A stretch of DNA of 64,000 nt from Methylobacterium organophilum (GTDB lineage: Bacteria; Pseudomonadota; Alphaproteobacteria; Rhizobiales; Beijerinckiaceae), in the NCBI RefSeq assembly GCF_022179465.1, contig NZ_BPQV01000003.1:186001-250000 (forward strand), given 5' to 3'. This document shows, one piece after another, positions 1 to 64,000 of the stretch. A program made the position numbers and the translations under genes. The notes beneath the pieces are model-generated. The model made no database searches. It was not told where the DNA came from and worked only from the letters and a program-made list of their open reading frames with translations. Position 1 is the first letter of the stretch. Every line of letters begins with the position of its first letter.

Positions 1-414
1 GGCTTCGGCGAGCAGGGCAGCGATGTCGGACGTGAGATCGCTGCGCTCGCCGATCACGCGGATGCGCACGTCGTTGGCGTGGAGCTCGGCGAGGTCCCGG
101 CGCACGAAGAGCTTGAGGAGCCCCATCAGCTCGGCCACCTCGGTCGGAGGCCGGCGCCAGTTCTCCGACGAGAAGCTGTAGATGGTCAGGTAGCGCACGC
201 CGAGCAGGATGGCCGAGCGCACGGCGCGACGCACCGCCTCGACGCCCCGACGATGCCCCTCGAAGCGCGGCAAGCCGCGGCTCGAAGCCCAGCGGCCGTT
301 GCCGTCCATGATGATCGCGACGTGCTGCGGGGGAGGCAGCGCGGGCTTGATCTCATGGCTCGTGGGCTCGGACTCGCCGGACAGCGCACCGCCCCCGCCA
401 TCGACCGCCGCCAC
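1..414 (-). CDS. uppS: isoprenyl transferase (undecaprenyl diphosphate synthase), C-terminal part outside window
   Basis: Cis-prenyltransferase that extends farnesyl diphosphate with isopentenyl units to the C55 lipid carrier used for peptidoglycan. Only about the first 138 codons are present; the gene runs off the window start. Visible family motifs are MDGNGRW (residues about 36-42, the diphosphate-binding Asp/Asn region), then FEGHRRG, and [12 protein letters not shown] chose the GTG at 414 because GGAAGG lies 10 nt upstream and no ATG sits in frame before the MDGNGRW methionine; that internal ATG (309) would remove the segment leading into the first strand. It lies downstream of frr on the same strand, the usual frr-uppS order. 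Confidence 0.9.
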
Positions 415-473
415 CTGACGCGCGCCTTCCGATCGAATCAACGCGCCTCTCCCCCGATCCAGACCATGCAACA

Positions 474-496
474 CGGGGCGGCAACGCGCCGCCCCG
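474..496. other. GC-rich hairpin between frr and uppS
   Basis: A perfect 9-bp inverted repeat (CGGGGCGGC / GCCGCCCCG) with a 5-nt loop lies in the 110-nt gap. There is no T-run on either side, so it is not a convincing intrinsic terminator. It may slow transcription or stabilise the frr mRNA end. Confidence 0.45.
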
Positions 497-524
497 CCTG
501 AAATTACAACGGCGACCGCCGGGA

Positions 525-1088
525 TCAGACCTGCATGATCTCCTTCTCCTTGGCGGAGAGTACGGTGTCGATCTCGGAAATATGGTCGTCGGTCGCCTTC
601 TGCACGTCGCCCGCCTGACGCTTCTCGTCGTCCTGGCTGATGGCGCCGTCCTTCTCGAGCTTCTTGAGGATGTCGAGCCCGTCGCGGCGGACATGGCGCA
701 CGGCGACGCGGGCCTCCTCGGCGTATTTGTGGGCGACCTTGACCATCTCCTTGCGGCGCTGCTCGTTCATCTCGGGGATGCGCAGGCGGATGGTCTGGCC
801 CTCGGTCATCGGGTTGAGGCCGAGATCGGATTCGCGGATCGCCTTCTCGACATGCGTCACCATCGAGCGGTCCCAGACCGAGATGGACAGGAGGCGCGGC
901 TCCGGCACGCTCACGGTGGCGACCTGCGCCATCGGCATCAGCGCGCCGTAGGCCTCGACCTGGATCGGATCGAGCAGGCTCGGCGTCGCCCGGCCTGTGC
1001 GCAGGGAGCCGAGATCCTTGCTCAGGGAGGCGACGGCGCCCTGCATGCGGCGCTTGATGTCGTTGAGGTCGAAGTCCGGTGTGGCCAT
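525..1088 (-). CDS. frr: ribosome recycling factor
   Basis: Releases mRNA and tRNA from the post-termination 70S complex together with EF-G. The product is 187 residues, close to the usual 185. It has the RRF core motifs [16 protein letters not shown] (about residues 24-39) and a [13 protein letters not shown] helix region, and ends in the expected long three-helix bundle. The frame is open 105 nt further upstream, but the ATG at 1088 gives the standard start [15 protein letters not shown]. It follows pyrH on the same strand across a 730-nt gap that contains the oppositely oriented SRPBCC gene, so it probably has its own promoter. Confidence 0.96.
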
Positions 1089-1390
1089 GTCGAAAGAAGG
1101 TCCCGACGCTTGGGCTGTGGAAGCGGCGCAGCCGGGCGAGCGGCTGCCTGCACGCGTTGCGGCTTCAATGAACGAAAACGCGTGCACCCGCAAATAGGAA
1201 GCGGCTGCCGAACGCCATCGGGCGGGTGCCGGCGCACCGCCTTTGAAAGCGTGGCGCGGCCCCGTCGCGCGGACGGATCGGGTCCCGCACCGATCGATCG
1301 GCCCGGAGGGGCAACGCGCGATCAGCGGAGAAGGGCATGAGGCTGGCCAAATGCGGTATGCGCTCCAACAATGGCGCCCCCGGAGGAACC
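1089..1390. other. divergent intergenic region frr / SRPBCC gene
   Basis: About 300 nt that must hold promoters in both directions. I see no convincing -35/-10 pair, hairpin or repeat. GGAGGA at about 1381-1386 is the ribosome binding site of the plus-strand gene. Confidence 0.4.
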
Positions 1391-1798
1391 ATGCTGGAAG
1401 CGAAGGTGATCACCTGCTCGGTCCGGCGGGAAGCGCGGGACCTCTATGAAAGGCTCTGGCGACCCGAGAGCTTCCCGCAATGGGCCTCCGGCCTCAGCAA
1501 CGGGCCCCTCGAACGCGACGGCGAAGGCTGGACCGCCCAGGGACCGGAGGGTCCCGTGAGGATCACCTTCACGCCGCACAACCTCTTCGGCGTGATGGAT
1601 CACCGGGTCGATCTCGGCGACGGCCGAAGCGTCTTCGTGCCCCTGCGGATCGTGCCGAACGGGGAAGGCAGCGAGGTCATGCTGACGCTGTTCCGGCAGC
1701 CCGGCACGAGCGACGCGCAATTCGCCGAGGACGAGGCCTGGATCCGGCGCGACCTGGCGGCGCTCGTCGCCCTGGCGGAGGGGCCTCCCGGCCCCTGA
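1391..1798 (+). CDS. SRPBCC family (polyketide cyclase/START-like) protein
   Basis: A 135-residue single-domain protein. The N-terminal strand ([32 protein letters not shown]) with Trp-rich FPQWASGL, the alternating strands and the C-terminal amphipathic helix fit the helix-grip SRPBCC fold, which binds small hydrophobic ligands in a central cavity. No ligand or partner can be named. The ATG at 1391 is preceded by GGAGGA; an upstream in-frame start at 1337 lacks one. It sits alone on the plus strand between frr and pyrH, breaking the usual pyrH-frr neighbourhood, so it may have been inserted there; its base composition does not differ visibly from its neighbours. Confidence 0.75.
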
Positions 1799-1821
1799 CG
1801 CCTTCCGGAGCGGGGACGCCC

Positions 1822-2544
1822 CTACGGCGCCACCAGGGTGGAGGGCGCGTCGCCGGTCAGGATCGCGGTGACGGAGCTCGGCGGATGGAGCGAGCCGACC
1901 ACGATGGAGAGCCTGCTCTCCCGCGCCAGGGCGAAAGCGGCCGTGTCCATGATCTTGAGGTCGCGGGCGATGGCCTCGTCGTGGCTCAGCCGGTCGTAGC
2001 GCCGCGCGTTCGGATCGCGCTTCGGATCGGCGGAATAGACGCCGTCGACCTGGGTGGCCTTCAGCACCGCGTCGCAGCGCAGTTCCGCCGCGCGCAGCAC
2101 CGCGGCCGTGTCGGTGGTGAAGTAGGGGTTTCCGGTGCCGCCGGCGAGCACCACGACCTGGCCCTTGTCGAGATGGTGCAGGGCGGGCTGCCGGGCGAAG
2201 GTCTCGCAGATCGTCGGCATCGAGACCGCCGACATGGTGCGGGCCGCCACACCCGCGGCGTTGAGCGCGGTCTCGATGGCCAGCGAATTCATCACCGTCG
2301 CCATCATCCCGAGCGAATCGCCCGTCGCCCGGTCGATCCAGCCGGCCTGGGAGATGCGGGCGCCGCGGATCATGTTGCCGCCGCCCACCACCACGGCGAT
2401 CTCGAAACCATGCCGGATGGTGCTGGCGATGTCCTCGGCCAGGGACGCCAAGGTCGGCGGATGGAGCCAATAGCCGTCCGGGGCGGCAAGCGCCTCACCG
2501 GAGAGCTTGACGAGGACGCGACGGAACGGCGCCTTCTCCGGCAT
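1822..2544 (-). CDS. pyrH: UMP kinase
   Basis: Phosphorylates UMP to UDP with ATP in pyrimidine nucleotide synthesis; hexameric, amino-acid-kinase fold. The 240 residues match the family. Seen: the N-terminal VLVKLSGEAL phosphate-binding motif (residues 10-19), VVVGGGNMIRG (about 51-61), and the C-terminal DTAAFALARE / IVVGSLHPP segments. The ATG at 2544 has GAGGAG 6 nt upstream. It follows tsf in the conserved rpsB-tsf-pyrH order with a 132-nt gap. Confidence 0.96.
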   Translation of the reverse strand: MPEKAPFRRVLVKLSGEALAAPDGYWLHPPTLASLAEDIASTIRHGFEIAVVVGGGNMIRGARISQAGWIDRATGDSLGMMATVMNSLAIETALNAAGVAARTMSAVSMPTICETFARQPALHHLDKGQVVVLAGGTGNPYFTTDTAAVLRAAELRCDAVLKATQVDGVYSADPKRDPNARRYDRLSHDEAIARDLKIMDTAAFALARESRLSIVVGSLHPPSSVTAILTGDAPSTLVAP

Positions 2545-2676
2545 CTAGGGCTCCTCAATACGCTGGGGGGAACGCGAAGTCCCGCGGCTTCTATCAAGGC
2601 CCGTACCAGAACGTCGAGGGGCGACGGCATCGCTGCCGCCGCCCCTTTTCAACATGGAGGAAAGCGTGGATCGCGC

Positions 2677-3597
2677 TCAGCGCGACATGCTCGCGACCTC
2701 GGCCGCGAAGTCCGGGCCCTCTTCCTTCTCGATGCCCTCGCCGAGGGCGTAACGCACGAAGCCCTTGATCGCGACCGGGGCGCCGGCCTTGCCCTCGGCC
2801 TCCTTCAGGACCTGGGTGATGGTCTTGGAGCCGTCATGCACGAAGGGCTGCTCCAGGAGGGTGACCTCCTTGTAGTAGCTCTTCAGGCCGCTCTCGATGA
2901 TCTTGGCGAGGACATGGTCCGGCTTGCCGGCGTTCTTCTCGCGCAGGATGTTGCTCTCGCGCTCGACGGTCGCGGTGTCGACGCCGGAAGCGTCGAGGGC
3001 CACCGGGTTGGTCGCGGCGACGTGCATGGCGATCTGGCGGCCGAGGGTCGACAGGAACTCGACGTCACCGGTCGATTCGAGCGCGACGAGCACGCCGATC
3101 TTGCCGAGACCCTCGCTGATCTGGTTGTGCACGTAGGAGGCGATCACGCCCTGGCCAACCTCGAGCTTGGCGACGCGGCGCAGGGTCATGTTCTCGCCGA
3201 TCGTGGCGATCAGGTTCGAGAGCGTGTCCTTCACGGTCGTGGAGGAGCCGGGGAAGGTCGCGGCCTCCAGGCTCTCCAGGGTGCCGTCGGTGTTCAGCGC
3301 GAGCTTGGCGGCCTCGCGGGCGAAGGCCTGGAAGCTGTCGTTGCGGGCAACGAAGTCGGTCTCGGAGTTCACCTCGAGGATCGCGGCGTGACGGCCGGCG
3401 GACTCGACGGCGACGAGGCCCTCGGCAGCGACACGGCCGGCCTTCTTGGCGGCCTTGGCGAGACCCTTCTTGCGCAGCCAGTCGATCGCCGCCTCGAGGT
3501 CGCCGTCGGTCTCGTTGAGCGCGCCCTTGCAATCCATCATGCCGGCGCCGGTCTTCTCGCGCAGCTCCTTCACGAGGGCGGCGGTGATGTTGGCCAT
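2677..3597 (-). CDS. tsf: elongation factor Ts
   Basis: Guanine-nucleotide exchange factor that recycles EF-Tu-GDP. The 306 residues match alphaproteobacterial EF-Ts. The N-terminal UBA-like domain carries [18 protein letters not shown] (about 10-27), which contacts EF-Tu, and the core has [11 protein letters not shown] (about 77-87), the second signature. The ATG at 3597 has AGAGGA about 6 nt upstream. It is 126 nt downstream of rpsB, with an 11-bp hairpin in between. Confidence 0.97.
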
Positions 3598-3637
3598 GGC
3601 GATCCTCTTTCGATTCAGCGGTATCTTGAAGTGAGTG

Positions 3638-3666
3638 AGCCCGGCGCTCGCTTAAAGCGCCGGGCT
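3638..3666 (-). terminator. hairpin in the rpsB-tsf spacer, possible attenuator
   Basis: A perfect 11-bp stem (AGCCCGGCGCT / AGCGCCGGGCT) with a 7-nt loop sits between rpsB and tsf. In the direction of transcription it is not followed by a T-run, so it is at most a weak or factor-dependent terminator. A hairpin here could set the ratio of S2 to EF-Ts mRNA or mark an RNA-processing point. Confidence 0.5.
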
Positions 3667-3723
3667 TTGCAGAGAGATGACGCGCGCCGCGGCACCGGGC
3701 CCGAGAGCCGGTGCCGTCGCCGA

Positions 3724-4788
3724 TCAGGCCGCAGCGGCCTCGACGAAGGCGCGGGACTGCTCGATCCAGCCGTCGCGGCCGATGCGGCCGTTGAGCTTCA
3801 GATCGGCGTCGAGCTTGGCGACGTCGTCGGGCTGCATGGCAGCGATCTGCCAGTAGTGCCACACGCCGGCATCGTTGAGCTTCTGCACGAGCTGCGGGCC
3901 GACGCCGGTGAGCTTGGTCAGGTCGTCGGGGGCGCCGCGCGGGGCGGCGAGGAGCTCGAAATGCTCGGTCGACTCGGCGAGCGCCGCGACGTCGGCCGGG
4001 TTGATCGAGCCGGACTCGATGGAGGCGACGGCGTCGTCATTGGCCGGCAGCTCCTCGGCGGTCGGCTCCTCGGAGGCGCCGACATCGATGCCGAGCGCGC
4101 CCTGGCCGCGGCCGATGCCCTCGATCGCCGCGCGGGCGACGAGATCGCAGTACAGCGCGATGGCGCGGCCGGCGTCGTCGTTGGCGGGGACGACGTAGGT
4201 GATGCCGTCGGGGTTGCAGTTCGAGTCGACGATGGCCGCGACCGGGATGCCGAGGCGGTTCGCCTCCTTGATCGCCAGCTGCTCCTTGTTGGTGTCGATC
4301 ACGAACAGCAGGTCGGGCACGCCGCCCATGTCCTTGATGCCGCCGAGCGCCTTCTCGAGCTTCTCCTTCTCACGGGAGAGCATCAGGCGCTCCTTCTTGG
4401 TGAGGCCGACGGCGCCGCCATCGAGGGTCTCGTCGACCTTGCGCAGGCGCTGGATCGAGCCCGAGATGGTCTTCCAATTGGTCAGCATGCCGCCGAGCCA
4501 GCGGGAATTGACGTAGTACTGGGCGGAGCGCTTGGCCGCCTCGGCGATGGCATCCGCCGCCTGGCGCTTGGTGCCGACGAACAGCACGCGGCCGCCGCGG
4601 GCCACGGTGTCGCTCACCGCCTGCAGGGCGGAGTGCATCGCCGGCACGGTCTGGGCGAGGTCGATGATGTGGATGTTGTTGCGGGTGCCGAAGATGTACG
4701 AAGCCATCTTCGGGTTCCAGCGGTGGGCCTGATGCCCGAAATGCGCGCCTGACTCGAGGAGCTGGCGCATGGTGAAATCGACGGCCAT
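3724..4788 (-). CDS. rpsB: 30S ribosomal protein S2 with C-terminal extension
   Basis: Small-subunit protein S2, assembled late at the platform. Residues about 1-245 are the normal S2 core ([20 protein letters not shown] near the start, then a conserved [19 protein letters not shown]-type segment). The protein is 354 residues against about 240 in E. coli. The extra 100 residues hold an acidic linker (about 245-280) and then a compact helical region around [19 protein letters not shown] that looks like a helix-hairpin-helix module. Long S2 forms are known in Alphaproteobacteria. GGAGAG lies about 12 nt before the ATG. Confidence 0.96.
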
Positions 4789-4952
4789 GATGCTTTGTTC
4801 TCTCCGGTTGGTACCGCCGCGGAGGAAGCGACCGACCTGAGGCCGGCCACCGGAAACGCCTCATTCATGCATGAGGCCGGCTCCGCGTGTGGGATGGGCG
4901 GGGGCGTTAGCAGAAGCGGGGACGCGGCGCAAGCCAAGCCCCTCCTCCAGGC

Positions 4953-5225
4953 TCAGCCCGCGACGCGGCCGACCTCGTCCCTGGTCCGCTCGATCATGGC
5001 GAGCACCGCGACGTAGAAGGCCTGCTGCAGGGGCGAGAAAGTGTCCGGCCGGATGCCGTCCGAAAGCCGGTCGAGCAGCGCGTCCAGGGCGGCCGGGCGC
5101 GCCCGCGGATCCGGCTCGGCCAGGGCGTGTTCGAGGACGGCGCCCTGCACCGCGGCGAAGTCGTCGCGCTCGGCGCGCGCGATGAAGCCGTGCAGGACGG
5201 CAGCGGTCTGATCGATGGAAGCCAT
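4953..5225 (-). CDS. hypothetical 90-residue protein upstream of rpsB
   Basis: I do not recognise a family. It is a small, Ala/Asp-rich, probably all-helical protein without signal peptide or membrane segment, running from MASIDQTAAVLHGFIARAE to a basic-acidic tail. Codon use resembles its neighbours, so it is likely real. It lies 35 nt after the pseudouridine synthase gene and 164 nt before rpsB on the same strand. No clear ribosome binding site precedes the ATG at 5225. Confidence 0.6.
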   Translation of the reverse strand: MASIDQTAAVLHGFIARAERDDFAAVQGAVLEHALAEPDPRARPAALDALLDRLSDGIRPDTFSPLQQAFYVAVLAMIERTRDEVGRVAG

Positions 5226-5260
5226 CGGCGCTTATGGGCCGCAATCGCCCCGCCAGGCAA

Positions 5261-5998
5261 TCACGCAGATGGCGCGAAGACGGCGGCGATCTCGGCGGGC
5301 CGCATCACGCGGCATTCTCCCGCCGGTAGATCCGCCGGCAGGTCGAGGCCGCCGACCCGGTCGCGGTGGAGCGCCGTGACGTGATTACCCAACGCCGCGA
5401 ACATGCGGCGGACCTGATGGTAGCGCCCCTCGTGCAGGGTCACGGCACAATGGGTCGCGTCCTGGCCCTCGAAGCCGACCGGCAACAGGGGCTTGTCCTC
5501 GCCCTCCAGCATCAGCGTCCCGGAGGCCAGGGCCGCCGCCTCGTCGCCCCGGAGCGGCCGGTCGAGCGTCACCTGGTAGCGCTTGGCGACCTTGGCCTTG
5601 GGCGAGATGATCCGGTGCAGCAGCGCGCCGTCATCGGTGAGCAGGAGCAGGCCTGAGGTCTCCTTGTCGAGGCGCCCCACCGTCGAGAGGGCGGGGTCGC
5701 GCCGGCGCCAGCGCTCGGGCAGCAGGCCGTAGACGAGCGGCCCCGCCTCCTTGTGCGAGCAGGTCACGCCCAGCGGCTTGTGCAGCATCAGGCAGAGACC
5801 GGGCAGGGGATCGAGGGGGGCGCCGTCGATCCTCATCCGCTCGGGCAGGTCGGCCTCGAGGGCGATGCGGCCGCCGGCATCGTTCAACGCCGCGCCGTCG
5901 AGGGTGATGCGACCACCCCAGGCCAAAGCCTGGATCTCCCGGCGGGAGCCGTAGCCGAGATTGGCGAGGAGCTTGTCGAGACGGACGGACTTGCTCAT
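5261..5998 (-). CDS. RsuA/RluB-family pseudouridine synthase
   Basis: Converts a uridine of ribosomal RNA to pseudouridine. The 245 residues comprise an N-terminal S4-like RNA-binding domain (SVRLDKLLANLGYGSRREI, about 4-22) and a catalytic domain with VGRLDKETSGLLLLT (about 107-121), where Asp in RLDxxTSG is the catalytic residue. YHQVRRMFAALGNHV is the usual KRNHQIRRM-like element. The length and the small insert favour RsuA-type over RluB. AGAGGA precedes the ATG. Its start overlaps the end of the RsmC-like gene by 4 nt (ATGA), so the two rRNA-modification genes are translationally coupled. Confidence 0.9.
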   Translation of the reverse strand: MSKSVRLDKLLANLGYGSRREIQALAWGGRITLDGAALNDAGGRIALEADLPERMRIDGAPLDPLPGLCLMLHKPLGVTCSHKEAGPLVYGLLPERWRRRDPALSTVGRLDKETSGLLLLTDDGALLHRIISPKAKVAKRYQVTLDRPLRGDEAAALASGTLMLEGEDKPLLPVGFEGQDATHCAVTLHEGRYHQVRRMFAALGNHVTALHRDRVGGLDLPADLPAGECRVMRPAEIAAVFAPSA

Positions 5999-6939
5999 CC
6001 GTTCCTCTTGCCGAAGGCCTTGCCGGAACCCGTGGCCTTGCGCGCCTCGATCACCTTGTAGCCGTCGCCCGCGGCCCGCTGCGTCACCTCGCGGAAATGC
6101 TCCCGCAGGGTGGCCTCGTAGGGCAGATGGGTGTTGGCGGTGAGCCAGAGGCTGCCGCCGGGGCGCAGGACCTGGGCCGCCCGGGCAATGAAGGCCTGAC
6201 CCAGGCTGCGGTCCTCGGCGCCCCCGTCATGGAAGGGCGGGTTCATCACCACGAAGTCAAGCCGCGACAGGGTCTCGTCCGGCTGGCGCAGGTCGGCCCA
6301 GCGGAAGCGCGCGCGGGCGTCCCCCACGTTGCGCTCGGCCATGGCGACGGCGCGCCGGTCGATGTCGATCATCGCGAGCTCGGTCACCGCGGGCGAGCGC
6401 AGCACGGCCATGGACAGGATGCCGAGGCCGCAGCCGAAATCGGCGCCGCGGCCGGACAGCATCGGCAGGGTCTCGATCAGCAGGGCCGAGCCGGGATCGA
6501 GACGGTCCCAGGAGAAGATGCCAGGCTGGGTGCACAGAGCCATGTTGTCGATGTGGCGCGGCGCCCCCTCGGCGATGGCTTCCTCAAGCCCCTCCGGCCG
6601 TTCCGGCCGGGACAGGAGGCAGATCCGGTGATGGCGGCGCGCCTCCTCGGCGATCACGGCCCCGAAGGCGGCGAGCTCCTTGGCGAGGCGCGCCCCGCCC
6701 CGGTCCTTGGGCGCCAGCGCCACGCAGCGCCCGCCCGGGGCGAGCCCGCGCAGTGCCAGTGCGAGGGTGTAGCGCCGCTCGATCGTGCCGGCGGGGGCGA
6801 GCACCACGGCGCCGTCGAGGCTGCCGGGGCTCACATCCTCCAGGCGCGGGGAGCCGGGAAAGAAGGGCGAGACCTGCGCCGCGCCGGAGGCGACCTCCAC
6901 GAGGCCGGCCGGGGGGAGGCCGTAGACGACGTGCTGCAT
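5995..6939 (-). CDS. RsmC/RlmG-like class I methyltransferase
   Basis: S-adenosylmethionine-dependent methyltransferase of the small-subunit rRNA (guanine-N2) type. The N-terminal half is the degenerate methyltransferase-like domain typical of RsmC. The C-terminal half has the SAM site GRGADFGCGLGILSM, an acidic IDIDRRAV loop and the catalytic NPPFHDGG motif (NPPF marks N-methylation of a base). I start at the ATG at 6939 (MQHVVYGLPP); a GTG at 7002 would add 21 residues but has no ribosome binding site. The exact target guanine cannot be read from sequence. It is coupled to the downstream pseudouridine synthase by an ATGA overlap. Confidence 0.85.
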   Translation of the reverse strand: MQHVVYGLPPAGLVEVASGAAQVSPFFPGSPRLEDVSPGSLDGAVVLAPAGTIERRYTLALALRGLAPGGRCVALAPKDRGGARLAKELAAFGAVIAEEARRHHRICLLSRPERPEGLEEAIAEGAPRHIDNMALCTQPGIFSWDRLDPGSALLIETLPMLSGRGADFGCGLGILSMAVLRSPAVTELAMIDIDRRAVAMAERNVGDARARFRWADLRQPDETLSRLDFVVMNPPFHDGGAEDRSLGQAFIARAAQVLRPGGSLWLTANTHLPYEATLREHFREVTQRAAGDGYKVIEARKATGSGKAFGKRNG

Positions 6940-7120
6940 CTTTTCTGGAATTCGGACTTCAAACGCTTCGGTCCGGGAACGCACGTCGTGGCCGGAGGTC
7001 ACGCGCGAAGCGGTGCCTCGGGTCGCAAACGGACGAATCGACCGGGGATAACTCTCGTATAGCCGGATTCGGCGGCGTCCGGGACGGCTTTTCGCGGGCT
7101 GCCCCGGCCTCGGCCGGCCG

Positions 7121-8599
7121 TCAGTGGCCGGCCGCGTCCAGGGCCGCGCCCGGCTTGTCGTAGCTGCCGAGCCGCTCGACCATGGTGGCGGTGGCCGCGT
7201 TCATGCCGACGACCTCCACCGCGACGCCGTGATGGCGGAACTTCAGCACCACCCGGTCGAGGGCGTTCACGCTGGTGATGTCCCAGAAATGCGCGGCCGA
7301 GAGATCGATCACGATACGGTCGAGATCGGTTTCCCGGACATCGAAGGCCGCATGGAAGGCCTCCGCCGTCGCGAAGAAGATCTGGCCGCTGACCCGGTAG
7401 GTGCGAGCCCGCCCCGCGCGCGTAGAGGTGACGCCGAAGAGGCGCGTCACCTTGTGGGCGAAGAACAGCCCGCTCAGCGCCACGCCGAACAGCACGCCCC
7501 GGGCGAGGTCGTGGGTCGCCACCACCACCGCGACGGTGCCGAGCATGACGACGCTCGACGAGCGCGGATGCGTGAGGAGCGTCCGCAGCGACCTCCACTG
7601 GAAGGTGTTGATCGAGACCATGATCATCACGGCGACGAGCGCGGCCATGGGGATCTGCGCCACGTAGGGCCCCAGCACCACGATCAGGAACAGCAGGAAG
7701 GCGCCGGCCCAGAGGGTCGAGAGCCGTCCGCGGCCGCCGGAGGAGACGTTGATCACCGACTGGCCGATCATCGCGCAGCCAGCCATGCCGCCGAGGAAGC
7801 CGGAGGCGATGTTGGCCGCGCCCTGGCCGGCGCATTCGCGGTTCTTGTCGGAGGTGGTGTCGGTCATCTCGTCGATGATCGCCGCCGTCATCAGGCTCTC
7901 CAACAGCCCGACCATGGCGATGGTGGCCGATGTCGGCAGGATGATTCGCAGGGTCTCCAGGGTGAAGGGCACCTGCGGCAGGGCGAACCAGGGCAGCTCG
8001 CTCGGCAGCGCGCCCATGTCCCCGACCCGATGGATCGGCAGGTCGAGAGCCATCGCCACCGCCGAGAACAGCACGATCGTCACCAGGGGCGAGGGGATGG
8101 CCCTGGTCAGGTAGGGGAGCCCGTAGATCACCACGAGGCCGGCCGCCGTCATCGCGTAGACGATCATGCCCTGGCCGATCAGCTCCGGCATCTGGGCGAG
8201 GAAGATCAGGATCGCCAGGGCGTTGACGAAGCCGGTCACGACCGAGCGCGAGACGAAGCGCATCAGGTTGCCGAGCCGGGCCGCGCTCGCGGCGAGCTGC
8301 AGGAGGCCGGTGAGGATGGTCGCCGCGTAGAGGTAGGCGACGCCGTGCTCCTTCACGAGGCCGGTCATCAGGAGCGCCGTCGCTCCGGTCGCCGCCGAGA
8401 TCATGGCGGGGCGGCCGCCGGCGAAGGCGCTGACGACGGCGATGCAGAACGAGGCATAGAGCCCAACCTTCGGGTCGACGCCGGCGATGATCGAGAAGGC
8501 GATCGCCTCAGGGATCAGCGCCAGGGCGACCACCGTTCCGGCGAGCAGCTCACGGGTGACGTTCGGAGCCCATTCGCTCCGCAGACGGACGAGATTCAT
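7121..8599 (-). CDS. SulP-family anion transporter with STAS domain
   Basis: Inner-membrane anion transporter of the SLC26/SulP family (sulfate, bicarbonate or similar anions; the substrate cannot be told from sequence). The 492 residues begin with the family signature region [20 protein letters not shown], followed by 10-12 hydrophobic segments to about residue 385. A C-terminal STAS domain (about 395-480) has [19 protein letters not shown], resembling the anti-sigma-antagonist fold. No carbonic anhydrase neighbour is present to suggest bicarbonate. The gene is monocistronic: 181 nt before the RsmC-like gene and 358 nt after the AT-rich islet. Confidence 0.93.
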
Positions 8600-8957
8600 G
8601 GAGGCAGCGCTTTCGTGCTCCCGCGCGCCACGCGGCGCCGACAGGAGGCATGAGCCCGCGCGGCAGCGGCGCAGGCGGATGAGGGAAAGGACGACGGAGA
8701 GCGCGCGGCTACGGCGGCGTGGGCCGGCTCTGGCGGGTGGCTCGATCCTGCGTCATGGGTCGGCGTGTAACAGGTTCATGCTGCGGCGCAATCGGAAAAC
8801 GCTCACTTCCGCCCCTGAACGAATTTCAAAAAAGCAACGTGAAATTTTATTAGTAGTACGGATCACCGAATTTATGAATTTTAATAAAATACTCAAATGC
8901 CAATTTTATAGGTTAAAATCATGATTTTAATTTTTCATTTTTATAATAGATTATAAT
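8600..8957. other. junction between sulP and the AT-rich islet
   Basis: Up to about 8815 the sequence is GC-rich like the chromosome and should contain the sulP promoter, though I see no clear -35/-10. From about 8820 it turns abruptly AT-rich. No tRNA, integrase or direct repeat that would mark an attachment site was found at this edge. Confidence 0.5.
8913..8930. repeat. 18-bp perfect palindrome downstream of the nucleosidase gene
   Basis: TTAAAATCATGATTTTAA is self-complementary. It lies 28 nt past the nucleosidase stop codon, inside AT-rich DNA. A second palindrome (TAGATTATAATCTA, 8947-8960) overlaps the stop codon itself. They could act as weak hairpins or protein sites. In such AT-rich DNA short palindromes also arise by chance. 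Confidence 0.5.
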
Positions 8958-9809
8958 CTAGAAATTTAAATCCATACAATCGTCCTCCGAGAGATCATTT
9001 ATGAAACTTGCCAGACATCTTGCAGCATTACGAGCAGCATAACCTCGCCAATTTGTTTTACCGTGATCGGAATTGCTCTTTCCAGAGGCTGGATCAGAGA
9101 GTCCTCGGAATACCAATCCATCGATGGGATGCCTCCGCAGATCTGAAAAAGCCTGCAATGCACGCAGAAATCCATACATCTCCATTTCTACAGCACGATA
9201 CTCGCGATCGGATGCGACAAGCTCTCGCCTAGTCTCGTCACAATCCAACACCAAATCCCAACAAAATATTTTTCCAACCTCACTTTCGCTTTCTCTAGGC
9301 AGAGAACAATCTCCCAGAAACTGCCTCACATCAGATCCACTAAAGTCAATAAAATTGCTAGCAAAATAATCACTGGCCCTATCAAACATTTTTCTAGATA
9401 TAACCGGCCCATTTGGCATTGTAGATTCTAATTTTTTTCCCGAAGACATTCTGGTAAATGATTTATAGGCATAGGACCCAGACACAACGACATCGCCAAG
9501 CTGGCGCTTATCGTGGTTCATGTTTCCAGCAATTCCACACAAAAATGCAAATCTAGGATTAAATCTAGACAACATATTTGTCGTCTCAATAGCGCAGGCC
9601 AAGTTGCCAGCTTCATAAATAGCCCGCACCGCAATACGGGGCCTCCAGTTTTTACTGGTGTTAATCTCTAAAAGAGTAGTACTGCCAGGCAAATCGCGCT
9701 TATTGGCAGCAGGCCATTTAGATGAAAATTCCTTCAGAATAGCCTGTCGCTCAAGCTTTGGTATAATAGTAATAACAACTATGTCGGCGCTTGACTCGAT
9801 ATCTGACAT
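8958..9809 (-). CDS. nucleoside phosphorylase / MTA-SAH nucleosidase superfamily protein in AT-rich islet
   Basis: A 283-residue protein with the PNP/UDP-phosphorylase fold. Seen: an N-terminal IIPKLERQA strand and helix (Glu20 in the place of the MTAN catalytic-pocket Glu), FLCGIAGN (89-96; the GxAG ligand loop), VEMEMYGF (207-214; Glu210 at the ribose-binding position) and FRGLSDPAS (235-243; Asp239 at the purine-N7 acid position). The active-site residues thus look intact. Housekeeping MTAN is about 230 residues; the extra length is in loops. The ATG at 9809 is preferred over a TTG at 9824 because GAGAAG lies just upstream. It begins 8 nt after the upstream gene stops, so the two form an operon. 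Stand-alone nucleosidases in such islets are often effectors that cleave nucleotides; that role is inference. Confidence 0.75.
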   Translation of the reverse strand: MSDIESSADIVVITIIPKLERQAILKEFSSKWPAANKRDLPGSTTLLEINTSKNWRPRIAVRAIYEAGNLACAIETTNMLSRFNPRFAFLCGIAGNMNHDKRQLGDVVVSGSYAYKSFTRMSSGKKLESTMPNGPVISRKMFDRASDYFASNFIDFSGSDVRQFLGDCSLPRESESEVGKIFCWDLVLDCDETRRELVASDREYRAVEMEMYGFLRALQAFSDLRRHPIDGLVFRGLSDPASGKSNSDHGKTNWRGYAARNAARCLASFINDLSEDDCMDLNF

Positions 9810-9817
9810 TACGCTTC

Positions 9818-10303
9818 TCAACAAATGATAGTGCGCCTAAAATCCTTACATCTAACCATGATTCTGCCAATCTCAAAACGCATCTTCATATCTCTTAGCT
9901 TAATTCGTCCAACCGCCTCATATTTTTCTCTAAATAGAATCCCATTTGTGTCTAAAGAATAGATAACATAAAAACATCCAGGACCACTACCGACCAAGTC
10001 TATACTGCAGGCAAATATATCACCGAGCATAAATCTTACGGCAGTCACAACTCGAAGCAATCGCCAACCGGGATGGCCGGGCCATTCCACGACAATTTCT
10101 ACAGGCGATACGCGCTCTCTCGAGCGCCTATCCAAAAGAGCGAGCTCGACTGTTTCTGCAGCCCGCATATTAGCATCCCATGACTTGACCCGATTAATCC
10201 GGACCACCTTCAACAGAATCTCAGTCAAAAAATCAATCAAAAAAATCACCTGTACAGCAAAAACCTCTTGAAAATCAGGCTGCCTATGTAGATGCAAGTG
10301 CAA
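9818..10303 (-). CDS. unrecognised protein, partner of the nucleosidase
   Basis: I recognise no family. The frame is 161 codons from a TTG at 10303. Other possible starts are GTG 10249 (143 residues) and ATG 10168 (116 residues); none has a strong ribosome binding site. Residues about 15-35 (VFAVQVIFLIDFLTEILLKVV) are hydrophobic and could be one membrane or amphipathic helix. The rest looks like a small alpha/beta or beta domain (VEIVVEWPGHPGWRLLRVV, then GCFYVIYSLD, ending in a basic tail RCKDFRRT). It is AT-rich like the nucleosidase gene and lies just upstream of it in one transcript, suggesting a sensor, inhibitor or membrane anchor. Confidence 0.6.
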   Translation of the reverse strand: MHLHLHRQPDFQEVFAVQVIFLIDFLTEILLKVVRINRVKSWDANMRAAETVELALLDRRSRERVSPVEIVVEWPGHPGWRLLRVVTAVRFMLGDIFACSIDLVGSGPGCFYVIYSLDTNGILFREKYEAVGRIKLRDMKMRFEIGRIMVRCKDFRRTIIC

Positions 10304-10326
10304 AAATCTGAAATGAATTTCATAGT

Positions 10327-10332
10327 ATTATA
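10327..10332 (-). promoter_or_regulatory. candidate -10 box of the islet operon
   Basis: On the minus strand the sequence is a perfect TATAAT, placed so that transcription would begin just before the TTG at 10303. No good -35 lies at 16-18 nt. In AT-rich DNA the match could be chance. Confidence 0.35.
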
Positions 10333-10443
10333 TTCGAACATTAGCAAAAAATTGGCGCCCAAAAAAGAAAAATCAAAACAAAATCATCAAATTTTTATAA
10401 AATTCCCGATACATCAAGAGCGATTTAGAGAACTAAAAACTTG

Positions 10444-11403
10444 TCAGTTGCGGGGGAACTCCAGCCCCATCTCCCGGTAGCGGGCGGGATCGTCGGCCCA
10501 GTTCTCGCGCACCTTCACGTGCAGGAACAGGTGCACCTTGGCCTCGGCGGCCTCGGCGATCTCCAGCCGGGCGGCCTGGCCGATCGCCTTGATGGTCTGG
10601 CCGTTCTTGCCGAGCACGATGGAGCGCTGGCTCTCCCGCTCGACGAAGATGGTCTGCTCGATGCGCACCGAGCCGTCCTGCTTCACCTGCCACTGGTCGG
10701 TCTCGACGGTGGAGCGGTAGGGCAGCTCCTCGTGCAGGCGGTCGTAGATCTTCTCGCGGGTGATCTCGGCGGCGAGCATGCGCAGGGGCGCGTCCGAGAC
10801 CTGGTCCTCCGGGTAGAGCCAGGGCCCCGCGGGCATCATCGCGGCGAGCGACTTGCGCAGCGCCTCGATGCCGTCGCCGTTGAGCGCCGAGATCATGAAG
10901 GTCTCGGTGAAGGGGATGCGCTCGTTCAGGGTCTTGGCGAGGCCGAGTAGCTTCTCGCGGGGGATCAGGTCGATCTTGTTGAGCACGAGCAGCTTCGGGC
11001 GCTTCACGTCCGGGACGCGCCCGAGCAGCCGCTCCACCTCCTCGTCCACGCCCTTGCGCGCGTCGATCAGCAGGCAGATCGCATCCGCATCCGCGGCGCC
11101 GCCCCAGGCCGACTGCACCATGGCCCGGTCGAGCCGGCGCTTGGGCGCGAAGATGCCGGGCGTGTCGACGAGGACGATCTGCGCCGAGCCCTCCATCACG
11201 ATGCCGCGCACCAGCGCCCGGGTCGTCTGCACCTTGCGGGAAACGATCGAGACCTTGGTGCCGACCAGGGCGTTGAGCAGCGTCGACTTGCCGGCATTCG
11301 GCACGCCGATCAGGGCGACGAAGCCGGCCTTCGCATCGGCCGGGATCTGCGGCAGCAGGCTTTCCGGCGCGGCTTCGTGTCCGTGGTCTTCGTCTTCAGC
11401 CAT
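10444..11403 (-). CDS. era: GTPase Era
   Basis: Ribosome-assembly GTPase that binds the 3' end of 16S rRNA. In its 319 residues: G1 GVPNAGKST (33-41), effector-loop VSIVSRKVQTTR (51-62), G3 DTPG (80-83), G4 NKID (142-145), and a C-terminal KH RNA-binding domain (about 225-310) with REKIYDRLHEELPY before it and the expected FVERESQRSIVLGKNGQ segment. The start overlaps the end of rnc by 8 nt. The gene ends exactly where the AT-rich islet begins, so its downstream neighbour has been displaced. Confidence 0.97.
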   Translation of the reverse strand: MAEDEDHGHEAAPESLLPQIPADAKAGFVALIGVPNAGKSTLLNALVGTKVSIVSRKVQTTRALVRGIVMEGSAQIVLVDTPGIFAPKRRLDRAMVQSAWGGAADADAICLLIDARKGVDEEVERLLGRVPDVKRPKLLVLNKIDLIPREKLLGLAKTLNERIPFTETFMISALNGDGIEALRKSLAAMMPAGPWLYPEDQVSDAPLRMLAAEITREKIYDRLHEELPYRSTVETDQWQVKQDGSVRIEQTIFVERESQRSIVLGKNGQTIKAIGQAARLEIAEAAEAKVHLFLHVKVRENWADDPARYREMGLEFPRN

Positions 11404-12178
11404 CGCTGTTCCCGTCCTGGGTTGCGCCGATCCCCTCCCGTGCCAGCACGGACTGGGCAGCCTCCTGCTCGGCGACGCGCTTCGAGGAGCCCGTGCCGAA
11501 ACCGGGCTCGATGCCCTTCACCCGGACGGCGATTCGGAAGACCGGAGCATGATCCGGGCCGGAGCGCTCCACCACCTCGTAGACCGGGATCGGCAGGGAA
11601 CGGGCCATCGCCCATTCCTGAAGAGCCGACTTGGCGTCGCGCCCGCGGGGCGCCGCCGTCTCCTGCTCCGGCCGGAAGGCATCGCGCACGATCGCCTTGG
11701 CCTTGTCGAAGCCGGCATCGAGATAGACCGCGCCGAGGATCGACTCGCAGGCATCGGCGAGGATGGTCTGGTTGCGCCGCCCCCCGCCCTGCACCTCGCC
11801 GATGCCGAGCTCAAGATGCGGGCCGACCTGCCACTGCGTCGAGACCGCCGCGCAGGTCTCCCGGCGCACGAGACCGGCAAGGCGGCGCGACAGCTCGCCC
11901 TCGTCGGCCTCGGGAAAGGCAGCATAGAGCAGTTCCGCCACGGCGAGGCCGAGCACACGGTCGCCGAGGAATTCCAGTCTCTGATAGCTGCCGGTGCGGC
12001 CCGAATTCCCCGCCTTGCTGACATGGGTCAAGGCGAGCCGGAGCAGGTCCGGATCGGCGAAGTCGTGGCCGATGCGCGCCTCCAGCTCCTGCAGGGAAGG
12101 CCGGGGGCGCTGGGCGCGGCGGGCGCGGCTCGAGGGGCGCGGGGCTCCGCCGTCTCCGGGTGCGGGTGCGTCGCTCAC
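11396..12178 (-). CDS. rnc: ribonuclease III
   Basis: Double-strand-specific endoribonuclease that processes rRNA precursors. The catalytic domain has the signature QRLEFLGDRVLGL (about 66-78), with the metal-ligand Glu and Asp, and ADACESILGAVYLDAG further on; a double-stranded RNA-binding domain follows (about 180-250). I chose the GTG at 12178, which lies one base beyond the lepB stop; an ATG at 12217 would overlap lepB by 38 nt and add a non-conserved segment. The resulting 260 residues include a Pro/Arg-rich N-terminus of about 28 residues not found in E. coli. Confidence 0.95.
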   Translation of the reverse strand: MSDAPAPGDGGAPRPSSRARRAQRPRPSLQELEARIGHDFADPDLLRLALTHVSKAGNSGRTGSYQRLEFLGDRVLGLAVAELLYAAFPEADEGELSRRLAGLVRRETCAAVSTQWQVGPHLELGIGEVQGGGRRNQTILADACESILGAVYLDAGFDKAKAIVRDAFRPEQETAAPRGRDAKSALQEWAMARSLPIPVYEVVERSGPDHAPVFRIAVRVKGIEPGFGTGSSKRVAEQEAAQSVLAREGIGATQDGNSDG

Positions 12179-12179
12179 A

Positions 12180-12980
12180 TCAGTGGATCGTCGAGAACAG
12201 GCGGCCCCAGCGGACATCCGCCGGCCAGCGCCAGATCTGCCAGGCGGGCGTTCCCTCGTCGATCGAGAAGAAGATCATTTCCGCCCGGCCGACGAGGTTC
12301 TCGAAGGGAACGTAGCCGACGCTGGCGAGGTCCCGCGAATCCGTGGAATTGTCGCGGTTGTCGCCCATCATGAAGAAGTGGCCCGGGGGCACCGTGTAGA
12401 GCTCGGTGTTGTCCCAGAAACCGTGGTCGCCGTCGCGCTCGATCGTGCGGTGCACGACGCCGCCGGGCAGCGTCTCCTGGTACTGGGGCACCTTGGTCGA
12501 CTGCCCGAAGGCGTCGAAGGTCTCGTAATCGGCGATGCGCTCGCGCTTGACCGGCTTGCCGTTGATGTTGAGCACGCCCTCGATCACCTGGATCTTGTCG
12601 CCGGGCAGGCCGATCACGCGCTTGATGTAATCCGTCGAGTTGTCCTTGGGCAGCTTGAACACGGCGATGTCGCCGCGCTTGGGCTCGGCGCCCCAGATCC
12701 GGCCCTGGCCGCCGATCGGCAGATACTCGCCCAGCGGCAGGGAGTATTTCGAGTAGCCGTAGGAATATTTCGAGACGAACAGGTAGTCGCCGATCAGGAG
12801 TGTCGGGATCAGCGAGCCCGAGGGGATGTTGAAGGGCTGGAACAGCAGCGTGCGCACCACCAGCGCGATCAGGAGGGCCTGGACGCCGACCTTCACGGTC
12901 TCGCGGATGCTCGCCCAGGTGCCGGTGTCGGAGGACCGGAGGGCCGGCTTGGTCTCGTGATCCACGCGCGCGGTTTCCAT
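12180..12980 (-). CDS. lepB: signal peptidase I
   Basis: Membrane-bound serine protease that removes signal peptides from exported proteins. One N-terminal membrane helix (about 31-48) precedes PSGSLIPTL (Ser56, nucleophile), DYIKRVIGLPGD (Lys120, general base) and GDNRDNSTDSR, the conserved box E. The 266 residues match alphaproteobacterial LepB. The ATG at 12980 gives a normal short cytoplasmic N-terminus; the frame is open to 13106 but without conserved residues. Part of the acpS-lepB-rnc-era block. Confidence 0.96.
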   Translation of the reverse strand: METARVDHETKPALRSSDTGTWASIRETVKVGVQALLIALVVRTLLFQPFNIPSGSLIPTLLIGDYLFVSKYSYGYSKYSLPLGEYLPIGGQGRIWGAEPKRGDIAVFKLPKDNSTDYIKRVIGLPGDKIQVIEGVLNINGKPVKRERIADYETFDAFGQSTKVPQYQETLPGGVVHRTIERDGDHGFWDNTELYTVPPGHFFMMGDNRDNSTDSRDLASVGYVPFENLVGRAEMIFFSIDEGTPAWQIWRWPADVRWGRLFSTIH

Positions 12981-13173
12981 CAGTCTCAGTCGTCTCCGCG
13001 GCGTCCGGGCCGGATCGGCCCGCAAGGCAGCCGCGTGGGATGCGGGCGCGTCTCGCCCGCGGGAGTGGCGGCGGTCTAGACCAAGCTTACGCCCCCCGCA
13101 ACGCAAGCCTTGAGCGCCGTGCCCTTTCGCACCGGGCCGGCCAGCGGCCCAGCGAGGCGCCTTCTTAGCCTGC

Positions 13174-13578
13174 TCAGGGCTCTCCCGGCACCGCTTCGAT
13201 GATCACGAAGGCTTGCGCCAGGGGCGGGTCGTCGGTGAGGGAGATGTGCAGTCTGGCCACGTGCCCGGCCGGCACCAGGGCCTCGAGGCGCGCCTTGGCG
13301 CCGCCGGTGAGTCGCAGCGTCGGCGCGCCGCCGGGCAGGTTCACCACCTCCATGTCGCGCCAGAACACCCCGAGCGCCATGCCGGTGCCGAGCGCCTTGG
13401 CGCAAGCCTCCTTGGCCGCGAAGCGCCGGGCGTAGGACGGGGCGCGGGCCGCCCGGGCGTCGCATTTGGCCCGCTCGTCATCGGTGAAGACGCGGTGGGT
13501 GAAACGGTCGCCGAAGCGCTCCAGCGAGGCCTCGATCCGGCGGATGTCGCAGAGATCGGAACCGATGCCGACGATCAT
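13174..13578 (-). CDS. acpS: holo-[acyl-carrier-protein] synthase
   Basis: Transfers 4'-phosphopantetheine from CoA to the serine of acyl carrier protein. The 134 residues match AcpS. Seen: [13 protein letters not shown] (4-16), with the Mg-binding Asp, and [16 protein letters not shown] (51-66), with the catalytic Glu/Lys. The ATG at 13578 overlaps the pdxJ stop by 4 nt (ATGA), so translation is coupled; a 193-nt gap separates it from lepB. Confidence 0.96.
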
Positions 13579-14336
13579 GCGAGCCCCGCGGCGTTCTCCC
13601 GGGCCCGGTCCATCGCCGCGCGCATGTCCCGCACCGCCTGGCGCAGACCGACGAAGATTGCCTCGGCGATCAGCGCGTGGCCGATATTGAGCTCCTTCAG
13701 CTCGGGGATCGCCGCCACCGGGCCGACGCTGTCGAGGGTGAGACCGTGCCCGGCATGCACCTCGAGGCCGATCTGCGTGCCGTAGCGGGCCGCCCGCAGG
13801 ATTCGGTCGAGCTCGGCGCGCAGGCGCAGGGCGTCCCCCTCGATCGCCGCCTCGCAATAGCGGCCGGTATGGAGCTCCACCACCGGCGCGGCGAGGGCCC
13901 GGGCCGCATCCATCACCGCCTCGTCCGGCTCGACGAAGAGGGAGACGCGGATGCCCGCCTCGGAAAGGGCCGCGATGCGGGGCGCGAGGTGATCCCGGCC
14001 GCCGACGATGTCGAGGCCGCCCTCGGTGGTCCGCTCCTCGCGCTTCTCCGGGACGAGGCAGGCGGCATGCGGCCTCGTGGCGAGCGCGATGCCGACCATC
14101 TCGTCGGTGGCCGCCATCTCCAGGTTGAGGGGCACGGAGAGCTGGCGCAGGGCGGCGATGTCGGTGTCGCGGATATGCCGGCGGTCCTCGCGCAGATGCG
14201 CGGTGATGCCGTCCGCCCCCGCCGCCACCGCCTCGTGCGCGGCGCGCACCGGATCGGGATAGGCGCCGCCGCGGGCGTTCCGCACGGTGGCCACGTGATC
14301 GATGTTGACGCCGAGACGAAGGGACGAGGCGGACAC
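13575..14336 (-). CDS. pdxJ: pyridoxine 5'-phosphate synthase
   Basis: Condenses 1-deoxyxylulose 5-phosphate with aminoacetone 3-phosphate to pyridoxine 5'-phosphate, the last ring-forming step of vitamin B6 synthesis. The 253 residues of a TIM barrel start with [17 protein letters not shown] (7-23), the family signature; [14 protein letters not shown] and [10 protein letters not shown] are further conserved phosphate and substrate loops. It begins with GTG. First gene of the pdxJ-acpS-lepB-rnc-era run. Confidence 0.96.
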
Positions 14337-14568
14337 GGGGCCGGGTCTCCGAGGATTGCGCGGCCTGCTCTAGACGAGCGGGCCTTCGAAAGGAATGCGG
14401 GCGCGCTTCGTCCGGCTCCCGCGCAGCCCAGTCATGCCGCGCCCACATCGGAACGCGGCGGGCGGTCTCGCCTGCTCCGCTTGCGCGCGGGCGCAACACT
14501 TCCGATCTGGCAGGCGAAGGGGACATCGCCCGGGCGGCCCGGCCGCCCATCGCCAGGACATCCGCACC

Positions 14569-15576
14569 ATGCCCCGCCTCTCGATCCTGGATCTCGCCTT
14601 CATTCCCGAGGGCGCGACCCCGGCCGATGCGCTCGCCAACAGCCTCGATCTCGCGCGCCATGCCGAGCGCCTCGGCTACAACCGGTTCTGGCTCGCCGAG
14701 CACCACAACATGGTCGGCATCGCCAGCGCGGCGACGGCGGTGGTGATCGGCCACGTCGCCGCCGGCACGAAAACGATCCGGGTCGGGGCGGGCGGGATCA
14801 TGCTGCCCAACCACGCCCCGCTCGTGATCGCCGAGCAGTTCGGCACCCTGGCGGCGCTACATCCGGGCCGGATCGATCTCGGCCTCGGCCGGGCGCCGGG
14901 CACGGACGGCCTGACCCTGCGGGCCCTGCGCCGCTCGCCGGACGCGGCCGACAGCTTCCCGCAGGACGTGGTCGAATTGCAGGCGCTGCTCGGGCCGCTC
15001 CAGCCGAACCAGCGGGTCCAGGCGGTGCCGGGCACCGGCTCGGAGGTGCCGCTCTGGATCCTCGGATCCAGCCTGTTCGGGGCGCAGCTCGCGGCGATGC
15101 TCGGGCTGCCCTACGCCTTCGCCTCGCATTTCGCCCCGGACGCCCTGCTGCCGGCGCTCGAGGCCTATCGCAGCCGCTTTCAGCCCTCCGGGCAGCTCCG
15201 GCGGCCCTATGCCATGGTCGGGGTGAACGTCGTGGCCGCGGAGACGGACGCGGAGGCGCGGCGGCTCTTCACCTCGGCCCAGCAGCAATTCACGAACCTC
15301 GTGCGCGGCACCCGCGGCCTGCTGCGCCCGCCGATCGACGACATCGAGACCTACTGGAGCCCCGCCGAGAAGGCCCAGGCCTCCCGGATGCTCGCCCGCG
15401 CCATCGTCGGCTCGCGGGAGACCGTGCGCGCGGGGCTCGACCGTCTTATCGCGGAGACCGGCGCGGACGAGCTGATGGTCGCCTCCGCGATCCACGATCA
15501 CGGCGCCCGCCTCCGCTCCTATGCGATCCTGGCCGAAGCGGCGGAGATGCGCACGGCGGAAGAGGTCGCGGCCTGA
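14569..15576 (+). CDS. LLM-class flavin-dependent oxidoreductase
   Basis: A luciferase-like TIM-barrel protein of 335 residues that uses reduced flavin; the substrate is unknown. It contains [12 protein letters not shown] (about 45-56) and [18 protein letters not shown] (about 101-118), hallmarks of the bacterial 'MsnO8/alkanal monooxygenase-like' branch. The frame is open 174 nt upstream, but homology-type sequence starts at [15 protein letters not shown], so I use the ATG at 14569. It is divergent from pdxJ, with 232 nt between them. Confidence 0.9.
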
Positions 15577-15889
15577 CGGCGCCTCGCCGGCAGCCCTCCC
15601 CTCTGCGAGCGACGAAGCCGAAAACCGCGGCCCCATCGTTGCCATCCCGCGAAAACTCCGTTATGGGCGCGCCTTCGCGTTCGCTCCGGCCGGGGGCTGA
15701 ACGGACGGTGCCGCCTGCGGCACAGGGCCTGACCGCCCGTCGTCCCGTGTCTCCGCCTTCGATCAACCGCTCGGGCCATCATCAAGGGCTCGAAGGGCTT
15801 GGCGCCGAGCGAAATGCGAGACGAACCGGCCCGAACTCTCCGCGCCCTGCGCGGCCGGGCTACCTTTGACCGTTAGACAAGGCCCGAGA
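15577..15889. other. leader region of the rpsF operon
   Basis: About 310 nt without a gene. It contains the candidate promoter at 15639-15667 and a perfect 7-bp hairpin GTGCCGC-CT-GCGGCAC (15708-15723) in the mRNA leader. Some bacteria autoregulate rpsF through a leader hairpin with a CCG that binds the S6:S18 complex; whether this hairpin is that element is only a possibility. Confidence 0.4.
15639..15667 (+). promoter_or_regulatory. candidate promoter of the rpsF operon
   Basis: TTGCCA (15639-15644) and TATGGG (15662-15667) are separated by exactly 17 nt. They would drive rpsF-rpsR and the genes behind them, with a leader of about 215 nt. Supported by motif match only. Confidence 0.4.
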
Positions 15890-16318
15890 ATGCCTCTCTA
15901 CGAACACGTCTTCCTGGCGCGCCAGGATGTGACGTCCCAGCAGGTCGAGACCATGGTCGAGACCTACAAGGGCGTCATCGAAGCCAATGGCGGCACGATC
16001 GAGAAGATCGAGCCCTGGGGCGTCAAGTCCCTGGCCTACCGCATCAAGAAGAACCGCAAGGCGCATTTCACGCTCCTCAACATCTCGGCTCCCCCGGCGG
16101 CGATCGCCGAGATGGAGCGCCAGATGCAGATCTCCGAGGACGTGCTGCGCTTCATGACCATCCGCGTCGAGCAGCTCGAGGCCGAGCCGTCCGCGATGAT
16201 GCAGAAGCGCGACCGCGACGATCGCAAGGATCGCGACCGCGGCGACCGTCCGCGTCGTCGTGACGACGACTTCGGCGGCTTCGGCGGCGGCGAGCGCAAC
16301 TTCGGCGGGGAGAACTGA
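15890..16318 (+). CDS. rpsF: 30S ribosomal protein S6
   Basis: Binds the central domain of 16S rRNA together with S18. The first 95 residues are a normal S6 ([20 protein letters not shown] at the start and a [15 protein letters not shown] strand). The 142-residue protein ends in a charged low-complexity tail (about 110-142) of Arg/Asp repeats, then Gly/Phe. Such tails are common in Alphaproteobacteria. An in-frame TTG at 15866 is possible, but MPLYEHV is the conserved N-terminus. It lies 2 nt before rpsR. Confidence 0.96.
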
Positions 16319-16320
16319 TC

Positions 16321-16572
16321 ATGGCTTTCGGTGCTGGTGGCGGCGGTGGCCGTCGTCCGTTCTTCCGTCGGCGCAAGACCTGCCCGTTCTCGGGCGCCAA
16401 CGCCCCGAAGATCGACTACAAGGACGTGAAGCTGCTCTCCCGCTACGTGTCGGAGCGCGGCAAGATCGTTCCCAGCCGCATCACGGCGGTCTCGGCCAAG
16501 AAGCAGCGTGAGCTCGCCCAGGCGATCAAGCGCGCCCGCTTCCTCGGCCTGCTGCCCTACGTGATCCGCTAA
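16321..16572 (+). CDS. rpsR: 30S ribosomal protein S18
   Basis: S6-binding small-subunit protein. The 83 residues have the normal core ([19 protein letters not shown], then [20 protein letters not shown] and [11 protein letters not shown]). A Gly-rich start [22 protein letters not shown] precedes it; the single Cys in KTCPFSG is typical of S18. Directly follows rpsF. Confidence 0.97.
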
Positions 16573-16587
16573 GGGTCGTTCGGCTTC

Positions 16588-16614
16588 CCGGCCCGCGTGT
16601 CTCGCGCGGGCCGG
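16588..16614 (+). terminator. hairpin after rpsR
   Basis: A 10-bp GC stem (CCGGCCCGCG / CGCGGGCCGG) with a 7-nt loop starts 16 nt after the rpsR stop. The following sequence is only mildly T-rich, so termination is likely partial. It may raise rpsF-rpsR over the downstream membrane-protein gene. Confidence 0.5.
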
Positions 16615-16733
16615 TTCACCTTTCCCGAGGGCAGCCCTGGAACGGGCCGCCCGATCGCTGGGGTGGTCCGGGGATGTCTCTCCGCCGCTCCTAACCCTGC
16701 CCTCGACGAGGGACAGCGGGACAGCGGAATTCG

Positions 16734-17747
16734 ATGAACAAGGACATCGCATACGGCGTCGGCGCGGGCCTCGTCTCGGCACTCCTGTTCGGGGTGCTTC
16801 TGAAGGCGACCCCGCTCGCGATCGTCCTCTACCTGCTGGCCCCGCTGCCGATCCTGATCGTCGGCCTCGGCTGGAGCTACAGGGCCGGCCTCGCGGCGGT
16901 GGCCGCCGGCAGCCTGGTGCTCGCCGCCTTCGTCTCGCCCTATCTGGCCTTCGCCTTCGCGGTCTACCTCGCGATCCCCGCCTGGTGGCTCGCCTATCTC
17001 GCCATGCTCGGCCGGCCCTCCGCCGACGGCAGCCTCGAATGGTACCCGACCGGGCGCCTGCTCGCCTGGATCGCCGGCACGGCGGCCCTGGCCTTCGTCG
17101 CCATCGCAGTGATCGCCTCGCCGAACTACGAGACCTTCCGCGCCCAGCTCGGGGCGATGTCGAAGCGCGTCGTGCAGGTGCAGACCCAGGCCCGCACCGG
17201 CGCCCCCGCCCCGACCGGGGCAGAGACCGGCAGCGACAAACCCGCGCCGGCTCAGGAGCCCGCCCCCGAGGACAAGGGCCCCGAGGACCTGCAGAGCGAG
17301 GTGGCCGAGGCCCTGGCCACGGTCGCCCCGGCGCTCGCCGCCCAGGGCCTCGCCGTGCTCCTGACCTTCTATCTCTGGGCGGCGGCGCGCATCGTGCAGA
17401 TCTCCGGCCGCCTCGCCCGGCCCTGGCCGGACATCCCGGCCACGGCGATGCCGCGGGCCGCGGTGGCGCTGCTCGGGGCCGCCTTCGGCCTCACCCTGGT
17501 GCCGGGCTATCCGAGCGTGCTCGGAGTGGCGCTGGTCGGCTCCTTCAGCGCCGCCTTCGCCCTCCAGGGGCTCGCCGCCTTCCACGATCGCAGCCGCGGC
17601 CGGCCCGGGCGCGGGGCGCTGCTGATCGGCCTCTACGTGGTGCTGTTCGCGACGCAGGGCGTCGCCTTCGTCGCCCTCTTCCTCTTCGGCATCGCCGACA
17701 CGGTGCTCGGGCGACGGCGCCCGCAGCCCGTGCCGGGGCGCCGCTGA
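16734..17747 (+). CDS. DUF2232-type integral membrane protein
   Basis: A 337-residue protein with about eight hydrophobic helices: four between residues 5 and 95, one near 115-130, then after a polar, Pro/Ala/Glu-rich linker (about 150-190) three more. It matches the uncharacterised alphaproteobacterial family found between rpsR and rplI. The position in a ribosomal operon is conserved, but the function is unknown. It lies 70 nt upstream of rplI and 162 nt after rpsR. Confidence 0.8.
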   Translation: MNKDIAYGVGAGLVSALLFGVLLKATPLAIVLYLLAPLPILIVGLGWSYRAGLAAVAAGSLVLAAFVSPYLAFAFAVYLAIPAWWLAYLAMLGRPSADGSLEWYPTGRLLAWIAGTAALAFVAIAVIASPNYETFRAQLGAMSKRVVQVQTQARTGAPAPTGAETGSDKPAPAQEPAPEDKGPEDLQSEVAEALATVAPALAAQGLAVLLTFYLWAAARIVQISGRLARPWPDIPATAMPRAAVALLGAAFGLTLVPGYPSVLGVALVGSFSAAFALQGLAAFHDRSRGRPGRGALLIGLYVVLFATQGVAFVALFLFGIADTVLGRRRPQPVPGRR

Positions 17748-17816
17748 CCCCTCCCGCCGGGTGAACCCGGCGGATCCTGCAAACACCGAAAAACTCGACC
17801 GAAAGGACACAGAACC

Positions 17817-18389
17817 ATGGACGTCATCCTCCTCGAGCGCGTCGCCAAGCTCGGCCAGATGGGCGAGACCGTGAAGGTCCGCCCGGGCTACGCCCGCAAC
17901 TTCCTCCTCGCCCGCGGCAAGGCCCTGCGCGCCACCGAGGCCAACAAGAAGCACTTCGAAGCCCAGCGCGCCCAGCTCGAGGCCCGCAACCTGGAGCGCC
18001 GCAGCGAGGCCCAGGCCGTCGCCGAGAAGCTCGACGGTCAGAGCTTCATCCTGGTTCGCCAGTCCGGCGAGACCGGCGTGCTCTACGGTTCCGTCTCGGC
18101 CCGCGACCTCGCCGAGATCGTGACCAAGGAAGGCTTCACCGTGAGCCGCGACCAGTTCGTGCTCAACCAGCCGATCAAGACCCTCGGCCTGCACACCGTG
18201 CCGGTGCACCTGCACCCCGAGGTCGAGGTCACCGTGACCGTGAACGTCGCCCGCAGCGCCGAGGAGGCCGAGCGCCAGGCCCGCGGCGAGGTCGTCACCG
18301 AGCGCGAGCAGTTCAACCTCGACGACCTCGGCCTCGAGGTCGGCCAGGCGCTGGCCGATGCCGGCGAGGGCGCCGACGACCGCGGCTGA
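17817..18389 (+). CDS. rplI: 50S ribosomal protein L9
   Basis: Binds 23S rRNA at the L1 stalk base and reaches out along the ribosome surface. In 190 residues: the N-terminal rRNA-binding domain [19 protein letters not shown] and the signature [14 protein letters not shown] (about 24-37), the connecting helix, and the C-terminal domain (about 80-150). A tail of about 40 acidic residues extends past the E. coli end. AAAGGAC precedes the ATG. Confidence 0.97.
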
Positions 18390-18432
18390 GCCGCTTCCTC
18401 CCGCGGCGGCAGCGCCCCGGGGAGAACAACTG

Positions 18433-18464
18433 AAAAAAGATCCCGGGCCGATGTCGGCCCGGGA
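18433..18464 (-). terminator. intrinsic-terminator-like hairpin after rplI
   Basis: An 11-bp stem (TCCCGGGCCGA / TCGGCCCGGGA, 18441-18464) has a 2-nt formal loop. An A-run precedes it on the plus strand, so the classical stem-plus-T-run form appears on the minus strand. For rplI, on the plus strand, the stem alone may stop transcription. No minus-strand gene nearby needs a terminator here. Confidence 0.5.
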
Positions 18465-18528
18465 CCAGCCGCATCGTCTTTCGAGGAGACGGGGCCGACG
18501 ATGCCCCGGTCCTTCGAAGGAGCGGACG

Positions 18529-18903
18529 ATGCGGGTGATGGTTCTGGTGAAGGCGACCACGGAGAGCGAGGCCGGGCAGATGCCCTCCGCCGAACTCCTC
18601 GAGGCCATGGGCCGGTTCAACGAGGCGCTGGCGGAGGCGGGCATCCTCCGGGCGGCCGACGGGCTTCACCCCTCCTCCCGGGGCAAGCGGGTCGCCTTCG
18701 ACGGCACGGAGCGCAGGGTCATCGACGGCCCCTTCGCGCAGACGAAGGAGCTGGTGGCCGGCTTCTGGCTCTGGGAGGTGAAGGACATGGCGGAAGCCGT
18801 GGACTGGGTGAGGCGCTGCCCCAATCCCATGCCCGGCCCGAGCGAGATCGAGATCCGCCCCCTCTTCGAGATGTCCGATTTCGCCGCGCTGCAGGGCTGT
18901 TGA
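18529..18903 (+). CDS. YCII-related (DGPF domain) protein
   Basis: A 124-residue protein of the YciI/DGPF family. RRVIDGPFAQTKELVAGFWLWEV (about 63-85) holds the DGPF motif and the following strand; the family forms a ferredoxin-like alpha/beta barrel. Members are often placed next to ECF sigma factors, but none is seen here. GAAGGAG lies 8 nt before the ATG at 18529. It stands alone between rplI and dnaB. Biochemical function is not established for this branch. Confidence 0.85.
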   Translation: MRVMVLVKATTESEAGQMPSAELLEAMGRFNEALAEAGILRAADGLHPSSRGKRVAFDGTERRVIDGPFAQTKELVAGFWLWEVKDMAEAVDWVRRCPNPMPGPSEIEIRPLFEMSDFAALQGC

Positions 18904-18959
18904 GCCGGCGCGAAGCGTTCCGGGACCCCGTGGACAGCGGGGACGATGCGCTTCCGGCG

Positions 18960-18981
18960 TTGACTTGTTCCCAATTCGTTC
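18960..18981 (+). promoter_or_regulatory. candidate dnaB promoter with a LexA-box-like site
   Basis: TTGACT (18960-18965) is a good -35 hexamer. It is followed at once by GTTCCCAATTCGTTC (18967-18981), an exact GTTC-N7-GTTC, the LexA operator form known in Alphaproteobacteria. A weak -10 (CATAGC, 18985-18990) lies 19 nt from the -35. A repressor bound here would cover the promoter. Chance hits to an 8-base pattern are expected about twice in 64 kb, so the promoter position is the main support. Confidence 0.45.
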
Positions 18982-19169
18982 CAGCATAGCACCCGCGATT
19001 CCGGTCCTCGGAACCGCGGGCGCTCGGCTTTCGGCGGGTGTGGCGCGGCGGGTGCAGCGCGGCCGGCGCGCCGCCCCTAAGGATCGGTTCACCGTGCCGC
19101 GGCATGGTCGGGCAGAGATACGGAGCGCGGCCCCGTCGGGCCGCCGGGAATGGAGATCGAGAGCGCGCC

Positions 19170-20657
19170 ATGGCCTTGCCCAACGCCCTGACGGCGAAGC
19201 TCGAAGCGGTCCAGGCCGAGTACCGCGTCCCGCCCCACAATATGGACGCGGAGCAGGCCCTGCTCGGCGCGATCATGGTCAACAACGACGCCTATTACCG
19301 GGTGTCGGACTTCCTCCTGCCCGAGCACTTCATGGAGGAGGTGCACCGCAAGATCTTCGAGGTCGCGGTCTCCCTGATCAAGGCGGGCAAGCTCGCGACC
19401 CCGATCACCCTCAAGACCTATCTCGGCGACGCCGATCTCGGCGGCATGACGCCGATGCAGTACCTCGCCCGCCTCGCGGCGGAGGCGACCACCGTCATCA
19501 ACGCCGCCGAATACGGCCGCACCATCTACGACCTCGCGATCCGCCGCCGGCTGATCACCATCGGCGAGGACCTCGTGAACGGCGCCTACGAGGCGCCGGT
19601 GGAGGCCGCGCCCCGCGACCAGATCGAGGCGACCGAGCGCCGGCTCTACGAGCTGGCCGAGGCCGGCAAATACGACGGCGGCTTCCAGAAGTTCTCCGAC
19701 GCGCTCACCGCGGCCGTCGACATGGCGGCCAAGGCCTATCAGCGCGACGGCAAGCTCTCCGGCATCGCCACGGGGCTGACCGACCTCGACGCCAAGATGG
19801 GCGGCCTGCAGCCCTCCGACCTGATCATCCTCGCGGGGCGCCCGGCCATGGGCAAGACCTCGCTCGTGACCAACATCGCTTTCAACATCGCCAAGGCCTA
19901 TCGCGGCGAGAAGCGGCCCGACGGCGTGATCGAGACCGTGAATGGCGGCATCGTCGGCTTCTTCTCCCTCGAAATGTCGGCCGAGCAGCTCGCCACCCGC
20001 ATCATCGCCGAGCAATCCGGCGTGCCCTCCTACAAGATCCGCCGCGGCGACATCCGGCCCGAGGATTTCTACAAGATCACCGACGCCGCCCGGGAGATGC
20101 AGTCGATCCCGTTCTACATCGATCAGACCGGCGGTATCTCCATCGCCCAGCTCGCCGCCCGCGCCCGCCGCCTTAAGCGGCAGAAGGGGCTCGACCTGCT
20201 CATCGTCGACTATCTTCAGCTGCTCTCGGGCTCGGCCAAGAAGGGCGACAACCGCGTGCAGGAGATGACCGAGATCACCACCGGCATGAAGGCGCTCGCC
20301 AAGGAGCTGAACGTGCCGATCATCGCGCTCTCGCAGCTCTCCCGTCAGGTGGAGAACCGCGACGACAAGCGGCCGCAGCTCGCCGACCTGCGCGAATCCG
20401 GCTCGATCGAGCAGGACGCCGACGTGGTGATGTTCGTGTTCCGCGAGGAATACTACGTCAACAACAAGAAGCCCCGCGAGGGCACGGAAGAGTTCTTCGC
20501 CTGGGAGGCGGAGATGAACCGCGTCCACGGCAAGGCCGAGGTCATCCTCGGTAAGCAGCGCCACGGCCCCACCGGCACGGTCGAGCTGCAGTTCGACGCC
20601 AACATCACCCGCTTCTCGAACCTGGCCAGCGACGACCGGATGCCCGACCGGATCTGA
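19170..20657 (+). CDS. dnaB: replicative DNA helicase
   Basis: Hexameric 5'-3' helicase that unwinds the replication fork. In 495 residues: the N-terminal DnaG-interaction domain ([20 protein letters not shown], 21-40), the linker helix, and a RecA-like C-terminal domain with Walker [11 protein letters not shown] (222-231), Walker [12 protein letters not shown], and the DnaB4 motif [18 protein letters not shown] 12-residue insert follows the first RecA helix ([17 protein letters not shown]), as usual in Alphaproteobacteria; no intein is present. The ATG at 19170 gives the standard start. The 5' region of 266 nt carries the LexA-box-like site. Confidence 0.97.
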
Positions 20658-20740
20658 TCCGGATCGTGCTACAAGCCCTCATCCGCGCCACGCGGGCGCA
20701 GCTGTGAGGGACCCGGCGGGGGCCGGCCGGAGGAGAGCGG

Positions 20741-21856
20741 ATCATCGCCTTCGAAGAACCAGAGGGTCGCGACGAGGCGCGCTTTTATCCCGCCCACGGC
20801 GCCCGCCTGACGATCGACCTGTCGGCGCTCGTCGCGAACTGGCGGCAGCTCGGCGCCTGCGCGCCGCAGGCCGAGTGCGGCGCCGTGGTGAAGGCCGACG
20901 CCTATGGCTGCGGGCTCGCCCGGGTCGCCCCCGCGCTGTGGCGGGTGGGCTGCCGGACCTTCTTCGTGGCGCATCTCGCCGAGGGGATCGCAGCGCGCGC
21001 GCTGCTGCCGGAGGCGGCGATCTACGTCCTCAACGGCCTCGCCCCCGGCACCGGCGCGGCCTACCGCGCCCATGCCCTGCGCCCCGTCCTCGGGGACGGG
21101 GAGGAGATCGCCGAATGGGCGGCCCTGTCGCGGGGCGCGCTGCCGGCGGCGCTGCATGTCGATACCGGCATGAACCGGCTCGGGCTGCCCGTGCCCGAGG
21201 CCCTGGCGCTCTCCGGCGATCCGCTGCTGGCGGAAGCGGGCATCGACCTCGTGATGAGCCATCTCGTCAGCGCCGAGCAGCCCGAGGCCGCCGTGAACGA
21301 CCGCCAGGCGGCGGCCTTCGCCGCGATCCGCGCGGCCTTCCCGGGGCTGCGCGCCTCGCTCGCCAATTCCTCGGGCGGCTGCCTCGACGCCCGGGTCCGG
21401 CACGATCTGCTGCGCCCGGGCTACGCGCTGTACGGCGGCAACCCGCATCCCGGCCGACCGAATCCGATGCGGCCGGTGGTGCGGCTCGAGGCGACGATCC
21501 TTCAGCTGCGGGAGGTCGAGGCCGGGGAGAGCTGCGGCTACAACGCCCGCTGGACCGCGCCCGGCCGGCGCCGCCTCGCCACCCTGTCCCTCGGCTATGC
21601 CGACGGCTATCCGCGCGCGGCGAGCAATGCCGGCCGGGCTCTCGTCGGCGGCGTCCCCTGCCCGATCCTCGGCCTGATCTCGATGGATCTCATCATCCTC
21701 GACGTGACGCAGGCCCCGGAGGCCCGACGCGGCGGAACCGCCACCCTGATCGGCCACGACCTCGACATCGACAAGGTGGGCGAGGCCGCAGGCACGATCG
21801 GCTACGAGATCCTGACGGGGCTGGGTTCCCGTTATGTTCGTGTCTATGTAGGGTAA
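20741..21856 (+). CDS. alr: alanine racemase, apparent ATC start
   Basis: PLP enzyme that converts L- to D-alanine for peptidoglycan. VVKADAYGCG (49-58) holds the PLP lysine (Lys51), and SLGYADGYPR the catalytic tyrosine (about 286); HVDTGMNRLG and NSSGGCL are further conserved. The frame is closed by a stop at 20705, and no ATG, GTG or TTG occurs before the GTG at 20885, which would remove the first strand of the barrel and put the PLP lysine at residue 3. A strong GGAGGA (20729-20734) stands 6 nt before ATC at 20741, giving 371 residues, the family length. So an ATC start, or a sequence difference here, is the best reading. Confidence 0.85.
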   Translation: MIAFEEPEGRDEARFYPAHGARLTIDLSALVANWRQLGACAPQAECGAVVKADAYGCGLARVAPALWRVGCRTFFVAHLAEGIAARALLPEAAIYVLNGLAPGTGAAYRAHALRPVLGDGEEIAEWAALSRGALPAALHVDTGMNRLGLPVPEALALSGDPLLAEAGIDLVMSHLVSAEQPEAAVNDRQAAAFAAIRAAFPGLRASLANSSGGCLDARVRHDLLRPGYALYGGNPHPGRPNPMRPVVRLEATILQLREVEAGESCGYNARWTAPGRRRLATLSLGYADGYPRAASNAGRALVGGVPCPILGLISMDLIILDVTQAPEARRGGTATLIGHDLDIDKVGEAAGTIGYEILTGLGSRYVRVYVG

Positions 21857-21917
21857 GCCGGGCCGCGAGAGCCGGCCCCTCCCTTCCTCCGGGCCCCTGC
21901 GGCCGGGACCGCAATCC

Positions 21918-23342
21918 ATGGCCAAGATCCACCAGACCTTCGTGTGCCAGTCCTGCGGGGCGGTCTACAATCGCTGGCGCGGGCGCTGCGAGGCCTGCGA
22001 CGGCTGGAACACGATCCAGGAGGAGGTGGCGGCGAGCGGCCCCCAATCCGGTCCGGCGGCGGCGCGGACCTCGTCCCGCGCCCGTGGCCGGGTCTTCCCC
22101 ATGGAGGGCCTGACCGGCGAGGCCAAGGAGGCGCCGCGCACGCCCTCCGGCATCGCCGAGCTCGACCGGGTGACCGGCGGCGGCTTCGTGCGCGGCTCGG
22201 TGATCCTGCTCGGGGGCGATCCCGGCATCGGCAAGTCGACCCTGCTGATGCAGGCCTCCGCGGCCATGGCGGCCCAGGGTGCCCGCGTCGCCTACATCTC
22301 CGGCGAGGAGGCGGTGGGCCAGGTGCGCCTGCGGGCCGAGCGCCTCGGCCTCGCCAAGCATCCGGTGGAGCTCGCGGCGCAGACCAATGTCGAGGACATC
22401 GTCGAGACCCTGTCCCAGGGCCATCCGCCGGCGCTCGCCATCATCGATTCGATCCAGACCATGTGGACCGAGACCGTCGAATCGGCCCCGGGCACGGTCA
22501 CGCAGGTGCGCTCCTCCGCCCAGGCCCTGATCCGCTTCGCCAAGACCACGGGCACGGCGGTGATCCTCGTCGGCCACGTCACCAAGGACGGGCAGATCGC
22601 CGGCCCCCGCGTGGTGGAGCACATGGTCGACGCGGTCGCCTCCTTCGAGGGCGACCAGGGCCACCATTTCCGCATCCTGCGGGCGGTGAAGAACCGCTTC
22701 GGCCCCACCGACGAGATCGGCGTCTTCGAGATGACGGATGCGGGTCTCTCCGAGGTGCCCAATCCCTCCGCCCTGTTCCTGGCGGGGCGCGACCATGCCG
22801 CGCCGGGCACGGCGGTCTTCGCGGGCATGGAGGGCACGCGGCCCCTCCTCGTCGAGATCCAGGCCCTGGTCACGCCCTCGGCTCTGGGCATGCCCCGGCG
22901 TTCCGTGGTCGGCTGGGATCCGAACCGGCTCTCCATGGTGCTCGCGGTGCTGGAGGCCCATGGCGGCCTGCGGCTCGGCACCCACGACGTCTATCTCAAC
23001 GTGGCGGGGGGCCTGCGCATCTCCGAGCCGGCGGCCGACCTCGCGGTGGCGGCCGCCCTGGTCTCCTCGCTCTCCGGCGCGACGCTCGCGCCGGAGACGG
23101 TGTTCTTCGGCGAGGTCGGCCTCTCGGGTGCGGTGCGGCCGGTGGCCCAGGCGCAGGCGCGGCTGAAGGAGGCGCAGAAGCTCGGCTTCTCGCGGGCGAT
23201 GGTGCCGCAGGGCCGGGGCGAGGAGACCGACAGGCTGCTCGCCACCCAGTCCCTGCGCCACATCGCCGACCTCGTGGCGGGCATCGTCGCCGATGCGCCC
23301 CGGCGCAGCGCGCGCAATGCCCGCCGGGCGGAGGTCGACTGA
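21918..23342 (+). CDS. radA: DNA repair protein RadA (Sms)
   Basis: RecA-like ATPase that processes recombination intermediates. In 474 residues: an N-terminal C4 zinc finger (Cys10, 13, 24, 27), Walker A GDPGIGKST (100-108), the RadA-specific KNRFGPTDEIG motif (about 256-266), and a C-terminal Lon-protease-like domain (about 300-455). ATG at 21918, 61 nt after alr. It is followed by a 203-nt gap before cvpA. Confidence 0.97.
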   Translation: MAKIHQTFVCQSCGAVYNRWRGRCEACDGWNTIQEEVAASGPQSGPAAARTSSRARGRVFPMEGLTGEAKEAPRTPSGIAELDRVTGGGFVRGSVILLGGDPGIGKSTLLMQASAAMAAQGARVAYISGEEAVGQVRLRAERLGLAKHPVELAAQTNVEDIVETLSQGHPPALAIIDSIQTMWTETVESAPGTVTQVRSSAQALIRFAKTTGTAVILVGHVTKDGQIAGPRVVEHMVDAVASFEGDQGHHFRILRAVKNRFGPTDEIGVFEMTDAGLSEVPNPSALFLAGRDHAAPGTAVFAGMEGTRPLLVEIQALVTPSALGMPRRSVVGWDPNRLSMVLAVLEAHGGLRLGTHDVYLNVAGGLRISEPAADLAVAAALVSSLSGATLAPETVFFGEVGLSGAVRPVAQAQARLKEAQKLGFSRAMVPQGRGEETDRLLATQSLRHIADLVAGIVADAPRRSARNARRAEVD

Positions 23343-23423
23343 GGCTGCGGGGCCGCGCCAGGAGACTCGCATGAGGATCCCCAGCGTCGTGCACGGTGAA
23401 ATCGGGCGCCTGTTTCGCGCAAG

Positions 23424-23452
23424 GTGACGGCCGAGGTTCGCGCTTGTATAAC
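23424..23452 (+). promoter_or_regulatory. candidate promoter upstream of cvpA
   Basis: GTGACG (23424-23429) and TATAAC (23447-23452) are 17 nt apart, about 95 nt before the cvpA start. This is the only good -10-like box in the radA-cvpA gap. Motif match only. Confidence 0.35.
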
Positions 23453-23545
23453 GCCCGCATCAAGAGCCGGAGGCGCGCGGCCCGGGCGAGCCCGCGTGTC
23501 GATGCCGAGCGGCCGTTCCCCGCCCTAAGCGATGCGTAGCCTGCG

Positions 23546-24154
23546 ATGCCGTTTTCCATCCTCGACCTCGTGGTGCTCGGCATCGTGGTCCTGTCCGCGC
23601 TGCTCGCCGCCGTGCGCGGCGTGACCCGGGAGGTGCTGGCGATCTTCGCCTGGGTCGTCGCCGCGGCGGTCGCCTGGTCGCTGCACCCGCTGCTGCTGCC
23701 CACGGTGAAGCAGCACGTCACCAGCGACACGGTGGCCCTCGTCGCCTCCATCGCGGCGATCTTCCTCGGTACGCTGATCGTCGTCTCGATCATCACGGTG
23801 AAGCTCTCCGACCTCGTGCTCGATTCGCGGATCGGCGCGGTGGACCGCTCCCTCGGCTTCCTGTTCGGCGCCGCCCGCGGCTTCCTGATCTGTGTGATCG
23901 GATGGGTCTTCCTGGCCTGGCTCGTCCAGGGCCGGATGCCCGACTGGGCCGCCCAGGCGAAGACGCGCTACTATCTGGAGCAGTCCGGCAACGCCCTGGT
24001 CGCCCAGCTGCCCGACAATCCGGAGGGCTGGATCAAGAGCCTGCGCAAGCCGAAGGGCGAGGGCGCGCCGGAAGGCGGCGAGCCGCCGGCCGAGGGCGAC
24101 ACGCCGGCCCAGCGCACCGACGCACAGCCTGCCACGCCCGCACCGCGGCGCTGA
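23546..24154 (+). CDS. cvpA: CvpA family membrane protein
   Basis: Inner-membrane protein of 202 residues with four hydrophobic helices between residues 3 and 125 (LDLVVLGIVVLSALLAAVRG first), followed by a polar Pro/Glu/Ala-rich cytoplasmic tail (about 155-202). CvpA is needed for colicin V production in E. coli and sits next to purF, as here (114 nt). The GARGFLICVIGWVF-type segment is the conserved signature. The molecular function is still unclear in general. Confidence 0.92.
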   Translation: MPFSILDLVVLGIVVLSALLAAVRGVTREVLAIFAWVVAAAVAWSLHPLLLPTVKQHVTSDTVALVASIAAIFLGTLIVVSIITVKLSDLVLDSRIGAVDRSLGFLFGAARGFLICVIGWVFLAWLVQGRMPDWAAQAKTRYYLEQSGNALVAQLPDNPEGWIKSLRKPKGEGAPEGGEPPAEGDTPAQRTDAQPATPAPRR

Positions 24155-24267
24155 CCCCGCCTGCCTGCATGGAACCGTTCTTGGTTCCGCCGCAGAGGTC
24201 GCTTAGATAGCGGGCTTTCCAAAGACGCTGCCCGTCGGGATCGGCCGGCAACGAGGAATCGGCAGGC

Positions 24268-25737
24268 ATGTCAGAACAGAGCGCGCGGGACCTCGACTGG
24301 GACGCCGAGGGCGATACCCTGCGTGAGGAATGCGGCGTCTTCGGCATCTACGGACACGACGACGCCTCCGCCATCGTGGCCCTCGGGCTCCACGCCCTTC
24401 AGCATCGCGGCCAGGAGGCGGCCGGGATCGTCGCCTTCGACGGGGCGGTCTACCATTCCGAGCGCCGCCAGGGCCTCGTCGGCGATTCCTTCTCGGACCG
24501 CGCCACCATCGAGCGGCTGAAGGGCCAGGCCGCCATCGGCCATGTGCGCTACTCGACGACGGGCGGCACCATCCTGCGCAACGTGCAGCCGCTCTTCGCG
24601 GAGCTGGCGAGCGGCGGCCTCGCGGTCGCCCATAACGGCAACCTGACCAACGCTCTCTCCCTCCGCCGCGACTTGGTGCGCGACGGCGCCATCACCCAGT
24701 CCACCTCGGACACCGAGGTGATCCTGCATCTGGCCGCGCGCTCGCGCAAACCCCGCATCGTCGAGCGCTTCATCGACGCCCTGCAGCAGATCGAGGGCGC
24801 CTACGCCATCGTAGCGCTGACCAACAAGAAGCTGATCGGCGCCCGCGACCCCATGGGCATCCGCCCCCTGGTGATCGGCGAACTCGACGGCCGCTACATC
24901 CTCGCCTCGGAAACCTGCGCCCTCGACATCATCGGCGCCCGCTTCATCCGCGACGTGGAGAACGGCGAGGTGGTGGTGATCTCGGACGAGGGGCTGGAAT
25001 CGATCCGCTTCGCCGAGCGGCGCCCGATGCGGCCCTGCATCTTCGAATACATCTACTTCGCCCGGCCGGATTCCGTGGTGAACGGCAAGAGCGTCTATGC
25101 CGTGCGCAAGAACATCGGCATCGAGCTCGCCCGCGAGGCCGGGGCCGAGGCCGACATCGTGATCCCGGTGCCGGATTCCGGCGTGCCGGCGGCCCTGGGC
25201 TACGCCCAGGAGACCGGCCTGCCCTTCGAGATGGGCATTATCCGCAACCACTATGTCGGGCGCACCTTCATCCAGCCGACCCAGTCCGTGCGCGAGCTCG
25301 GCGTGCGCATGAAGCACTCGGCCAACCGCGCCGCGGTGGAGGGCAAGCGCATCGTGCTCGTCGACGACAGCCTCGTGCGCGGCACCACCTCGGTGAAGAT
25401 CGTGCGCATGATGCGCGACGCCGGCGCGACGGAGGTGCATTTCCGCATCGCCTCGCCGCCGATCACCTATCCCGACTTCTACGGCATCGACACGCCGGAG
25501 AAGGAGAAGCTGCTCGCCGCCACCCACGACCTCGAGGGGATGCGCAAATATATCGGCGCGGATTCCCTCGCCTTCCTCTCGATCCCCGGCCTCTACCGGG
25601 CGATGGGCGAGGAAGCCCGCAACGAGGCCTGCCCGCAATATACCGACCATTGCTTCACCGGCGAGTATCCGACCGGGCTGACCGACCTCGCCATCGCCGG
25701 GCCGAAGCGCTTCGCGATGCTGGCCGAGGCGGACTGA
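24268..25737 (+). CDS. purF: amidophosphoribosyltransferase
   Basis: First committed enzyme of purine synthesis: PRPP + glutamine to phosphoribosylamine. A 489-residue protein with a short propeptide (21 residues) in front of Cys22 of EECGVFGIYG, the N-terminal glutaminase nucleophile exposed by cleavage. The phosphoribosyltransferase half has the PRPP loop IVLVDDSLVRGTTS (about 368-381). Late cysteines in CPQYTDHCFTG suggest the Bacillus-type enzyme with a [4Fe-4S] cluster, but this is not certain. The 5' spacer after cvpA holds a small hairpin (GGAACC-N6-GGTTCC). Confidence 0.96.
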   Translation: MSEQSARDLDWDAEGDTLREECGVFGIYGHDDASAIVALGLHALQHRGQEAAGIVAFDGAVYHSERRQGLVGDSFSDRATIERLKGQAAIGHVRYSTTGGTILRNVQPLFAELASGGLAVAHNGNLTNALSLRRDLVRDGAITQSTSDTEVILHLAARSRKPRIVERFIDALQQIEGAYAIVALTNKKLIGARDPMGIRPLVIGELDGRYILASETCALDIIGARFIRDVENGEVVVISDEGLESIRFAERRPMRPCIFEYIYFARPDSVVNGKSVYAVRKNIGIELAREAGAEADIVIPVPDSGVPAALGYAQETGLPFEMGIIRNHYVGRTFIQPTQSVRELGVRMKHSANRAAVEGKRIVLVDDSLVRGTTSVKIVRMMRDAGATEVHFRIASPPITYPDFYGIDTPEKEKLLAATHDLEGMRKYIGADSLAFLSIPGLYRAMGEEARNEACPQYTDHCFTGEYPTGLTDLAIAGPKRFAMLAEAD

Positions 25738-25741
25738 GCGG

Positions 25742-26482
25742 ATGGGGAAGCCCCTCGAAGGCCGCATCGCCGTCGTCACCGGAGCCTCCCGCGGCATCGG
25801 CCGGGCCGCCGCCCTGGCGCTGGCCGGGGCCGGGGCCCACATCGTCGCCGTGGCCCGCACGCAGGGGGCGCTGGAAGAACTCGACGACGCGATCCAGGCC
25901 GCCGGGTCGAGCGCCACGCTGGTGCCGCTCGACCTGACGGATTTCGACGGGCTCGACCGGCTCGGCGCCGCGATCAACGAGCGCTGGGGCCGGCTCGACG
26001 CGGTGATCGGCAATGCCGGCATCCTCGGCAACCTGATGCCCGTGGGCCATGTCACGCCCAAGGTCTGGGATCAGGTGATGGCGATCAACGTCACCGCCAA
26101 TTACCGGCTGATCCGATCCCTCGATCCGCTGCTGCAGCGTTCGGAGGCCGGCCGCGCCGTCTTCGTCACCTCCGGCGCCTCCGTGAAGTGCCGGGCCTAT
26201 TGGGGGCCCTATTCCGTCTCGAAGGCGGCGCTCGACGCCCTGGTGCGCACCTACGCCGCCGAGACCGAGCGCACCAGAGTGCGGGCGATGCTCGTCAATC
26301 CGGGCCCGCTCCGCACCGCCATGCGCGCCGCCGCCATGCCGGGCGAGGATCCGCAGACCCTCCGGACGCCGGACGACCTCGCGCCCCATCTCGTGCGGCT
26401 CGCGAGCCCCGCCTGGAACGAAACCGGCCGGCTCTACGATTTCCCGAGCGACCGGGTGCTGGATTTCCAGCCCCCCGCCTGA
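25742..26482 (+). CDS. short-chain dehydrogenase/reductase
   Basis: A 246-residue classical SDR. TGASRGIG (13-20) binds the nicotinamide cofactor, NAGIL (about 91-95) stabilises the sheet, and YSVSK (about 160-164) is the catalytic Tyr-x3-Lys. The substrate is not evident. It starts 4 nt after the purF stop, so it is probably in the same transcript, and 45 nt before the DHFR-like gene. Confidence 0.9.
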   Translation: MGKPLEGRIAVVTGASRGIGRAAALALAGAGAHIVAVARTQGALEELDDAIQAAGSSATLVPLDLTDFDGLDRLGAAINERWGRLDAVIGNAGILGNLMPVGHVTPKVWDQVMAINVTANYRLIRSLDPLLQRSEAGRAVFVTSGASVKCRAYWGPYSVSKAALDALVRTYAAETERTRVRAMLVNPGPLRTAMRAAAMPGEDPQTLRTPDDLAPHLVRLASPAWNETGRLYDFPSDRVLDFQPPA

Positions 26483-26526
26483 GCGCGGCCTTCGTCGCCG
26501 GCCCCCAACCTACCTTCGAGGACCGC

Positions 26527-26934
26527 ATGATCGACGTCCGCTGCATCTGCGCCATCGGCCAGCGCGGCCAGCTGGGGCTGAACGGGCAATTGCCCTGGGA
26601 GGGCAACACCGATCCGGTCTTCGTCGAGGACGTGACCCGCTTCTTCCAGCTCACCATGGGCCACGTGCTCATCGCCGGCCCGAAGACGGTCTCCTCGATT
26701 CCCGAATTCGCCTTCAAGGACCGCACCATCGACGTGATCCGCTCGCACGAGGATCCGGAGACGGTGCTGAAGCGCTATCCCGGCCGGCGCATCTTCGTGG
26801 GCGGCGGTATCAAGGTCTGGGACGTCTACGCCCCCTATATCCAGCACTGGGACGTCACCCGCCTGCCCTATGACGGCGAGGCCGACCGCTGGTTCGACCC
26901 GGCCTGGCTCGTGGGCAGCGGACGGCCACGCTGA
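26527..26934 (+). CDS. dmrA: dihydrofolate-reductase-family protein, probable dihydromethanopterin reductase
   Basis: A 135-residue DHFR-fold protein. CAIGQRGQLGLNGQLPW (7-23) is the DHFR N-terminal region with the Met20-type loop; LTMGHVLIAGPKT and the VGGGIKVW cofactor loop follow. It is about 30 residues shorter than true DHFR, and the usual Asp/Glu in the pteridine pocket is not in its normal context. Methylobacterium DmrA is a known 15-kDa DHFR-like enzyme that reduces dihydromethanopterin for the tetrahydromethanopterin formaldehyde pathway; size and organism fit that assignment. A conventional folate role is the alternative. Confidence 0.72.
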   Translation: MIDVRCICAIGQRGQLGLNGQLPWEGNTDPVFVEDVTRFFQLTMGHVLIAGPKTVSSIPEFAFKDRTIDVIRSHEDPETVLKRYPGRRIFVGGGIKVWDVYAPYIQHWDVTRLPYDGEADRWFDPAWLVGSGRPR

Positions 26935-27015
26935 ACCCTTCGCCCCCGGCAGCGTTCGTACTCACGCGTTGAGTGAGGCGGCGTCCGACCGGTCTCCGCG
27001 TCAGGGGATAGGGTG

Positions 27016-28140
27016 ATGTCCGGCCACAGCTACCGCTTCGGCATCGAGGAAGAGTACTTTCTGGCCGATGCCGAGACCCGCGGGACGCCGCGCCGCTCGG
27101 TGAAGCCCTTCCATACGGAGGCCGGCGAGGCCCTGCCCGAGATCGGGCGCGAATTGCTCCAGTGCCAGGTCGAGGTCTGCACGCCGCCCTCGACCGCCTT
27201 CGGGGCGGCCCGCGACGTGCTCGCGCGCCAGCGGGACAAGCTCGCCGAGATTGCGGGGCGGCACGGCCTGCTCGTCTTCGCGGCCGGCACCCATCCGGTG
27301 GCGGACTGGGCGCGGCAATTGCCCACCAAGGGCGACCGCTACCGCGGCATCCTGCGCGATGTCGGGCTCGCCGGGCGGCGCAGCCTGATCTGCGGCATGC
27401 ATGTCCATGTCGAGGTGGCCGAACCGGAGGCCCGCGTCGACCTGATGAACCGGCTCCTGCCGTTCCAGCCCCTGCTCTTCGCGCTCTCGGCCTCCTCGCC
27501 CTTCTGGCAGGGCAAGCCGACCGGGCTCTCCGCCTACCGCCTCAGCGCCTTCGGCGAGCTGCCCCGCACCGGCCTGCCGGAGCTGATCGCGGATGCGGCC
27601 GATTACGCGCGCTACATCCGCATCATGACCAAGGCGGGCTCGATCCAGGATGCGAGCTACCTGTGGTGGTCGCTGCGCCCCTCGATCAAGTTCCCGACCC
27701 TGGAGCTGCGCATCGCCGACAGCTGCACCCGGCTCGACGACGCCCTCGTCATCGCCGCCCTGTTCCGCTGCCTGGTGCGCCTCGTCGAGCGCCGGCCGGC
27801 GCTGAATGCCGGCCTCACCGGCGTCTCCCGGGCGCTCGCGGCGGAGAACCTCTGGCGGGCGCAGCGCAGCGGCGTCGAAGCGGAGTTGATCGACGAGGCC
27901 TCCGAGGAGGCCTTCCCCTTCTCGGACTATCTCGCCAGCGTGCTCTCCCTCGTGGCGGAGGATGCCGAGGCCCTCGGCTGCGCGGCGGAGATCGAGGGCG
28001 CCCAGCGGATCCTGCGGGAGGGCACCAGCGCCGACCGGCAGATCGCGGTGTTCGAGGCGGCCCGCGGCGGCGAGACCAGCAACCGGCAGGCCCTCGACGC
28101 GGTGGTCGACTGGCTCGCCGAGACCTCCCGCAGCGCCTGA
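27016..28140 (+). CDS. GCS2-family carboxylate-amine ligase (YbdK-like)
   Basis: A 374-residue glutamate-cysteine-ligase type 2 protein. FGIEEEYFL (8-16) is the metal/ATP-binding start of the family; GMHVHVEVAE (about 129-138) and SLRPSIKFPTLELRIAD (about 216-232) are its other signatures. E. coli YbdK has weak gamma-glutamylcysteine synthetase activity; the true substrate in this organism is unknown. GTG (27013) and ATG (27016) are adjacent; I use the ATG with AGGGGATAGG before it. It lies 81 nt after the DHFR-like gene. Confidence 0.88.
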   Translation: MSGHSYRFGIEEEYFLADAETRGTPRRSVKPFHTEAGEALPEIGRELLQCQVEVCTPPSTAFGAARDVLARQRDKLAEIAGRHGLLVFAAGTHPVADWARQLPTKGDRYRGILRDVGLAGRRSLICGMHVHVEVAEPEARVDLMNRLLPFQPLLFALSASSPFWQGKPTGLSAYRLSAFGELPRTGLPELIADAADYARYIRIMTKAGSIQDASYLWWSLRPSIKFPTLELRIADSCTRLDDALVIAALFRCLVRLVERRPALNAGLTGVSRALAAENLWRAQRSGVEAELIDEASEEAFPFSDYLASVLSLVAEDAEALGCAAEIEGAQRILREGTSADRQIAVFEAARGGETSNRQALDAVVDWLAETSRSA

Positions 28141-28491
28141 GGCGCCATCAGCAGTTTATGTGCGATTGCAAATACACGCGATCAGTTTCATGGTCCGTTA
28201 GCCCTGCCTCGGCCGAGATCAGCCGCGAATTCCTCGATCGTTAACCCTCCATCGAACGTGTATTTCCTCGATCCTCTTCCGGATCGACACGACAATACTT
28301 GAGTAAGGCGCGAGGCCTTATCCAGCCTTCAAGCGCGACACCCGCGCTGCATCGGGACATCGGTCGGGGCCATTGCCGCCGCCGTCGCCGGGATCGCCGC
28401 GACGGGCGGGCGGTCCCGCGCGGCTTCCAGATGCTCACGGCAGCGCCCGCACCCCGCGCGGCGCAGGAAGGTTGGAAGGTCTGGAAGTCCC
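28141..28491. other. intergenic region, nothing clear
   Basis: About 350 nt of mixed composition between the GCS2 gene and the lipoprotein gene. Only a short hairpin (TAAGGC-N5-GCCTTA, about 28304-28320) was seen; no promoter or RNA gene could be supported. Confidence 0.35.
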
Positions 28492-28851
28492 ATGCGTTTC
28501 ATGAATGGTCGCCTGAACGGGCAGCGGCGCGCCCACGCGGCGGAGCGGCAGGGCTCCGGTCGGAGCACGGCTTCGTTCGTGAGCCGGCTCGCCCTCGTCG
28601 CCGCCTGCACCCTCTCCGTCACGGCCTGCGTCAGCCCCAAGGAGCAGCGGGCCATGGATCAGAACCAGTGTCTCGGCTTCGGCTTCGAGCCGGGCACCGA
28701 CGCCTTCGCCCAATGCATGATGGGTGTGACGCAGCACCGCGAGGCGCTGGCGCAAGAGCGAAACCTCGCCCTGCAGCACCAGAACATGGTGCGGTTCTGG
28801 CAGAACGAGCGCGAGTGGGAAGAGCGCCGCCGCGCCAATCTCGCCCGCTGA
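28492..28851 (+). CDS. putative small lipoprotein
   Basis: A hypothetical protein of 119 residues from the ATG at 28492. Residues 30-46 (VSRLALVAACTLSVTAC) form a hydrophobic stretch with the lipobox VTAC, so Cys46 would be lipidated. A GTG at 28579 would give a textbook 17-residue lipoprotein signal and has GGAG in front of it, so it may be the real start. The mature part has two more Cys and an acidic, Gln/Arg-rich C-terminus (EWEERRRANLAR) that is likely helical. No family recognised. Confidence 0.6.
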   Translation: MRFMNGRLNGQRRAHAAERQGSGRSTASFVSRLALVAACTLSVTACVSPKEQRAMDQNQCLGFGFEPGTDAFAQCMMGVTQHREALAQERNLALQHQNMVRFWQNEREWEERRRANLAR

Positions 28852-28924
28852 GGCGGCCTTCGGGCGATCGGAGCCGGCCGAACCGGCCCGATCGTCCGGG
28901 ACGCCACCATTCTTGGAGTGACCG

Positions 28925-29149
28925 ATGACTGAGGAATTCCGCGGCCCGCGCTACCCGACCGGCGCGATCATGAGCCTGGCCGTCCTGATCGGGATCGCGG
29001 CTTGGCTGTCGACCGCGAAGCCGAGCTACTTCATCCTGGCGGCGCTGGTCAGCATGATCGCCTTCAGCGTTCTCTACAGCCTCGTGCGCAAGCGCCTCGG
29101 CTGGCGGCCGCTGGATCTCGAGGCGCTGCCCAACCTCCCCTTCATCTGA
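28925..29149 (+). CDS. small membrane protein
   Basis: A 74-residue hypothetical protein with two predicted membrane helices (about 14-29 and 33-52) and a basic loop KRLGWRPLD after the second. It begins 73 nt after the lipoprotein gene, with TTGGAGTGACCG upstream of the ATG. It converges with the cytochrome b561 gene, the coding ends overlapping by 8 bp. Function unknown. Confidence 0.65.
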   Translation: MTEEFRGPRYPTGAIMSLAVLIGIAAWLSTAKPSYFILAALVSMIAFSVLYSLVRKRLGWRPLDLEALPNLPFI

Positions 29150-29756
29150 GCGGGAGGGTGTCCGGCAGCGGCGGGAGCCTGCGCGGGTCCTGCTCCGGCA
29201 GCATTCGGTCGAGGACGAAGTCGCGGCGGATGGCGACGTGCCAGACGGTCGCGAGGATGTGCAGCAGCACCAGCGCGTAGACCGCCCATTGACCCGCGAG
29301 GTGCGCCTTCTCGAAGGCCTCGTGCAACTCGGGGTTCTTCTCGAAGCCCGGGATGGAGAACAGCCAGAAATACGGCAGCGGATTGCCGTTGAAGGCGCTG
29401 AGCAGGAAGCCGGTGACCGGCATGATCAGGAAGATCGCGTAGAGCAGCCAGTGATTGATCCTGGCGAGAAGCGCCAGGCTGCGCGACTCGGTCGTCTCGG
29501 GCGGCGGGGGATTCAGGGCCCGCCACAGGATGCGCAGGGCCACGATCGCGAAGATCGTCAGGCCGACCGACTTGTGCAGGGTGAAGACGACCGGCTTGGC
29601 CGCCGCGTCCCTGGCGAGGCTGGTGCCGATCCAGGCGAGCGGCAGCACCGCCACCACCAGGGCCGACGTGAGCCAGTGCAGGGCCTGGGCGACCCCGCCG
29701 TAGCGGGGAACGGTCGGCGGCGCGGTGCCGAGGGGCGCCATGGACTGCAGGGGCAT
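29142..29756 (-). CDS. cytochrome b561
   Basis: Inner-membrane di-haem b cytochrome of the YodB/CybB type that passes electrons from the quinone pool, probably to a periplasmic acceptor. In 204 residues there are four membrane helices with haem-ligand histidines in QALHWLTSALVV, VFTLHKSVGL, RINHWLLYAIF and VLLHILATVWHVAIR. AAGGA lies 5 nt before the ATG at 29756; an ATG at 29762 and a longer frame to 29822 also exist. Monocistronic. Confidence 0.9.
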   Translation of the reverse strand: MPLQSMAPLGTAPPTVPRYGGVAQALHWLTSALVVAVLPLAWIGTSLARDAAAKPVVFTLHKSVGLTIFAIVALRILWRALNPPPPETTESRSLALLARINHWLLYAIFLIMPVTGFLLSAFNGNPLPYFWLFSIPGFEKNPELHEAFEKAHLAGQWAVYALVLLHILATVWHVAIRRDFVLDRMLPEQDPRRLPPLPDTLPLR

Positions 29757-29896
29757 GGACATCCTTATCCGCCACGCGCCCACACGCATCGTCCGGGCCG
29801 TGACGGGCTCCCGGTCCGCCAAGCTTATTTAGAGCAATTTTAAACGGCAGCGTAGCCCCGAGGACGGGATGCCGCGGCCCAGGCGCGGCCCCCGGC

Positions 29897-30649
29897 TCAG
29901 ATCGCGGCGGCGGAATCGCCGTCCACCGCCGGGTCCTCGTCCTTGACGGTGTCCCTGCGCCGGCCGCGGCCGGGGCGACGGTCGAGAAAGGCGCGGCCCA
30001 GGGCGCGGAAGGGCGCGGCGAGGCGGCGGGCATCCTCCGCCCGCTCCATGAAGCGCTCGCCGCGGCGGATCTCCTGGTCCAGCCGGGCCATGGTACGGGC
30101 GAGCGCCGGGTCGTCGTCCTCCAGCCAGACCTCGACGGTGCGGGCGAAGGCGATCACCACGCCCTGCAGCTTCACCCGCCCGAGCGGTCCCTCCGTGTCG
30201 ATGCCGGCCGCCGCCAGCATGTAACGATGCGAGTTGAGGGCCACGTTGTTCAGCGCCATCAGGGAGAGCGGGTCGGCCCGCAGCGCGTAGGCGATGCGGC
30301 GCAGGGCCGGCTTGTAGGGCGCCATGGCGTCGAGCCGGCGCATCAGCACGTCGAAGAGGCGCTCGCGGGTCGGCTCATCGGCGAGGTCGGTCGCCTCCTC
30401 CTCCAGCACCTTCCTGTCGATGATCCGCGACAGGCCGCCGAGGATGGCGCCCTTGGACGGGAACAGCTCCCGCAATTCGGCGAGACTCAGCCCGGCCTCG
30501 CGGGCCACGTCCCCGACCTCGATGTCGTTCCAGGGCTGCTCGGCGGCGAGCCGCATCAGCGCCTCGACGGCGGCTTCGCGGGGATTGGGCTTGGCCGATT
30601 TCCCCTTCGCGGCCTTGGCCACGGGCTTCGGATCGGGATTCGCTTCCAT
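29897..30649 (-). CDS. TetR-family transcriptional regulator
   Basis: A 250-residue protein with an N-terminal basic tail (1-22), then a TetR DNA-binding helix-turn-helix (about 23-65: DIEVGDVAREAGLSLAELRELFPSKGAIL) and a long helical ligand domain. The C-terminus is Arg-rich and acidic. Many members in this order are annotated as TetR or COQ9-like; the latter fold is related. No gene it controls is evident; cytochrome b561 (same strand, downstream) and the divergent glycosyltransferase gene are candidates. Confidence 0.85.
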   Translation of the reverse strand: MEANPDPKPVAKAAKGKSAKPNPREAAVEALMRLAAEQPWNDIEVGDVAREAGLSLAELRELFPSKGAILGGLSRIIDRKVLEEEATDLADEPTRERLFDVLMRRLDAMAPYKPALRRIAYALRADPLSLMALNNVALNSHRYMLAAAGIDTEGPLGRVKLQGVVIAFARTVEVWLEDDDPALARTMARLDQEIRRGERFMERAEDARRLAAPFRALGRAFLDRRPGRGRRRDTVKDEDPAVDGDSAAAI

Positions 30650-30849
30650 GGTCGCGCTCCGTCTCTGGCTGAGTGTCGCGGACCGGGACGGGCCGCCTCA
30701 TCGGGCCTTACTTAAGCCCACTCGCGCCCGCTTGCAGGGACAAGGCGGAAATCAGGGCTGTGCATCAAACCGATTCTTAAAAGGCCTGCCTCCATAGCAG
30801 GGGATGATCCGGGTGGTCCGCCGCCCGGCCCCGGCAGACGGAGGCCCCG

Positions 30850-31974
30850 ATGCTCCACGCCCCGATCGTTGCCGAGCGCAGGCTCGTCCCTGACGACGCC
30901 CCCCTCGAGCTCGCCGTCATCATCCCCACGCGCAACGAGGCGGGCAATGTCCGCCGTCTGCTCGCCGGGCTCGAAGCGGCCCTCGCGACGATCTCCTGGG
31001 AAGCGATCTTCGTCGACGACGATTCGCCGGACGGCACCGCCGCGCTGGTGCGCGAGATCGGCCGGAGCAATGTTCGGGTGCGCGTCCTCCAGCGGGTCGG
31101 ACGGCGCGGCCTGTCCTCCGCCGTGATCGAAGGCATGCTCGCCACCTCCGCCCCCGTGCTCGCGGTGATCGACGGCGACGGCCAGCACGACGAGACCCTG
31201 CTGCCCCGCCTCTACGCGGCCGTGCGCGACGGCCACGACCTCGCGGTCGGCTCCCGCTACGTCGAGGGCGGCGGTATCGGCGACTGGGATTCGGGCCGCG
31301 CCGCGGCGAGCCGCTGGGCGACGCAGCTCGCCCGCAAGATGACCCGAACCCGCCTGAGCGATCCGATGAGCGGCTTCTTCGTCCTGCGCCGCGAGGTCCT
31401 GGAGGCGGCCCTGCCGCGCCTGTCCGGCACCGGCTTCAAGATCCTGCTCGATCTCGTCGCCTCCTCGCCGGAGCCCCTCCGCATGACCGAAGTGCCCTAC
31501 ACCTTCCGGAGCCGCACGGTGGGCGAGAGCAAGCTCGATTCCGCCGTCGTCCTCGAATACCTGAACCTGCTCATCGACAAGACCGTGGGCCGCTTCCTGC
31601 CGCCCCGGCTGATCCGCTTCCTGCTGGTGGGCGGCCTCGGTCTCGGCGTGCACCTCGCCGTGCTCGGCCTCGGGCTGGCCCTCACCGCCCCCTTCGCCGC
31701 GGCCCAGGCCTTCGCCGTCTGGGCGGCGATGACCTTCAATTTCAGCCTCAACAACGTCTTCACCTACCGCGACCGGCGCCTGCGCGGCTGGCGGCTGCTG
31801 CCGGGCCTACTGAGCTTCTACGCGGTCTGCGGGATCGGGGCCCTCGGCAATGTCGGCGTCGGCACCTGGGTGCACGGGACGCAGCAGATCTGGTGGATCG
31901 CGGGCATCGCCGGCGCGGTGATCGGCGCGGTCTGGAACTTCGCCGCCGCGAGCGTGGTGACATGGCGGCGCTGA
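30850..31974 (+). CDS. glycosyltransferase family 2 with C-terminal GtrA-like domain
   Basis: A 374-residue membrane-associated sugar transferase of the dolichol-phosphate-mannose synthase type. IIPTRNEAGNVRRLL (about 21-35), FVDDDSPDGT (about 54-63) and IDGDGQHDE (about 109-117; DxD-like) form the GT-A nucleotide-sugar site; residues about 250-370 are four membrane helices of GtrA type. It probably makes a polyprenyl-phosphate sugar used by the next gene or a similar transferase. It overlaps the downstream gene by 13 nt. Confidence 0.9.
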   Translation: MLHAPIVAERRLVPDDAPLELAVIIPTRNEAGNVRRLLAGLEAALATISWEAIFVDDDSPDGTAALVREIGRSNVRVRVLQRVGRRGLSSAVIEGMLATSAPVLAVIDGDGQHDETLLPRLYAAVRDGHDLAVGSRYVEGGGIGDWDSGRAAASRWATQLARKMTRTRLSDPMSGFFVLRREVLEAALPRLSGTGFKILLDLVASSPEPLRMTEVPYTFRSRTVGESKLDSAVVLEYLNLLIDKTVGRFLPPRLIRFLLVGGLGLGVHLAVLGLGLALTAPFAAAQAFAVWAAMTFNFSLNNVFTYRDRRLRGWRLLPGLLSFYAVCGIGALGNVGVGTWVHGTQQIWWIAGIAGAVIGAVWNFAAASVVTWRR

Positions 31975-33080
31975 CCGCGGCGCCGGTTCCGGCGGCGTCG
32001 CGGCCCTCCCTACCCGCGAGCCGCCTCGCCCGCCTGCCGGCCCTCGCGGCCCGGGCTCTCCTGGCCGGGCTCGCGGCGCTGATGGTCTACGGGCTCGCCC
32101 TCTCCTTCGCGCCGAACGCCGGAATGGTCCGGACCTCGCCCGACCCCGAGCAGACCGACGTGAAGCTCTACACGGCGATCGCCGAGCGCGTCGCCGCGGG
32201 CGAGGGCTACTACACCGCCGCCCTCGCCGAGCAGCGCCAGCGCGGCTACCCGCTCAAGCCCTTCGTAACGGTGCGCCTGCCCACCCTCGCCCTGTTGCAG
32301 GCGCGGATCGGGATCGAAGCGGCCCAGCGCGTCCTGTGCGGCCTCGCGGCCCTGGCCGCCCTCGTCATGGCGTTCCGCCTGTTCCGGGATCTCGGCCCCG
32401 GCCGCGCCCTGGCCGCCGCCATCGCGCTCACCGTCGTCGGGTTGCTGCCCTTCGGCGTCCCGGTCTTCGGCTTCTGGCACGAGGCCTGGGCCTCGGTGCT
32501 GGTGGTGCTGTCGCTGGCCTGCCGCAGCCGGGAGCGCTGGATCGGGAGCGTGCTGATCGGCTTCGTGGCGGTCGCCTTCCGCGAGCTCGCCCTGCCCTAT
32601 CTCTGCGTCATGGCCTTCGTGGCGCTGGTCGAGGGCAACCGGCGGGAGGCGCTGGCCTGGATCGCCGCCATCCTCGCCTTCGCCGGGCTCCTCGCCGCCC
32701 ATGCCCTGACGCTCAGCCACCTCGTGACCGCGGCCGACCCCGCCTCGCCCGGATGGAGCGCGGCCGGCGGGTGGCCCTTCGTGCTGAGCATGATCGGCGC
32801 CTGCACGCTCCTCACCCTGGCGCCGTTCCCGCTGGTCGCCCTGGTGGCACCCCTCTGCCTGCTGGGCTGGGCCGCCTGGCCCGGCGGCCTCGGCCTGCGG
32901 GTCGCCCTGCTGCTCGGCGGGCTGAGCCTCGCCTTCATGCTGATCGGACGCCCGGACAATTTCTACTGGGGGATGATGCTGGCGCCGCTGCTCTTCACGG
33001 GGCTCGCGGCCCTGCCCTCCGGCCTGCGCGACCTCGTTCACGCCGCGCGGGGACAGGCGCAGCCGCGGATCGCGGCCTGA
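31962..33080 (+). CDS. multi-pass membrane protein, possible lipid-linked-sugar glycosyltransferase (GT-C-like)
   Basis: A 372-residue protein with about nine hydrophobic helices. After the first helix comes a periplasmic segment with Asp/Glu residues (RTSPDPEQTDVKLYTAIAERV), as in GT-C enzymes that use polyprenyl-phosphate sugars, but no family motif was recognised with certainty. The gene overlaps the GT2-GtrA gene by 13 nt, which suggests joint action. I start at the ATG at 31962; the upstream extension lies within the previous gene. Confidence 0.65.
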   Translation: MAALTAAPVPAASRPSLPASRLARLPALAARALLAGLAALMVYGLALSFAPNAGMVRTSPDPEQTDVKLYTAIAERVAAGEGYYTAALAEQRQRGYPLKPFVTVRLPTLALLQARIGIEAAQRVLCGLAALAALVMAFRLFRDLGPGRALAAAIALTVVGLLPFGVPVFGFWHEAWASVLVVLSLACRSRERWIGSVLIGFVAVAFRELALPYLCVMAFVALVEGNRREALAWIAAILAFAGLLAAHALTLSHLVTAADPASPGWSAAGGWPFVLSMIGACTLLTLAPFPLVALVAPLCLLGWAAWPGGLGLRVALLLGGLSLAFMLIGRPDNFYWGMMLAPLLFTGLAALPSGLRDLVHAARGQAQPRIAA

Positions 33081-33169
33081 CCCACGCCGCCCGGGCGACC
33101 GCTCCGATCGAACGGGGCTCCCCTCGTCCGACCGACCGGGAAAAGAAGCGCCCGACCCGCCGGCTTCGA

Positions 33170-33991
33170 TCAGCCGGAAAGCTCGGCCGCCCGGCGGGCC
33201 GCCGCGGCCACGGCCTCCCGCATCAGATCCGGCATGGCGCCCTCGCGCATCAGCACCGCCAGGGCCGCCGCGGTGGTGCCGCCCGGCGAGGTCACGTCCC
33301 GCCGCAGCTGTCCCGCCTCCGTGCCGGTGGCCTCGAGCAGCGCCCCCGCCCCGGACACCGTGGCGCGGGCGAGCCGCGCGGCCGTCTCGGCGGGCAGGCC
33401 CGCCGCGATCCCGGCCGCGGCCAGGGTCTCGGCGAGCAGGAAGACATAGGCCGGCCCCGAGCCGGACAGGGCCGTCACCGCGTCGATCAGCCCCTCGTCG
33501 TCGAGCCACTCCACCAAGCCGGAACAGGCCAGCAGGGCCTCCGCCGCCGCGCGCTGGCCGGGGGAGACCTCCGGGCTTGCCACGGCGCCGGTGGCGCCCC
33601 GGCCGATGCTGGCCGGCAGGTTCGGCATGGTGCGCACGACGCAGGCGAGGCCCGGAAGGCGGGCCTTGAGATCGGCGATGGTCTTGCCCGCGAGGACCGA
33701 GACGAGGAGCGTGCCCGGGCCGACGAACGGGGCCAGCGCGGCAGCGGCCTCGGCCAGCCCCTGCGGCTTGATCGCCAGCACCAGCGTCTCGGCCGGGGCG
33801 GGCGCGGCCGGGTTCACGGCGATGCCGCGCTCGGCGCAGAGCATCGCCATCTCGGGAGAGAGATGCGGGTCGACGACCGTGGTGCGGGCGGGATCGAGGC
33901 CGCCGGCGAGCCAGCCCCGCAGCATGGCCCCGCCCATCTTGCCCGCGCCGAAGAGGGTCAGCGAGGCGGGCAGGCCGGTGACGTTCGCCAT
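33170..33991 (-). CDS. proC: pyrroline-5-carboxylate reductase
   Basis: Last enzyme of proline synthesis; reduces 1-pyrroline-5-carboxylate with NAD(P)H. The 273 residues start with the Rossmann motif LTLFGAGKMGGAML (about 11-24). VVRTMPNLPASIGRG (about 118-132) and the C-terminal signature region ALSGSGPAYVFLLAE ... DVTSPGGTT are characteristic. The true start is the ATG at 33991 (MANVTGLPAS), 8 nt after the end of the YbjN gene, so the two are co-transcribed. Confidence 0.95.
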   Translation of the reverse strand: MANVTGLPASLTLFGAGKMGGAMLRGWLAGGLDPARTTVVDPHLSPEMAMLCAERGIAVNPAAPAPAETLVLAIKPQGLAEAAAALAPFVGPGTLLVSVLAGKTIADLKARLPGLACVVRTMPNLPASIGRGATGAVASPEVSPGQRAAAEALLACSGLVEWLDDEGLIDAVTALSGSGPAYVFLLAETLAAAGIAAGLPAETAARLARATVSGAGALLEATGTEAGQLRRDVTSPGGTTAAALAVLMREGAMPDLMREAVAAAARRAAELSG

Positions 33992-33999
33992 CGCCCCGC

Positions 34000-34503
34000 T
34001 CAGGCCTCGCCCTCGGTCTCGAACAGGACGGCGTCCAGGGATTCCCGGGCGCTCTTGCCGGCCCAGATCACGAACTGGAAGGCCTGGTAGTAGCGCTCGC
34101 AGGCATCGGTCGCGCTCTTCATCAGCATGGCGCATTGGCCCTGCGTCGGCGCGATGCCGCCGGTCAGCAGCAGGGAGTGGCGGAACATCACGACGCTGTC
34201 GGTCGACCAGAGATCGAAATGGCCGATCCAGAGCTGCTCGTTGACGAGGGTGACGAGCTTCAGCACCTCGGTCCGGCGCCGCTCCGGCACCTTGAGGTCG
34301 AAGGCGGAAGCGACGTGCAGCGCCTCGACGTCTTCGATCCAGGTGAAGGCGATGTGGTAATCCGTCCAGCGGCCCTGGACCGAGACCGACATCTCGTCGG
34401 CTTCCGCCCGGTCGAACATCCAGTCGCGCAGGGAGGCGATGCGTTCGACGACGTCGAGCGGGTGCTCGGGCCGGTCGTGATCTTCGATCTGGAGCTGGTT
34501 CAT
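34000..34503 (-). CDS. YbjN domain-containing protein
   Basis: A 167-residue alpha/beta protein of the YbjN family, with a fold like type III secretion chaperones. Typical segments are HIAFTWIEDVEALHVASAFDL and LWIGHFDLWSTDSVVMFRHSL. The role is not settled; in E. coli YbjN affects motility and stress responses. It is first in a two-gene unit with proC. Confidence 0.85.
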   Translation of the reverse strand: MNQLQIEDHDRPEHPLDVVERIASLRDWMFDRAEADEMSVSVQGRWTDYHIAFTWIEDVEALHVASAFDLKVPERRRTEVLKLVTLVNEQLWIGHFDLWSTDSVVMFRHSLLLTGGIAPTQGQCAMLMKSATDACERYYQAFQFVIWAGKSARESLDAVLFETEGEA

Positions 34504-34796
34504 GGCGATCCAAGTTGTCGGCCGGTCGAGTCATGTCGAAACGGCCGGCGCAAAAGCAATTGCGGCCCGCAGATTGGGCAACCCAAGGTCGCGAACCTTC
34601 TCGCGAAGGTCTGCACCACGGATCATTTGACTCCGGCTGCGGTCCCGTCTTTCCGGTCGGGGCGAATCAGTGCTTTAGCGGTTATAACCTGCCCCGCCCG
34701 GAAGCTTCAAAGCTCCATTTGGGGTTGAGCGGTGGGCAACGCGCATTTCCACCGATCCTTCCTGTGCAAAATCACAGGCGGCCTCGAAGCCCGGGG

Positions 34797-35078
34797 TCAC
34801 ACCGCCTCGGAGCCGCCGGCCTTGGCTTCGAAGGCGCCGAGCTTGGTTTCGAGGGCGGCGACCCGGGTGGCGAGCGCCTCGTTCTGGGTCCGCAGCGAGG
34901 CGACGAGGTCGCGCAGCACGTCCACCTCCTCGCGGGTGGCGATGTCCATGTCGCGGATCAGGCGCTCGAACTGGCCCTTCACCAGGGTCTCGGCCTCCCG
35001 GCGCACGCCCTGGGCGGCACCGGCCGCATCGGTGAAGAGGCGGGCGAAATCGTCGAGGATGCGGTTCGGGCCCTGCAT
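34797..35078 (-). CDS. ubiK: UbiK-type accessory factor (BMFP family)
   Basis: A 93-residue membrane-associated coiled-coil protein. In Enterobacteria UbiK helps the aerobic ubiquinone biosynthesis complex and binds UbiJ. An amphipathic N-terminal helix (NRILDDFARLFTDAAG) and a long C-terminal leucine-heptad helix (about 45-85) fit that family. It starts with the ATG at 35078 and is divergent from the response regulator gene. Confidence 0.85.
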   Translation of the reverse strand: MQGPNRILDDFARLFTDAAGAAQGVRREAETLVKGQFERLIRDMDIATREEVDVLRDLVASLRTQNEALATRVAALETKLGAFEAKAGGSEAV

Positions 35079-35348
35079 GGTCGGTCTCCCTGGAGCGCCG
35101 CCCCGGCGGTTTCGCCGGAGGGCCGAATCAGTGTCCGCTCCGACATAGGAATCGGCGCGACTCCGGGCAATCGCCCCCGTGAAAGGGATTTCGGCTTTTC
35201 CCGCCCCGGTTTCGGCAGGTTTCCGAACATCTCGGAGCCGCGGTCCCGCAACATCGGGTTACAAGGTTTGTTTCCCGACTCTCTTCGATCCGCAGCCGGC
35301 GCCGGGCATAACACCCGACAGAGGGTCGCCTTTCACTGCAGACGGATC

Positions 35349-36080
35349 ATGAGCACCACCGCCGCCGCGCCCACGCCCCACATCCTCGTCGTCGAGGACG
35401 ACCGCGAGATCAGCGCCCTCGTCGCCCGCTACCTGCGCGCCAACGAGTGCCGGGTGACGCTCGCGGGCGACGGGAAGGAAATGGACCGGGTGCTGCTCGA
35501 CGCCCGGGTGGACCTGATCGTCCTCGACCTGATGCTGCCGGGCGAGGACGGCCTCAACCTGTGCCGGAGGCTGCGGGCCAACTCGTCCATCCCGATCATC
35601 ATGCTCACCGCGAAGTCGGAGGATGTCGATCGCATCGTCGGGCTCGAGATCGGCGCCGACGACTATCTCGGAAAGCCGTTCAACCCACGGGAGCTCCTGG
35701 CCCGCATCCGGGCAATCCTGCGGCGGGGCGCCGGCAGCGACCGCCAGGAGGACGATGGCCTGCGCAAGCTCCATTTCGCGGGCTGGACCCTGGATGCGGC
35801 CCTGCGCCAGGTTCTGAGCCCGGAGGGTGCCCGCATCTCCATCACCGGCGCCGAGTTCGATCTGCTCCACGCGCTCTGCCTGCGCCCGGGCCGGGTTCTC
35901 TCCCGCGACCAGCTGCTCGACCTGACCCAGGGCCGCGCCGCCGGCCCGTTCGAGCGCAGCATCGACGTGCTGGTCAGCCGGATTCGCCAGAAGATCGAGC
36001 GGGACCCGCGCAGCCCGGAGATCATCCGGACGATCCGTTCCGGCGGCTACCTGTTCGCGCCGGAGATCACACGATCATGA
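35349..36080 (+). CDS. OmpR/PhoB-type response regulator
   Basis: A 243-residue DNA-binding response regulator. The receiver domain has acidic EDD (16-18), phospho-acceptor Asp60 in LIVLDLMLPGEDG and Lys109 in GKPFNP. The winged-helix output domain (about 145-240) ends in DVLVSRIRQKIE ... IRSGGYLF. Its stop codon overlaps the first ATG of the relay to the histidine kinase downstream. The regulated genes cannot be read from the sequence. Confidence 0.95.
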   Translation: MSTTAAAPTPHILVVEDDREISALVARYLRANECRVTLAGDGKEMDRVLLDARVDLIVLDLMLPGEDGLNLCRRLRANSSIPIIMLTAKSEDVDRIVGLEIGADDYLGKPFNPRELLARIRAILRRGAGSDRQEDDGLRKLHFAGWTLDAALRQVLSPEGARISITGAEFDLLHALCLRPGRVLSRDQLLDLTQGRAAGPFERSIDVLVSRIRQKIERDPRSPEIIRTIRSGGYLFAPEITRS

Positions 36081-36110
36081 GTGCGGGGATCGCATGAGCG
36101 CGGGGATCGA
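36077..36110 (+). repeat. 17-bp tandem duplication at the kinase start, with 6-codon mini-ORF
   Basis: Two adjacent 17-bp copies begin at 36077 and 36094 (ATGAGTGCGGGGATCGC / ATGAGCGCGGGGATCGA, differing at two positions). The first ATG overlaps the response-regulator stop (ATGA) and opens a 6-codon frame (M-S-A-G-I-A) whose stop at 36095-36097 overlaps the kinase ATG at 36094 in the same way. Confidence 0.85.
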
Positions 36111-37662
36111 GGGCCTCGGCCCGAAAAACGGATATCCCTTTTCGAAAAATGCCGGTGCGGAACCGACGCAGGGCAGCGCGAGGCTCGCGCCGATCTCCGG
36201 TTCCGAGGCCAGTCGGGAGGCCGCCCTGCCGAATCGCCGGCGCTTTCCCTGGCCCCGCCCGCGCTCGGCGGCGGGCCAGATCGCCCTGCTCGTCGTCGCC
36301 TCGATCCTGGCCGCCCATATCTGCGCCGGCCTCGCCGTCCTGGCTCTGCGCGAGCCCTGGCGGGCGGAAGGTCATCCCGGGGTCGCGGCCACCCGGCTCG
36401 CCACGGTTGCCCGCCTCGTCGATGCCTCCGACCCCGCCGCGCGCGAGGGGGTGCTGACCTCCGCGGCCAAGACGCTGCCCGCCCTGCGGCTCTCCGCCTG
36501 GGATGGGACGCTGCCGGCCACCGGCGGCCCCAAGCAGGATCTCGGCGAGGGACGGGGGATGCTCGACCGCGTGCGCGAGGTCTTCGGCCCGAATCTCGAC
36601 CTGACTCTCCTCGGAACCGGCGCCGGTCCGAATGGCGGCCGGATCCTCCATATCGGCCTCGCCACCCCTTCCGGCGCCCGCCTTCAGGCAGTGCTGCCGG
36701 CCGAACCGCCGCGGCCCTCGCTCCAGGGGCCCCTCGTCCTCACCCTGCTCTTCCTGGGGCTGAGCCTCGCCATGCTCTCCCTCTGGGCGACCCGGGCGCT
36801 CACGGCGCCGCTCGCCCGCCTCGCCCACGCGGCGGAGGCCTTCGGGACCGAGGCGAGCCCGCTGCCCCTGCCGAAGCGCGGGCCGGAGGAGGTGCTGGCC
36901 GTCGCCCGCGCCCTCGACCGGATGCGCGCACGCGTGCATCGCCTGATCGACGATCGCACCCAGATGCTGGCCGCGATCAGCCACGATCTGCGCACGCCGA
37001 TCACGCGGCTGCGGCTGCGGGCCGAGTTCATCGAGGATGAGCACGCCCGGGCTGCGACCCTGCGCGACCTCGACCAGATGAACGGCCTCGTCGAGGCGGC
37101 CCTCTCCTACGTGCGGGACGGCCAGAGCGGGAATGCGGGGCCGATGCCGCTGATCGATCTCGCCTCGATCGTCCAGACCGTCTGCGACGATTTCAGCGAC
37201 GTGGGCGCCGACGTGACGCTGGATCGTGCCCGTCACGTGCTGGTGCGCGGGCGGCCGGAGGAATTGCAGCGGGCGATCACCAACCTCGTGGACAACGCCG
37301 TGAAATATGCCGGCGCGGCCCGCATCGCGATGAGCGCCGGGCCGCACGGCATCGCCGTGGAGGTGAGCGACGAGGGCCCCGGCATCCCGGATGCCGAGCA
37401 CGCGGCGATGCTGCAGCCCTTCGTCCGGGGCGATCGGGCCCGCAATCTCAACGAGGCGAGCGGCTTCGGCCTGGGGCTCTCGATCGTGCTGGCCATCGCC
37501 GAGACGCATGGCGGGCGGCTCGCTCTGCGCAACCGCGAGGGCGGCGGCCTCGTCGCCCGCATCGACCTGCCCGCGGCCACGGGTGGGGAGACGTCACGCC
37601 CGACGGGGTCGGATCCGGTTCCAGCGCGCAGGACGACGCCGCCGGCCGGACTCGAGGCTTAG
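36094..37662 (+). CDS. sensor histidine kinase
   Basis: A 522-residue inner-membrane kinase, partner of the upstream response regulator. Helix 1 is at about 61-85 and helix 2 at about 212-232, flanking a 125-residue periplasmic sensor; a HAMP-like segment follows (LTAPLARLAHAAEAFG). The H-box is SHDLRTPITRLRLRAEF with His297; the N-box ITNLVDNAVKYA, G1 DEGPGIPD and G2 GFGLGLSI are all present. The N-terminal 50 residues are unusually long and polar. The signal is unknown. Confidence 0.93.
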   Translation: MSAGIEGLGPKNGYPFSKNAGAEPTQGSARLAPISGSEASREAALPNRRRFPWPRPRSAAGQIALLVVASILAAHICAGLAVLALREPWRAEGHPGVAATRLATVARLVDASDPAAREGVLTSAAKTLPALRLSAWDGTLPATGGPKQDLGEGRGMLDRVREVFGPNLDLTLLGTGAGPNGGRILHIGLATPSGARLQAVLPAEPPRPSLQGPLVLTLLFLGLSLAMLSLWATRALTAPLARLAHAAEAFGTEASPLPLPKRGPEEVLAVARALDRMRARVHRLIDDRTQMLAAISHDLRTPITRLRLRAEFIEDEHARAATLRDLDQMNGLVEAALSYVRDGQSGNAGPMPLIDLASIVQTVCDDFSDVGADVTLDRARHVLVRGRPEELQRAITNLVDNAVKYAGAARIAMSAGPHGIAVEVSDEGPGIPDAEHAAMLQPFVRGDRARNLNEASGFGLGLSIVLAIAETHGGRLALRNREGGGLVARIDLPAATGGETSRPTGSDPVPARRTTPPAGLEA

Positions 37663-37830
37663 GCCGGATCGATTCGAACCGGAAATTTGACGCGAAAGGT
37701 TTCTCAAGCCGCCTCCGAAACATCTGGAAACACAGGCACCGCCCGGCATCAGGATCCCGTTAAGCATGGCGGCCTCTCCTGAGCGTCGCGATCACGCACC
37801 CTGCGCGTATCGCCGCCACCGGAGCGATCG

Positions 37831-38463
37831 ATGACCGCCATCTCCAGTCTGTTCTCCTCGACGAGCACCCAGGCGACCCGTCCGCCACCCCCGCCGCCCC
37901 AGGGCCAAGGCCAGGGCAGCGACCCGATCGCGGACGAGATCAGCAGCGCGCTGTCCTCGGGCTCGATCAGCTCGACCGATGCCACCGCCCTCACCAGCGC
38001 GCTGGACAGCATCCATTCGAGCCTGTCCGAAGACGATTCCGCGACCTCGACGTCGAACACGGGTTCGAGCAAGGGCGCCGCGCGCCACGACCCGAGCGCG
38101 ATGAAGTCCAAGATCGACGGCCTGATCGCGGACCAGGTCAGCGCCGGGACCCTGACGAGCGATCAGGCGGACACGCTGAAGTCGATGTTCGCGGATGCCG
38201 CCGCCTCGGGTCCGGCCGGCATGCAAGGACCGCCGCCCCCGCCGCCTTCGGACGGCCTGTCCGCCTCCGCGAGCACGGATTCGAGCGACGGATCCTCCAG
38301 CGCCACCGATTCCGCGAGCACGGCGAGCAATGCCAGCGCGCTCCTCGCGGATTTCCTGAAGCAGTTGCAGTCGAATTTGGCGAGCAGCGCCAGCTACGGC
38401 GCCAACGGCAGCTCGAGCACCGCCTACGCCAAATCGAGCCTGGTGCTGGATTTCAACGCCTGA
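37831..38463 (+). CDS. low-complexity Ser/Ala/Asp-rich hypothetical protein
   Basis: A 210-residue protein with no family that I recognise. It has two Pro tracts (RPPPPPP near 17 and GPPPPPPS near 131), two EF-hand-like stretches rich in Ser/Thr/Asp, and two similar helical repeats: EISSALSSGSISSTDATALTSAL (about 36-58) and DGLIADQVSAGTLTSDQADTLKS (about 95-117). It has no Cys and no clear signal peptide, and ends in SSLVLDFNA. The repeated 'short helix-turn-TSDQA-helix' form resembles proteins annotated as EF-hand-like or DUF-type in Methylobacterium; function unknown. It lies 168 nt behind the kinase. Confidence 0.7.
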   Translation: MTAISSLFSSTSTQATRPPPPPPQGQGQGSDPIADEISSALSSGSISSTDATALTSALDSIHSSLSEDDSATSTSNTGSSKGAARHDPSAMKSKIDGLIADQVSAGTLTSDQADTLKSMFADAAASGPAGMQGPPPPPPSDGLSASASTDSSDGSSSATDSASTASNASALLADFLKQLQSNLASSASYGANGSSSTAYAKSSLVLDFNA

Positions 38464-38525
38464 GCGGGCCGGCGCGTCGGAGGGCTTCGCGCCTGCCCCT
38501 CATCCTCGACGATTCCGGAGGACGA

Positions 38526-39182
38526 TCAGAACTCCATGTCGAGTTCCTGAATCTCCTCCGGCTCGCCGGCCGCGGCCTCGGTCCACTCGGTCATCAGGTC
38601 CCAGGCGAGAATCGTGTCCTTGTAGGTGTCCGCCGTGAACGGCAGCCGCACGTCGTAGGTGCGAAAGCGCGTGCAGACGGGCGCGTACATCGCGTCCGCG
38701 AGCGTCGGCTTCGGTCCGAACAGGAACGGGCCGCCGGAGCGCGACAGGCAATCCTCGAAGATCGTGCAGATGCGCTCGATGTCGCCCTTGGCGCCGTTGA
38801 ACACCTTGAAGCCGTGATGGAGCGCCCGCAGGTTCATCGGCAGCGCCGAGCGCAGATTGATGAATCCGCCATGCATCTCGCCCGACACCGAGCGGCACCG
38901 CGCCCGCTCGACCGGCGGCTCCGGCAGAAGCCCCGCCTGGGGATACGACTCGTTGAGATATTCCGCGATCGCGAGGGTGTCCCACACGCTGATCCCGCCA
39001 TGGTCGAGCCGCGGCACGAGGAAGGAGGGCGAGAGCAGCAGCAATTCGGCCCGGATCGAGGCATCGGCCCCCGAGACGACGGCGGTCTCGAAATCGAGGC
39101 CGACCATCCGGCAGATCAGCCAGCCGCGCAGGGACCAGGAGGAGTAGTTCCGGCTCGAAATCGTCAGCGTCGCCTCAGCCAT
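38526..39182 (-). CDS. glutathione S-transferase family protein
   Basis: A 218-residue cytosolic GST. The N-terminal thioredoxin-like domain has SSRNYSSWSLRGWL (about 7-20), with Ser in the catalytic position, a LVPRLDHGG strand and WDTLAIAEYL, the gamma-glutamyl-binding turn. The C-terminal helical domain (about 90-215) contains LADAMYAPVCTRF. GGAGGA lies 8 nt before the ATG at 39182. The substrate is unknown. Confidence 0.88.
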   Translation of the reverse strand: MAEATLTISSRNYSSWSLRGWLICRMVGLDFETAVVSGADASIRAELLLLSPSFLVPRLDHGGISVWDTLAIAEYLNESYPQAGLLPEPPVERARCRSVSGEMHGGFINLRSALPMNLRALHHGFKVFNGAKGDIERICTIFEDCLSRSGGPFLFGPKPTLADAMYAPVCTRFRTYDVRLPFTADTYKDTILAWDLMTEWTEAAAGEPEEIQELDMEF

Positions 39183-39559
39183 GGTCGTTGTCCTCCACCA
39201 TTGTTGCCGAGATGCGATCCAAGACTCGTACCAGCCATCATCCGGCTTCACGCCAGCCGCGCTGTCCACCGAAATCGCCGCACGTCCGGGATCCGAAAAT
39301 CTTCCTCGAAGTTATCGAATCCCCGGTGGGCATGATGCTCGCGTCGGGACAAGGACGAAAGCGGCTTCTCCCGGTGGCCGGTCCGGATGTGGGTGATGCG
39401 CGGATACGACACTCGTTCACATATATACTTTTTGCTGGTTGCGCGCCCTTGCGAGGCGGATGACCCTGCCGCCTCCTCGCAGACCGCCTGCGGGCTGCCG
39501 CGGGAGGGCGCCACCGGTCGTGCATCGGCGGTGTCCCCTCCCGCAGGAGACACCGGTCG
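39183..39559. other. divergent intergenic region GST / phaZ
   Basis: About 375 nt. A TATACT hexamer (39424-39429) in a locally AT-rich spot could be a -10 for phaZ, but no -35 lies at the right distance. Nothing else was recognised. Confidence 0.35.
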
Positions 39560-40774
39560 ATGATGTACGAAGCCTTCGACGTTCAGAGCGACATCGCGCG
39601 CCAGACCCGGGCCTGGGGCCGCGTGATCCGCGATGCGACCGCGCCGTTCGCCGATTCGCCCTTCGGCGGCCCGGCGAAATGGTGGTCGGCCGGTGCGCGC
39701 ATGATGATGCGGGCGGGCCTCACCTTCACCCGACCCTCCTACGGCATCAGCCGGGTGACGGTCGGCAACCGCGAGGTGCCCGTTCTCGAGGAGCCGGTGG
39801 TCGCCACGCCCTTCGGGACGCTGCTGCGCTTCCGCAAGGACGTCGAGACCGAGCAGCCGAAGGTGCTGGTGCTCGCCCCCCTGTCGGGCCACTTCGCGAC
39901 GCTGCTGCGGGGCACGATCCGCACCCTGCTGCCCGATCACGACGTCTACATCACCGACTGGCACAATGCCCGCGACGTCCCGGTCTCCGAGGGCCGCTTC
40001 GGCTTCGACGACTATGTCGATCACGTCGTGCGGTTCGTCGAGACCATGGGCGAGGGCACGCATCTCCTGGCGGTCTGCCAGCCCGCGGTGCAGGCGCTCG
40101 CCGCGACCGCGGTGATGGCCCAGTCGAAAAACCGGACGCAGCCGCGCAGCATGACGCTGATGGCCGGCCCGGTGGATTGCCGCGTCAGCCCGACCAGCGT
40201 GAACGAGCTCGCCACCTCGAAGCCGATCGAGTGGTTCGAGCAGAACCTGATCGCCACCGTGCCCGCCCGCCACAAGGGCGCCGGCCGCAAGGTCTATCCG
40301 GGCTTCATGCAGGTTTCGGCCTTCGTCGCGATGAACGCCAAGCGCCACAGCCAGGCCCATAGCGACCTGTTCTGGCACTACATGAACGACGAGGCCGAGA
40401 AGGCGACCGCGCTGGAGACCTTCTACGACGAGTATTTCGCCGTGCTCGACCTCACGGCGGAATTCTACCTCGAGACCGTCTCGAAGGTGTTCCAGACCTA
40501 CGACCTCGCCCGCAACGCGCTGACCTATCGCGGCACGCCGATCGACATGGGCGCGATCCGCCGCACGGCGCTGATGACGGTGGAGGGCGAGCGGGACGAC
40601 ATCTGCTCCGTCGGCCAGACCATGGCCGCCCACGATCTGTGCACGGGGCTCGCGCCGCACATGAAGAGCCATCATCTCCAGGCGGGCGTCGGCCATTACG
40701 GCGTCTTCTCCGGCCGCAAGTGGGAGGGCCAGACCTACCCGCTCGTGCGCAACTTCATCCAATCCCACGCCTAA
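39560..40774 (+). CDS. phaZ: intracellular polyhydroxybutyrate depolymerase
   Basis: Cytoplasmic PHB-granule depolymerase of 404 residues that releases 3-hydroxybutyrate oligomers from native granules. Evidence is the alpha/beta-hydrolase core: the lipase-box-like VCQPAVQAL (171-179), where Cys173 replaces the usual Ser, as known for this family; [11 protein letters not shown]; and the C-terminal His in [13 protein letters not shown]. The N-terminus [11 protein letters not shown] is conserved. It suggests that this strain stores PHB. Confidence 0.92.
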
Positions 40775-40779
40775 CGGTT

Positions 40780-40822
40780 TCACGCCGACTTCCAACGGCG
40801 TCGCCGTTGGTGTATGGCGTGA
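40780..40822. other. composite hairpin downstream of phaZ
   Basis: An outer 7-bp stem (TCACGCC / GGCGTGA) encloses an inner 7-bp stem (CCAACGG / CCGTTGG). It begins 6 nt after the phaZ stop. Without a T-run it is more likely an mRNA-stabilising structure than a terminator. Confidence 0.5.
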
Positions 40823-40862
40823 GGTCAGGTGCAAGCTTTCGCGCCGATTCGGACACACGACG

Positions 40863-40907
40863 CGCCCCTCCTGGGCCGATCCCGGGACAGGGGCGTTTGT
40901 CGGTTTT
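40863..40907 (+). terminator. intrinsic terminator between phaZ and rpsU
   Basis: A stem (CGCCCCT / AGGGGCG, with an inner CCTGGG / CCCGGG part) is followed by TTT and, after five bases, TTTTT. It separates the phaZ transcript from rpsU. Confidence 0.7.
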
Positions 40908-40970
40908 TCCCTTGAGGGGGTCCGGATCGGGCGCGGTCCGGTAAAGACGTATTCCAGAGGATCAAGTCCG

Positions 40971-41279
40971 TTGCAGGTACTCGTTCGCGACAACAACGTC
41001 GATCAGGCGCTCCGCGTCCTCAAGAAGAAGATGCAGCGCGAGGGCATTTTCCGCGAGATGAAGCAGCGGAAGGCCTATGAGAAGCCGTCCGTGCGCAAGG
41101 CTCGCGAGAAGGCCGAGGCCGTGCGCCGTGCCCGCAAGCAGGCCCGCAAGACCGCCATCCGCGAGGGCCTGATCGCGGCCCCGAAGCCGAAGCCCCGTAC
41201 CGGCGCCCCGCGCCGCCCCGGCTTCGGCCAGCAGCAGAGCCCGGCTCCGGCCGCCGCGGCTCCCGCCGTGGCCTCCTGA
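40971..41279 (+). CDS. rpsU: 30S ribosomal protein S21
   Basis: Small basic protein near the anti-Shine-Dalgarno end of 16S rRNA. The core [20 protein letters not shown] (3-22) and [20 protein letters not shown] (28-47) is typical. It starts with TTG, after AGAGGA. The C-terminus (about 70-102) adds a Pro/Ala/Lys-rich tail not found in E. coli S21, as in other Alphaproteobacteria. Confidence 0.95.
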
Positions 41280-41302
41280 GGCCCTTCGCGCCGAAAACGA
41301 TG

Positions 41303-41327
41303 AAGGCCGCTGCGAAGCGGCCTTTGC
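41303..41327 (+). terminator. terminator 1 after rpsU
   Basis: A 9-bp stem AAGGCCGCT / AGCGGCCTT with a GCGA tetraloop, ending in TTT. It lies 23 nt past the rpsU stop. Confidence 0.75.
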
Positions 41328-41348
41328 ATCGGACGAGCGAGACGATCT

Positions 41349-41381
41349 GGCCCGGCTGTCCCCCGACAGCGCGGGCCTTTT
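41349..41381 (+). terminator. terminator 2 after rpsU
   Basis: A stem GGCCCG-G-CTGTC / GACAG-CG-CGGGCC with a CCCC loop, followed by TTTT. It may serve both the rpsU transcript and the convergent receiver gene ending at 41391. Confidence 0.7.
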
Positions 41382-41390
41382 CCGTTTGTG

Positions 41391-41780
41391 TCAGGCGTGC
41401 GGCTCCAGGGCGGCGCGCTCGGCCTGGACGAGGACGGCCAGCGGCACCCAGGGCTTGCGCAGGAACACCGCGTGAGACGGCAATTCCGACGCGCGGTCCG
41501 TCTCGCGCTTGGAGGTCACGACCAGACGGACCTCCGGCCAGCGCGCATCCACCGTGCGGGCGAGCGCCACGCCATCCATCGCGCCGGCCAAAGCCGTGTC
41601 GGCGAGCACCATCGCCACATCCACGTCGGGCCGCTCCAGCACGGAGAGGGCCGCCTCTGCGCTCTCGCAGGCGATGACATCGAGATCCGTCTCCTCGATG
41701 AGGACGGAGGCGAGGTTGCGAAGGTCGGCATCCTCCTCGACGACGAGAGCCACGCGATGATCCGGGTTTGCGTGAGCCAT
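41391..41780 (-). CDS. stand-alone response-regulator receiver protein
   Basis: A 129-residue single-domain receiver. The acidic pair lies in VVEEDADL (13-20), the phospho-acceptor is Asp61 in MVLADTALAG, and the conserved Thr/Ser and Lys are in VVTSKRE and FLRKPW. No output domain or adjacent kinase is present, so it probably shuttles phosphate or acts by protein binding. It is transcribed on its own. Confidence 0.85.
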   Translation of the reverse strand: MAHANPDHRVALVVEEDADLRNLASVLIEETDLDVIACESAEAALSVLERPDVDVAMVLADTALAGAMDGVALARTVDARWPEVRLVVTSKRETDRASELPSHAVFLRKPWVPLAVLVQAERAALEPHA

Positions 41781-42100
41781 GGAATCTCCTTCGCTCGTTC
41801 GAATGGGTTTCTCAGGTCCGGCGGAGCGGGACCTGCCTGTACGCGACGCGGGAGGGGGGACACCGCGGACAACGTGCGGCGCTCACCGACAACCGGCGGC
41901 CATGCCTTCGGGTTCAGCCCAAATCAGGAGGTTATGCTTCCAGGCGCCACGGCGCATTAAGAACCTGTTCACCATCTTGGCATGAATGTTAGCCTCCGCA
42001 AACGAATCTCGGCCTTCCGGACCGAGGCTTGCATGGGGAGCCGTTCAGGCGGCGGCTCGGGCACGCTCCCGAGCGAGACACGGAGGTTCAGAGGTCCGCG
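41781..42100. other. divergent intergenic region receiver / amidotransferase
   Basis: About 320 nt. TTGGCA (near 41980) is the only -35-like hexamer, without a matching -10. CGGAGGTTCAGAGG before 42101 is the ribosome binding region of the plus-strand gene. No RNA gene seen. Confidence 0.35.
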
Positions 42101-42886
42101 ATGTGCCGTTTCCTGGCCTATCTCGGTGAGCCGGTTTTCCTGAACGAACTCGTCTGCGCGCCGACGCATTCCCTCGTGCACCAGTCCCTGCACGCCACCG
42201 AGGCGAAGACCGAGACCAACGGGGACGGGTTCGGGATCGGCTGGTACGGCGAGCGCCCGGAGCCCGGTCTCTACCGCGACATCTGCCCGGCCTGGTCGGA
42301 CGAGAACCTGGTCAATCTCTGCTCGCAGGTCCGCGCGCGCACCTTCTTCGCCCATGTCCGCGCATCGACGGGCACGGCCACCACCCGGGCGAACTGCCAT
42401 CCCTTCGCCCATGGCCGCCACCTGTTCATGCATAACGGCCAGATCGGCGGCTATCACCGGATCAAGCGGCGGCTGGAGGCGCTGATCCCGGACGAGCTCT
42501 ACGACACCCGCCGCGGCACCACGGATTCGGAAGCGATCTTCCTGCTCGCCCTGGCCGAGGGGCTGACCGAGGATCCGGTCGGCGCCATGCGCCGGACGGT
42601 GACGACCGTGCGCACGCTGACGCAGGAGGCCAAGGTCACGGAGGCCTTCCGCTTCACCGCCGTCCTCACCGACGGCGAGACCCTCACCGCCTATCGCTGG
42701 GCCTGCGACGGACGCCCCCCGAGCCTCTACTACCGCGAGACGCCGCAGGGCCTGACCGTGGTCTCCGAGCCGATCGACGGCTGCCGCGAGGGCTGGAAGA
42801 TCGTGCCCAAGGGCGGCACCCTGCGGGCGCGCCGGGGCGAAGGGGCGTCGATCTCTGCGCCCGACGCAGAGCGGATCGCCGCCTGA
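42101..42886 (+). CDS. class II glutamine amidotransferase (EgtC/YafJ-like)
   Basis: A 261-residue Ntn hydrolase. The N-terminal MCRFLAYLGEP gives the nucleophile Cys2 after Met removal; ETNGDGFGIGWYG (about 39-51), FFAHVRASTGT (about 84-94) and FMHNGQIGGY (about 113-122) form the glutamine pocket. Members hydrolyse gamma-glutamyl amides, e.g. EgtC in ergothioneine synthesis; no egt neighbour is seen, so the substrate is open. The ATG at 42101 follows GGAGG. Confidence 0.88.
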   Translation: MCRFLAYLGEPVFLNELVCAPTHSLVHQSLHATEAKTETNGDGFGIGWYGERPEPGLYRDICPAWSDENLVNLCSQVRARTFFAHVRASTGTATTRANCHPFAHGRHLFMHNGQIGGYHRIKRRLEALIPDELYDTRRGTTDSEAIFLLALAEGLTEDPVGAMRRTVTTVRTLTQEAKVTEAFRFTAVLTDGETLTAYRWACDGRPPSLYYRETPQGLTVVSEPIDGCREGWKIVPKGGTLRARRGEGASISAPDAERIAA

Positions 42887-42960
42887 GGAGGAAACGCTCC
42901 TAACCGGCCCCGAACTGCGCTAGGTCCCGGCGGTCTCATCGCCGTAAGCGGGGCCTGCCC

Positions 42961-44394
42961 ATGTTTCCCGACGTCAAGCTCCACATCGCCGGCCATTGGC
43001 GCGCGGGCGCCGGCGGCGACACCCTCCCGATCCTGAACCCGGCCACGGGCGAGACGCTCGGCCGGCTGGCCTGCGCCACCCGGGCCGATCTCGACGAGGC
43101 GCTGGAAGCCCTCGCCCGCGGCTTCGCCGCCTGGCGGGCCGTCTCGGCCTTCGAGCGCGGCAAGGTGCTCCGGAAGGCCGCCGGGCTGATGCGCGAGCGC
43201 GCCGAGACCATCGCCCGGCTGATGAGCCTGGAACAGGGCAAGCCCCTGGCCGAGGCGCGCATCGAGACCGCGGTGGCGGCCGACATCATGGAGTGGTTCG
43301 CGGAGGAAGGCCGGCGCGCCTATGGCCGGGTGATCCCCGCCCGGGCGGACGGCGTGCTGCAGATCGTGGTGCGCGAGCCGGTCGGCCCCGTCGCCGCCTT
43401 CACGCCCTGGAACTTCCCGATCAACCAGGCGGTGCGCAAGCTTTCCGCGGCCCTCTGCACCGGCTGCCCGGTGATCCTGAAGGGGCCCGAGGACACGCCG
43501 GCGAGCTGCGCCGAGCTGGTGCGCGCCTTCCTCGATGCAGGGGTGCCGGGCGACGCCCTCGCCCTGGTCTTCGGCGAGCCCGCCGAGATCTCCGGCTACC
43601 TGATCCCGCATCCGGTCATCCGGAAGATCACCTTCACGGGCTCCACCGCCGTGGGCAAGCAGCTCGCGGCGCTCGCCGGCCAGCACATGAAGCGGGCCAC
43701 GATGGAGCTCGGCGGCCACGCCCCGGCGATCGTGTTCGACGATGCCGATGTCGAGACCGCCGTGCGGGTGCTCTCGGCCAACAAGTACCGCAATGCCGGG
43801 CAGGTCTGCGTCGCCCCGACCCGCTTTCTCGTCCAGGAGAAGGTCTATGACCGCTTCGTCGACGGCTTCGTGGCCGTCTCGAAGGGGCTGAAGGTCGGCC
43901 CCGGTCTCGAGGAGGTCACGCAGATGGGCCCCCTGATCCATGCCCGCCGGCTCGAAGCGATGGAGGCCCTGGTGGCCGATGCCAACGAGAAGGGCGCCAC
44001 CCTACGCACCGGCGGCAAGCGCATCGGCAACCAGGGTCATTTCTTCGAGCCGACCGTGTTCACGGACGTGCCCCTCGAGGCGCGCCTCATGAACGAGGAG
44101 CCCTTCGGTCCGATCGCCGCGATCCGGCGCTTCAGCCGCGACGAGGAGGCCCTGGAGGAGGCCAACCGCCTGCCCTACGGGCTCGCGGCCTATGCCTATA
44201 CCCGCTCGGCGGAGCGGGCGACGCGGGTGGGCTCGCAGGTCGAGGCGGGCATGGTCTCGATCAACCACCACGGCATCGCCCTGCCCGAGACGCCCTTCGG
44301 CGGTGTCAAGGATTCGGGCTACGGCAGCGAGGGCGGCTCCGAGGCGATCGAGGCCTATCTCACCACGAAGTTCGTCACGCAGGCGAGCTTCTGA
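42961..44394 (+). CDS. gabD: NAD(P)-dependent succinate-semialdehyde dehydrogenase type aldehyde dehydrogenase
   Basis: A 477-residue aldehyde dehydrogenase. [15 protein letters not shown] (about 141-155), [12 protein letters not shown] (about 223-234), MELGGHAP (with the general-base Glu) and [11 protein letters not shown] (with the nucleophile Cys, about 280-290) are the ALDH signatures; overall it is closest to the succinate-semialdehyde dehydrogenase branch. Other C4-C5 semialdehydes cannot be excluded. Single gene, 74 nt behind the amidotransferase. Confidence 0.88.
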
Positions 44395-44415
44395 GGGCGC
44401 AAACAGGAAGCGCCT

Positions 44416-44435
44416 CCCGGCGCCCCGGCGCCGGG
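44416..44435. terminator. hairpin between gabD and the VWA gene
   Basis: A perfect 9-bp palindromic stem CCCGGCGCC / GGCGCCGGG lies in the 47-nt space between two convergent genes. No T-run; it probably acts in both directions with limited efficiency. Confidence 0.5.
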
Positions 44436-44441
44436 CGTTCG

Positions 44442-45602
44442 CTATCGCGTCTCGGCGGCCGGCACGGCGGCGATGCCGGCCTGGGCCGCCCAGGCGCCGA
44501 GATCCTGCTTGCGGATCGCCGCCGCCATCAGGTCGGAGAACAGGTCCGGCGTGCAGGCGAAGGCGGGCACGCCCAGGGCGACGAGCCGCGCGGCGAGCGC
44601 CCGGTCATAGGCCGGCGCGCCCTCGTCGGAGAGGGCGAGCAGGGCGATCACCTGCACGCCGCTGCCGACCAGACGCTGCGCCCGCGCCAGCAGCCCCGCC
44701 TCGACGCCGCCCTCGTAGAGGTCGGAGATCAGCACCAGCACCGTGTCCTCGGGCCGGGTGATCCGGGATTCGCAGTAGCCCACCGCCCGGTTGATGTCGG
44801 TGCCGCCGCCGAGCTGCACCGAGAACAGCACCTCCACCGGATCGTCCATGGTGTCGGAGAGGTCGACCACCTCCGTGTCGAACACCACGAGCCGGGTCGA
44901 GACCGCGGGCAGTGAGGCCATCACCGCACCGAAGATGCTCGAATAGACCACGGAATTGGCCATCGAGCCCGACTGGTCGATGCACAGGATCACGTCCTTG
45001 AGCGAGCCGCGGCTCTTTCGGCCATGGCCGAGCCGCGTCTCCGGGATGATGGTGCGGTACTCCGCCTGGTAGTGGCGCAGATTCGCCCGGATGGTGCGGT
45101 TCCAGTCGATCTCGGCATGGCGCGGGCGCCGGTTCAGGCTCGCCCGGTCGATCGCGCCGTTCACCGCCTGGCGCAGGGGCTCCTCGAGCTTCTTCATCAG
45201 GGCGTCGACCACCTTGCGCACGACGAGGCGGGCCGTGTCCCTGGTCCGGCCGCCGAGCAGGCCGCGCAGGGAGATCAGCGTCGAGACCAGGGAGACGTCG
45301 GGCACGACCGCCTCCAGCATCTCGGGCTCGCTGAGCATGCGCTTGAGGTCGAGGCGCTCGAAGGCATCGCGCTGCATCACCTGCACGACCGAGGCCGGGA
45401 AGTAGTCGCGGATATCGCCGAGCCAGCGCGGCACCGAGGGCGCGGAGGCGCCGAGCCCTCCCTTGCGGTCGGAATCGTAGAGGGCGCCCATCGCCCGGTC
45501 GAGGCGCAGGTCGTGCTCCGAGAGGGCGCAGCCGGTCCCCTCGGCCGGGCCACCCCCGAGCACGAGGCGCCAGCGGCGCAGGCGTTCGCTCTCGTCGCTC
45601 AT
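44442..45602 (-). CDS. VWA domain protein (YehP-like)
   Basis: A 386-residue protein with a helical N-terminal half (about 1-200) and a von Willebrand A domain. The metal-ion-dependent adhesion site is complete: DQSGSM (209-214), GGTDIN (about 268-273) and ISDLYEGG (about 293-300). VWA proteins paired with MoxR ATPases act as substrate adaptors. It is the last gene of the operon; its start overlaps the end of the DUF5682 gene by 4 nt. In E. coli the corresponding neighbour is yehP. Confidence 0.88.
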   Translation of the reverse strand: MSDESERLRRWRLVLGGGPAEGTGCALSEHDLRLDRAMGALYDSDRKGGLGASAPSVPRWLGDIRDYFPASVVQVMQRDAFERLDLKRMLSEPEMLEAVVPDVSLVSTLISLRGLLGGRTRDTARLVVRKVVDALMKKLEEPLRQAVNGAIDRASLNRRPRHAEIDWNRTIRANLRHYQAEYRTIIPETRLGHGRKSRGSLKDVILCIDQSGSMANSVVYSSIFGAVMASLPAVSTRLVVFDTEVVDLSDTMDDPVEVLFSVQLGGGTDINRAVGYCESRITRPEDTVLVLISDLYEGGVEAGLLARAQRLVGSGVQVIALLALSDEGAPAYDRALAARLVALGVPAFACTPDLFSDLMAAAIRKQDLGAWAAQAGIAAVPAAETR

Positions 45603-47911
45603 TCCGGCGCTCCCGTTCCCGGCTCCGGGCCGAGCAGCCGATGGAGGATCGGCAGCACCCTGGCCGCGCGCTCCGCGTCGAAGACATAGCCCGGCGGCCC
45701 GGCCTCCGGCACGGCGCCTCCCGGCCGGCGCAGGGCCTCGCCGATCGCCCGGCGCTCGGCCGGGGCGATGGTCGCGAAGGTGCGGCGCACAAGGGGCAGA
45801 AGCTCCACGAACAGGGCCTCGTCGAGCCCCGTGAGCCAGTCGTCGAGGACGGCGAGCAGGTCCCGCCCGTGGATCAGGGCCGTGCCGCTGTCTTCGAGGA
45901 AGCCCTCGATCCAGGCGGCGGCCGGCGCCGCCCCGGAGGCCCGCGACAGGGCGCGGGCGAGGCGCTGGCCGGCCTCATCGCCCCTGACCACGCGATCGTC
46001 GAAGAGCAGGCGCACGGCGCGTCCGACGACGCGGCCATGGGCATGCTCCTGGTCGGCGAGCGCCAGCAACGCCTCCTGCCAGGCGGCCTTCAGCGCCGGC
46101 TCCTCCAGGAGCGACAGGGCAGCCGATACGGAAACGAGATGCCTCTTGGCGATGGCGGCGGCCTCGTCGTCGAGGCTCTGGCAGGCGGCGACGAGCCCGG
46201 CGGCCGCCCGCGGCACCAATCCGCGCACCACCGCCAGCACCGGCGCGGTGTCGGAGGCGCGGACCGACCCGTAGCGGGCGAGGTCGGCCAGCGGCGGCAG
46301 CGCCTCCATCAGGTCGAACACGTCCGCGGAGACGGCGGCGCGGTCGTTGAGCGCGGCGATAACGGCCTGCGTGGCCTCGGCGAGATCCGCATCGAGCAGC
46401 GTGCCGATCAGGCCCGACAGTTCCGAGACCCGGCTCGCCGCCCGGGCGCGCGCCGTGACGCGGCTTGCCGCAGCCTCGGCCACGGTGCCGCCCTCGGCGG
46501 AGGCCGCCACCAGTTCCACCACCCATTCCGGCTGCCAGGCCAGGAACCAGGCCTCCTTGAAGGTGCCGCGCCCGCGCGCCTCCCGCCGCGTGCCCCAGGG
46601 AATCCCGATCAAGGCGAGCCGGTTGAGGAAATGGCTGCGGGCGAGGTCGGTCTCCTTGCGCAAGTCGAGGGTGAGTTCCCCGGCCGTGGCGGAGGGCTTC
46701 AGGCGCAGGCGCCTGCACTGGACCTCGAAATCGACCTCCACCGGCGTGCCCGGGCTGGCCGGCGGGGTGGCGCCGAGGCGCTCGCCGATCACGAGCTTGC
46801 GCCGGATCAGCGCCATCGGCCCCGGATCGGCGAAGCAGAGGGTCGCCTGGGCCGCCTCGTCGAGATCGTCGAGGGAGGGCCGGGCCCGGCCGCGGAAGCC
46901 CGCCAGGGCCTCGGCGAGGCGGGCCGCCTCGATCACCGAGGCCGGCGAGGCATCGAGATCCGCCTCCCGCAGCAGCGCCGCGGCCCGGGCGAGCCAACGG
47001 GCGGCGACCCGGGATTCGTGGTTCCAGAGGGTGTCGTACCATTCCGGCGAGAGCACGCCGGCCCGGTAGCCGCTCGCCGTGGCGAGCCGCTCGTAGGACC
47101 AGGGCGCCCAGGCGGCGGCGACCTTGGTCTTCGGCAGCCCTTTCAGGGTCGCGGCGTCCGCCGCCGACTGCCCGCGCGCGTCGTGCCGCGCCAGGGCGGG
47201 CACGTGCCAGGCGCCGCAGATCACCGCGACGCGCTCGAAGCCCTCCTTGGCCGCCTTGCGGATGGACTGGCGCATCTGCGCCTCGCGGGCCTCCTCGCGG
47301 AAGGCCTCGTCGGGATCGGGGTCGTCCTGCTCCCGCAGGGCCGCCATCGCCTCCGCGATCGCCGCGAACACGTCCCCATCCGCCCCCGCCCGGCTCTCGA
47401 CGAAGGCATCCCACCAGCGCTCCCCATCGGGAAAGCCCGCGGCCTGGGCCAGTTCGCCGAAGGGATCGCGCCGGATCGCGGCGGGCGCCGCCGCGGCGCT
47501 TTCCGGAGGCGCCGCCCCCGCGGAGGCGAGGGCCTCGGCCGGCGGCGCGTCCTGCGGCGCTTCCCCGCTCTCCTCCGCTTTACCGAAGCCGTCCGCGAGC
47601 TGGATCGCGTGGGGCAGGTCGATGAAGCGCAGGCTCGCCCCCGCCGCGATCCCGTGCCGCAACGCCACCCATTCCGGCGAGAAGGCCGCAAAGGGGAAGA
47701 AGGCGCAGGCCTGCGGCCGGTCCGGCCGATAGACGAGGAGGGCCACCGGCGGCGTCATGCCCTCCGCGGCGGCGAGGGGGATCAGGGCCTCGGCATCCGG
47801 CGGCCCCTCGATCAGCAGGCAATCGGGCGCGAAGGCGTCCAGGGCCGCGCGCAGCGAGCGGGCCGAGCCCGGCCCGTGATGGCGGATGCCGTAGAGGCGG
47901 ATCTCGGGCAT
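45599..47911 (-). CDS. DUF5682 family protein (YehM-like)
   Basis: A 770-residue protein of unknown function. N-terminal motifs are YGIRHHGPGS (7-16), LIEGPPDAE (33-41), FIDLPH (96-101) and, after an Ala/Pro-rich insert (about 115-148), VICGAWHVPAL (230-240). The GxRHxG, E and GAxHVP pattern resembles the putative metal-dependent TIKI/TraB/ChaN/EreA fold; that link is inferred from motifs. The C-terminal 500 residues are helical and Ala-rich, without a recognised domain. It lies between MoxR (7 nt) and VWA (4-nt overlap), so the three are translated together. Confidence 0.85.
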   Translation of the reverse strand: MPEIRLYGIRHHGPGSARSLRAALDAFAPDCLLIEGPPDAEALIPLAAAEGMTPPVALLVYRPDRPQACAFFPFAAFSPEWVALRHGIAAGASLRFIDLPHAIQLADGFGKAEESGEAPQDAPPAEALASAGAAPPESAAAAPAAIRRDPFGELAQAAGFPDGERWWDAFVESRAGADGDVFAAIAEAMAALREQDDPDPDEAFREEAREAQMRQSIRKAAKEGFERVAVICGAWHVPALARHDARGQSAADAATLKGLPKTKVAAAWAPWSYERLATASGYRAGVLSPEWYDTLWNHESRVAARWLARAAALLREADLDASPASVIEAARLAEALAGFRGRARPSLDDLDEAAQATLCFADPGPMALIRRKLVIGERLGATPPASPGTPVEVDFEVQCRRLRLKPSATAGELTLDLRKETDLARSHFLNRLALIGIPWGTRREARGRGTFKEAWFLAWQPEWVVELVAASAEGGTVAEAAASRVTARARAASRVSELSGLIGTLLDADLAEATQAVIAALNDRAAVSADVFDLMEALPPLADLARYGSVRASDTAPVLAVVRGLVPRAAAGLVAACQSLDDEAAAIAKRHLVSVSAALSLLEEPALKAAWQEALLALADQEHAHGRVVGRAVRLLFDDRVVRGDEAGQRLARALSRASGAAPAAAWIEGFLEDSGTALIHGRDLLAVLDDWLTGLDEALFVELLPLVRRTFATIAPAERRAIGEALRRPGGAVPEAGPPGYVFDAERAARVLPILHRLLGPEPGTGAPE

Positions 47912-47918
47912 CGCGCGC

Positions 47919-49019
47919 TCAGGCGCTCTCGCGGGCGGCCCGGTACAGGTCCTTCCACTCGGCCCGCTCCTTGACCACGGTCTCCAGGTATTCGCGCCAG
48001 ACGATCGCGTCCTGGACCGGATCCTTCACCACGGCGCCGCTGATCCCGGAGACGAGGTCCTGGGCCGAGAGGCGCCCGTCGCCGAAATGTGCGGCGAGCG
48101 CCAGACCGTTGCCGACCACGCTGATGGCTTCCGCCGTCGAGAGCGTGCCGGAGGGCTGCTTGACCTTGCTCTTGCCGTCGGCGGTCACGCCCTCGCGCAA
48201 TTCGCGGAAGATCGTGACGACGCGGCGGATCTGGTCGGCGCCCGGCGGCTCGGCCGGGATCTCGAAGGCGCGGCCGAGCGCGGCGACGCGGCTCTCGACG
48301 ATGGCGATCTCCGCCTCGATCGTGGCCGGCGGCGGCAGCACCACGGTGTTGAAGCGCCGCTTCAGGGCGCTCGACAGCTCGTTCACCCCGCGGTCGCGGT
48401 TGTTGGCCGTGGCGATGAGGTTGAAGCCCTTCTGCGCCGCCACCTCCTCGTTCAGCTCGGGGATCGGCAGGGTCTTCTCGGACAGGATGGTGATGAAGCT
48501 GTCCTGCGTCTCCGAGGGGATGCGGGTCAGCTCCTCGACGCGGGCGATGCGGCCCTCGCTCATCGCCCGCATGATCGGCGAGCCCACCACGGCCTCGCGG
48601 CTCGGCCCCTTGGCGAGCAGCAGCGCGTAGTTCCAGCCGTAGCGGATCGCCTCCTCGCTGGTGCCGGCCGTGCCCTGGACGATGAGCCGCGAGGTCCCGC
48701 TGATCGCCGCCGCCAGGTGCTCGCTGACCCAGCTCTTGGCGGTGCCCGGAACCCCGAGGAGCAGCAGCGCCCGGTCGGTGGCGAGCGTCGCCACCGCGAT
48801 CTCCATGAGGCGCCGGTCGCCGATATATTTCGGCGAGACCGCGAAGCCGGACGGCAGCCGCCCACCCAGCAGGTAGGTGACGACGGCTTGCGGCGAGAGC
48901 TGCCAGTTCGGCGGCCGGGGCCGGTCGTCGGCCGCGCGCAGGGCCTCGAGCTCCTCGGCGAAGGCGTCCTCGGCGGCTCGGCGCAGCTGCGTGGCCTTGG
49001 TCCCGTTGGTCTGCGTCAT
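47919..49019 (-). CDS. MoxR-type AAA+ ATPase (YehL-like)
   Basis: A 366-residue AAA+ ATPase. Walker A is GVPGTAKSW (89-97; Lys95). The Walker B position reads ARVEELTRIP, with Glu in place of the usual Asp before the catalytic Glu. Sensor 1 is ATANNRDRGVNELS, followed by the arginine-rich LKRRFN. MoxR ATPases remodel or assemble protein complexes with VWA partners. The frame stays open far upstream, but the ATG at 49019 gives the standard N-terminus; the extension lies antisense/out of frame within the DUF5691 gene. Confidence 0.92.
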   Translation of the reverse strand: MTQTNGTKATQLRRAAEDAFAEELEALRAADDRPRPPNWQLSPQAVVTYLLGGRLPSGFAVSPKYIGDRRLMEIAVATLATDRALLLLGVPGTAKSWVSEHLAAAISGTSRLIVQGTAGTSEEAIRYGWNYALLLAKGPSREAVVGSPIMRAMSEGRIARVEELTRIPSETQDSFITILSEKTLPIPELNEEVAAQKGFNLIATANNRDRGVNELSSALKRRFNTVVLPPPATIEAEIAIVESRVAALGRAFEIPAEPPGADQIRRVVTIFRELREGVTADGKSKVKQPSGTLSTAEAISVVGNGLALAAHFGDGRLSAQDLVSGISGAVVKDPVQDAIVWREYLETVVKERAEWKDLYRAARESA

Positions 49020-49048
49020 CCTCAGGCTGTCTCCCGTGCGAATGCCCG

Positions 49049-50587
49049 TCAGGCGAAGTCGCGCCGCAGGGCGACGCGCAGCTCCAGGGTCTCGGCGAAG
49101 GCGGCGAGCTGGCCGTGCAGGCGCTGGTCCTCGCCCTCCGGCAATCGTGCCAGGATGGCGGCCGCCGCGGCCGCGGCGTCCTCGGTGGGGGCGATCCGCT
49201 CGCCGAGGCGGTCGAGGAGCCAGGTCTTGGCGAGACCGTCCCGGTCGGCCCGGGACCCACGGGTGACCGAGGCGAGCCAGTCGAGGCAGGCGGCGCCGAA
49301 GCCCTCCGAGAAGACCGGAGGGCCGGTGACGAGCAGGGCGAAGGCGTCCTCGATCGCGCCGCGAGGCAACGCCGCGGCCACGGTCCGCTCCCATTCCTCC
49401 GCCGGCAGCAGGGCCACGGTGCGGGCCCACCTCTCCCGCAGGGGATTCGTCGGCCGGATCCCGGACAGGCGCCCGGCATAGGCCTCCCCCAGAACCGCGG
49501 CCTGGGCACGGACCCAGTCGGGGTCGCGCTCGCGGCGCACGCTGGCGAAGAAGCCCTCGAAGATCGCCTCGGCGAACTCGCTGTGCAGGCCGAGCTCGAT
49601 CCAGAGCCGCGGCGGATGCTCGGCGAAGACATGCAGGGGCGCGCGGGCGAGAATGTCCCGCAGGAGCCCGGCCCGGGTGCCGCCGCCCCGGCGCTCGTAG
49701 GCGTTGGGCTCCACGCCGTCCCGGGCGAGGGCGGGCGATTCCTCGGGCAGCGTCACCACGAGCGCGTGCTTCGTCCCCCCGAGGAGACGCCGCTTGCTCT
49801 CGACGGCGAGGGCGGCCCTGGTGCGCGCGCCCATGCGGGCGGCGAGGCGCGAGCGCGGCAGGCGCGGGAGCAGGCCCTGGGCCGCCGCCCGCACGCCGGA
49901 GGACCGGTCGTCGAGGCAGGCTTCGAGGAAGGGCTCGTCGGCCTCGCTCAGCCCGATCTCCAGGATCGAGACCAGGGCGTGGCGCATCTCCGCCTTCTCG
50001 GCCCGGAAGCCCGCCTCCAGGGCGGCGCGGGCGCCCTCGGGGTCGCGCTGGCGGAAGGCGGCGAAGGCCGCCCGGCGCTCCTCCGTCGTCCCCTCGGTCC
50101 AGTCCCGCCCGGCGGCGGGGGAGGCCTCGCCGCCGCAGGCCTGCCGGAACCAGGCGATCTCCGGACCGGCGATCCGGTCGAGGGCCTCGGGCCAGTCGCT
50201 GCGATAGGGAATCAGGGCCGGCAGCAGCCAGATCGGCGCACGCACGCCCGCCGCGCCGGCCAGCGCGCACCATTCCGCCAGCCGCGGGCGCGCGGTGCGG
50301 CCCCCGGCGAGGAGCAGGGCGAGCCGCGCCGCCGCGGCGGGCGGGCATTCCGGGCCGGCGGCCTCCCGCGGGGGGAGCGGCGCCAGCGCCTCCGCCGCCA
50401 GCCCTCGCCCGGCCAGGTGATGGAGCCCCTGCGCCGCGAGGCGCGCAAGCAGCCGCCCGCCCGAATCCGCCTCCGGGGCGAGGCCGGGGAAGGCATCGTC
50501 CAGCAGGGCGGGCGGCGCCCGCTCGGCCCCGATCAGGGCGGCGGCCAGGGCCGCCTCGAACCCGTCCGCGACAGGCACGGCACCCAT
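49049..50587 (-). CDS. DUF5691 family protein
   Basis: A 512-residue, Ala/Leu/Arg-rich helical protein without membrane segments. Repeated helices with an EGARAALEAGFRAEKAEMRHAL and LEACLDDRSSGVRAAAQGLL pattern (about 180-250) look like HEAT-type repeats, suited to protein binding. The family occurs with MoxR, VWA and SWIM genes, but its function is unknown. It starts with the last base of the SWIM gene's stop region and ends 29 nt before moxR. Confidence 0.78.
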   Translation of the reverse strand: MGAVPVADGFEAALAAALIGAERAPPALLDDAFPGLAPEADSGGRLLARLAAQGLHHLAGRGLAAEALAPLPPREAAGPECPPAAAARLALLLAGGRTARPRLAEWCALAGAAGVRAPIWLLPALIPYRSDWPEALDRIAGPEIAWFRQACGGEASPAAGRDWTEGTTEERRAAFAAFRQRDPEGARAALEAGFRAEKAEMRHALVSILEIGLSEADEPFLEACLDDRSSGVRAAAQGLLPRLPRSRLAARMGARTRAALAVESKRRLLGGTKHALVVTLPEESPALARDGVEPNAYERRGGGTRAGLLRDILARAPLHVFAEHPPRLWIELGLHSEFAEAIFEGFFASVRRERDPDWVRAQAAVLGEAYAGRLSGIRPTNPLRERWARTVALLPAEEWERTVAAALPRGAIEDAFALLVTGPPVFSEGFGAACLDWLASVTRGSRADRDGLAKTWLLDRLGERIAPTEDAAAAAAAILARLPEGEDQRLHGQLAAFAETLELRVALRRDFA

Positions 50588-51957
50588 CAGGCGGCCCGCG
50601 TCAGGATGGGCCGGAGGTCCTGCGCCGGCACCGCATAGAGATGGCCCTCCGCCACCAGGGCGAGGGCACTCAGCCCGAACCCGTCATAGAGCCCGAACAG
50701 ATCGACCGGCCGCCCCGCCGCCACCGCGACGAGGGCGCCCACGCGCGGATCGGCCTTCAGGGCGAGACTGCCCGTGGCGTCGCCGATGCCGAAGGCGGGA
50801 GCCTCCGCCCCCTCGGAAAGGTGCCCGAAGCGGACCTCGCGCAGCCGCAGGGGCCAGCTCTCCAGCCAGGGCGCCTGCGCCAGGGCCTGGGCGAAACCGT
50901 CGAGGGCCGCCGCGATGCCCGTCGCCCCCGGAAGGCCGGCGAAGGACGCGGCACCGGCACGTCCCTCTCGAATCACCGCCCGCAGGGGCGGCGTGCCGGG
51001 ATGGAAAGCGAGGGCGCCGCAGAAATCCTGACCGGCCGCCGGGACCGGCGGCAGCGGCGCGCCGGCGCTGGCATAGTCCACGATCTGCGCCAGGGCGCCG
51101 CTGCGGCGCCCGGCCAGCCAGACCGTGCGTGCGGTGAGCTTGTCCTCCTCCTCGACCGCATGGGCGAGCACCGCCCAGTCGTCGACCGCATCGGGCCGGG
51201 CGGCGAGATCCTCGGCGCCGACCGGATAGCCCAGCGCCGCGCGCACGCTCGCCACCTGGTCCGGCGCCAGGGCATGGAGCCGCCGTGCCGCCCGGACCAG
51301 GAGCGCGAGCCGTCCCAGGGCGAGGGCCAAAGCCGCATCGGGCCGGGCGGCGCCGAGAACGGGGGCGCCCGCCGCCAGCCCCGGCAGGGCACGCACCCGG
51401 CGGGCGAGGCCCGGCGCCTGCCCATCGACGAGGCGGCCCGCCATCCGGTCCCAGAAGGCGTAGGGCTCCGCCCGGGCCGCGGCGAGGCCGCGGCGCATCA
51501 GGTCGCGCAGCCAGAGATCGAATTCGTCCAGGGCGGCCGCGACGCGCTCCTCGCGGGCCTGACGCCGCTTGGCCTGCGCCTTCTCGTCGACGGGCTTCGC
51601 GGGAGCCTGGGCCTTGGTCTCGGCAGCGGTCGCCCGGCTCTCCCGCCCCTTCATCCAGGCGGCGACCCAGTCCGGCGGTTCGGCCTCGGCGAGCGGCGCC
51701 GCCGCATCGAGCAGCATCAGCCCGAGGGCATGCTTGCAGGGAAATTTCCGGCTCGGGCAGGTGCATTTCGAAGCCGGCCCAGCGAGATCGGCCACCGTGC
51801 GGTAGGGGCTCGCCCCGCTGCCCTTGATCTCACCCCAGATCACCCCGCCCGCCCGGCCCGGTGCGCTCCACTTGGCAGGCTTGGCCTGATCCTGGCCGGC
51901 TTTGCGGCTCGACGCATCGGGGGCGAGGTCGAGAATCTGGGCAGCGGTGAGGCTCAT
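50587..51957 (-). CDS. SWIM zinc-finger protein (YehQ-like)
   Basis: A 456-residue protein with a SWIM zinc finger near the N-terminus: CTCPSRKFPCKHALGL, with Cys65, Cys67, Cys74 and His76 as ligands (CxC-x6-CxH). The rest is Ala/Arg-rich and helical. SWIM domains bind DNA or proteins. I use the ATG at 51957 (MSLTAAQILDLAPD); the extra frame to 52005 is not conserved in character. It is the first gene of the five-gene operon. A TATAAC on the minus strand (52006-52011) could be its -10. Confidence 0.85.
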   Translation of the reverse strand: MSLTAAQILDLAPDASSRKAGQDQAKPAKWSAPGRAGGVIWGEIKGSGASPYRTVADLAGPASKCTCPSRKFPCKHALGLMLLDAAAPLAEAEPPDWVAAWMKGRESRATAAETKAQAPAKPVDEKAQAKRRQAREERVAAALDEFDLWLRDLMRRGLAAARAEPYAFWDRMAGRLVDGQAPGLARRVRALPGLAAGAPVLGAARPDAALALALGRLALLVRAARRLHALAPDQVASVRAALGYPVGAEDLAARPDAVDDWAVLAHAVEEEDKLTARTVWLAGRRSGALAQIVDYASAGAPLPPVPAAGQDFCGALAFHPGTPPLRAVIREGRAGAASFAGLPGATGIAAALDGFAQALAQAPWLESWPLRLREVRFGHLSEGAEAPAFGIGDATGSLALKADPRVGALVAVAAGRPVDLFGLYDGFGLSALALVAEGHLYAVPAQDLRPILTRAA

Positions 51958-52454
51958 GCGGCAGGACGATCGTCTTTCCATCGGGCGGCTGCAGAGGAGC
52001 GGCACGTTATACGGTCGAAGCGGCGTTGCAACCCCAATAACGCTTAGAAATCACCTGGGTTGATTTTGGGTCTGCTCTGAACAACCCTCCGTTTTTCTGT
52101 CCCACATCACTTGTGCGCCATCGAATGACGTGGCAGCGCGTCGCGATCAAGAGATCCGATAGAACAAGGCCCGGGATGCGGCGCCTGGTATCGCGTCATC
52201 GGGCGCCGATTCGGGCCGCCAGGGGCCCTTGCCGGTCCCCGCACCGCCGATCTCTCCCCTCTCACGCTTCGGCAGCCCGGGGCCGTCTCGGGCCGGCTTA
52301 CCCTTGGATCGGGAGCCGGATTCCGTGGGCCGCCAGTGGATCGGCGGGCACGAGGTGATTTCCTCTCAAGAAATTTCCATTACTCCTGATTGACGGACGC
52401 GGGCCGATATGCGACCTCTTTTCTCGAGAGATCCGACCGGGGGAGAAGAACGCG
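51958..52454. other. divergent control region SWIM operon / mgsABC
   Basis: About 500 nt without a gene. It holds the possible SWIM-operon -10 (52006-52011), an imperfect hairpin around AAATCACCTGGGTTGATTT (about 52049-52067), and an AT-rich stretch (52360-52385) with two ATTTCC copies 14 nt apart. GGGGGAGAAG is the mgsA ribosome binding site. No known riboswitch or a -12/-24 (sigma-54) promoter was recognised. Confidence 0.4.
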
Positions 52455-53354
52455 ATGTGCGGCATCGTCGGGCTGTATCTGAAGACACCCAAACTTGAAT
52501 CGCAGCTCGGCACGTTGCTGGCCGGGATGCTGGAAACCATGACCGATCGCGGCCCCGACAGCGCGGGCTTCGCGATCTACGGGACCGACACGGACGCGAA
52601 CGGGGTCAAGCTGACCCTGCGCGGCCCGGACGCCGCGTCCCTCGACGAGGCGGTGACCGCCCTCGAGGCCCATCTCGGCACCTCCGTCGCCCGCACCGGG
52701 CGCGACACCCACAGCGTCCTCTCGCTGTCGGCGGAGCAGGAGAAGGCCGTGCGCGACTGGCTCGCCGCCGAGCGCCCCGGCATCGACGTGGTCGGCACCG
52801 GCAGCCGCATGGAGATCTACAAGGAGGTCGGGCTTCCGGCGCATGTCGCCGCCCGCTTCGACCTCGCCGGCATGACCGGCACCCACGGCATCGGCCATAC
52901 CCGCATGGCCACCGAGAGCGCGGTGACCACCAACGGCGCCCACCCCTTCTCGACGGGGGCCGACGAGTGCCTCGTGCACAACGGCTCGCTCTCGAACCAC
53001 AACGACCTGCGCCGGCGCCTGCGCCGCGAGGGCCTGAGCTTCGCCACCGCCAACGATTCCGAGGTGGCCGCCGGCTATCTCAGCTGGCGCATGCGGGAGG
53101 GCGACAGCCTCCAGCAGGCGCTGGAGGCGAGCCTGTCGGATCTCGACGGCTTCTTCACCTTCGTGGTCGGGACCAAGAGCGGCTTCGCCGTGCTGCGCGA
53201 CCCGATCGCCTGCAAGCCGGCCGTGATGGCCGAGACCGACGACTACGTCGCCTTCGGCTCCGAGTACCGGGCGCTCGCCGGCCTGCCCGGCATCGAGAAC
53301 GCCCGGGTGTTCGAGCCCGAGCCCGCCAAGGTCTATGCCTGGGAGCGCCACTGA
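52455..53354 (+). CDS. mgsA: N-methylglutamate synthase subunit A (class II amidotransferase-like)
   Basis: A 299-residue GlxB/MgsA protein, the glutaminase-like subunit of N-methylglutamate synthase, which moves the methylamine group of gamma-glutamylmethylamide onto 2-oxoglutarate. MCGIVGLYL exposes Cys2; MTDRGPDSAGFAIYG (about 35-49), GHTRMATES and HNGSLSNHNDLRRRL are the glutamine-amidotransferase motifs. It overlaps mgsB by 1 nt (TGATG). The order mgsA-mgsB-mgsC-gmaS matches the methylamine pathway; a glutamate-synthase-like glxBCD role is the alternative. Confidence 0.88.
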   Translation: MCGIVGLYLKTPKLESQLGTLLAGMLETMTDRGPDSAGFAIYGTDTDANGVKLTLRGPDAASLDEAVTALEAHLGTSVARTGRDTHSVLSLSAEQEKAVRDWLAAERPGIDVVGTGSRMEIYKEVGLPAHVAARFDLAGMTGTHGIGHTRMATESAVTTNGAHPFSTGADECLVHNGSLSNHNDLRRRLRREGLSFATANDSEVAAGYLSWRMREGDSLQQALEASLSDLDGFFTFVVGTKSGFAVLRDPIACKPAVMAETDDYVAFGSEYRALAGLPGIENARVFEPEPAKVYAWERH

Positions 53355-54043
53355 TGCCGAGCTTCGACCTGCGTAGCACGCCCCTGCGCGAACTGAACCG
53401 CAGCCTTCACGCGCTGCCCCCCGACACCAACGAGACCCATTGGACGATCACCGGGCCGGACGGGGCGCATGCCATCGCCGCCGGGCTCGACCGGGCCATC
53501 ACCGTCGAGATCGAGGGCCATGTCGGCTATTACTGCGCCGGCATGAACAAGCAGGCCCAGGTCGTGATCCACGGCAGCGCCGGCACCGGCGTCGCCGAGA
53601 ACATGATGAGCGGCTTCGTGCACGTGCGGGGCGATGCCGGCCAGTCGGCGGGCGCCACCGCCCATGGCGGCCTCCTCGTCATCGACGGCAATGCCGGCGC
53701 CCGCTGCGGCATCTCGATGAAGGGCATCGACATCGTCGTGAAGGGCTCGGTCGGCCACATGTCGGCCTTCATGGCCCAGGCCGGCACCCTGGCCGTGCTC
53801 GGCGATGCCGGCGAGGCCCTGGGCGATTCCCTCTACGAGGCGCGCCTCTTCGTGCGCGGCTCGGTGAAGAGCCTCGGCGCGGATTGCGTCGAGAAGGAGA
53901 TGCGCGACGAGCACCGGGAGGCGCTTTACGCCAAGCTGAAGGCCGCGGGCCTGGCCGGCGAGGTCGATCCCTCCGAGTTCCGTCGCTACGGCTCGGCGCG
54001 CAACCTCTACCACTTCCACGTCGACAACGCCGGAGCCTACTGA
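53354..54043 (+). CDS. mgsB: N-methylglutamate synthase subunit B (GltB C-terminal-like)
   Basis: A 229-residue right-handed beta-helix protein, related to the C-terminal domain of the glutamate synthase large subunit (GXGXG domain). Gly-rich turns repeat about every 20 residues: GSAGTGVAENM, GDAGQSAGATAHGG, GNAGARCGISMKG and GSVGHMSAF. It is structural and links the amidotransferase and FMN parts of the complex. It lies 1 nt before mgsC. Confidence 0.9.
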   Translation: MPSFDLRSTPLRELNRSLHALPPDTNETHWTITGPDGAHAIAAGLDRAITVEIEGHVGYYCAGMNKQAQVVIHGSAGTGVAENMMSGFVHVRGDAGQSAGATAHGGLLVIDGNAGARCGISMKGIDIVVKGSVGHMSAFMAQAGTLAVLGDAGEALGDSLYEARLFVRGSVKSLGADCVEKEMRDEHREALYAKLKAAGLAGEVDPSEFRRYGSARNLYHFHVDNAGAY

Positions 54044-54044
54044 G

Positions 54045-55379
54045 ATGGCCGAGCATCCCAAGAGCCCGCGTACCGCGCCGCGCTTCTCGGCGACCTTCAC
54101 GCCGGAAGTGATGTCGGAGATCCGCCGCGCCGCGGCGACCGGCATCTACGACATCCGGGGCGCCGGCGCGAAGCGCAAGCTGCCCCATTTCGACGACCTC
54201 CTGTTCCTCGGCGCCTCGATCAGCCGGTACCCCCTCGAGGGCTACCGCGAGCGCTGCGGCACCGAGGTGGTGCTGGGCTCGCGCTTCGCGAAGAAGCCGA
54301 TCCAGCTCAAGACGCCGATCACCATCGCCGGCATGAGCTTCGGCTCGCTCTCGGCCAACGCCAAGGAGGCCCTCGGCCGCGGCGCCACGCTCGCCGGCAC
54401 CTCCACCACCACCGGCGACGGCGGCATGACGCCGGAGGAGCGCGGGCATTCCAAGACGCTGGTCTACCAGTACCTGCCCTCCCGCTACGGCATGAACCCG
54501 GACGACCTGCGCAAGGCGGACGCCATCGAGGTGGTGATCGGCCAGGGCGCCAAGCCCGGCGGCGGCGGCATGCTGCTCGGCCAGAAGATCACCGAGCGCG
54601 TCGCCGGCATGCGCTGCCTGCCCCCGGGCATCGACCAGCGCTCCGCCTGCCGCCACCCGGACTGGACCGGCCCGGACGATCTCGAGATCAAGATCGGCGA
54701 GCTGCGCGAGGTCACGGACTGGGAGAAGCCGATCTACGTCAAGGTCGGCGCCTCGCGGCCCTATTACGACACGGCGCTCGCGGCCAAGGCCGGTGCCGAC
54801 GTGGTGGTGCTCGACGGCATGCAAGGCGGCACCGCGGCGACGCAGGACGTGTTCATCGAGCATGTCGGCCTGCCCACCCTCGCCGCGATCCGCCCGGCGG
54901 TGCAGGCGCTCCAGGATCTGGGGCTGCACCGCAAGGTTCAGCTCGTGGTCTCCGGCGGCATCCGCTCGGGTGCCGACGTCGCCAAGGTGCTGGCGCTCGG
55001 CGCTGACGCGGTCGCCATCGGCACCGCGGCCCTGATCGCGCTGGGCGACAACGACCCCCGCTGGGAGGAGGAGTACCAGGCTCTGGGCACCACCGCGGGC
55101 GCCTATGACGACTGGCACGAGGGCAAGGACCCGGCCGGCATCACCACGCAGGATCCGGAGCTGATGAAGCGCCTCGATCCCGAGCTGGCCGGCCGTCGCC
55201 TCGCCAACTACCTCGCGGTGATGACGCTGGAGGCTCAGACCATCGCCCGCGCCTGCGGCAAGAGCCACCTGCACAACCTCGAACCCGAGGATCTGGTCGC
55301 CCTCTCCATCGAGGCGGCGGCGATGGCCCAGGTGCCGCTCGCCGGCACGGGCTGGGTTCCGGGCAAGACCGGAATCTGA
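54045..55379 (+). CDS. mgsC: N-methylglutamate synthase subunit C (FMN-binding, GltB central-domain-like)
   Basis: A 444-residue flavoprotein subunit where iminoglutarate is made and reduced. The FMN barrel has SLSANAKEALGRGA (about 104-117), TTTGDGGMTPEERGH, EVVIGQGAKPGGGGMLLGQK (about 163-182), VVVLDGMQGGTAATQ and GGIRSGADVAKVLALGADAV. A Cys set including CRHPD and ARACGKSHL could hold the iron-sulfur cluster. A terminator-like hairpin separates it from gmaS. Confidence 0.92.
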   Translation: MAEHPKSPRTAPRFSATFTPEVMSEIRRAAATGIYDIRGAGAKRKLPHFDDLLFLGASISRYPLEGYRERCGTEVVLGSRFAKKPIQLKTPITIAGMSFGSLSANAKEALGRGATLAGTSTTTGDGGMTPEERGHSKTLVYQYLPSRYGMNPDDLRKADAIEVVIGQGAKPGGGGMLLGQKITERVAGMRCLPPGIDQRSACRHPDWTGPDDLEIKIGELREVTDWEKPIYVKVGASRPYYDTALAAKAGADVVVLDGMQGGTAATQDVFIEHVGLPTLAAIRPAVQALQDLGLHRKVQLVVSGGIRSGADVAKVLALGADAVAIGTAALIALGDNDPRWEEEYQALGTTAGAYDDWHEGKDPAGITTQDPELMKRLDPELAGRRLANYLAVMTLEAQTIARACGKSHLHNLEPEDLVALSIEAAAMAQVPLAGTGWVPGKTGI

Positions 55380-55389
55380 GGAGGCACAG

Positions 55390-55424
55390 GGCCGCTCGCC
55401 GGAACGGGGAGCGGCCTTCTTCTT
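55390..55424 (+). terminator. intrinsic terminator between mgsC and gmaS
   Basis: An 8-bp stem GGCCGCTC / GAGCGGCC with an 11-nt loop is followed by TTCTTCTT. It starts 11 nt after the mgsC stop and would uncouple, at least in part, gmaS from the mgs genes. Confidence 0.7.
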
Positions 55425-55467
55425 GAATGCGGGCCGGCCTCACGGTCCGCGCTGACGGAGCATGGCG

Positions 55468-56766
55468 ATGCCGCTGGATCTCGAGAACGCCGCCAAGGAG
55501 CGCGGCATCAAGTACTTCCTGATCTCCTACACCGACCTGTTCGGCGGCCAGCGGGCGAAGCTGGTGCCGGCGGCGGCGATCAAGGGCATGGCCCGCGACG
55601 GCGCGGGCTTCGCCGGATTCGCCACCTGGCTCGACATGAGCCCGGCCGATCCCGACCTCTTCGCCGTGCCGGATCCGGACGGCCTGATCCAGCTGCCCTG
55701 GAAGCCGGAAGTGGGCTGGCTGCCCGCCGACCTCTACATGAACGGCAAGCCGGTCGCCCAGGCGCCGCGCAATCTCCTGAAGGCGCAGATCGCCGACGCC
55801 GCCCGGGACGGGCTGCAGATGAAGAGCGGCGTGGAATGCGAGTTCTTCCTGATCACGCCCGATGGCAGCGCCCCGGCGGACAACGCCGACAAGCAGATGA
55901 AGCCCTGCTACGACCAGTCGGCTCTGATGCGCCGCTACGACGTCATCACCGAGATCTGCGACGCCATGCTGTCGCTGGGCTGGAAGCCCTACCAGAACGA
56001 CCATGAGGACGCGAACGGCCAGTTCGAGATGAACTGGGACTACGACGACGCGCTGATCACCGCCGACCGGCACGCCTTCTTCAAGTACATGACCCGCTCG
56101 ATCGCCGAGAAGCACGGCCTGCGGGCGACCTTCATGCCCAAGCCCTTCATGAACCTGACCGGCTCGGGCTGCCACGCCCACGTCTCGCTCTGGCGCGACG
56201 GGCGCAACATCTTCGCCGATGCCTCCGACGAGATCGGCCTGTCGCGGGAGGGCTATCACTTCATCGGCGGCCTGATCCACTCGGCCGACGCGCTGGCGGC
56301 GATCACCAACCCGACAGTGAATTCCTACAAGCGCATCAACGCGCCGCGCACCACCTCCGGCGCGACCTGGGCGCCCAACACCGTGACCTACACGGGCAAC
56401 AACCGCACCCACATGATCCGCATCCCGGATGGCGGGCGCTTCGAGTTCCGCCTCGCCGACGGCGCGGCCAACCCCTACCTGCTCCAGGCGGGCCTGCTCG
56501 CCGCCGGCCTCGACGGCATCCGCCAGAAGCGCGATCCCGGCCAGCGCCTCGACATCAACATGTACACCCACGGCCACACCGTGGAGGGCGTGAAGCGGCT
56601 GCCGCTGAACATGCTCGACGCGATGCGGGCCCTGGAGGGAAGCGCGGTGCTGAACGAGGCGCTGGGCGCCTTCGTCCCGAGCTATCTCAAGCTCAAGACC
56701 GAAGAGTGGAACGCCTATTGCCGCCACCTGACCGAGTGGGAGCGCGAGACCACCCTCGACTGCTGA
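55468..56766 (+). CDS. gmaS: gamma-glutamylmethylamide synthetase (glutamine synthetase type III-like)
   Basis: Joins methylamine to glutamate with ATP, the first step of the N-methylglutamate route. In 432 residues: GS N-terminal strand KYFLISYTDLFGGQRAK (about 14-30), ECEFFLI, the ATP/metal motif NDHEDANGQFEMNWDYDDAL (about 178-197), NPTVNSYKRINAP and NNRTHMIRIPDGGRFEFRLADGAANPYLL. This pattern is the GmaS rather than the glutamine-forming GlnA branch. GGAG stands 7 nt before the ATG at 55468; an ATG at 55462 is too close. Confidence 0.9.
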   Translation: MPLDLENAAKERGIKYFLISYTDLFGGQRAKLVPAAAIKGMARDGAGFAGFATWLDMSPADPDLFAVPDPDGLIQLPWKPEVGWLPADLYMNGKPVAQAPRNLLKAQIADAARDGLQMKSGVECEFFLITPDGSAPADNADKQMKPCYDQSALMRRYDVITEICDAMLSLGWKPYQNDHEDANGQFEMNWDYDDALITADRHAFFKYMTRSIAEKHGLRATFMPKPFMNLTGSGCHAHVSLWRDGRNIFADASDEIGLSREGYHFIGGLIHSADALAAITNPTVNSYKRINAPRTTSGATWAPNTVTYTGNNRTHMIRIPDGGRFEFRLADGAANPYLLQAGLLAAGLDGIRQKRDPGQRLDINMYTHGHTVEGVKRLPLNMLDAMRALEGSAVLNEALGAFVPSYLKLKTEEWNAYCRHLTEWERETTLDC

Positions 56767-56800
56767 GGGGCCGCCCCGCGACCGCGGTTTCGCCAAGACG

Positions 56801-56830
56801 AAAGGGCCGGCGCCAGGCGCCGGCCCTTTT
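56801..56830. terminator. bidirectional terminator gmaS / gltA
   Basis: A perfect 14-bp inverted repeat (AAAGGGCCGGCGCC / GGCGCCGGCCCTTT) with TTTT at its end lies 35 nt after gmaS and 110 nt before the end of the convergent gltA. A-run and T-run flank the stem, so it works in both directions. Confidence 0.85.
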
Positions 56831-56939
56831 GTTGTGCGTGCGGAGGATCTCTGGAGATCAGACGATACGATCGGGCCGAAAGGCCGCCCCGTGTCCCGAT
56901 CCCAGCCGAGGCGGACACCGCCTCGGCTGGGGAAAGGCC

Positions 56940-58232
<1,293 letters not shown>

Positions 58233-58511
58233 GGGAACGCGGACCCTTTCTCGCGACGGGGACAGCACCGGACCGAAACCCGCCGAAGACCGGCCCGGTC
58301 CGAAGCGAAAACCGCCTTTGCTGCGGTTGCTCACTGGGGAACCGGTTAACGGATCGATCGGTCGCCAGCAACGGGGCGGCACTCCCACCCGCTTCGCGCA
58401 TGCGAAAAGCGGGCCGGGATGAAACCCCTTTTTTCAACCCCTGCTTAGGGCGCTCTCGGCCGGAGCGGACACCGGTTCGGCGTGAGAGAGCGCGTCACGA
58501 CAAAGGCTTGG
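58233..58511. other. gltX-gltA intergenic region
   Basis: Together with the adjacent hairpin this is 314 nt. It should hold the gltA promoter. An inverted repeat GCGCTCTC ... GAGAGCGC (about 58450-58493) was seen; no good -35/-10 pair was found. Confidence 0.35.
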
Positions 58512-58546
58512 AGCCGCGCCCGATGGCAACGCAATCGGAAGCGGCT
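58512..58546 (-). terminator. hairpin directly after gltX
   Basis: AGCCGC-TT-CCGAT / ATCGG-GC-GCGGCT forms an 11-bp stem with one 2x2 internal loop and a 9-nt loop, touching the gltX stop codon. Only weakly T-rich behind it. Confidence 0.5.
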
Positions 58547-59974
58547 CTAGGCGGCCGCGGCCTGATCGCGCAGCCGCGCCAAGCTCTCCTCGCGGCCGAG
58601 CACGGCCATCACGTCGAAGAGCGGCGGGGAGGTGGAACGGCCCGTGGTCGCCGCCCGCAGGGGTTGAGCCACCTGGCCGAGTTTGAGGCCCTGCGTCTCG
58701 GCGAACTGCCGCACGGCGGCCTCGGTGGCGGCCGCGCTCCAGTCCGGCAACGCCTCCAGCGCCGGCAGAATCGCCGAGAGCCGCTGCGGCGCCTCGCCCG
58801 AAAGGAGATTGCGCGCCTTGTCGTCCAGGGCGAGGGGGCGCTGGGCGTAGAGATAATAGGCGCTGTCGAGGAGCTCCACGAGGGTCTTGGCGCGCTCCTT
58901 CAGGCCCGGCATCGCCGCGACGAGCCGCGCCCGCAGTTCCGGCGAGAGCACCGCCGGCAGGCCGCGCGCCGGGCCGAGGCTCGGCAGGATCCGCTCGATC
59001 GCGGCGACGAGGTCCTCGTCGCTGCTGCCGCGAATATAGAGGCCGTTGAGGTTCTCGAGCTTGGCGAAGTCGAAGCGCGCCGCGGACCGGCCGATCGCCT
59101 TCAGGTCGAAGGCCGCGACCATCTCCTCGGTGGAGAACACCTCCTGGTCGCCGTGGCTCCAGCCCAGCCGCACGAGGTAGTTGCGCAGGGCGCTCGGCAG
59201 GTAGCCGAGATCGCGATAGGCCTCGACGCCGAGCGCCCCGTGGCGCTTCGACAGCTTGGCCCCGTCCGGCCCGTGGATGAGCGGGATATGGGCCATGGCC
59301 GGCACGTCCCAGCCCAGCGCCTGATAGATCTGGCTCTGGCGGGCGGCGTTGGTGAGGTGGTCGTCGCCGCGGATGATCTGCGTCACCCCCATGTCGTGGT
59401 CGTCGACGACGACCGCGAGCATGTAGGTCGGGCTGCCGTCCGAGCGCAGCAGCACGAGATCGTCGAGATCCTTGTTCTGCCAGACCACCCGGCCCTGCAC
59501 CGCATCCTCCACCGCGGTCTCGCCCTCGGTCGGGGCGCGCAGGCGGATCACCGGCTTCACGCCGGCCGGCGCCTCGGAGGGATCGCGGTCGCGCCAGCGC
59601 CCGTCATAGCGCAGGGGCCGGCCCTCGGCCCGGGCGGCCTCGCGCATCTGCGTCAGCTCCTCGGGGGTGGCGTAGCAGTAATAGGCGTTGCCCGAGGCGA
59701 GCAGGCTCTCGGCCACCTCCCGGTGCCGGGCGGCGCGGGCGAACTGGTAGACCACCTCCCCGTCCCATTCGAGGCCGAGCCAGGACAACCCGTCGAGGAT
59801 CGCGTCGATCGCCCCCTGCGTGGAGCGCTCCCGGTCGGTGTCCTCGATCCGCAGCAGCATGCGGCCGCCGAAGCGGCGGGCATAGAGCCAGTTGAACAAG
59901 GCCGTGCGCGCCCCGCCGATATGGAGGTAGCCCGTGGGCGAAGGCGCGAAGCGCGTGACGACGGCAGACGACAT
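58547..59974 (-). CDS. gltX: glutamyl-tRNA synthetase
   Basis: Charges tRNA-Glu (and in many Alphaproteobacteria tRNA-Gln, followed by amidation). In 475 residues the class I motifs are [18 protein letters not shown] (HIGH-like, 10-27) and the KMSKS equivalent KLSKRHG (about 245-251); [10 protein letters not shown] and [17 protein letters not shown] are conserved. The C-terminal helical domain contacts the anticodon. The ATG at 59974 is the normal start; the frame is open upstream but without conservation. It is divergent from comEC. Confidence 0.96.
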
Positions 59975-60145
59975 CGGTTCTTGAACTTGAAGGCCTAGAG
60001 GTGACGACTTCGGGCGCGCGGACGAGCCGGTGACGCGTCTGAGCTGGGGAGGGCTGGCCCAGCCGGCGCTCCACCCGAGCGGGCCGTGTAGCATGCATGA
60101 TCCGATGCGTTAAGGAATCCCGGCGGCATCGGCCGCGTCGGGGCC

Positions 60146-62410
60146 ATGCGCGCCATGGGGCGGCACGGATCAGGATGGGCGGAGGACAGGCGCGCGGCCA
60201 TCGCCGCGATCCGCCTGCCCCCGCTCGCCGCCGCCGGCCCGGCGGTTCTGGCGGCCCTCGGGCAGAGCCTCGCGGAGGAGAGCGAGCGGCGGCGCCTGTT
60301 TCCCTGGATCGCCGTCGCGTTCGGGGCGGGCATCCTGGCCTGCTTCGAGATGACGGACGGGCTGCCGAACCTCGCCGCACCGCTCGTCGTCGCCGCCCTG
60401 CTCGCGGCGAGCCTGTTCGGCCTGCGGGCCCGCCCTGTGGCGACGGCCGTGGTGATCGGCCTGGCCGCCGCCTTCCTCGGCTTCGCCGCCGCGACCTACC
60501 GGATCCAGTCGGTGGCGGGACCGATCCTCGCCCGGACGACGATCGCGCCCCTCACCGGCGTGATCGAATCGATCGAGGAGCGGGAGGAAGGCGCCCGCCT
60601 CGTCCTCCTGGTCGAGAGCTTCGGCACGCTGGCCGCCTCCGAGCGGCCGACCCGGATCCGCGCCTCCTACCGCAAGGCGCCGCCCCTGACCGCCGGCGAC
60701 CGGATCACGGCGACGGCGCGGCTGCTGCCGCCGCCGGAAGCGGCCCTGCCCGGCGGCTACGACTTCGCGCGGGACGCCTATTTCCGCGGGATCGGCGCGG
60801 TCGGCTCGCTGACGGGGCGCATCGCCGTGCTGCCGCCCGCAGCCCCCCTCCCCGGGAACCTGCGCCTCGCCGCGGGGATCGACACGGCCCGCAACGCGCT
60901 CACCCGCCGCATCACGGAGTCCATCGGCGGGCAGGCCGGCGCGGTCGCCGCCGCCCTGGTCACGGGCAAGCGCGGCCTGATCGACGCCCGGACCAGCGAC
61001 GTGCTGCGCGCGGCGGGCATCTATCACGTCATCTCCATCTCCGGGTTGCACATGGTGCTCGCGGCCGGGGTGGTGTTCTTTCTGGTGCGCGCGTCGCTCG
61101 CGGCCATCCCGGTCCTGGCGCTCGGCTGGCCGATCAAGAAGATCGCCGCCGCCTGCGCCATGGCCGGCGTCACGGCCTATTGCGCCTTCTCGGGCTGGGA
61201 CGTCGCCGCCGAGCGCTCCCTGGTGATGACGCTGGTGATGCTGGGGGCGATCCTGGTGGACCGGCCGGCGCTCAGCATGCGCAATCTGGCGCTCGCGGCC
61301 CTGATCGCCCTCGCCCGCGAACCCGAGGCCCTGCTCGGGCCGAGCTTCCAGATGTCCTTCGGCGCGGTGGCCGGGCTGATCGCCTGCGCGCCGCTGCTCG
61401 ACCGCGTCTTTCCCCGGGCGCGGGAGGGCGGGCGCTGGCTGCGGCTCGCGGCCTCCGCGGCCACGGCCACCCTCGGCACGCTCGCCACCACCCTGGTGGC
61501 GCAGATCGCCACGGCCCCCTTCGCCACCTATCACTTCCAGACGGTGCAGCCCTTCGGCCTCGTCGGCAATGCCCTGACGCTGCCCCTGGTCTCGCTGGTG
61601 GTGATGCCCTCCGCCGTCCTCGGGATGCTGGCCACGCCCTTCGCCCTCGACCGGCCGGTCTGGTGGCTGATGGGCCTCGCGGTGAAGGGCATGCTCGCGA
61701 TCGCGACCTGGATCGCGGGCTTCGACGCCGCGACCCTGGTTCTGCCCGCCTTCGGCACCGGCGCCCTCGCGGCGCTGACGCTCGCCCTGCTGCTGCTGGT
61801 GCTGCCCGGCGCGCGCCTGCGCTGGCTGGCGCTGCTCCCGGTCGGGGCGGGCCTCTGCCTCGCCGCGGGGCGGGAGCGGCCCGACATCCTGATCGACCGC
61901 CACGGCGCCGGCGCCGCCGTGCGCGGGAGCGACGGCCGCCTCGTCGCGCTGGGAAAGCCGTCCGCCTTCGTGCTCGAACAATGGCTGAAGGCGGATGGCG
62001 ACGGCCGCCGCGCCGAGGCCCTGGCGGACCGGGCCGGCGCCCGCTGCGACCCGCTCGGCTGCACCCTTGCGGCCCAGGGCGGCCTCGTCGTCGCCTATGT
62101 CTCGGACAAGCGCGCCTTCCGCGAGGATTGCGCCCGCGCCGACATCGTCATCAGCGGGCGCAGCGCACCGCCGACCTGCGCCGCGCGCCTCGTGGTCGAC
62201 CGGGGGACGCTCGAACGGCTCGGCGCCGTCGCGATCGACCTCAAGGGCGGCGCACCGGCCCTGACCGGCACGCGCGAGCAGGGCCGCAGCGCCCCCTGGC
62301 GCCCGCCCCCCAGGGAGGCGGCCGTTCCGGCAGCGTCTCCCGCCGCGAAACCCGAGGCGGAGGACGGCGCCGAAGAGGCGCCGCCCGCCCCGGAGGAGCG
62401 GCTTCAGTAG
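60146..62410 (+). CDS. comEC: ComEC/Rec2 family DNA-uptake channel protein
   Basis: A 754-residue inner-membrane protein thought to form the channel for single-stranded DNA during transformation. It has an N-terminal DUF4131 region (about 60-200), and the Competence domain with [15 protein letters not shown] (about 298-312) and about 8 helices to about 560. The C-terminal 200 residues should be the metallo-beta-lactamase-like part, but the HxHxDH zinc motif of that domain is absent, as in many Alphaproteobacteria. It overlaps lexA, convergent, by 7 nt. Two ATGs (60146, 60155) are possible starts. Confidence 0.85.
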
Positions 62411-63138
62411 CGGCGCACGAGGCTGACGAGGCGGCCCTGGATGCGCACCCGGTCCGGGCCGAGCACCCGCGTCTCGTAGGCCGGGTTCGCCGCCTCCAGC
62501 GCGATCGAGGAGCCGCGCTTGCGCAGGCGCTTCAGCGTCGCCTCCTCGTCGTCGATCAGCGCCACGATGATGTCGCCGGTATTGGCCGTGTCCTGCTTGC
62601 GGATCACCACGAAGTCGCCGTCGAGGATGCCGGCCTCGATCATCGAGTCGCCGCGCACTTCGAGGGCGTAATGCTCGCCCCCCGAGAGGAAGTCCGGCGA
62701 CATCACGAAGGAATGGCTCGGGTTCTGGATCGCGGTGATCGGCGTGCCGGCGGCAATCCGGCCCATCACGGGGATCGAGACCATGCGGTCGTCGATCTCG
62801 GTGCTGACCGCCGCGGGCGGGCGGGCCGGGGGCTGCTTGGCGCGGCCGCCCTCGACCACGCTGGGGGTGAAGCGCCGCACCTCGGCGGGCGGGCCCGAAC
62901 GCTCCGGCGGCCGGCCGCCCGCAACCTCGGGCACCCGCAGGATCTCGATGGCGCGGGCGCGGTTCGGCAGCCGGCGCAGGAAGCCCCGCTCCTCCAGCGC
63001 CGTGATCAGGCGGTGGATGCCGGATTTCGACTTGAGATCGAGGGCATCCTTCATCTCGTCGAACGAGGGCGGCACGCCGCTCTCGCTCATCCTGGCCTGG
63101 ATGAACTGGAGCAATTCCAGCTGCTTGCGCGTGAGCAT
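62404..63138 (-). CDS. lexA: LexA repressor
   Basis: SOS-response repressor and self-cleaving serine protease. In 244 residues: the N-terminal winged helix (1-65: [34 protein letters not shown]), a long Pro/Ala/Arg linker (about 70-112), the cleavage site Ala130-Gly131 in RIAAGTP, and the catalytic Ser165 (VRGDSM) and Lys203 (ATLKRL). The ATG at 63138 gives MLTRKQ. A GTTC-N7-GTTC operator lies 70 nt upstream, so it should repress itself. Confidence 0.96.
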
Positions 63139-63442
63139 GCGCGACCCTTCACGAAGCCGGGGCGCGGATCCCGCGCACCTCGGAAACAAAACGCGAACAC
63201 GTTAAACGTTCCGCAAGTGTTCCGCAAGCAGCGGGCTTCCCCCGACCGCCTTCGACATGAAAGATTCTGCCCGGATCGCCCCGCGCGGCAGGAGCACGAC
63301 GTCGCGCGCCGTTACATCCCGCCCGCGACGACGCGGAGTCGGGTTTGACGCCGCCGCTTGTTGCGGTGCAAATCGCCATGGGCAGAATAGTGCGCCCCCC
63401 GGGCGAATCGATGCCGGCGGAAGGCGACTCTCAAAGGGTGGA
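63139..63442. other. divergent region lexA / CoA-transferase gene
   Basis: About 300 nt with the LexA box at 63208-63222. On the plus strand, TTGACG (63345-63350) and GCAAAT (63368-63373), 17 nt apart, may be the promoter of the CoA-transferase gene. Nothing else was recognised. Confidence 0.4.
63208..63228 (-). promoter_or_regulatory. LexA operator upstream of lexA
   Basis: Plus-strand GTTCCGCAAG occurs twice with one base between (63208-63217, 63219-63228). The first copy plus the following GTTC gives the exact GTTC-N7-GTTC operator (63208-63222). On the minus strand TTTAAC just downstream could be the -10, so LexA would cover the promoter. Confidence 0.8.
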
Positions 63443-64000
63443 ATGATGCGGAAGGTGCAACCAGATGCCGCGACCGCGCTGAGCGGCCTCCTGCATGACG
63501 GCATGACCATCATGGCCGGCGGCTTCGGGCTCTGCGGCATCCCCGACGAGCTGATCGCCGCGATCCAGGAATCCGGCGTCAAGGACCTCACTGTCGTCTC
63601 GAACAATGCCGGCATCGACAATGTCGGCCTCGGCAAGCTGCTCGCCACCCGCCAGATCAAGAAGATGATCTCGTCCTATGTCGGCGAGAACAAGGAATTC
63701 GCCCGCCAGTATCTCGGCGGCGAGCTCGAGATCGAGTTCAACCCCCAGGGCACGCTCGCCGAGCGCATCCGCGCCGGAGGCGCCGGCATCCCGGCCTTCT
63801 ACACCAAGACCGGCGTCGGCACCCTGGTGGCCGAGGGCAAGGACGTGCGCACGTTCGACGGCGAGGAATACGTGATGGAGCGCGGGCTCTTCGCGGATCT
63901 CGCCATCGTGCATGCCTGGAAGGGCGATACCGAAGGCAACCTCGTCTACCGGAAGACCGCGCGCAACTTCAATCCGATGATGGCGACCGCCGCCAAGGTG
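63443..64000 (+). CDS. 3-oxoacid CoA-transferase subunit A (partial)
   Basis: Start of a family I CoA-transferase alpha subunit, about 185 codons before the window ends. [16 protein letters not shown] (about 25-40) and [20 protein letters not shown] with [12 protein letters not shown] are the family motifs of succinyl-CoA/acetoacetate CoA-transferases. ATGs at 63443 and 63446 are both possible; GGGTGG precedes. The beta subunit should follow outside the window. In a PHB-storing organism it would serve acetoacetate use. Confidence 0.88.

Follow-up and report, generated by a model that had tools for sequence, protein, structure and literature searches.

The AT-rich islet at positions 8820-10443 of the window, the 64,000-nucleotide stretch of the Methylobacterium organophilum genome analysed here, is probably a self-contained, horizontally moving two-gene conflict module of the defence type, in which a PNP-superfamily effector would be controlled by a small partner protein. 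The effector, P0001 (8958-9809, minus strand), is a stand-alone nucleosidase, and the putative controller, P0002 (9818-10240, minus strand), is encoded directly upstream of it. PNP effectors are themselves already known in conflict systems; what is new here is the occurrence of the same two-gene arrangement in five other alphaproteobacterial loci. A conflict module with a small controller is proposed on the grounds that the enzyme is akin to defence effectors and retains its catalytic positions, that a small gene constantly precedes it, and that the pair occurs sporadically and in the form of islets.

The islet, which lies between sulP and era, has a GC content of 0.40 compared with 0.70 for the 64-kb window. 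When 400-bp stretches were taken in steps of 100 bp, all of those below 0.55 GC overlapped the islet, the rest of the window remaining at or above 0.55. Averaged over 300 bp, GC is about 0.70 until near 8820, drops there to 0.34-0.47 and regains its level at the stop codon of era (10444), so that the sharp edges described in the sequence-only reading, with the stop codon as the right-hand one, are borne out. At third codon positions the two islet genes have a GC content of 0.39 and 0.41, compared with 0.96 for era and 0.94 for sulP. The era gene (10444-11403, minus strand) is intact; sulP (7121-8599, minus strand), the left neighbour, which takes its name from the same earlier reading, has a host-like GC content. 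Both islet genes are on the minus strand, and the stop codon of the upstream ORF (9818-9820) lies 8 nt ahead of the ATG at 9809 of the PNP gene, in support of the single operon that had been proposed. In 2000 first-order Markov simulations of the islet, no stop-free run in any of the six frames exceeded 213 codons, whereas the PNP frame itself has 292. At 169 codons, the partner frame is not decisive by length alone, as 161 codons were reached by 1.9% of the simulated islets.

The AT-rich leader between the era stop codon and the partner gene (10241-10443, minus strand) contains no convincing promoter, and its repeats are short and AT-rich only. It folds no better than shuffled sequence, 170 of 200 shuffles folding as well, and a search of Rfam for an RNA antitoxin or riboswitch gave no match at the gathering threshold; both of these candidates were set aside. 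No convincing mobility repeat was found at the ends of the islet, and neither an integrase or transposase nor a defence-like gene beside the islet was recognised by eye among the ORFs of 6500-12500. Integration borne by a tRNA was also rejected, there being no tRNA in the 64-kb window or in the five loci scanned.

Comparison with relatives, in which each species is represented by a single genome, points to a history of the junction that is particular to the source lineage. P0001 has no match (E 1e-5) in the 111 other genomes of the genus, and is thus found in 1 of 112 when the source genome (5.06 Mb in 113 contigs) is counted. Likewise, blastn (E 1e-3) detects no islet DNA in the 69 era-region loci of 65 relatives, four of which are represented twice, and neither sulP nor P0001 was found at the era site in any of the 65. 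In these genomes the usual gene after era is one for a methyltransferase: the match to this gene (5995-7002 in the window) lies at most 414 bp past the era match in 56 relatives, 973-2478 bp from era in seven, and outside the compared stretch in two. The sulP-era junction is therefore not ancestral. A sulP homologue is found in 61 of 70 genus genomes (source genome counted), and in the relatives it is located elsewhere. Since both sulP and the islet are missing from the era site of relatives, both appear to have entered the junction in the source lineage. The sequence-only reading had used sulP-era as its reference junction and would have been refuted by the presence of the two genes there in all relatives; the islet genes are not common to the relatives, but the junction itself cannot be taken as ancestral, as sulP is itself out of its usual place. 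The foreign origin suggested in that reading is supported by the islet GC together with the absence from genus relatives. In six relatives (L047-L050, L056 and L057) about 2.4 kb separates era from the methyltransferase gene, so the junction varies in other lineages too; in L047 the gap holds a 695-aa ORF on the opposite strand which, by eye, we take to resemble an S9-type peptidase.

Beyond the genus, remote matches to P0001 (26-30%) occur in three other genomes among 397 of the order (source counted) and in three other genomes among 398 of the phylum, one of which is also in the order set. A 474-aa ORF with identical scores was seen in a genome of the same order (G146, locus L007) and on a Bradyrhizobium contig (L087). 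Among plasmids, P0001 matches 29 records, all at below 60% identity, from Agrobacterium, Borrelia, Nostoc and Calothrix. One remote relative was found among viral contigs (L167), and a search of these contigs with the module profiles gave no match.

The PNP ORF (8958-9824) contains the motifs GIAGN, VEMEM and LSDPA. The ATG at 9809, behind GAGAAG, is the preferred start; the TTG at 9824 would yield a protein of 288 aa. Searched as a protein with hmmscan, P0001 scores 27.1 bits with Pfam PF01048, above the cut-off of 25.1 that defines membership of this superfamily, compared with 22.5 bits, under the cut-off, in a six-frame search of the genome. Numbered from the TTG at 9824, the residues E25, M214-E215, R240 and D244 are kept, of which E25, M214-E215 and D244 correspond by alignment to E12, M173-E174 and D197 of E. 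coli MTAN. From work on MTA/SAH nucleosidases we take the Glu and the Asp to be catalytic and the Met-Glu to bind the ribose, and all of these positions are present in P0001. In an alignment of 106 rows, which includes near-copies and is drawn mostly from a scan keeping the best 80 of at least 158 relatives, E25 is kept in 102 rows, M214 in 105, E215 in 105 and D244 in 103; the conservation of M214-E215 is partly by construction because the scan pattern surrounded these residues, and E25 and D244 lie outside it. The earlier description of a nucleosidase with intact pocket residues is thus upheld. A Lys five residues past the catalytic Asp, present in all six module PNPs and in 73 of the 106 rows, was considered as a triphosphate mark and dropped because the Detocs-like protein of the pTi plasmid has Asp in that column.

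In PADLOC, the best model for P0001 is PDC-M60C (2.9e-13), and a PN-superfamily effector model is also matched (1.5e-7). PDC-M60C is, we take it, DtcC of Detocs, a system of three genes encoding kinase-like, response-regulator and regulator-effector proteins. Like P0001, DtcC has an effector domain of the PNP superfamily in which the catalytic Glu and Asp and the Met-Glu are found. On pTiBo542, all of a locus of three genes is matched by PDC-M60A, B and C, and its layout is presumably that of Detocs; P0001 is 23% identical to the Detocs-like pTi protein over 161 aa. In contrast to Detocs, the islet has two genes rather than three and lacks a receiver domain, and neither of its genes matches PDC-M60A or B. 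The three-gene locus of pTiBo542 also ends in a PNP effector, and 310 nt upstream of it is an HNH-annotated gene with a PNP domain, so that this stretch (L013, 5608-12460) has two neighbouring PNP effectors. According to PMC11249213, ATP is degraded by the best-described Detocs effector, and a table in a review (PMC10952713) lists PNP effectors in CBASS, Detocs, pAgo, DRT8 and NLR-like systems with (d)ATP degradation as their activity.

Other PNP relatives have the features of a second set of conflict systems: L007 carries HNH and EAD7, and L014 adjoins GAP1-N1 and DO-GTPase genes. PNPase effectors with effector-associated domains and GAP1/DO-GTPase conflict systems are treated by Kaur et al. 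2020 (PMC7159879), and the enzyme in these systems belongs to the same superfamily. The relatives of this kind compared here are 24-30% identical in sequence. Those examined have EAD/HNH domains or GTPase/GAP1 neighbours, whereas in the islet the PNP stands alone and its small companion lacks an EAD match; neither islet gene gave an EAD or NTPase match of the EAD/GAP1/VMAP kind. The genes of L014 (637-5880, from Leptospira phage record KF114878.1) encode a DO-GTPase, a GAP1-N1/EAD1 protein and a PNP protein beside an annotated integrase, and form a conflict system of the type described by Kaur et al. The EACC1 two-gene system is similar to the islet in layout, having a small constant 5' gene and an effector 3' gene; section 33 of PMC7159879 gives EACC1 a conserved TM helix and the 3' gene frequently a caspase-type domain. 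The module differs from it in that the partners have no Pfam match, five of the six have no strong hydrophobic stretch, and the 3' gene encodes a PNP rather than a caspase or cyclase.

The five other loci in which a stand-alone PNP protein is preceded, at a distance of 3-112 nt, by an ORF of 139-160 aa are L088 (Tistlia), L097 (Asticcacaulis), L108 (an uncultured alphaproteobacterium), L169 and L170, with inter-gene gaps of 112, 20, 14, 3 and 11 nt, respectively. Counting the islet, such an ORF is found directly upstream in all six loci, which were chosen for it. Both genes are below the GC of their flanks in all five, the values for partner, PNP and flanks being 0.60/0.62/0.72 in L088, 0.50/0.56/0.58 in L097, where the difference is slight, 0.47/0.48/0.59 in L108, 0.39/0.47/0.57 in L169 and 0.45/0.46/0.58 in L170. 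Over wider stretches there is a local GC dip at L169 and at L170, where it reaches a neighbouring small gene, and a weak one at L097. Beside the L170 pair is another small gene of lower GC (L177, 10551-11290); there, next to thiC, the end of this gene appears by eye to be repeated in broken form, which suggests insertion at that gene. On plasmids, the L088 PNP matches 14 Agrobacterium records, and those of L097, L108 and L169 have no match at E 1e-5.

These loci came from several searches. Scanning contigs with P0001 alone returned no relative; with a six-sequence alignment at least 587 stretches were matched, of which at least 158 encode relatives, and the best 80 were kept. Fourteen short PNP proteins among the matches listed were inspected, one of them (L015) from the phylum search and the others from the contig scan, and in L088, L097 and L108 an upstream ORF of 139-151 aa was judged comparable; the 162-aa ORF upstream in L015 seems by eye to resemble a Vsr-type endonuclease. 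A profile built from P0001 and the L088, L097 and L108 proteins matched 7 of 367 genomes of the class (source counted), among which L169 and L170 show the arrangement, G146 and G621 have other architectures and G889 (L173) begins at a contig end, its upstream side missing; G951 (L174) was left out of this comparison. A search for further copies (E 1e-12) returned only the known ones, in 1 of 36 genomes of the order of G745 (L169) and 1 of 101 of the family of G564 (L170). In a survey of 92 PNP ORFs, which includes near-copies and leaves out the window, L169 and L170, ten have an unmasked ORF of 100-170 aa directly upstream. These are L088, L097 and L108, the response-regulator gene of the Detocs-like locus three times (L013, L092 and L093), and L015, L141, L165 and L132, whose upstream ORFs we take to be unrelated to the partner. 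A pair consisting of this small partner and a PNP was not found described in the literature searched.

In a tree of 96 rows, the six PNPs, a group picked by architecture in which L169 and L170 had been found with a profile of the others, make up one side of a branch (SH-aLRT 80, no bootstrap), and none of 500 label shuffles gave a value as low. The module PNPs are placed among the PNP effectors of Detocs, EAD and GTPase conflict systems. P0001 is one of several long rows, and the program gave a warning that long branches come together. When nine long rows, L170 among them, were removed, the remaining five PNPs were again on one side in the resulting 87-row tree (SH-aLRT 95), for which the same warning was given for P0001 and L088.

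The longest frame for the partner runs from a TTG at 10303 and gives 161 aa. Probably, however, the true start is not this one but the TTG at 10240, which stands behind AGGTGA at a spacing of 5 nt and yields a protein of 140 aa. P0002 has no usable match in Pfam, PADLOC, NCBIfam, PHROGs, solved structures, plasmids, phages or viral contigs. None of the six partners has a match in Pfam, which we believe contains an EACC1 model, and neither an antitoxin family nor a DNA-binding domain was found in them. Matches of P0002 to PHROG 22532 (E 0.32), of the L088 partner to PHROG 22105 (E 0.15) and of the L097 partner to PDC-M05B (E 0.031) were treated as chance, and matches of P0002 in the order at L011 and L012 were discarded, being weak and in frames with internal stops. 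The 161-aa reading has one hydrophobic stretch (residues 16-34, mean 1.99), from which the 140-aa start removes six residues; five of the six partners are without any 19-residue stretch above 1.7 hydropathy. The hydrophobic patterns of the partners can be read as a ferredoxin-like fold, but such a fold is not put forward here.

Clear homology between partners is seen for L097 and L169 (blastp 2e-16). P0002 aligns with the L169 partner at a blastp E of 0.011 (hhalign 0.006, probability 6%) and with that of L088 at 0.066 (hhalign 0.028, probability 1.8%). Its alignments to L088, L097 and L169 span the same Gly-Cys motif, the one to L108 stops just short of it and the one to L170 lies elsewhere. 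In shuffle tests of P0002, p is 0.005 for L169, 0.019 for L088, 0.16 for L170, 0.22 for L108 and 0.30 for L097, and the summed similarity of P0002 to the partners is equalled or exceeded in 0.1% of 5000 shuffles and in 0.57% of 700 real ORFs. Ranked against 1746 background ORFs, P0002 comes first with L169 (E 3.4) and second with a profile of four partners (E 0.3); with L088, L170, L097 and L108 as single queries it ranks 21st, 91st, 187th and 263rd. The partners of L088, L108 and L170 gave no significant E-value with any profile tried. With clear homology confined to L097 and L169 and weak signals otherwise, a single family of six partners is no more than plausible.

How the module might work is suggested by its relatives. 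The stand-alone PNP nucleosidase encoded by the 3' gene would strip a nucleotide or nucleoside of its base, adenine nucleotides being the most likely target, and by analogy with the Detocs PNP effector the substrate may be ATP. The small 5' protein would bind the nucleosidase and either hold it off, like an antitoxin, or switch it on, like a sensor, upon the entry of an invader. Once set free, P0001 would deplete the nucleotide pool and bring growth or phage production to a halt. The anti-phage or toxin role put forward in the sequence-only reading is better founded than before, as the nearest PADLOC models and several relatives are PNP effectors and the arrangement occurs in five more loci, and we infer it from these comparisons. 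A more specific proposal, which is possible but which we hold only tentatively, is that the islet represents a minimal two-protein anti-phage system in scattered Alphaproteobacteria, in which a new small family would sense infection directly and release a nucleotide-cleaving PNP, the pair spreading as bare AT-rich islets of 1.5-2 kb into housekeeping regions without a recognised mobility gene. The order of the genes, small one first, the 8-nt spacing and the solo AT-rich islets would also fit a type II-like toxin-antitoxin pair, in which a labile antitoxin neutralises a nucleosidase toxin for the sake of self-maintenance, phage defence not being the main purpose. This explanation, which overlaps strongly with the conflict module preferred here, we judge unlikely: the compact two-gene layout is that of type II systems, but no known toxin or antitoxin family is matched, the partners are without a DNA-binding domain, and the kin of the effector belong to regulated defence systems. 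It is highly improbable that the nucleosidase acts by making a signal, a free base or sugar phosphate, rather than by killing, with the partner as the receiver. Kaur et al. 2020 (PMC7159879) do propose for PNPase domains a second messenger produced by base release, but the islet contains no further effector gene, and the activity given for the best-described Detocs effector is the degradation of ATP (PMC11249213).

The remaining explanations concern whether the two genes have anything to do with conflict, or with each other. Among solved structures, those nearest to a six-row profile of the module PNPs belong to MTA/SAH and related nucleosidases (40 distinct sequences at E <=0.001; P0001 alone has no match at E 0.01), as would be expected of a transferred metabolic salvage enzyme, an MTA/SAH nucleosidase or similar. 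P0001 is far removed from these enzymes, scoring 27.4 bits with the MTA/SAH nucleosidase model PRK05584 against an equivalog cut-off of 169. Moreover, the host has four other PF01048 members, a purine-nucleoside phosphorylase, an MTA phosphorylase, an AMP nucleosidase and the hopanoid-associated phosphorylase HpnG, all of which outscore P0001 in the six-frame genome search. The sequence-only reading would have been refuted had P0001 proved to be the only MTA/SAH nucleosidase of the strain, and the presence of these four enzymes speaks against that; P0001 is therefore unlikely to be the housekeeping enzyme. As a constant small partner gene would also be unexpected beside a salvage enzyme, we consider this origin very unlikely. 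The partner ORF might alternatively not be a gene, or be unrelated to the other upstream ORFs, so that the nucleosidase alone matters. The weak sequence signal and the frequency of 161-codon frames in simulated islets are in keeping with this, but an ORF of similar size stands at the same place in all six loci of the group, a good ribosome site sets the protein at 140 aa, close to the 139-160 aa seen elsewhere, and few shuffles or real ORFs reach the summed similarity given above. We therefore regard a spurious or unrelated partner as quite improbable.

If the islet is indeed a conflict module, a pair in which one protein of about 140 aa both senses and controls would be a very small switch for a PNP enzyme, and small enough for complete solving and testing. 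The six concrete operons also make it possible to test whether solo AT-rich islets in GC-rich genomes are a store of defence genes yet to be described. A further clade of short PNP proteins was seen in sphingomonads and others (L015, L099, L101, L111 and L158, of which L101 was omitted from the tree as a near-copy of L099); in each case the PNP gene is followed by a large ORF recognised by eye as encoding a P-loop protein.
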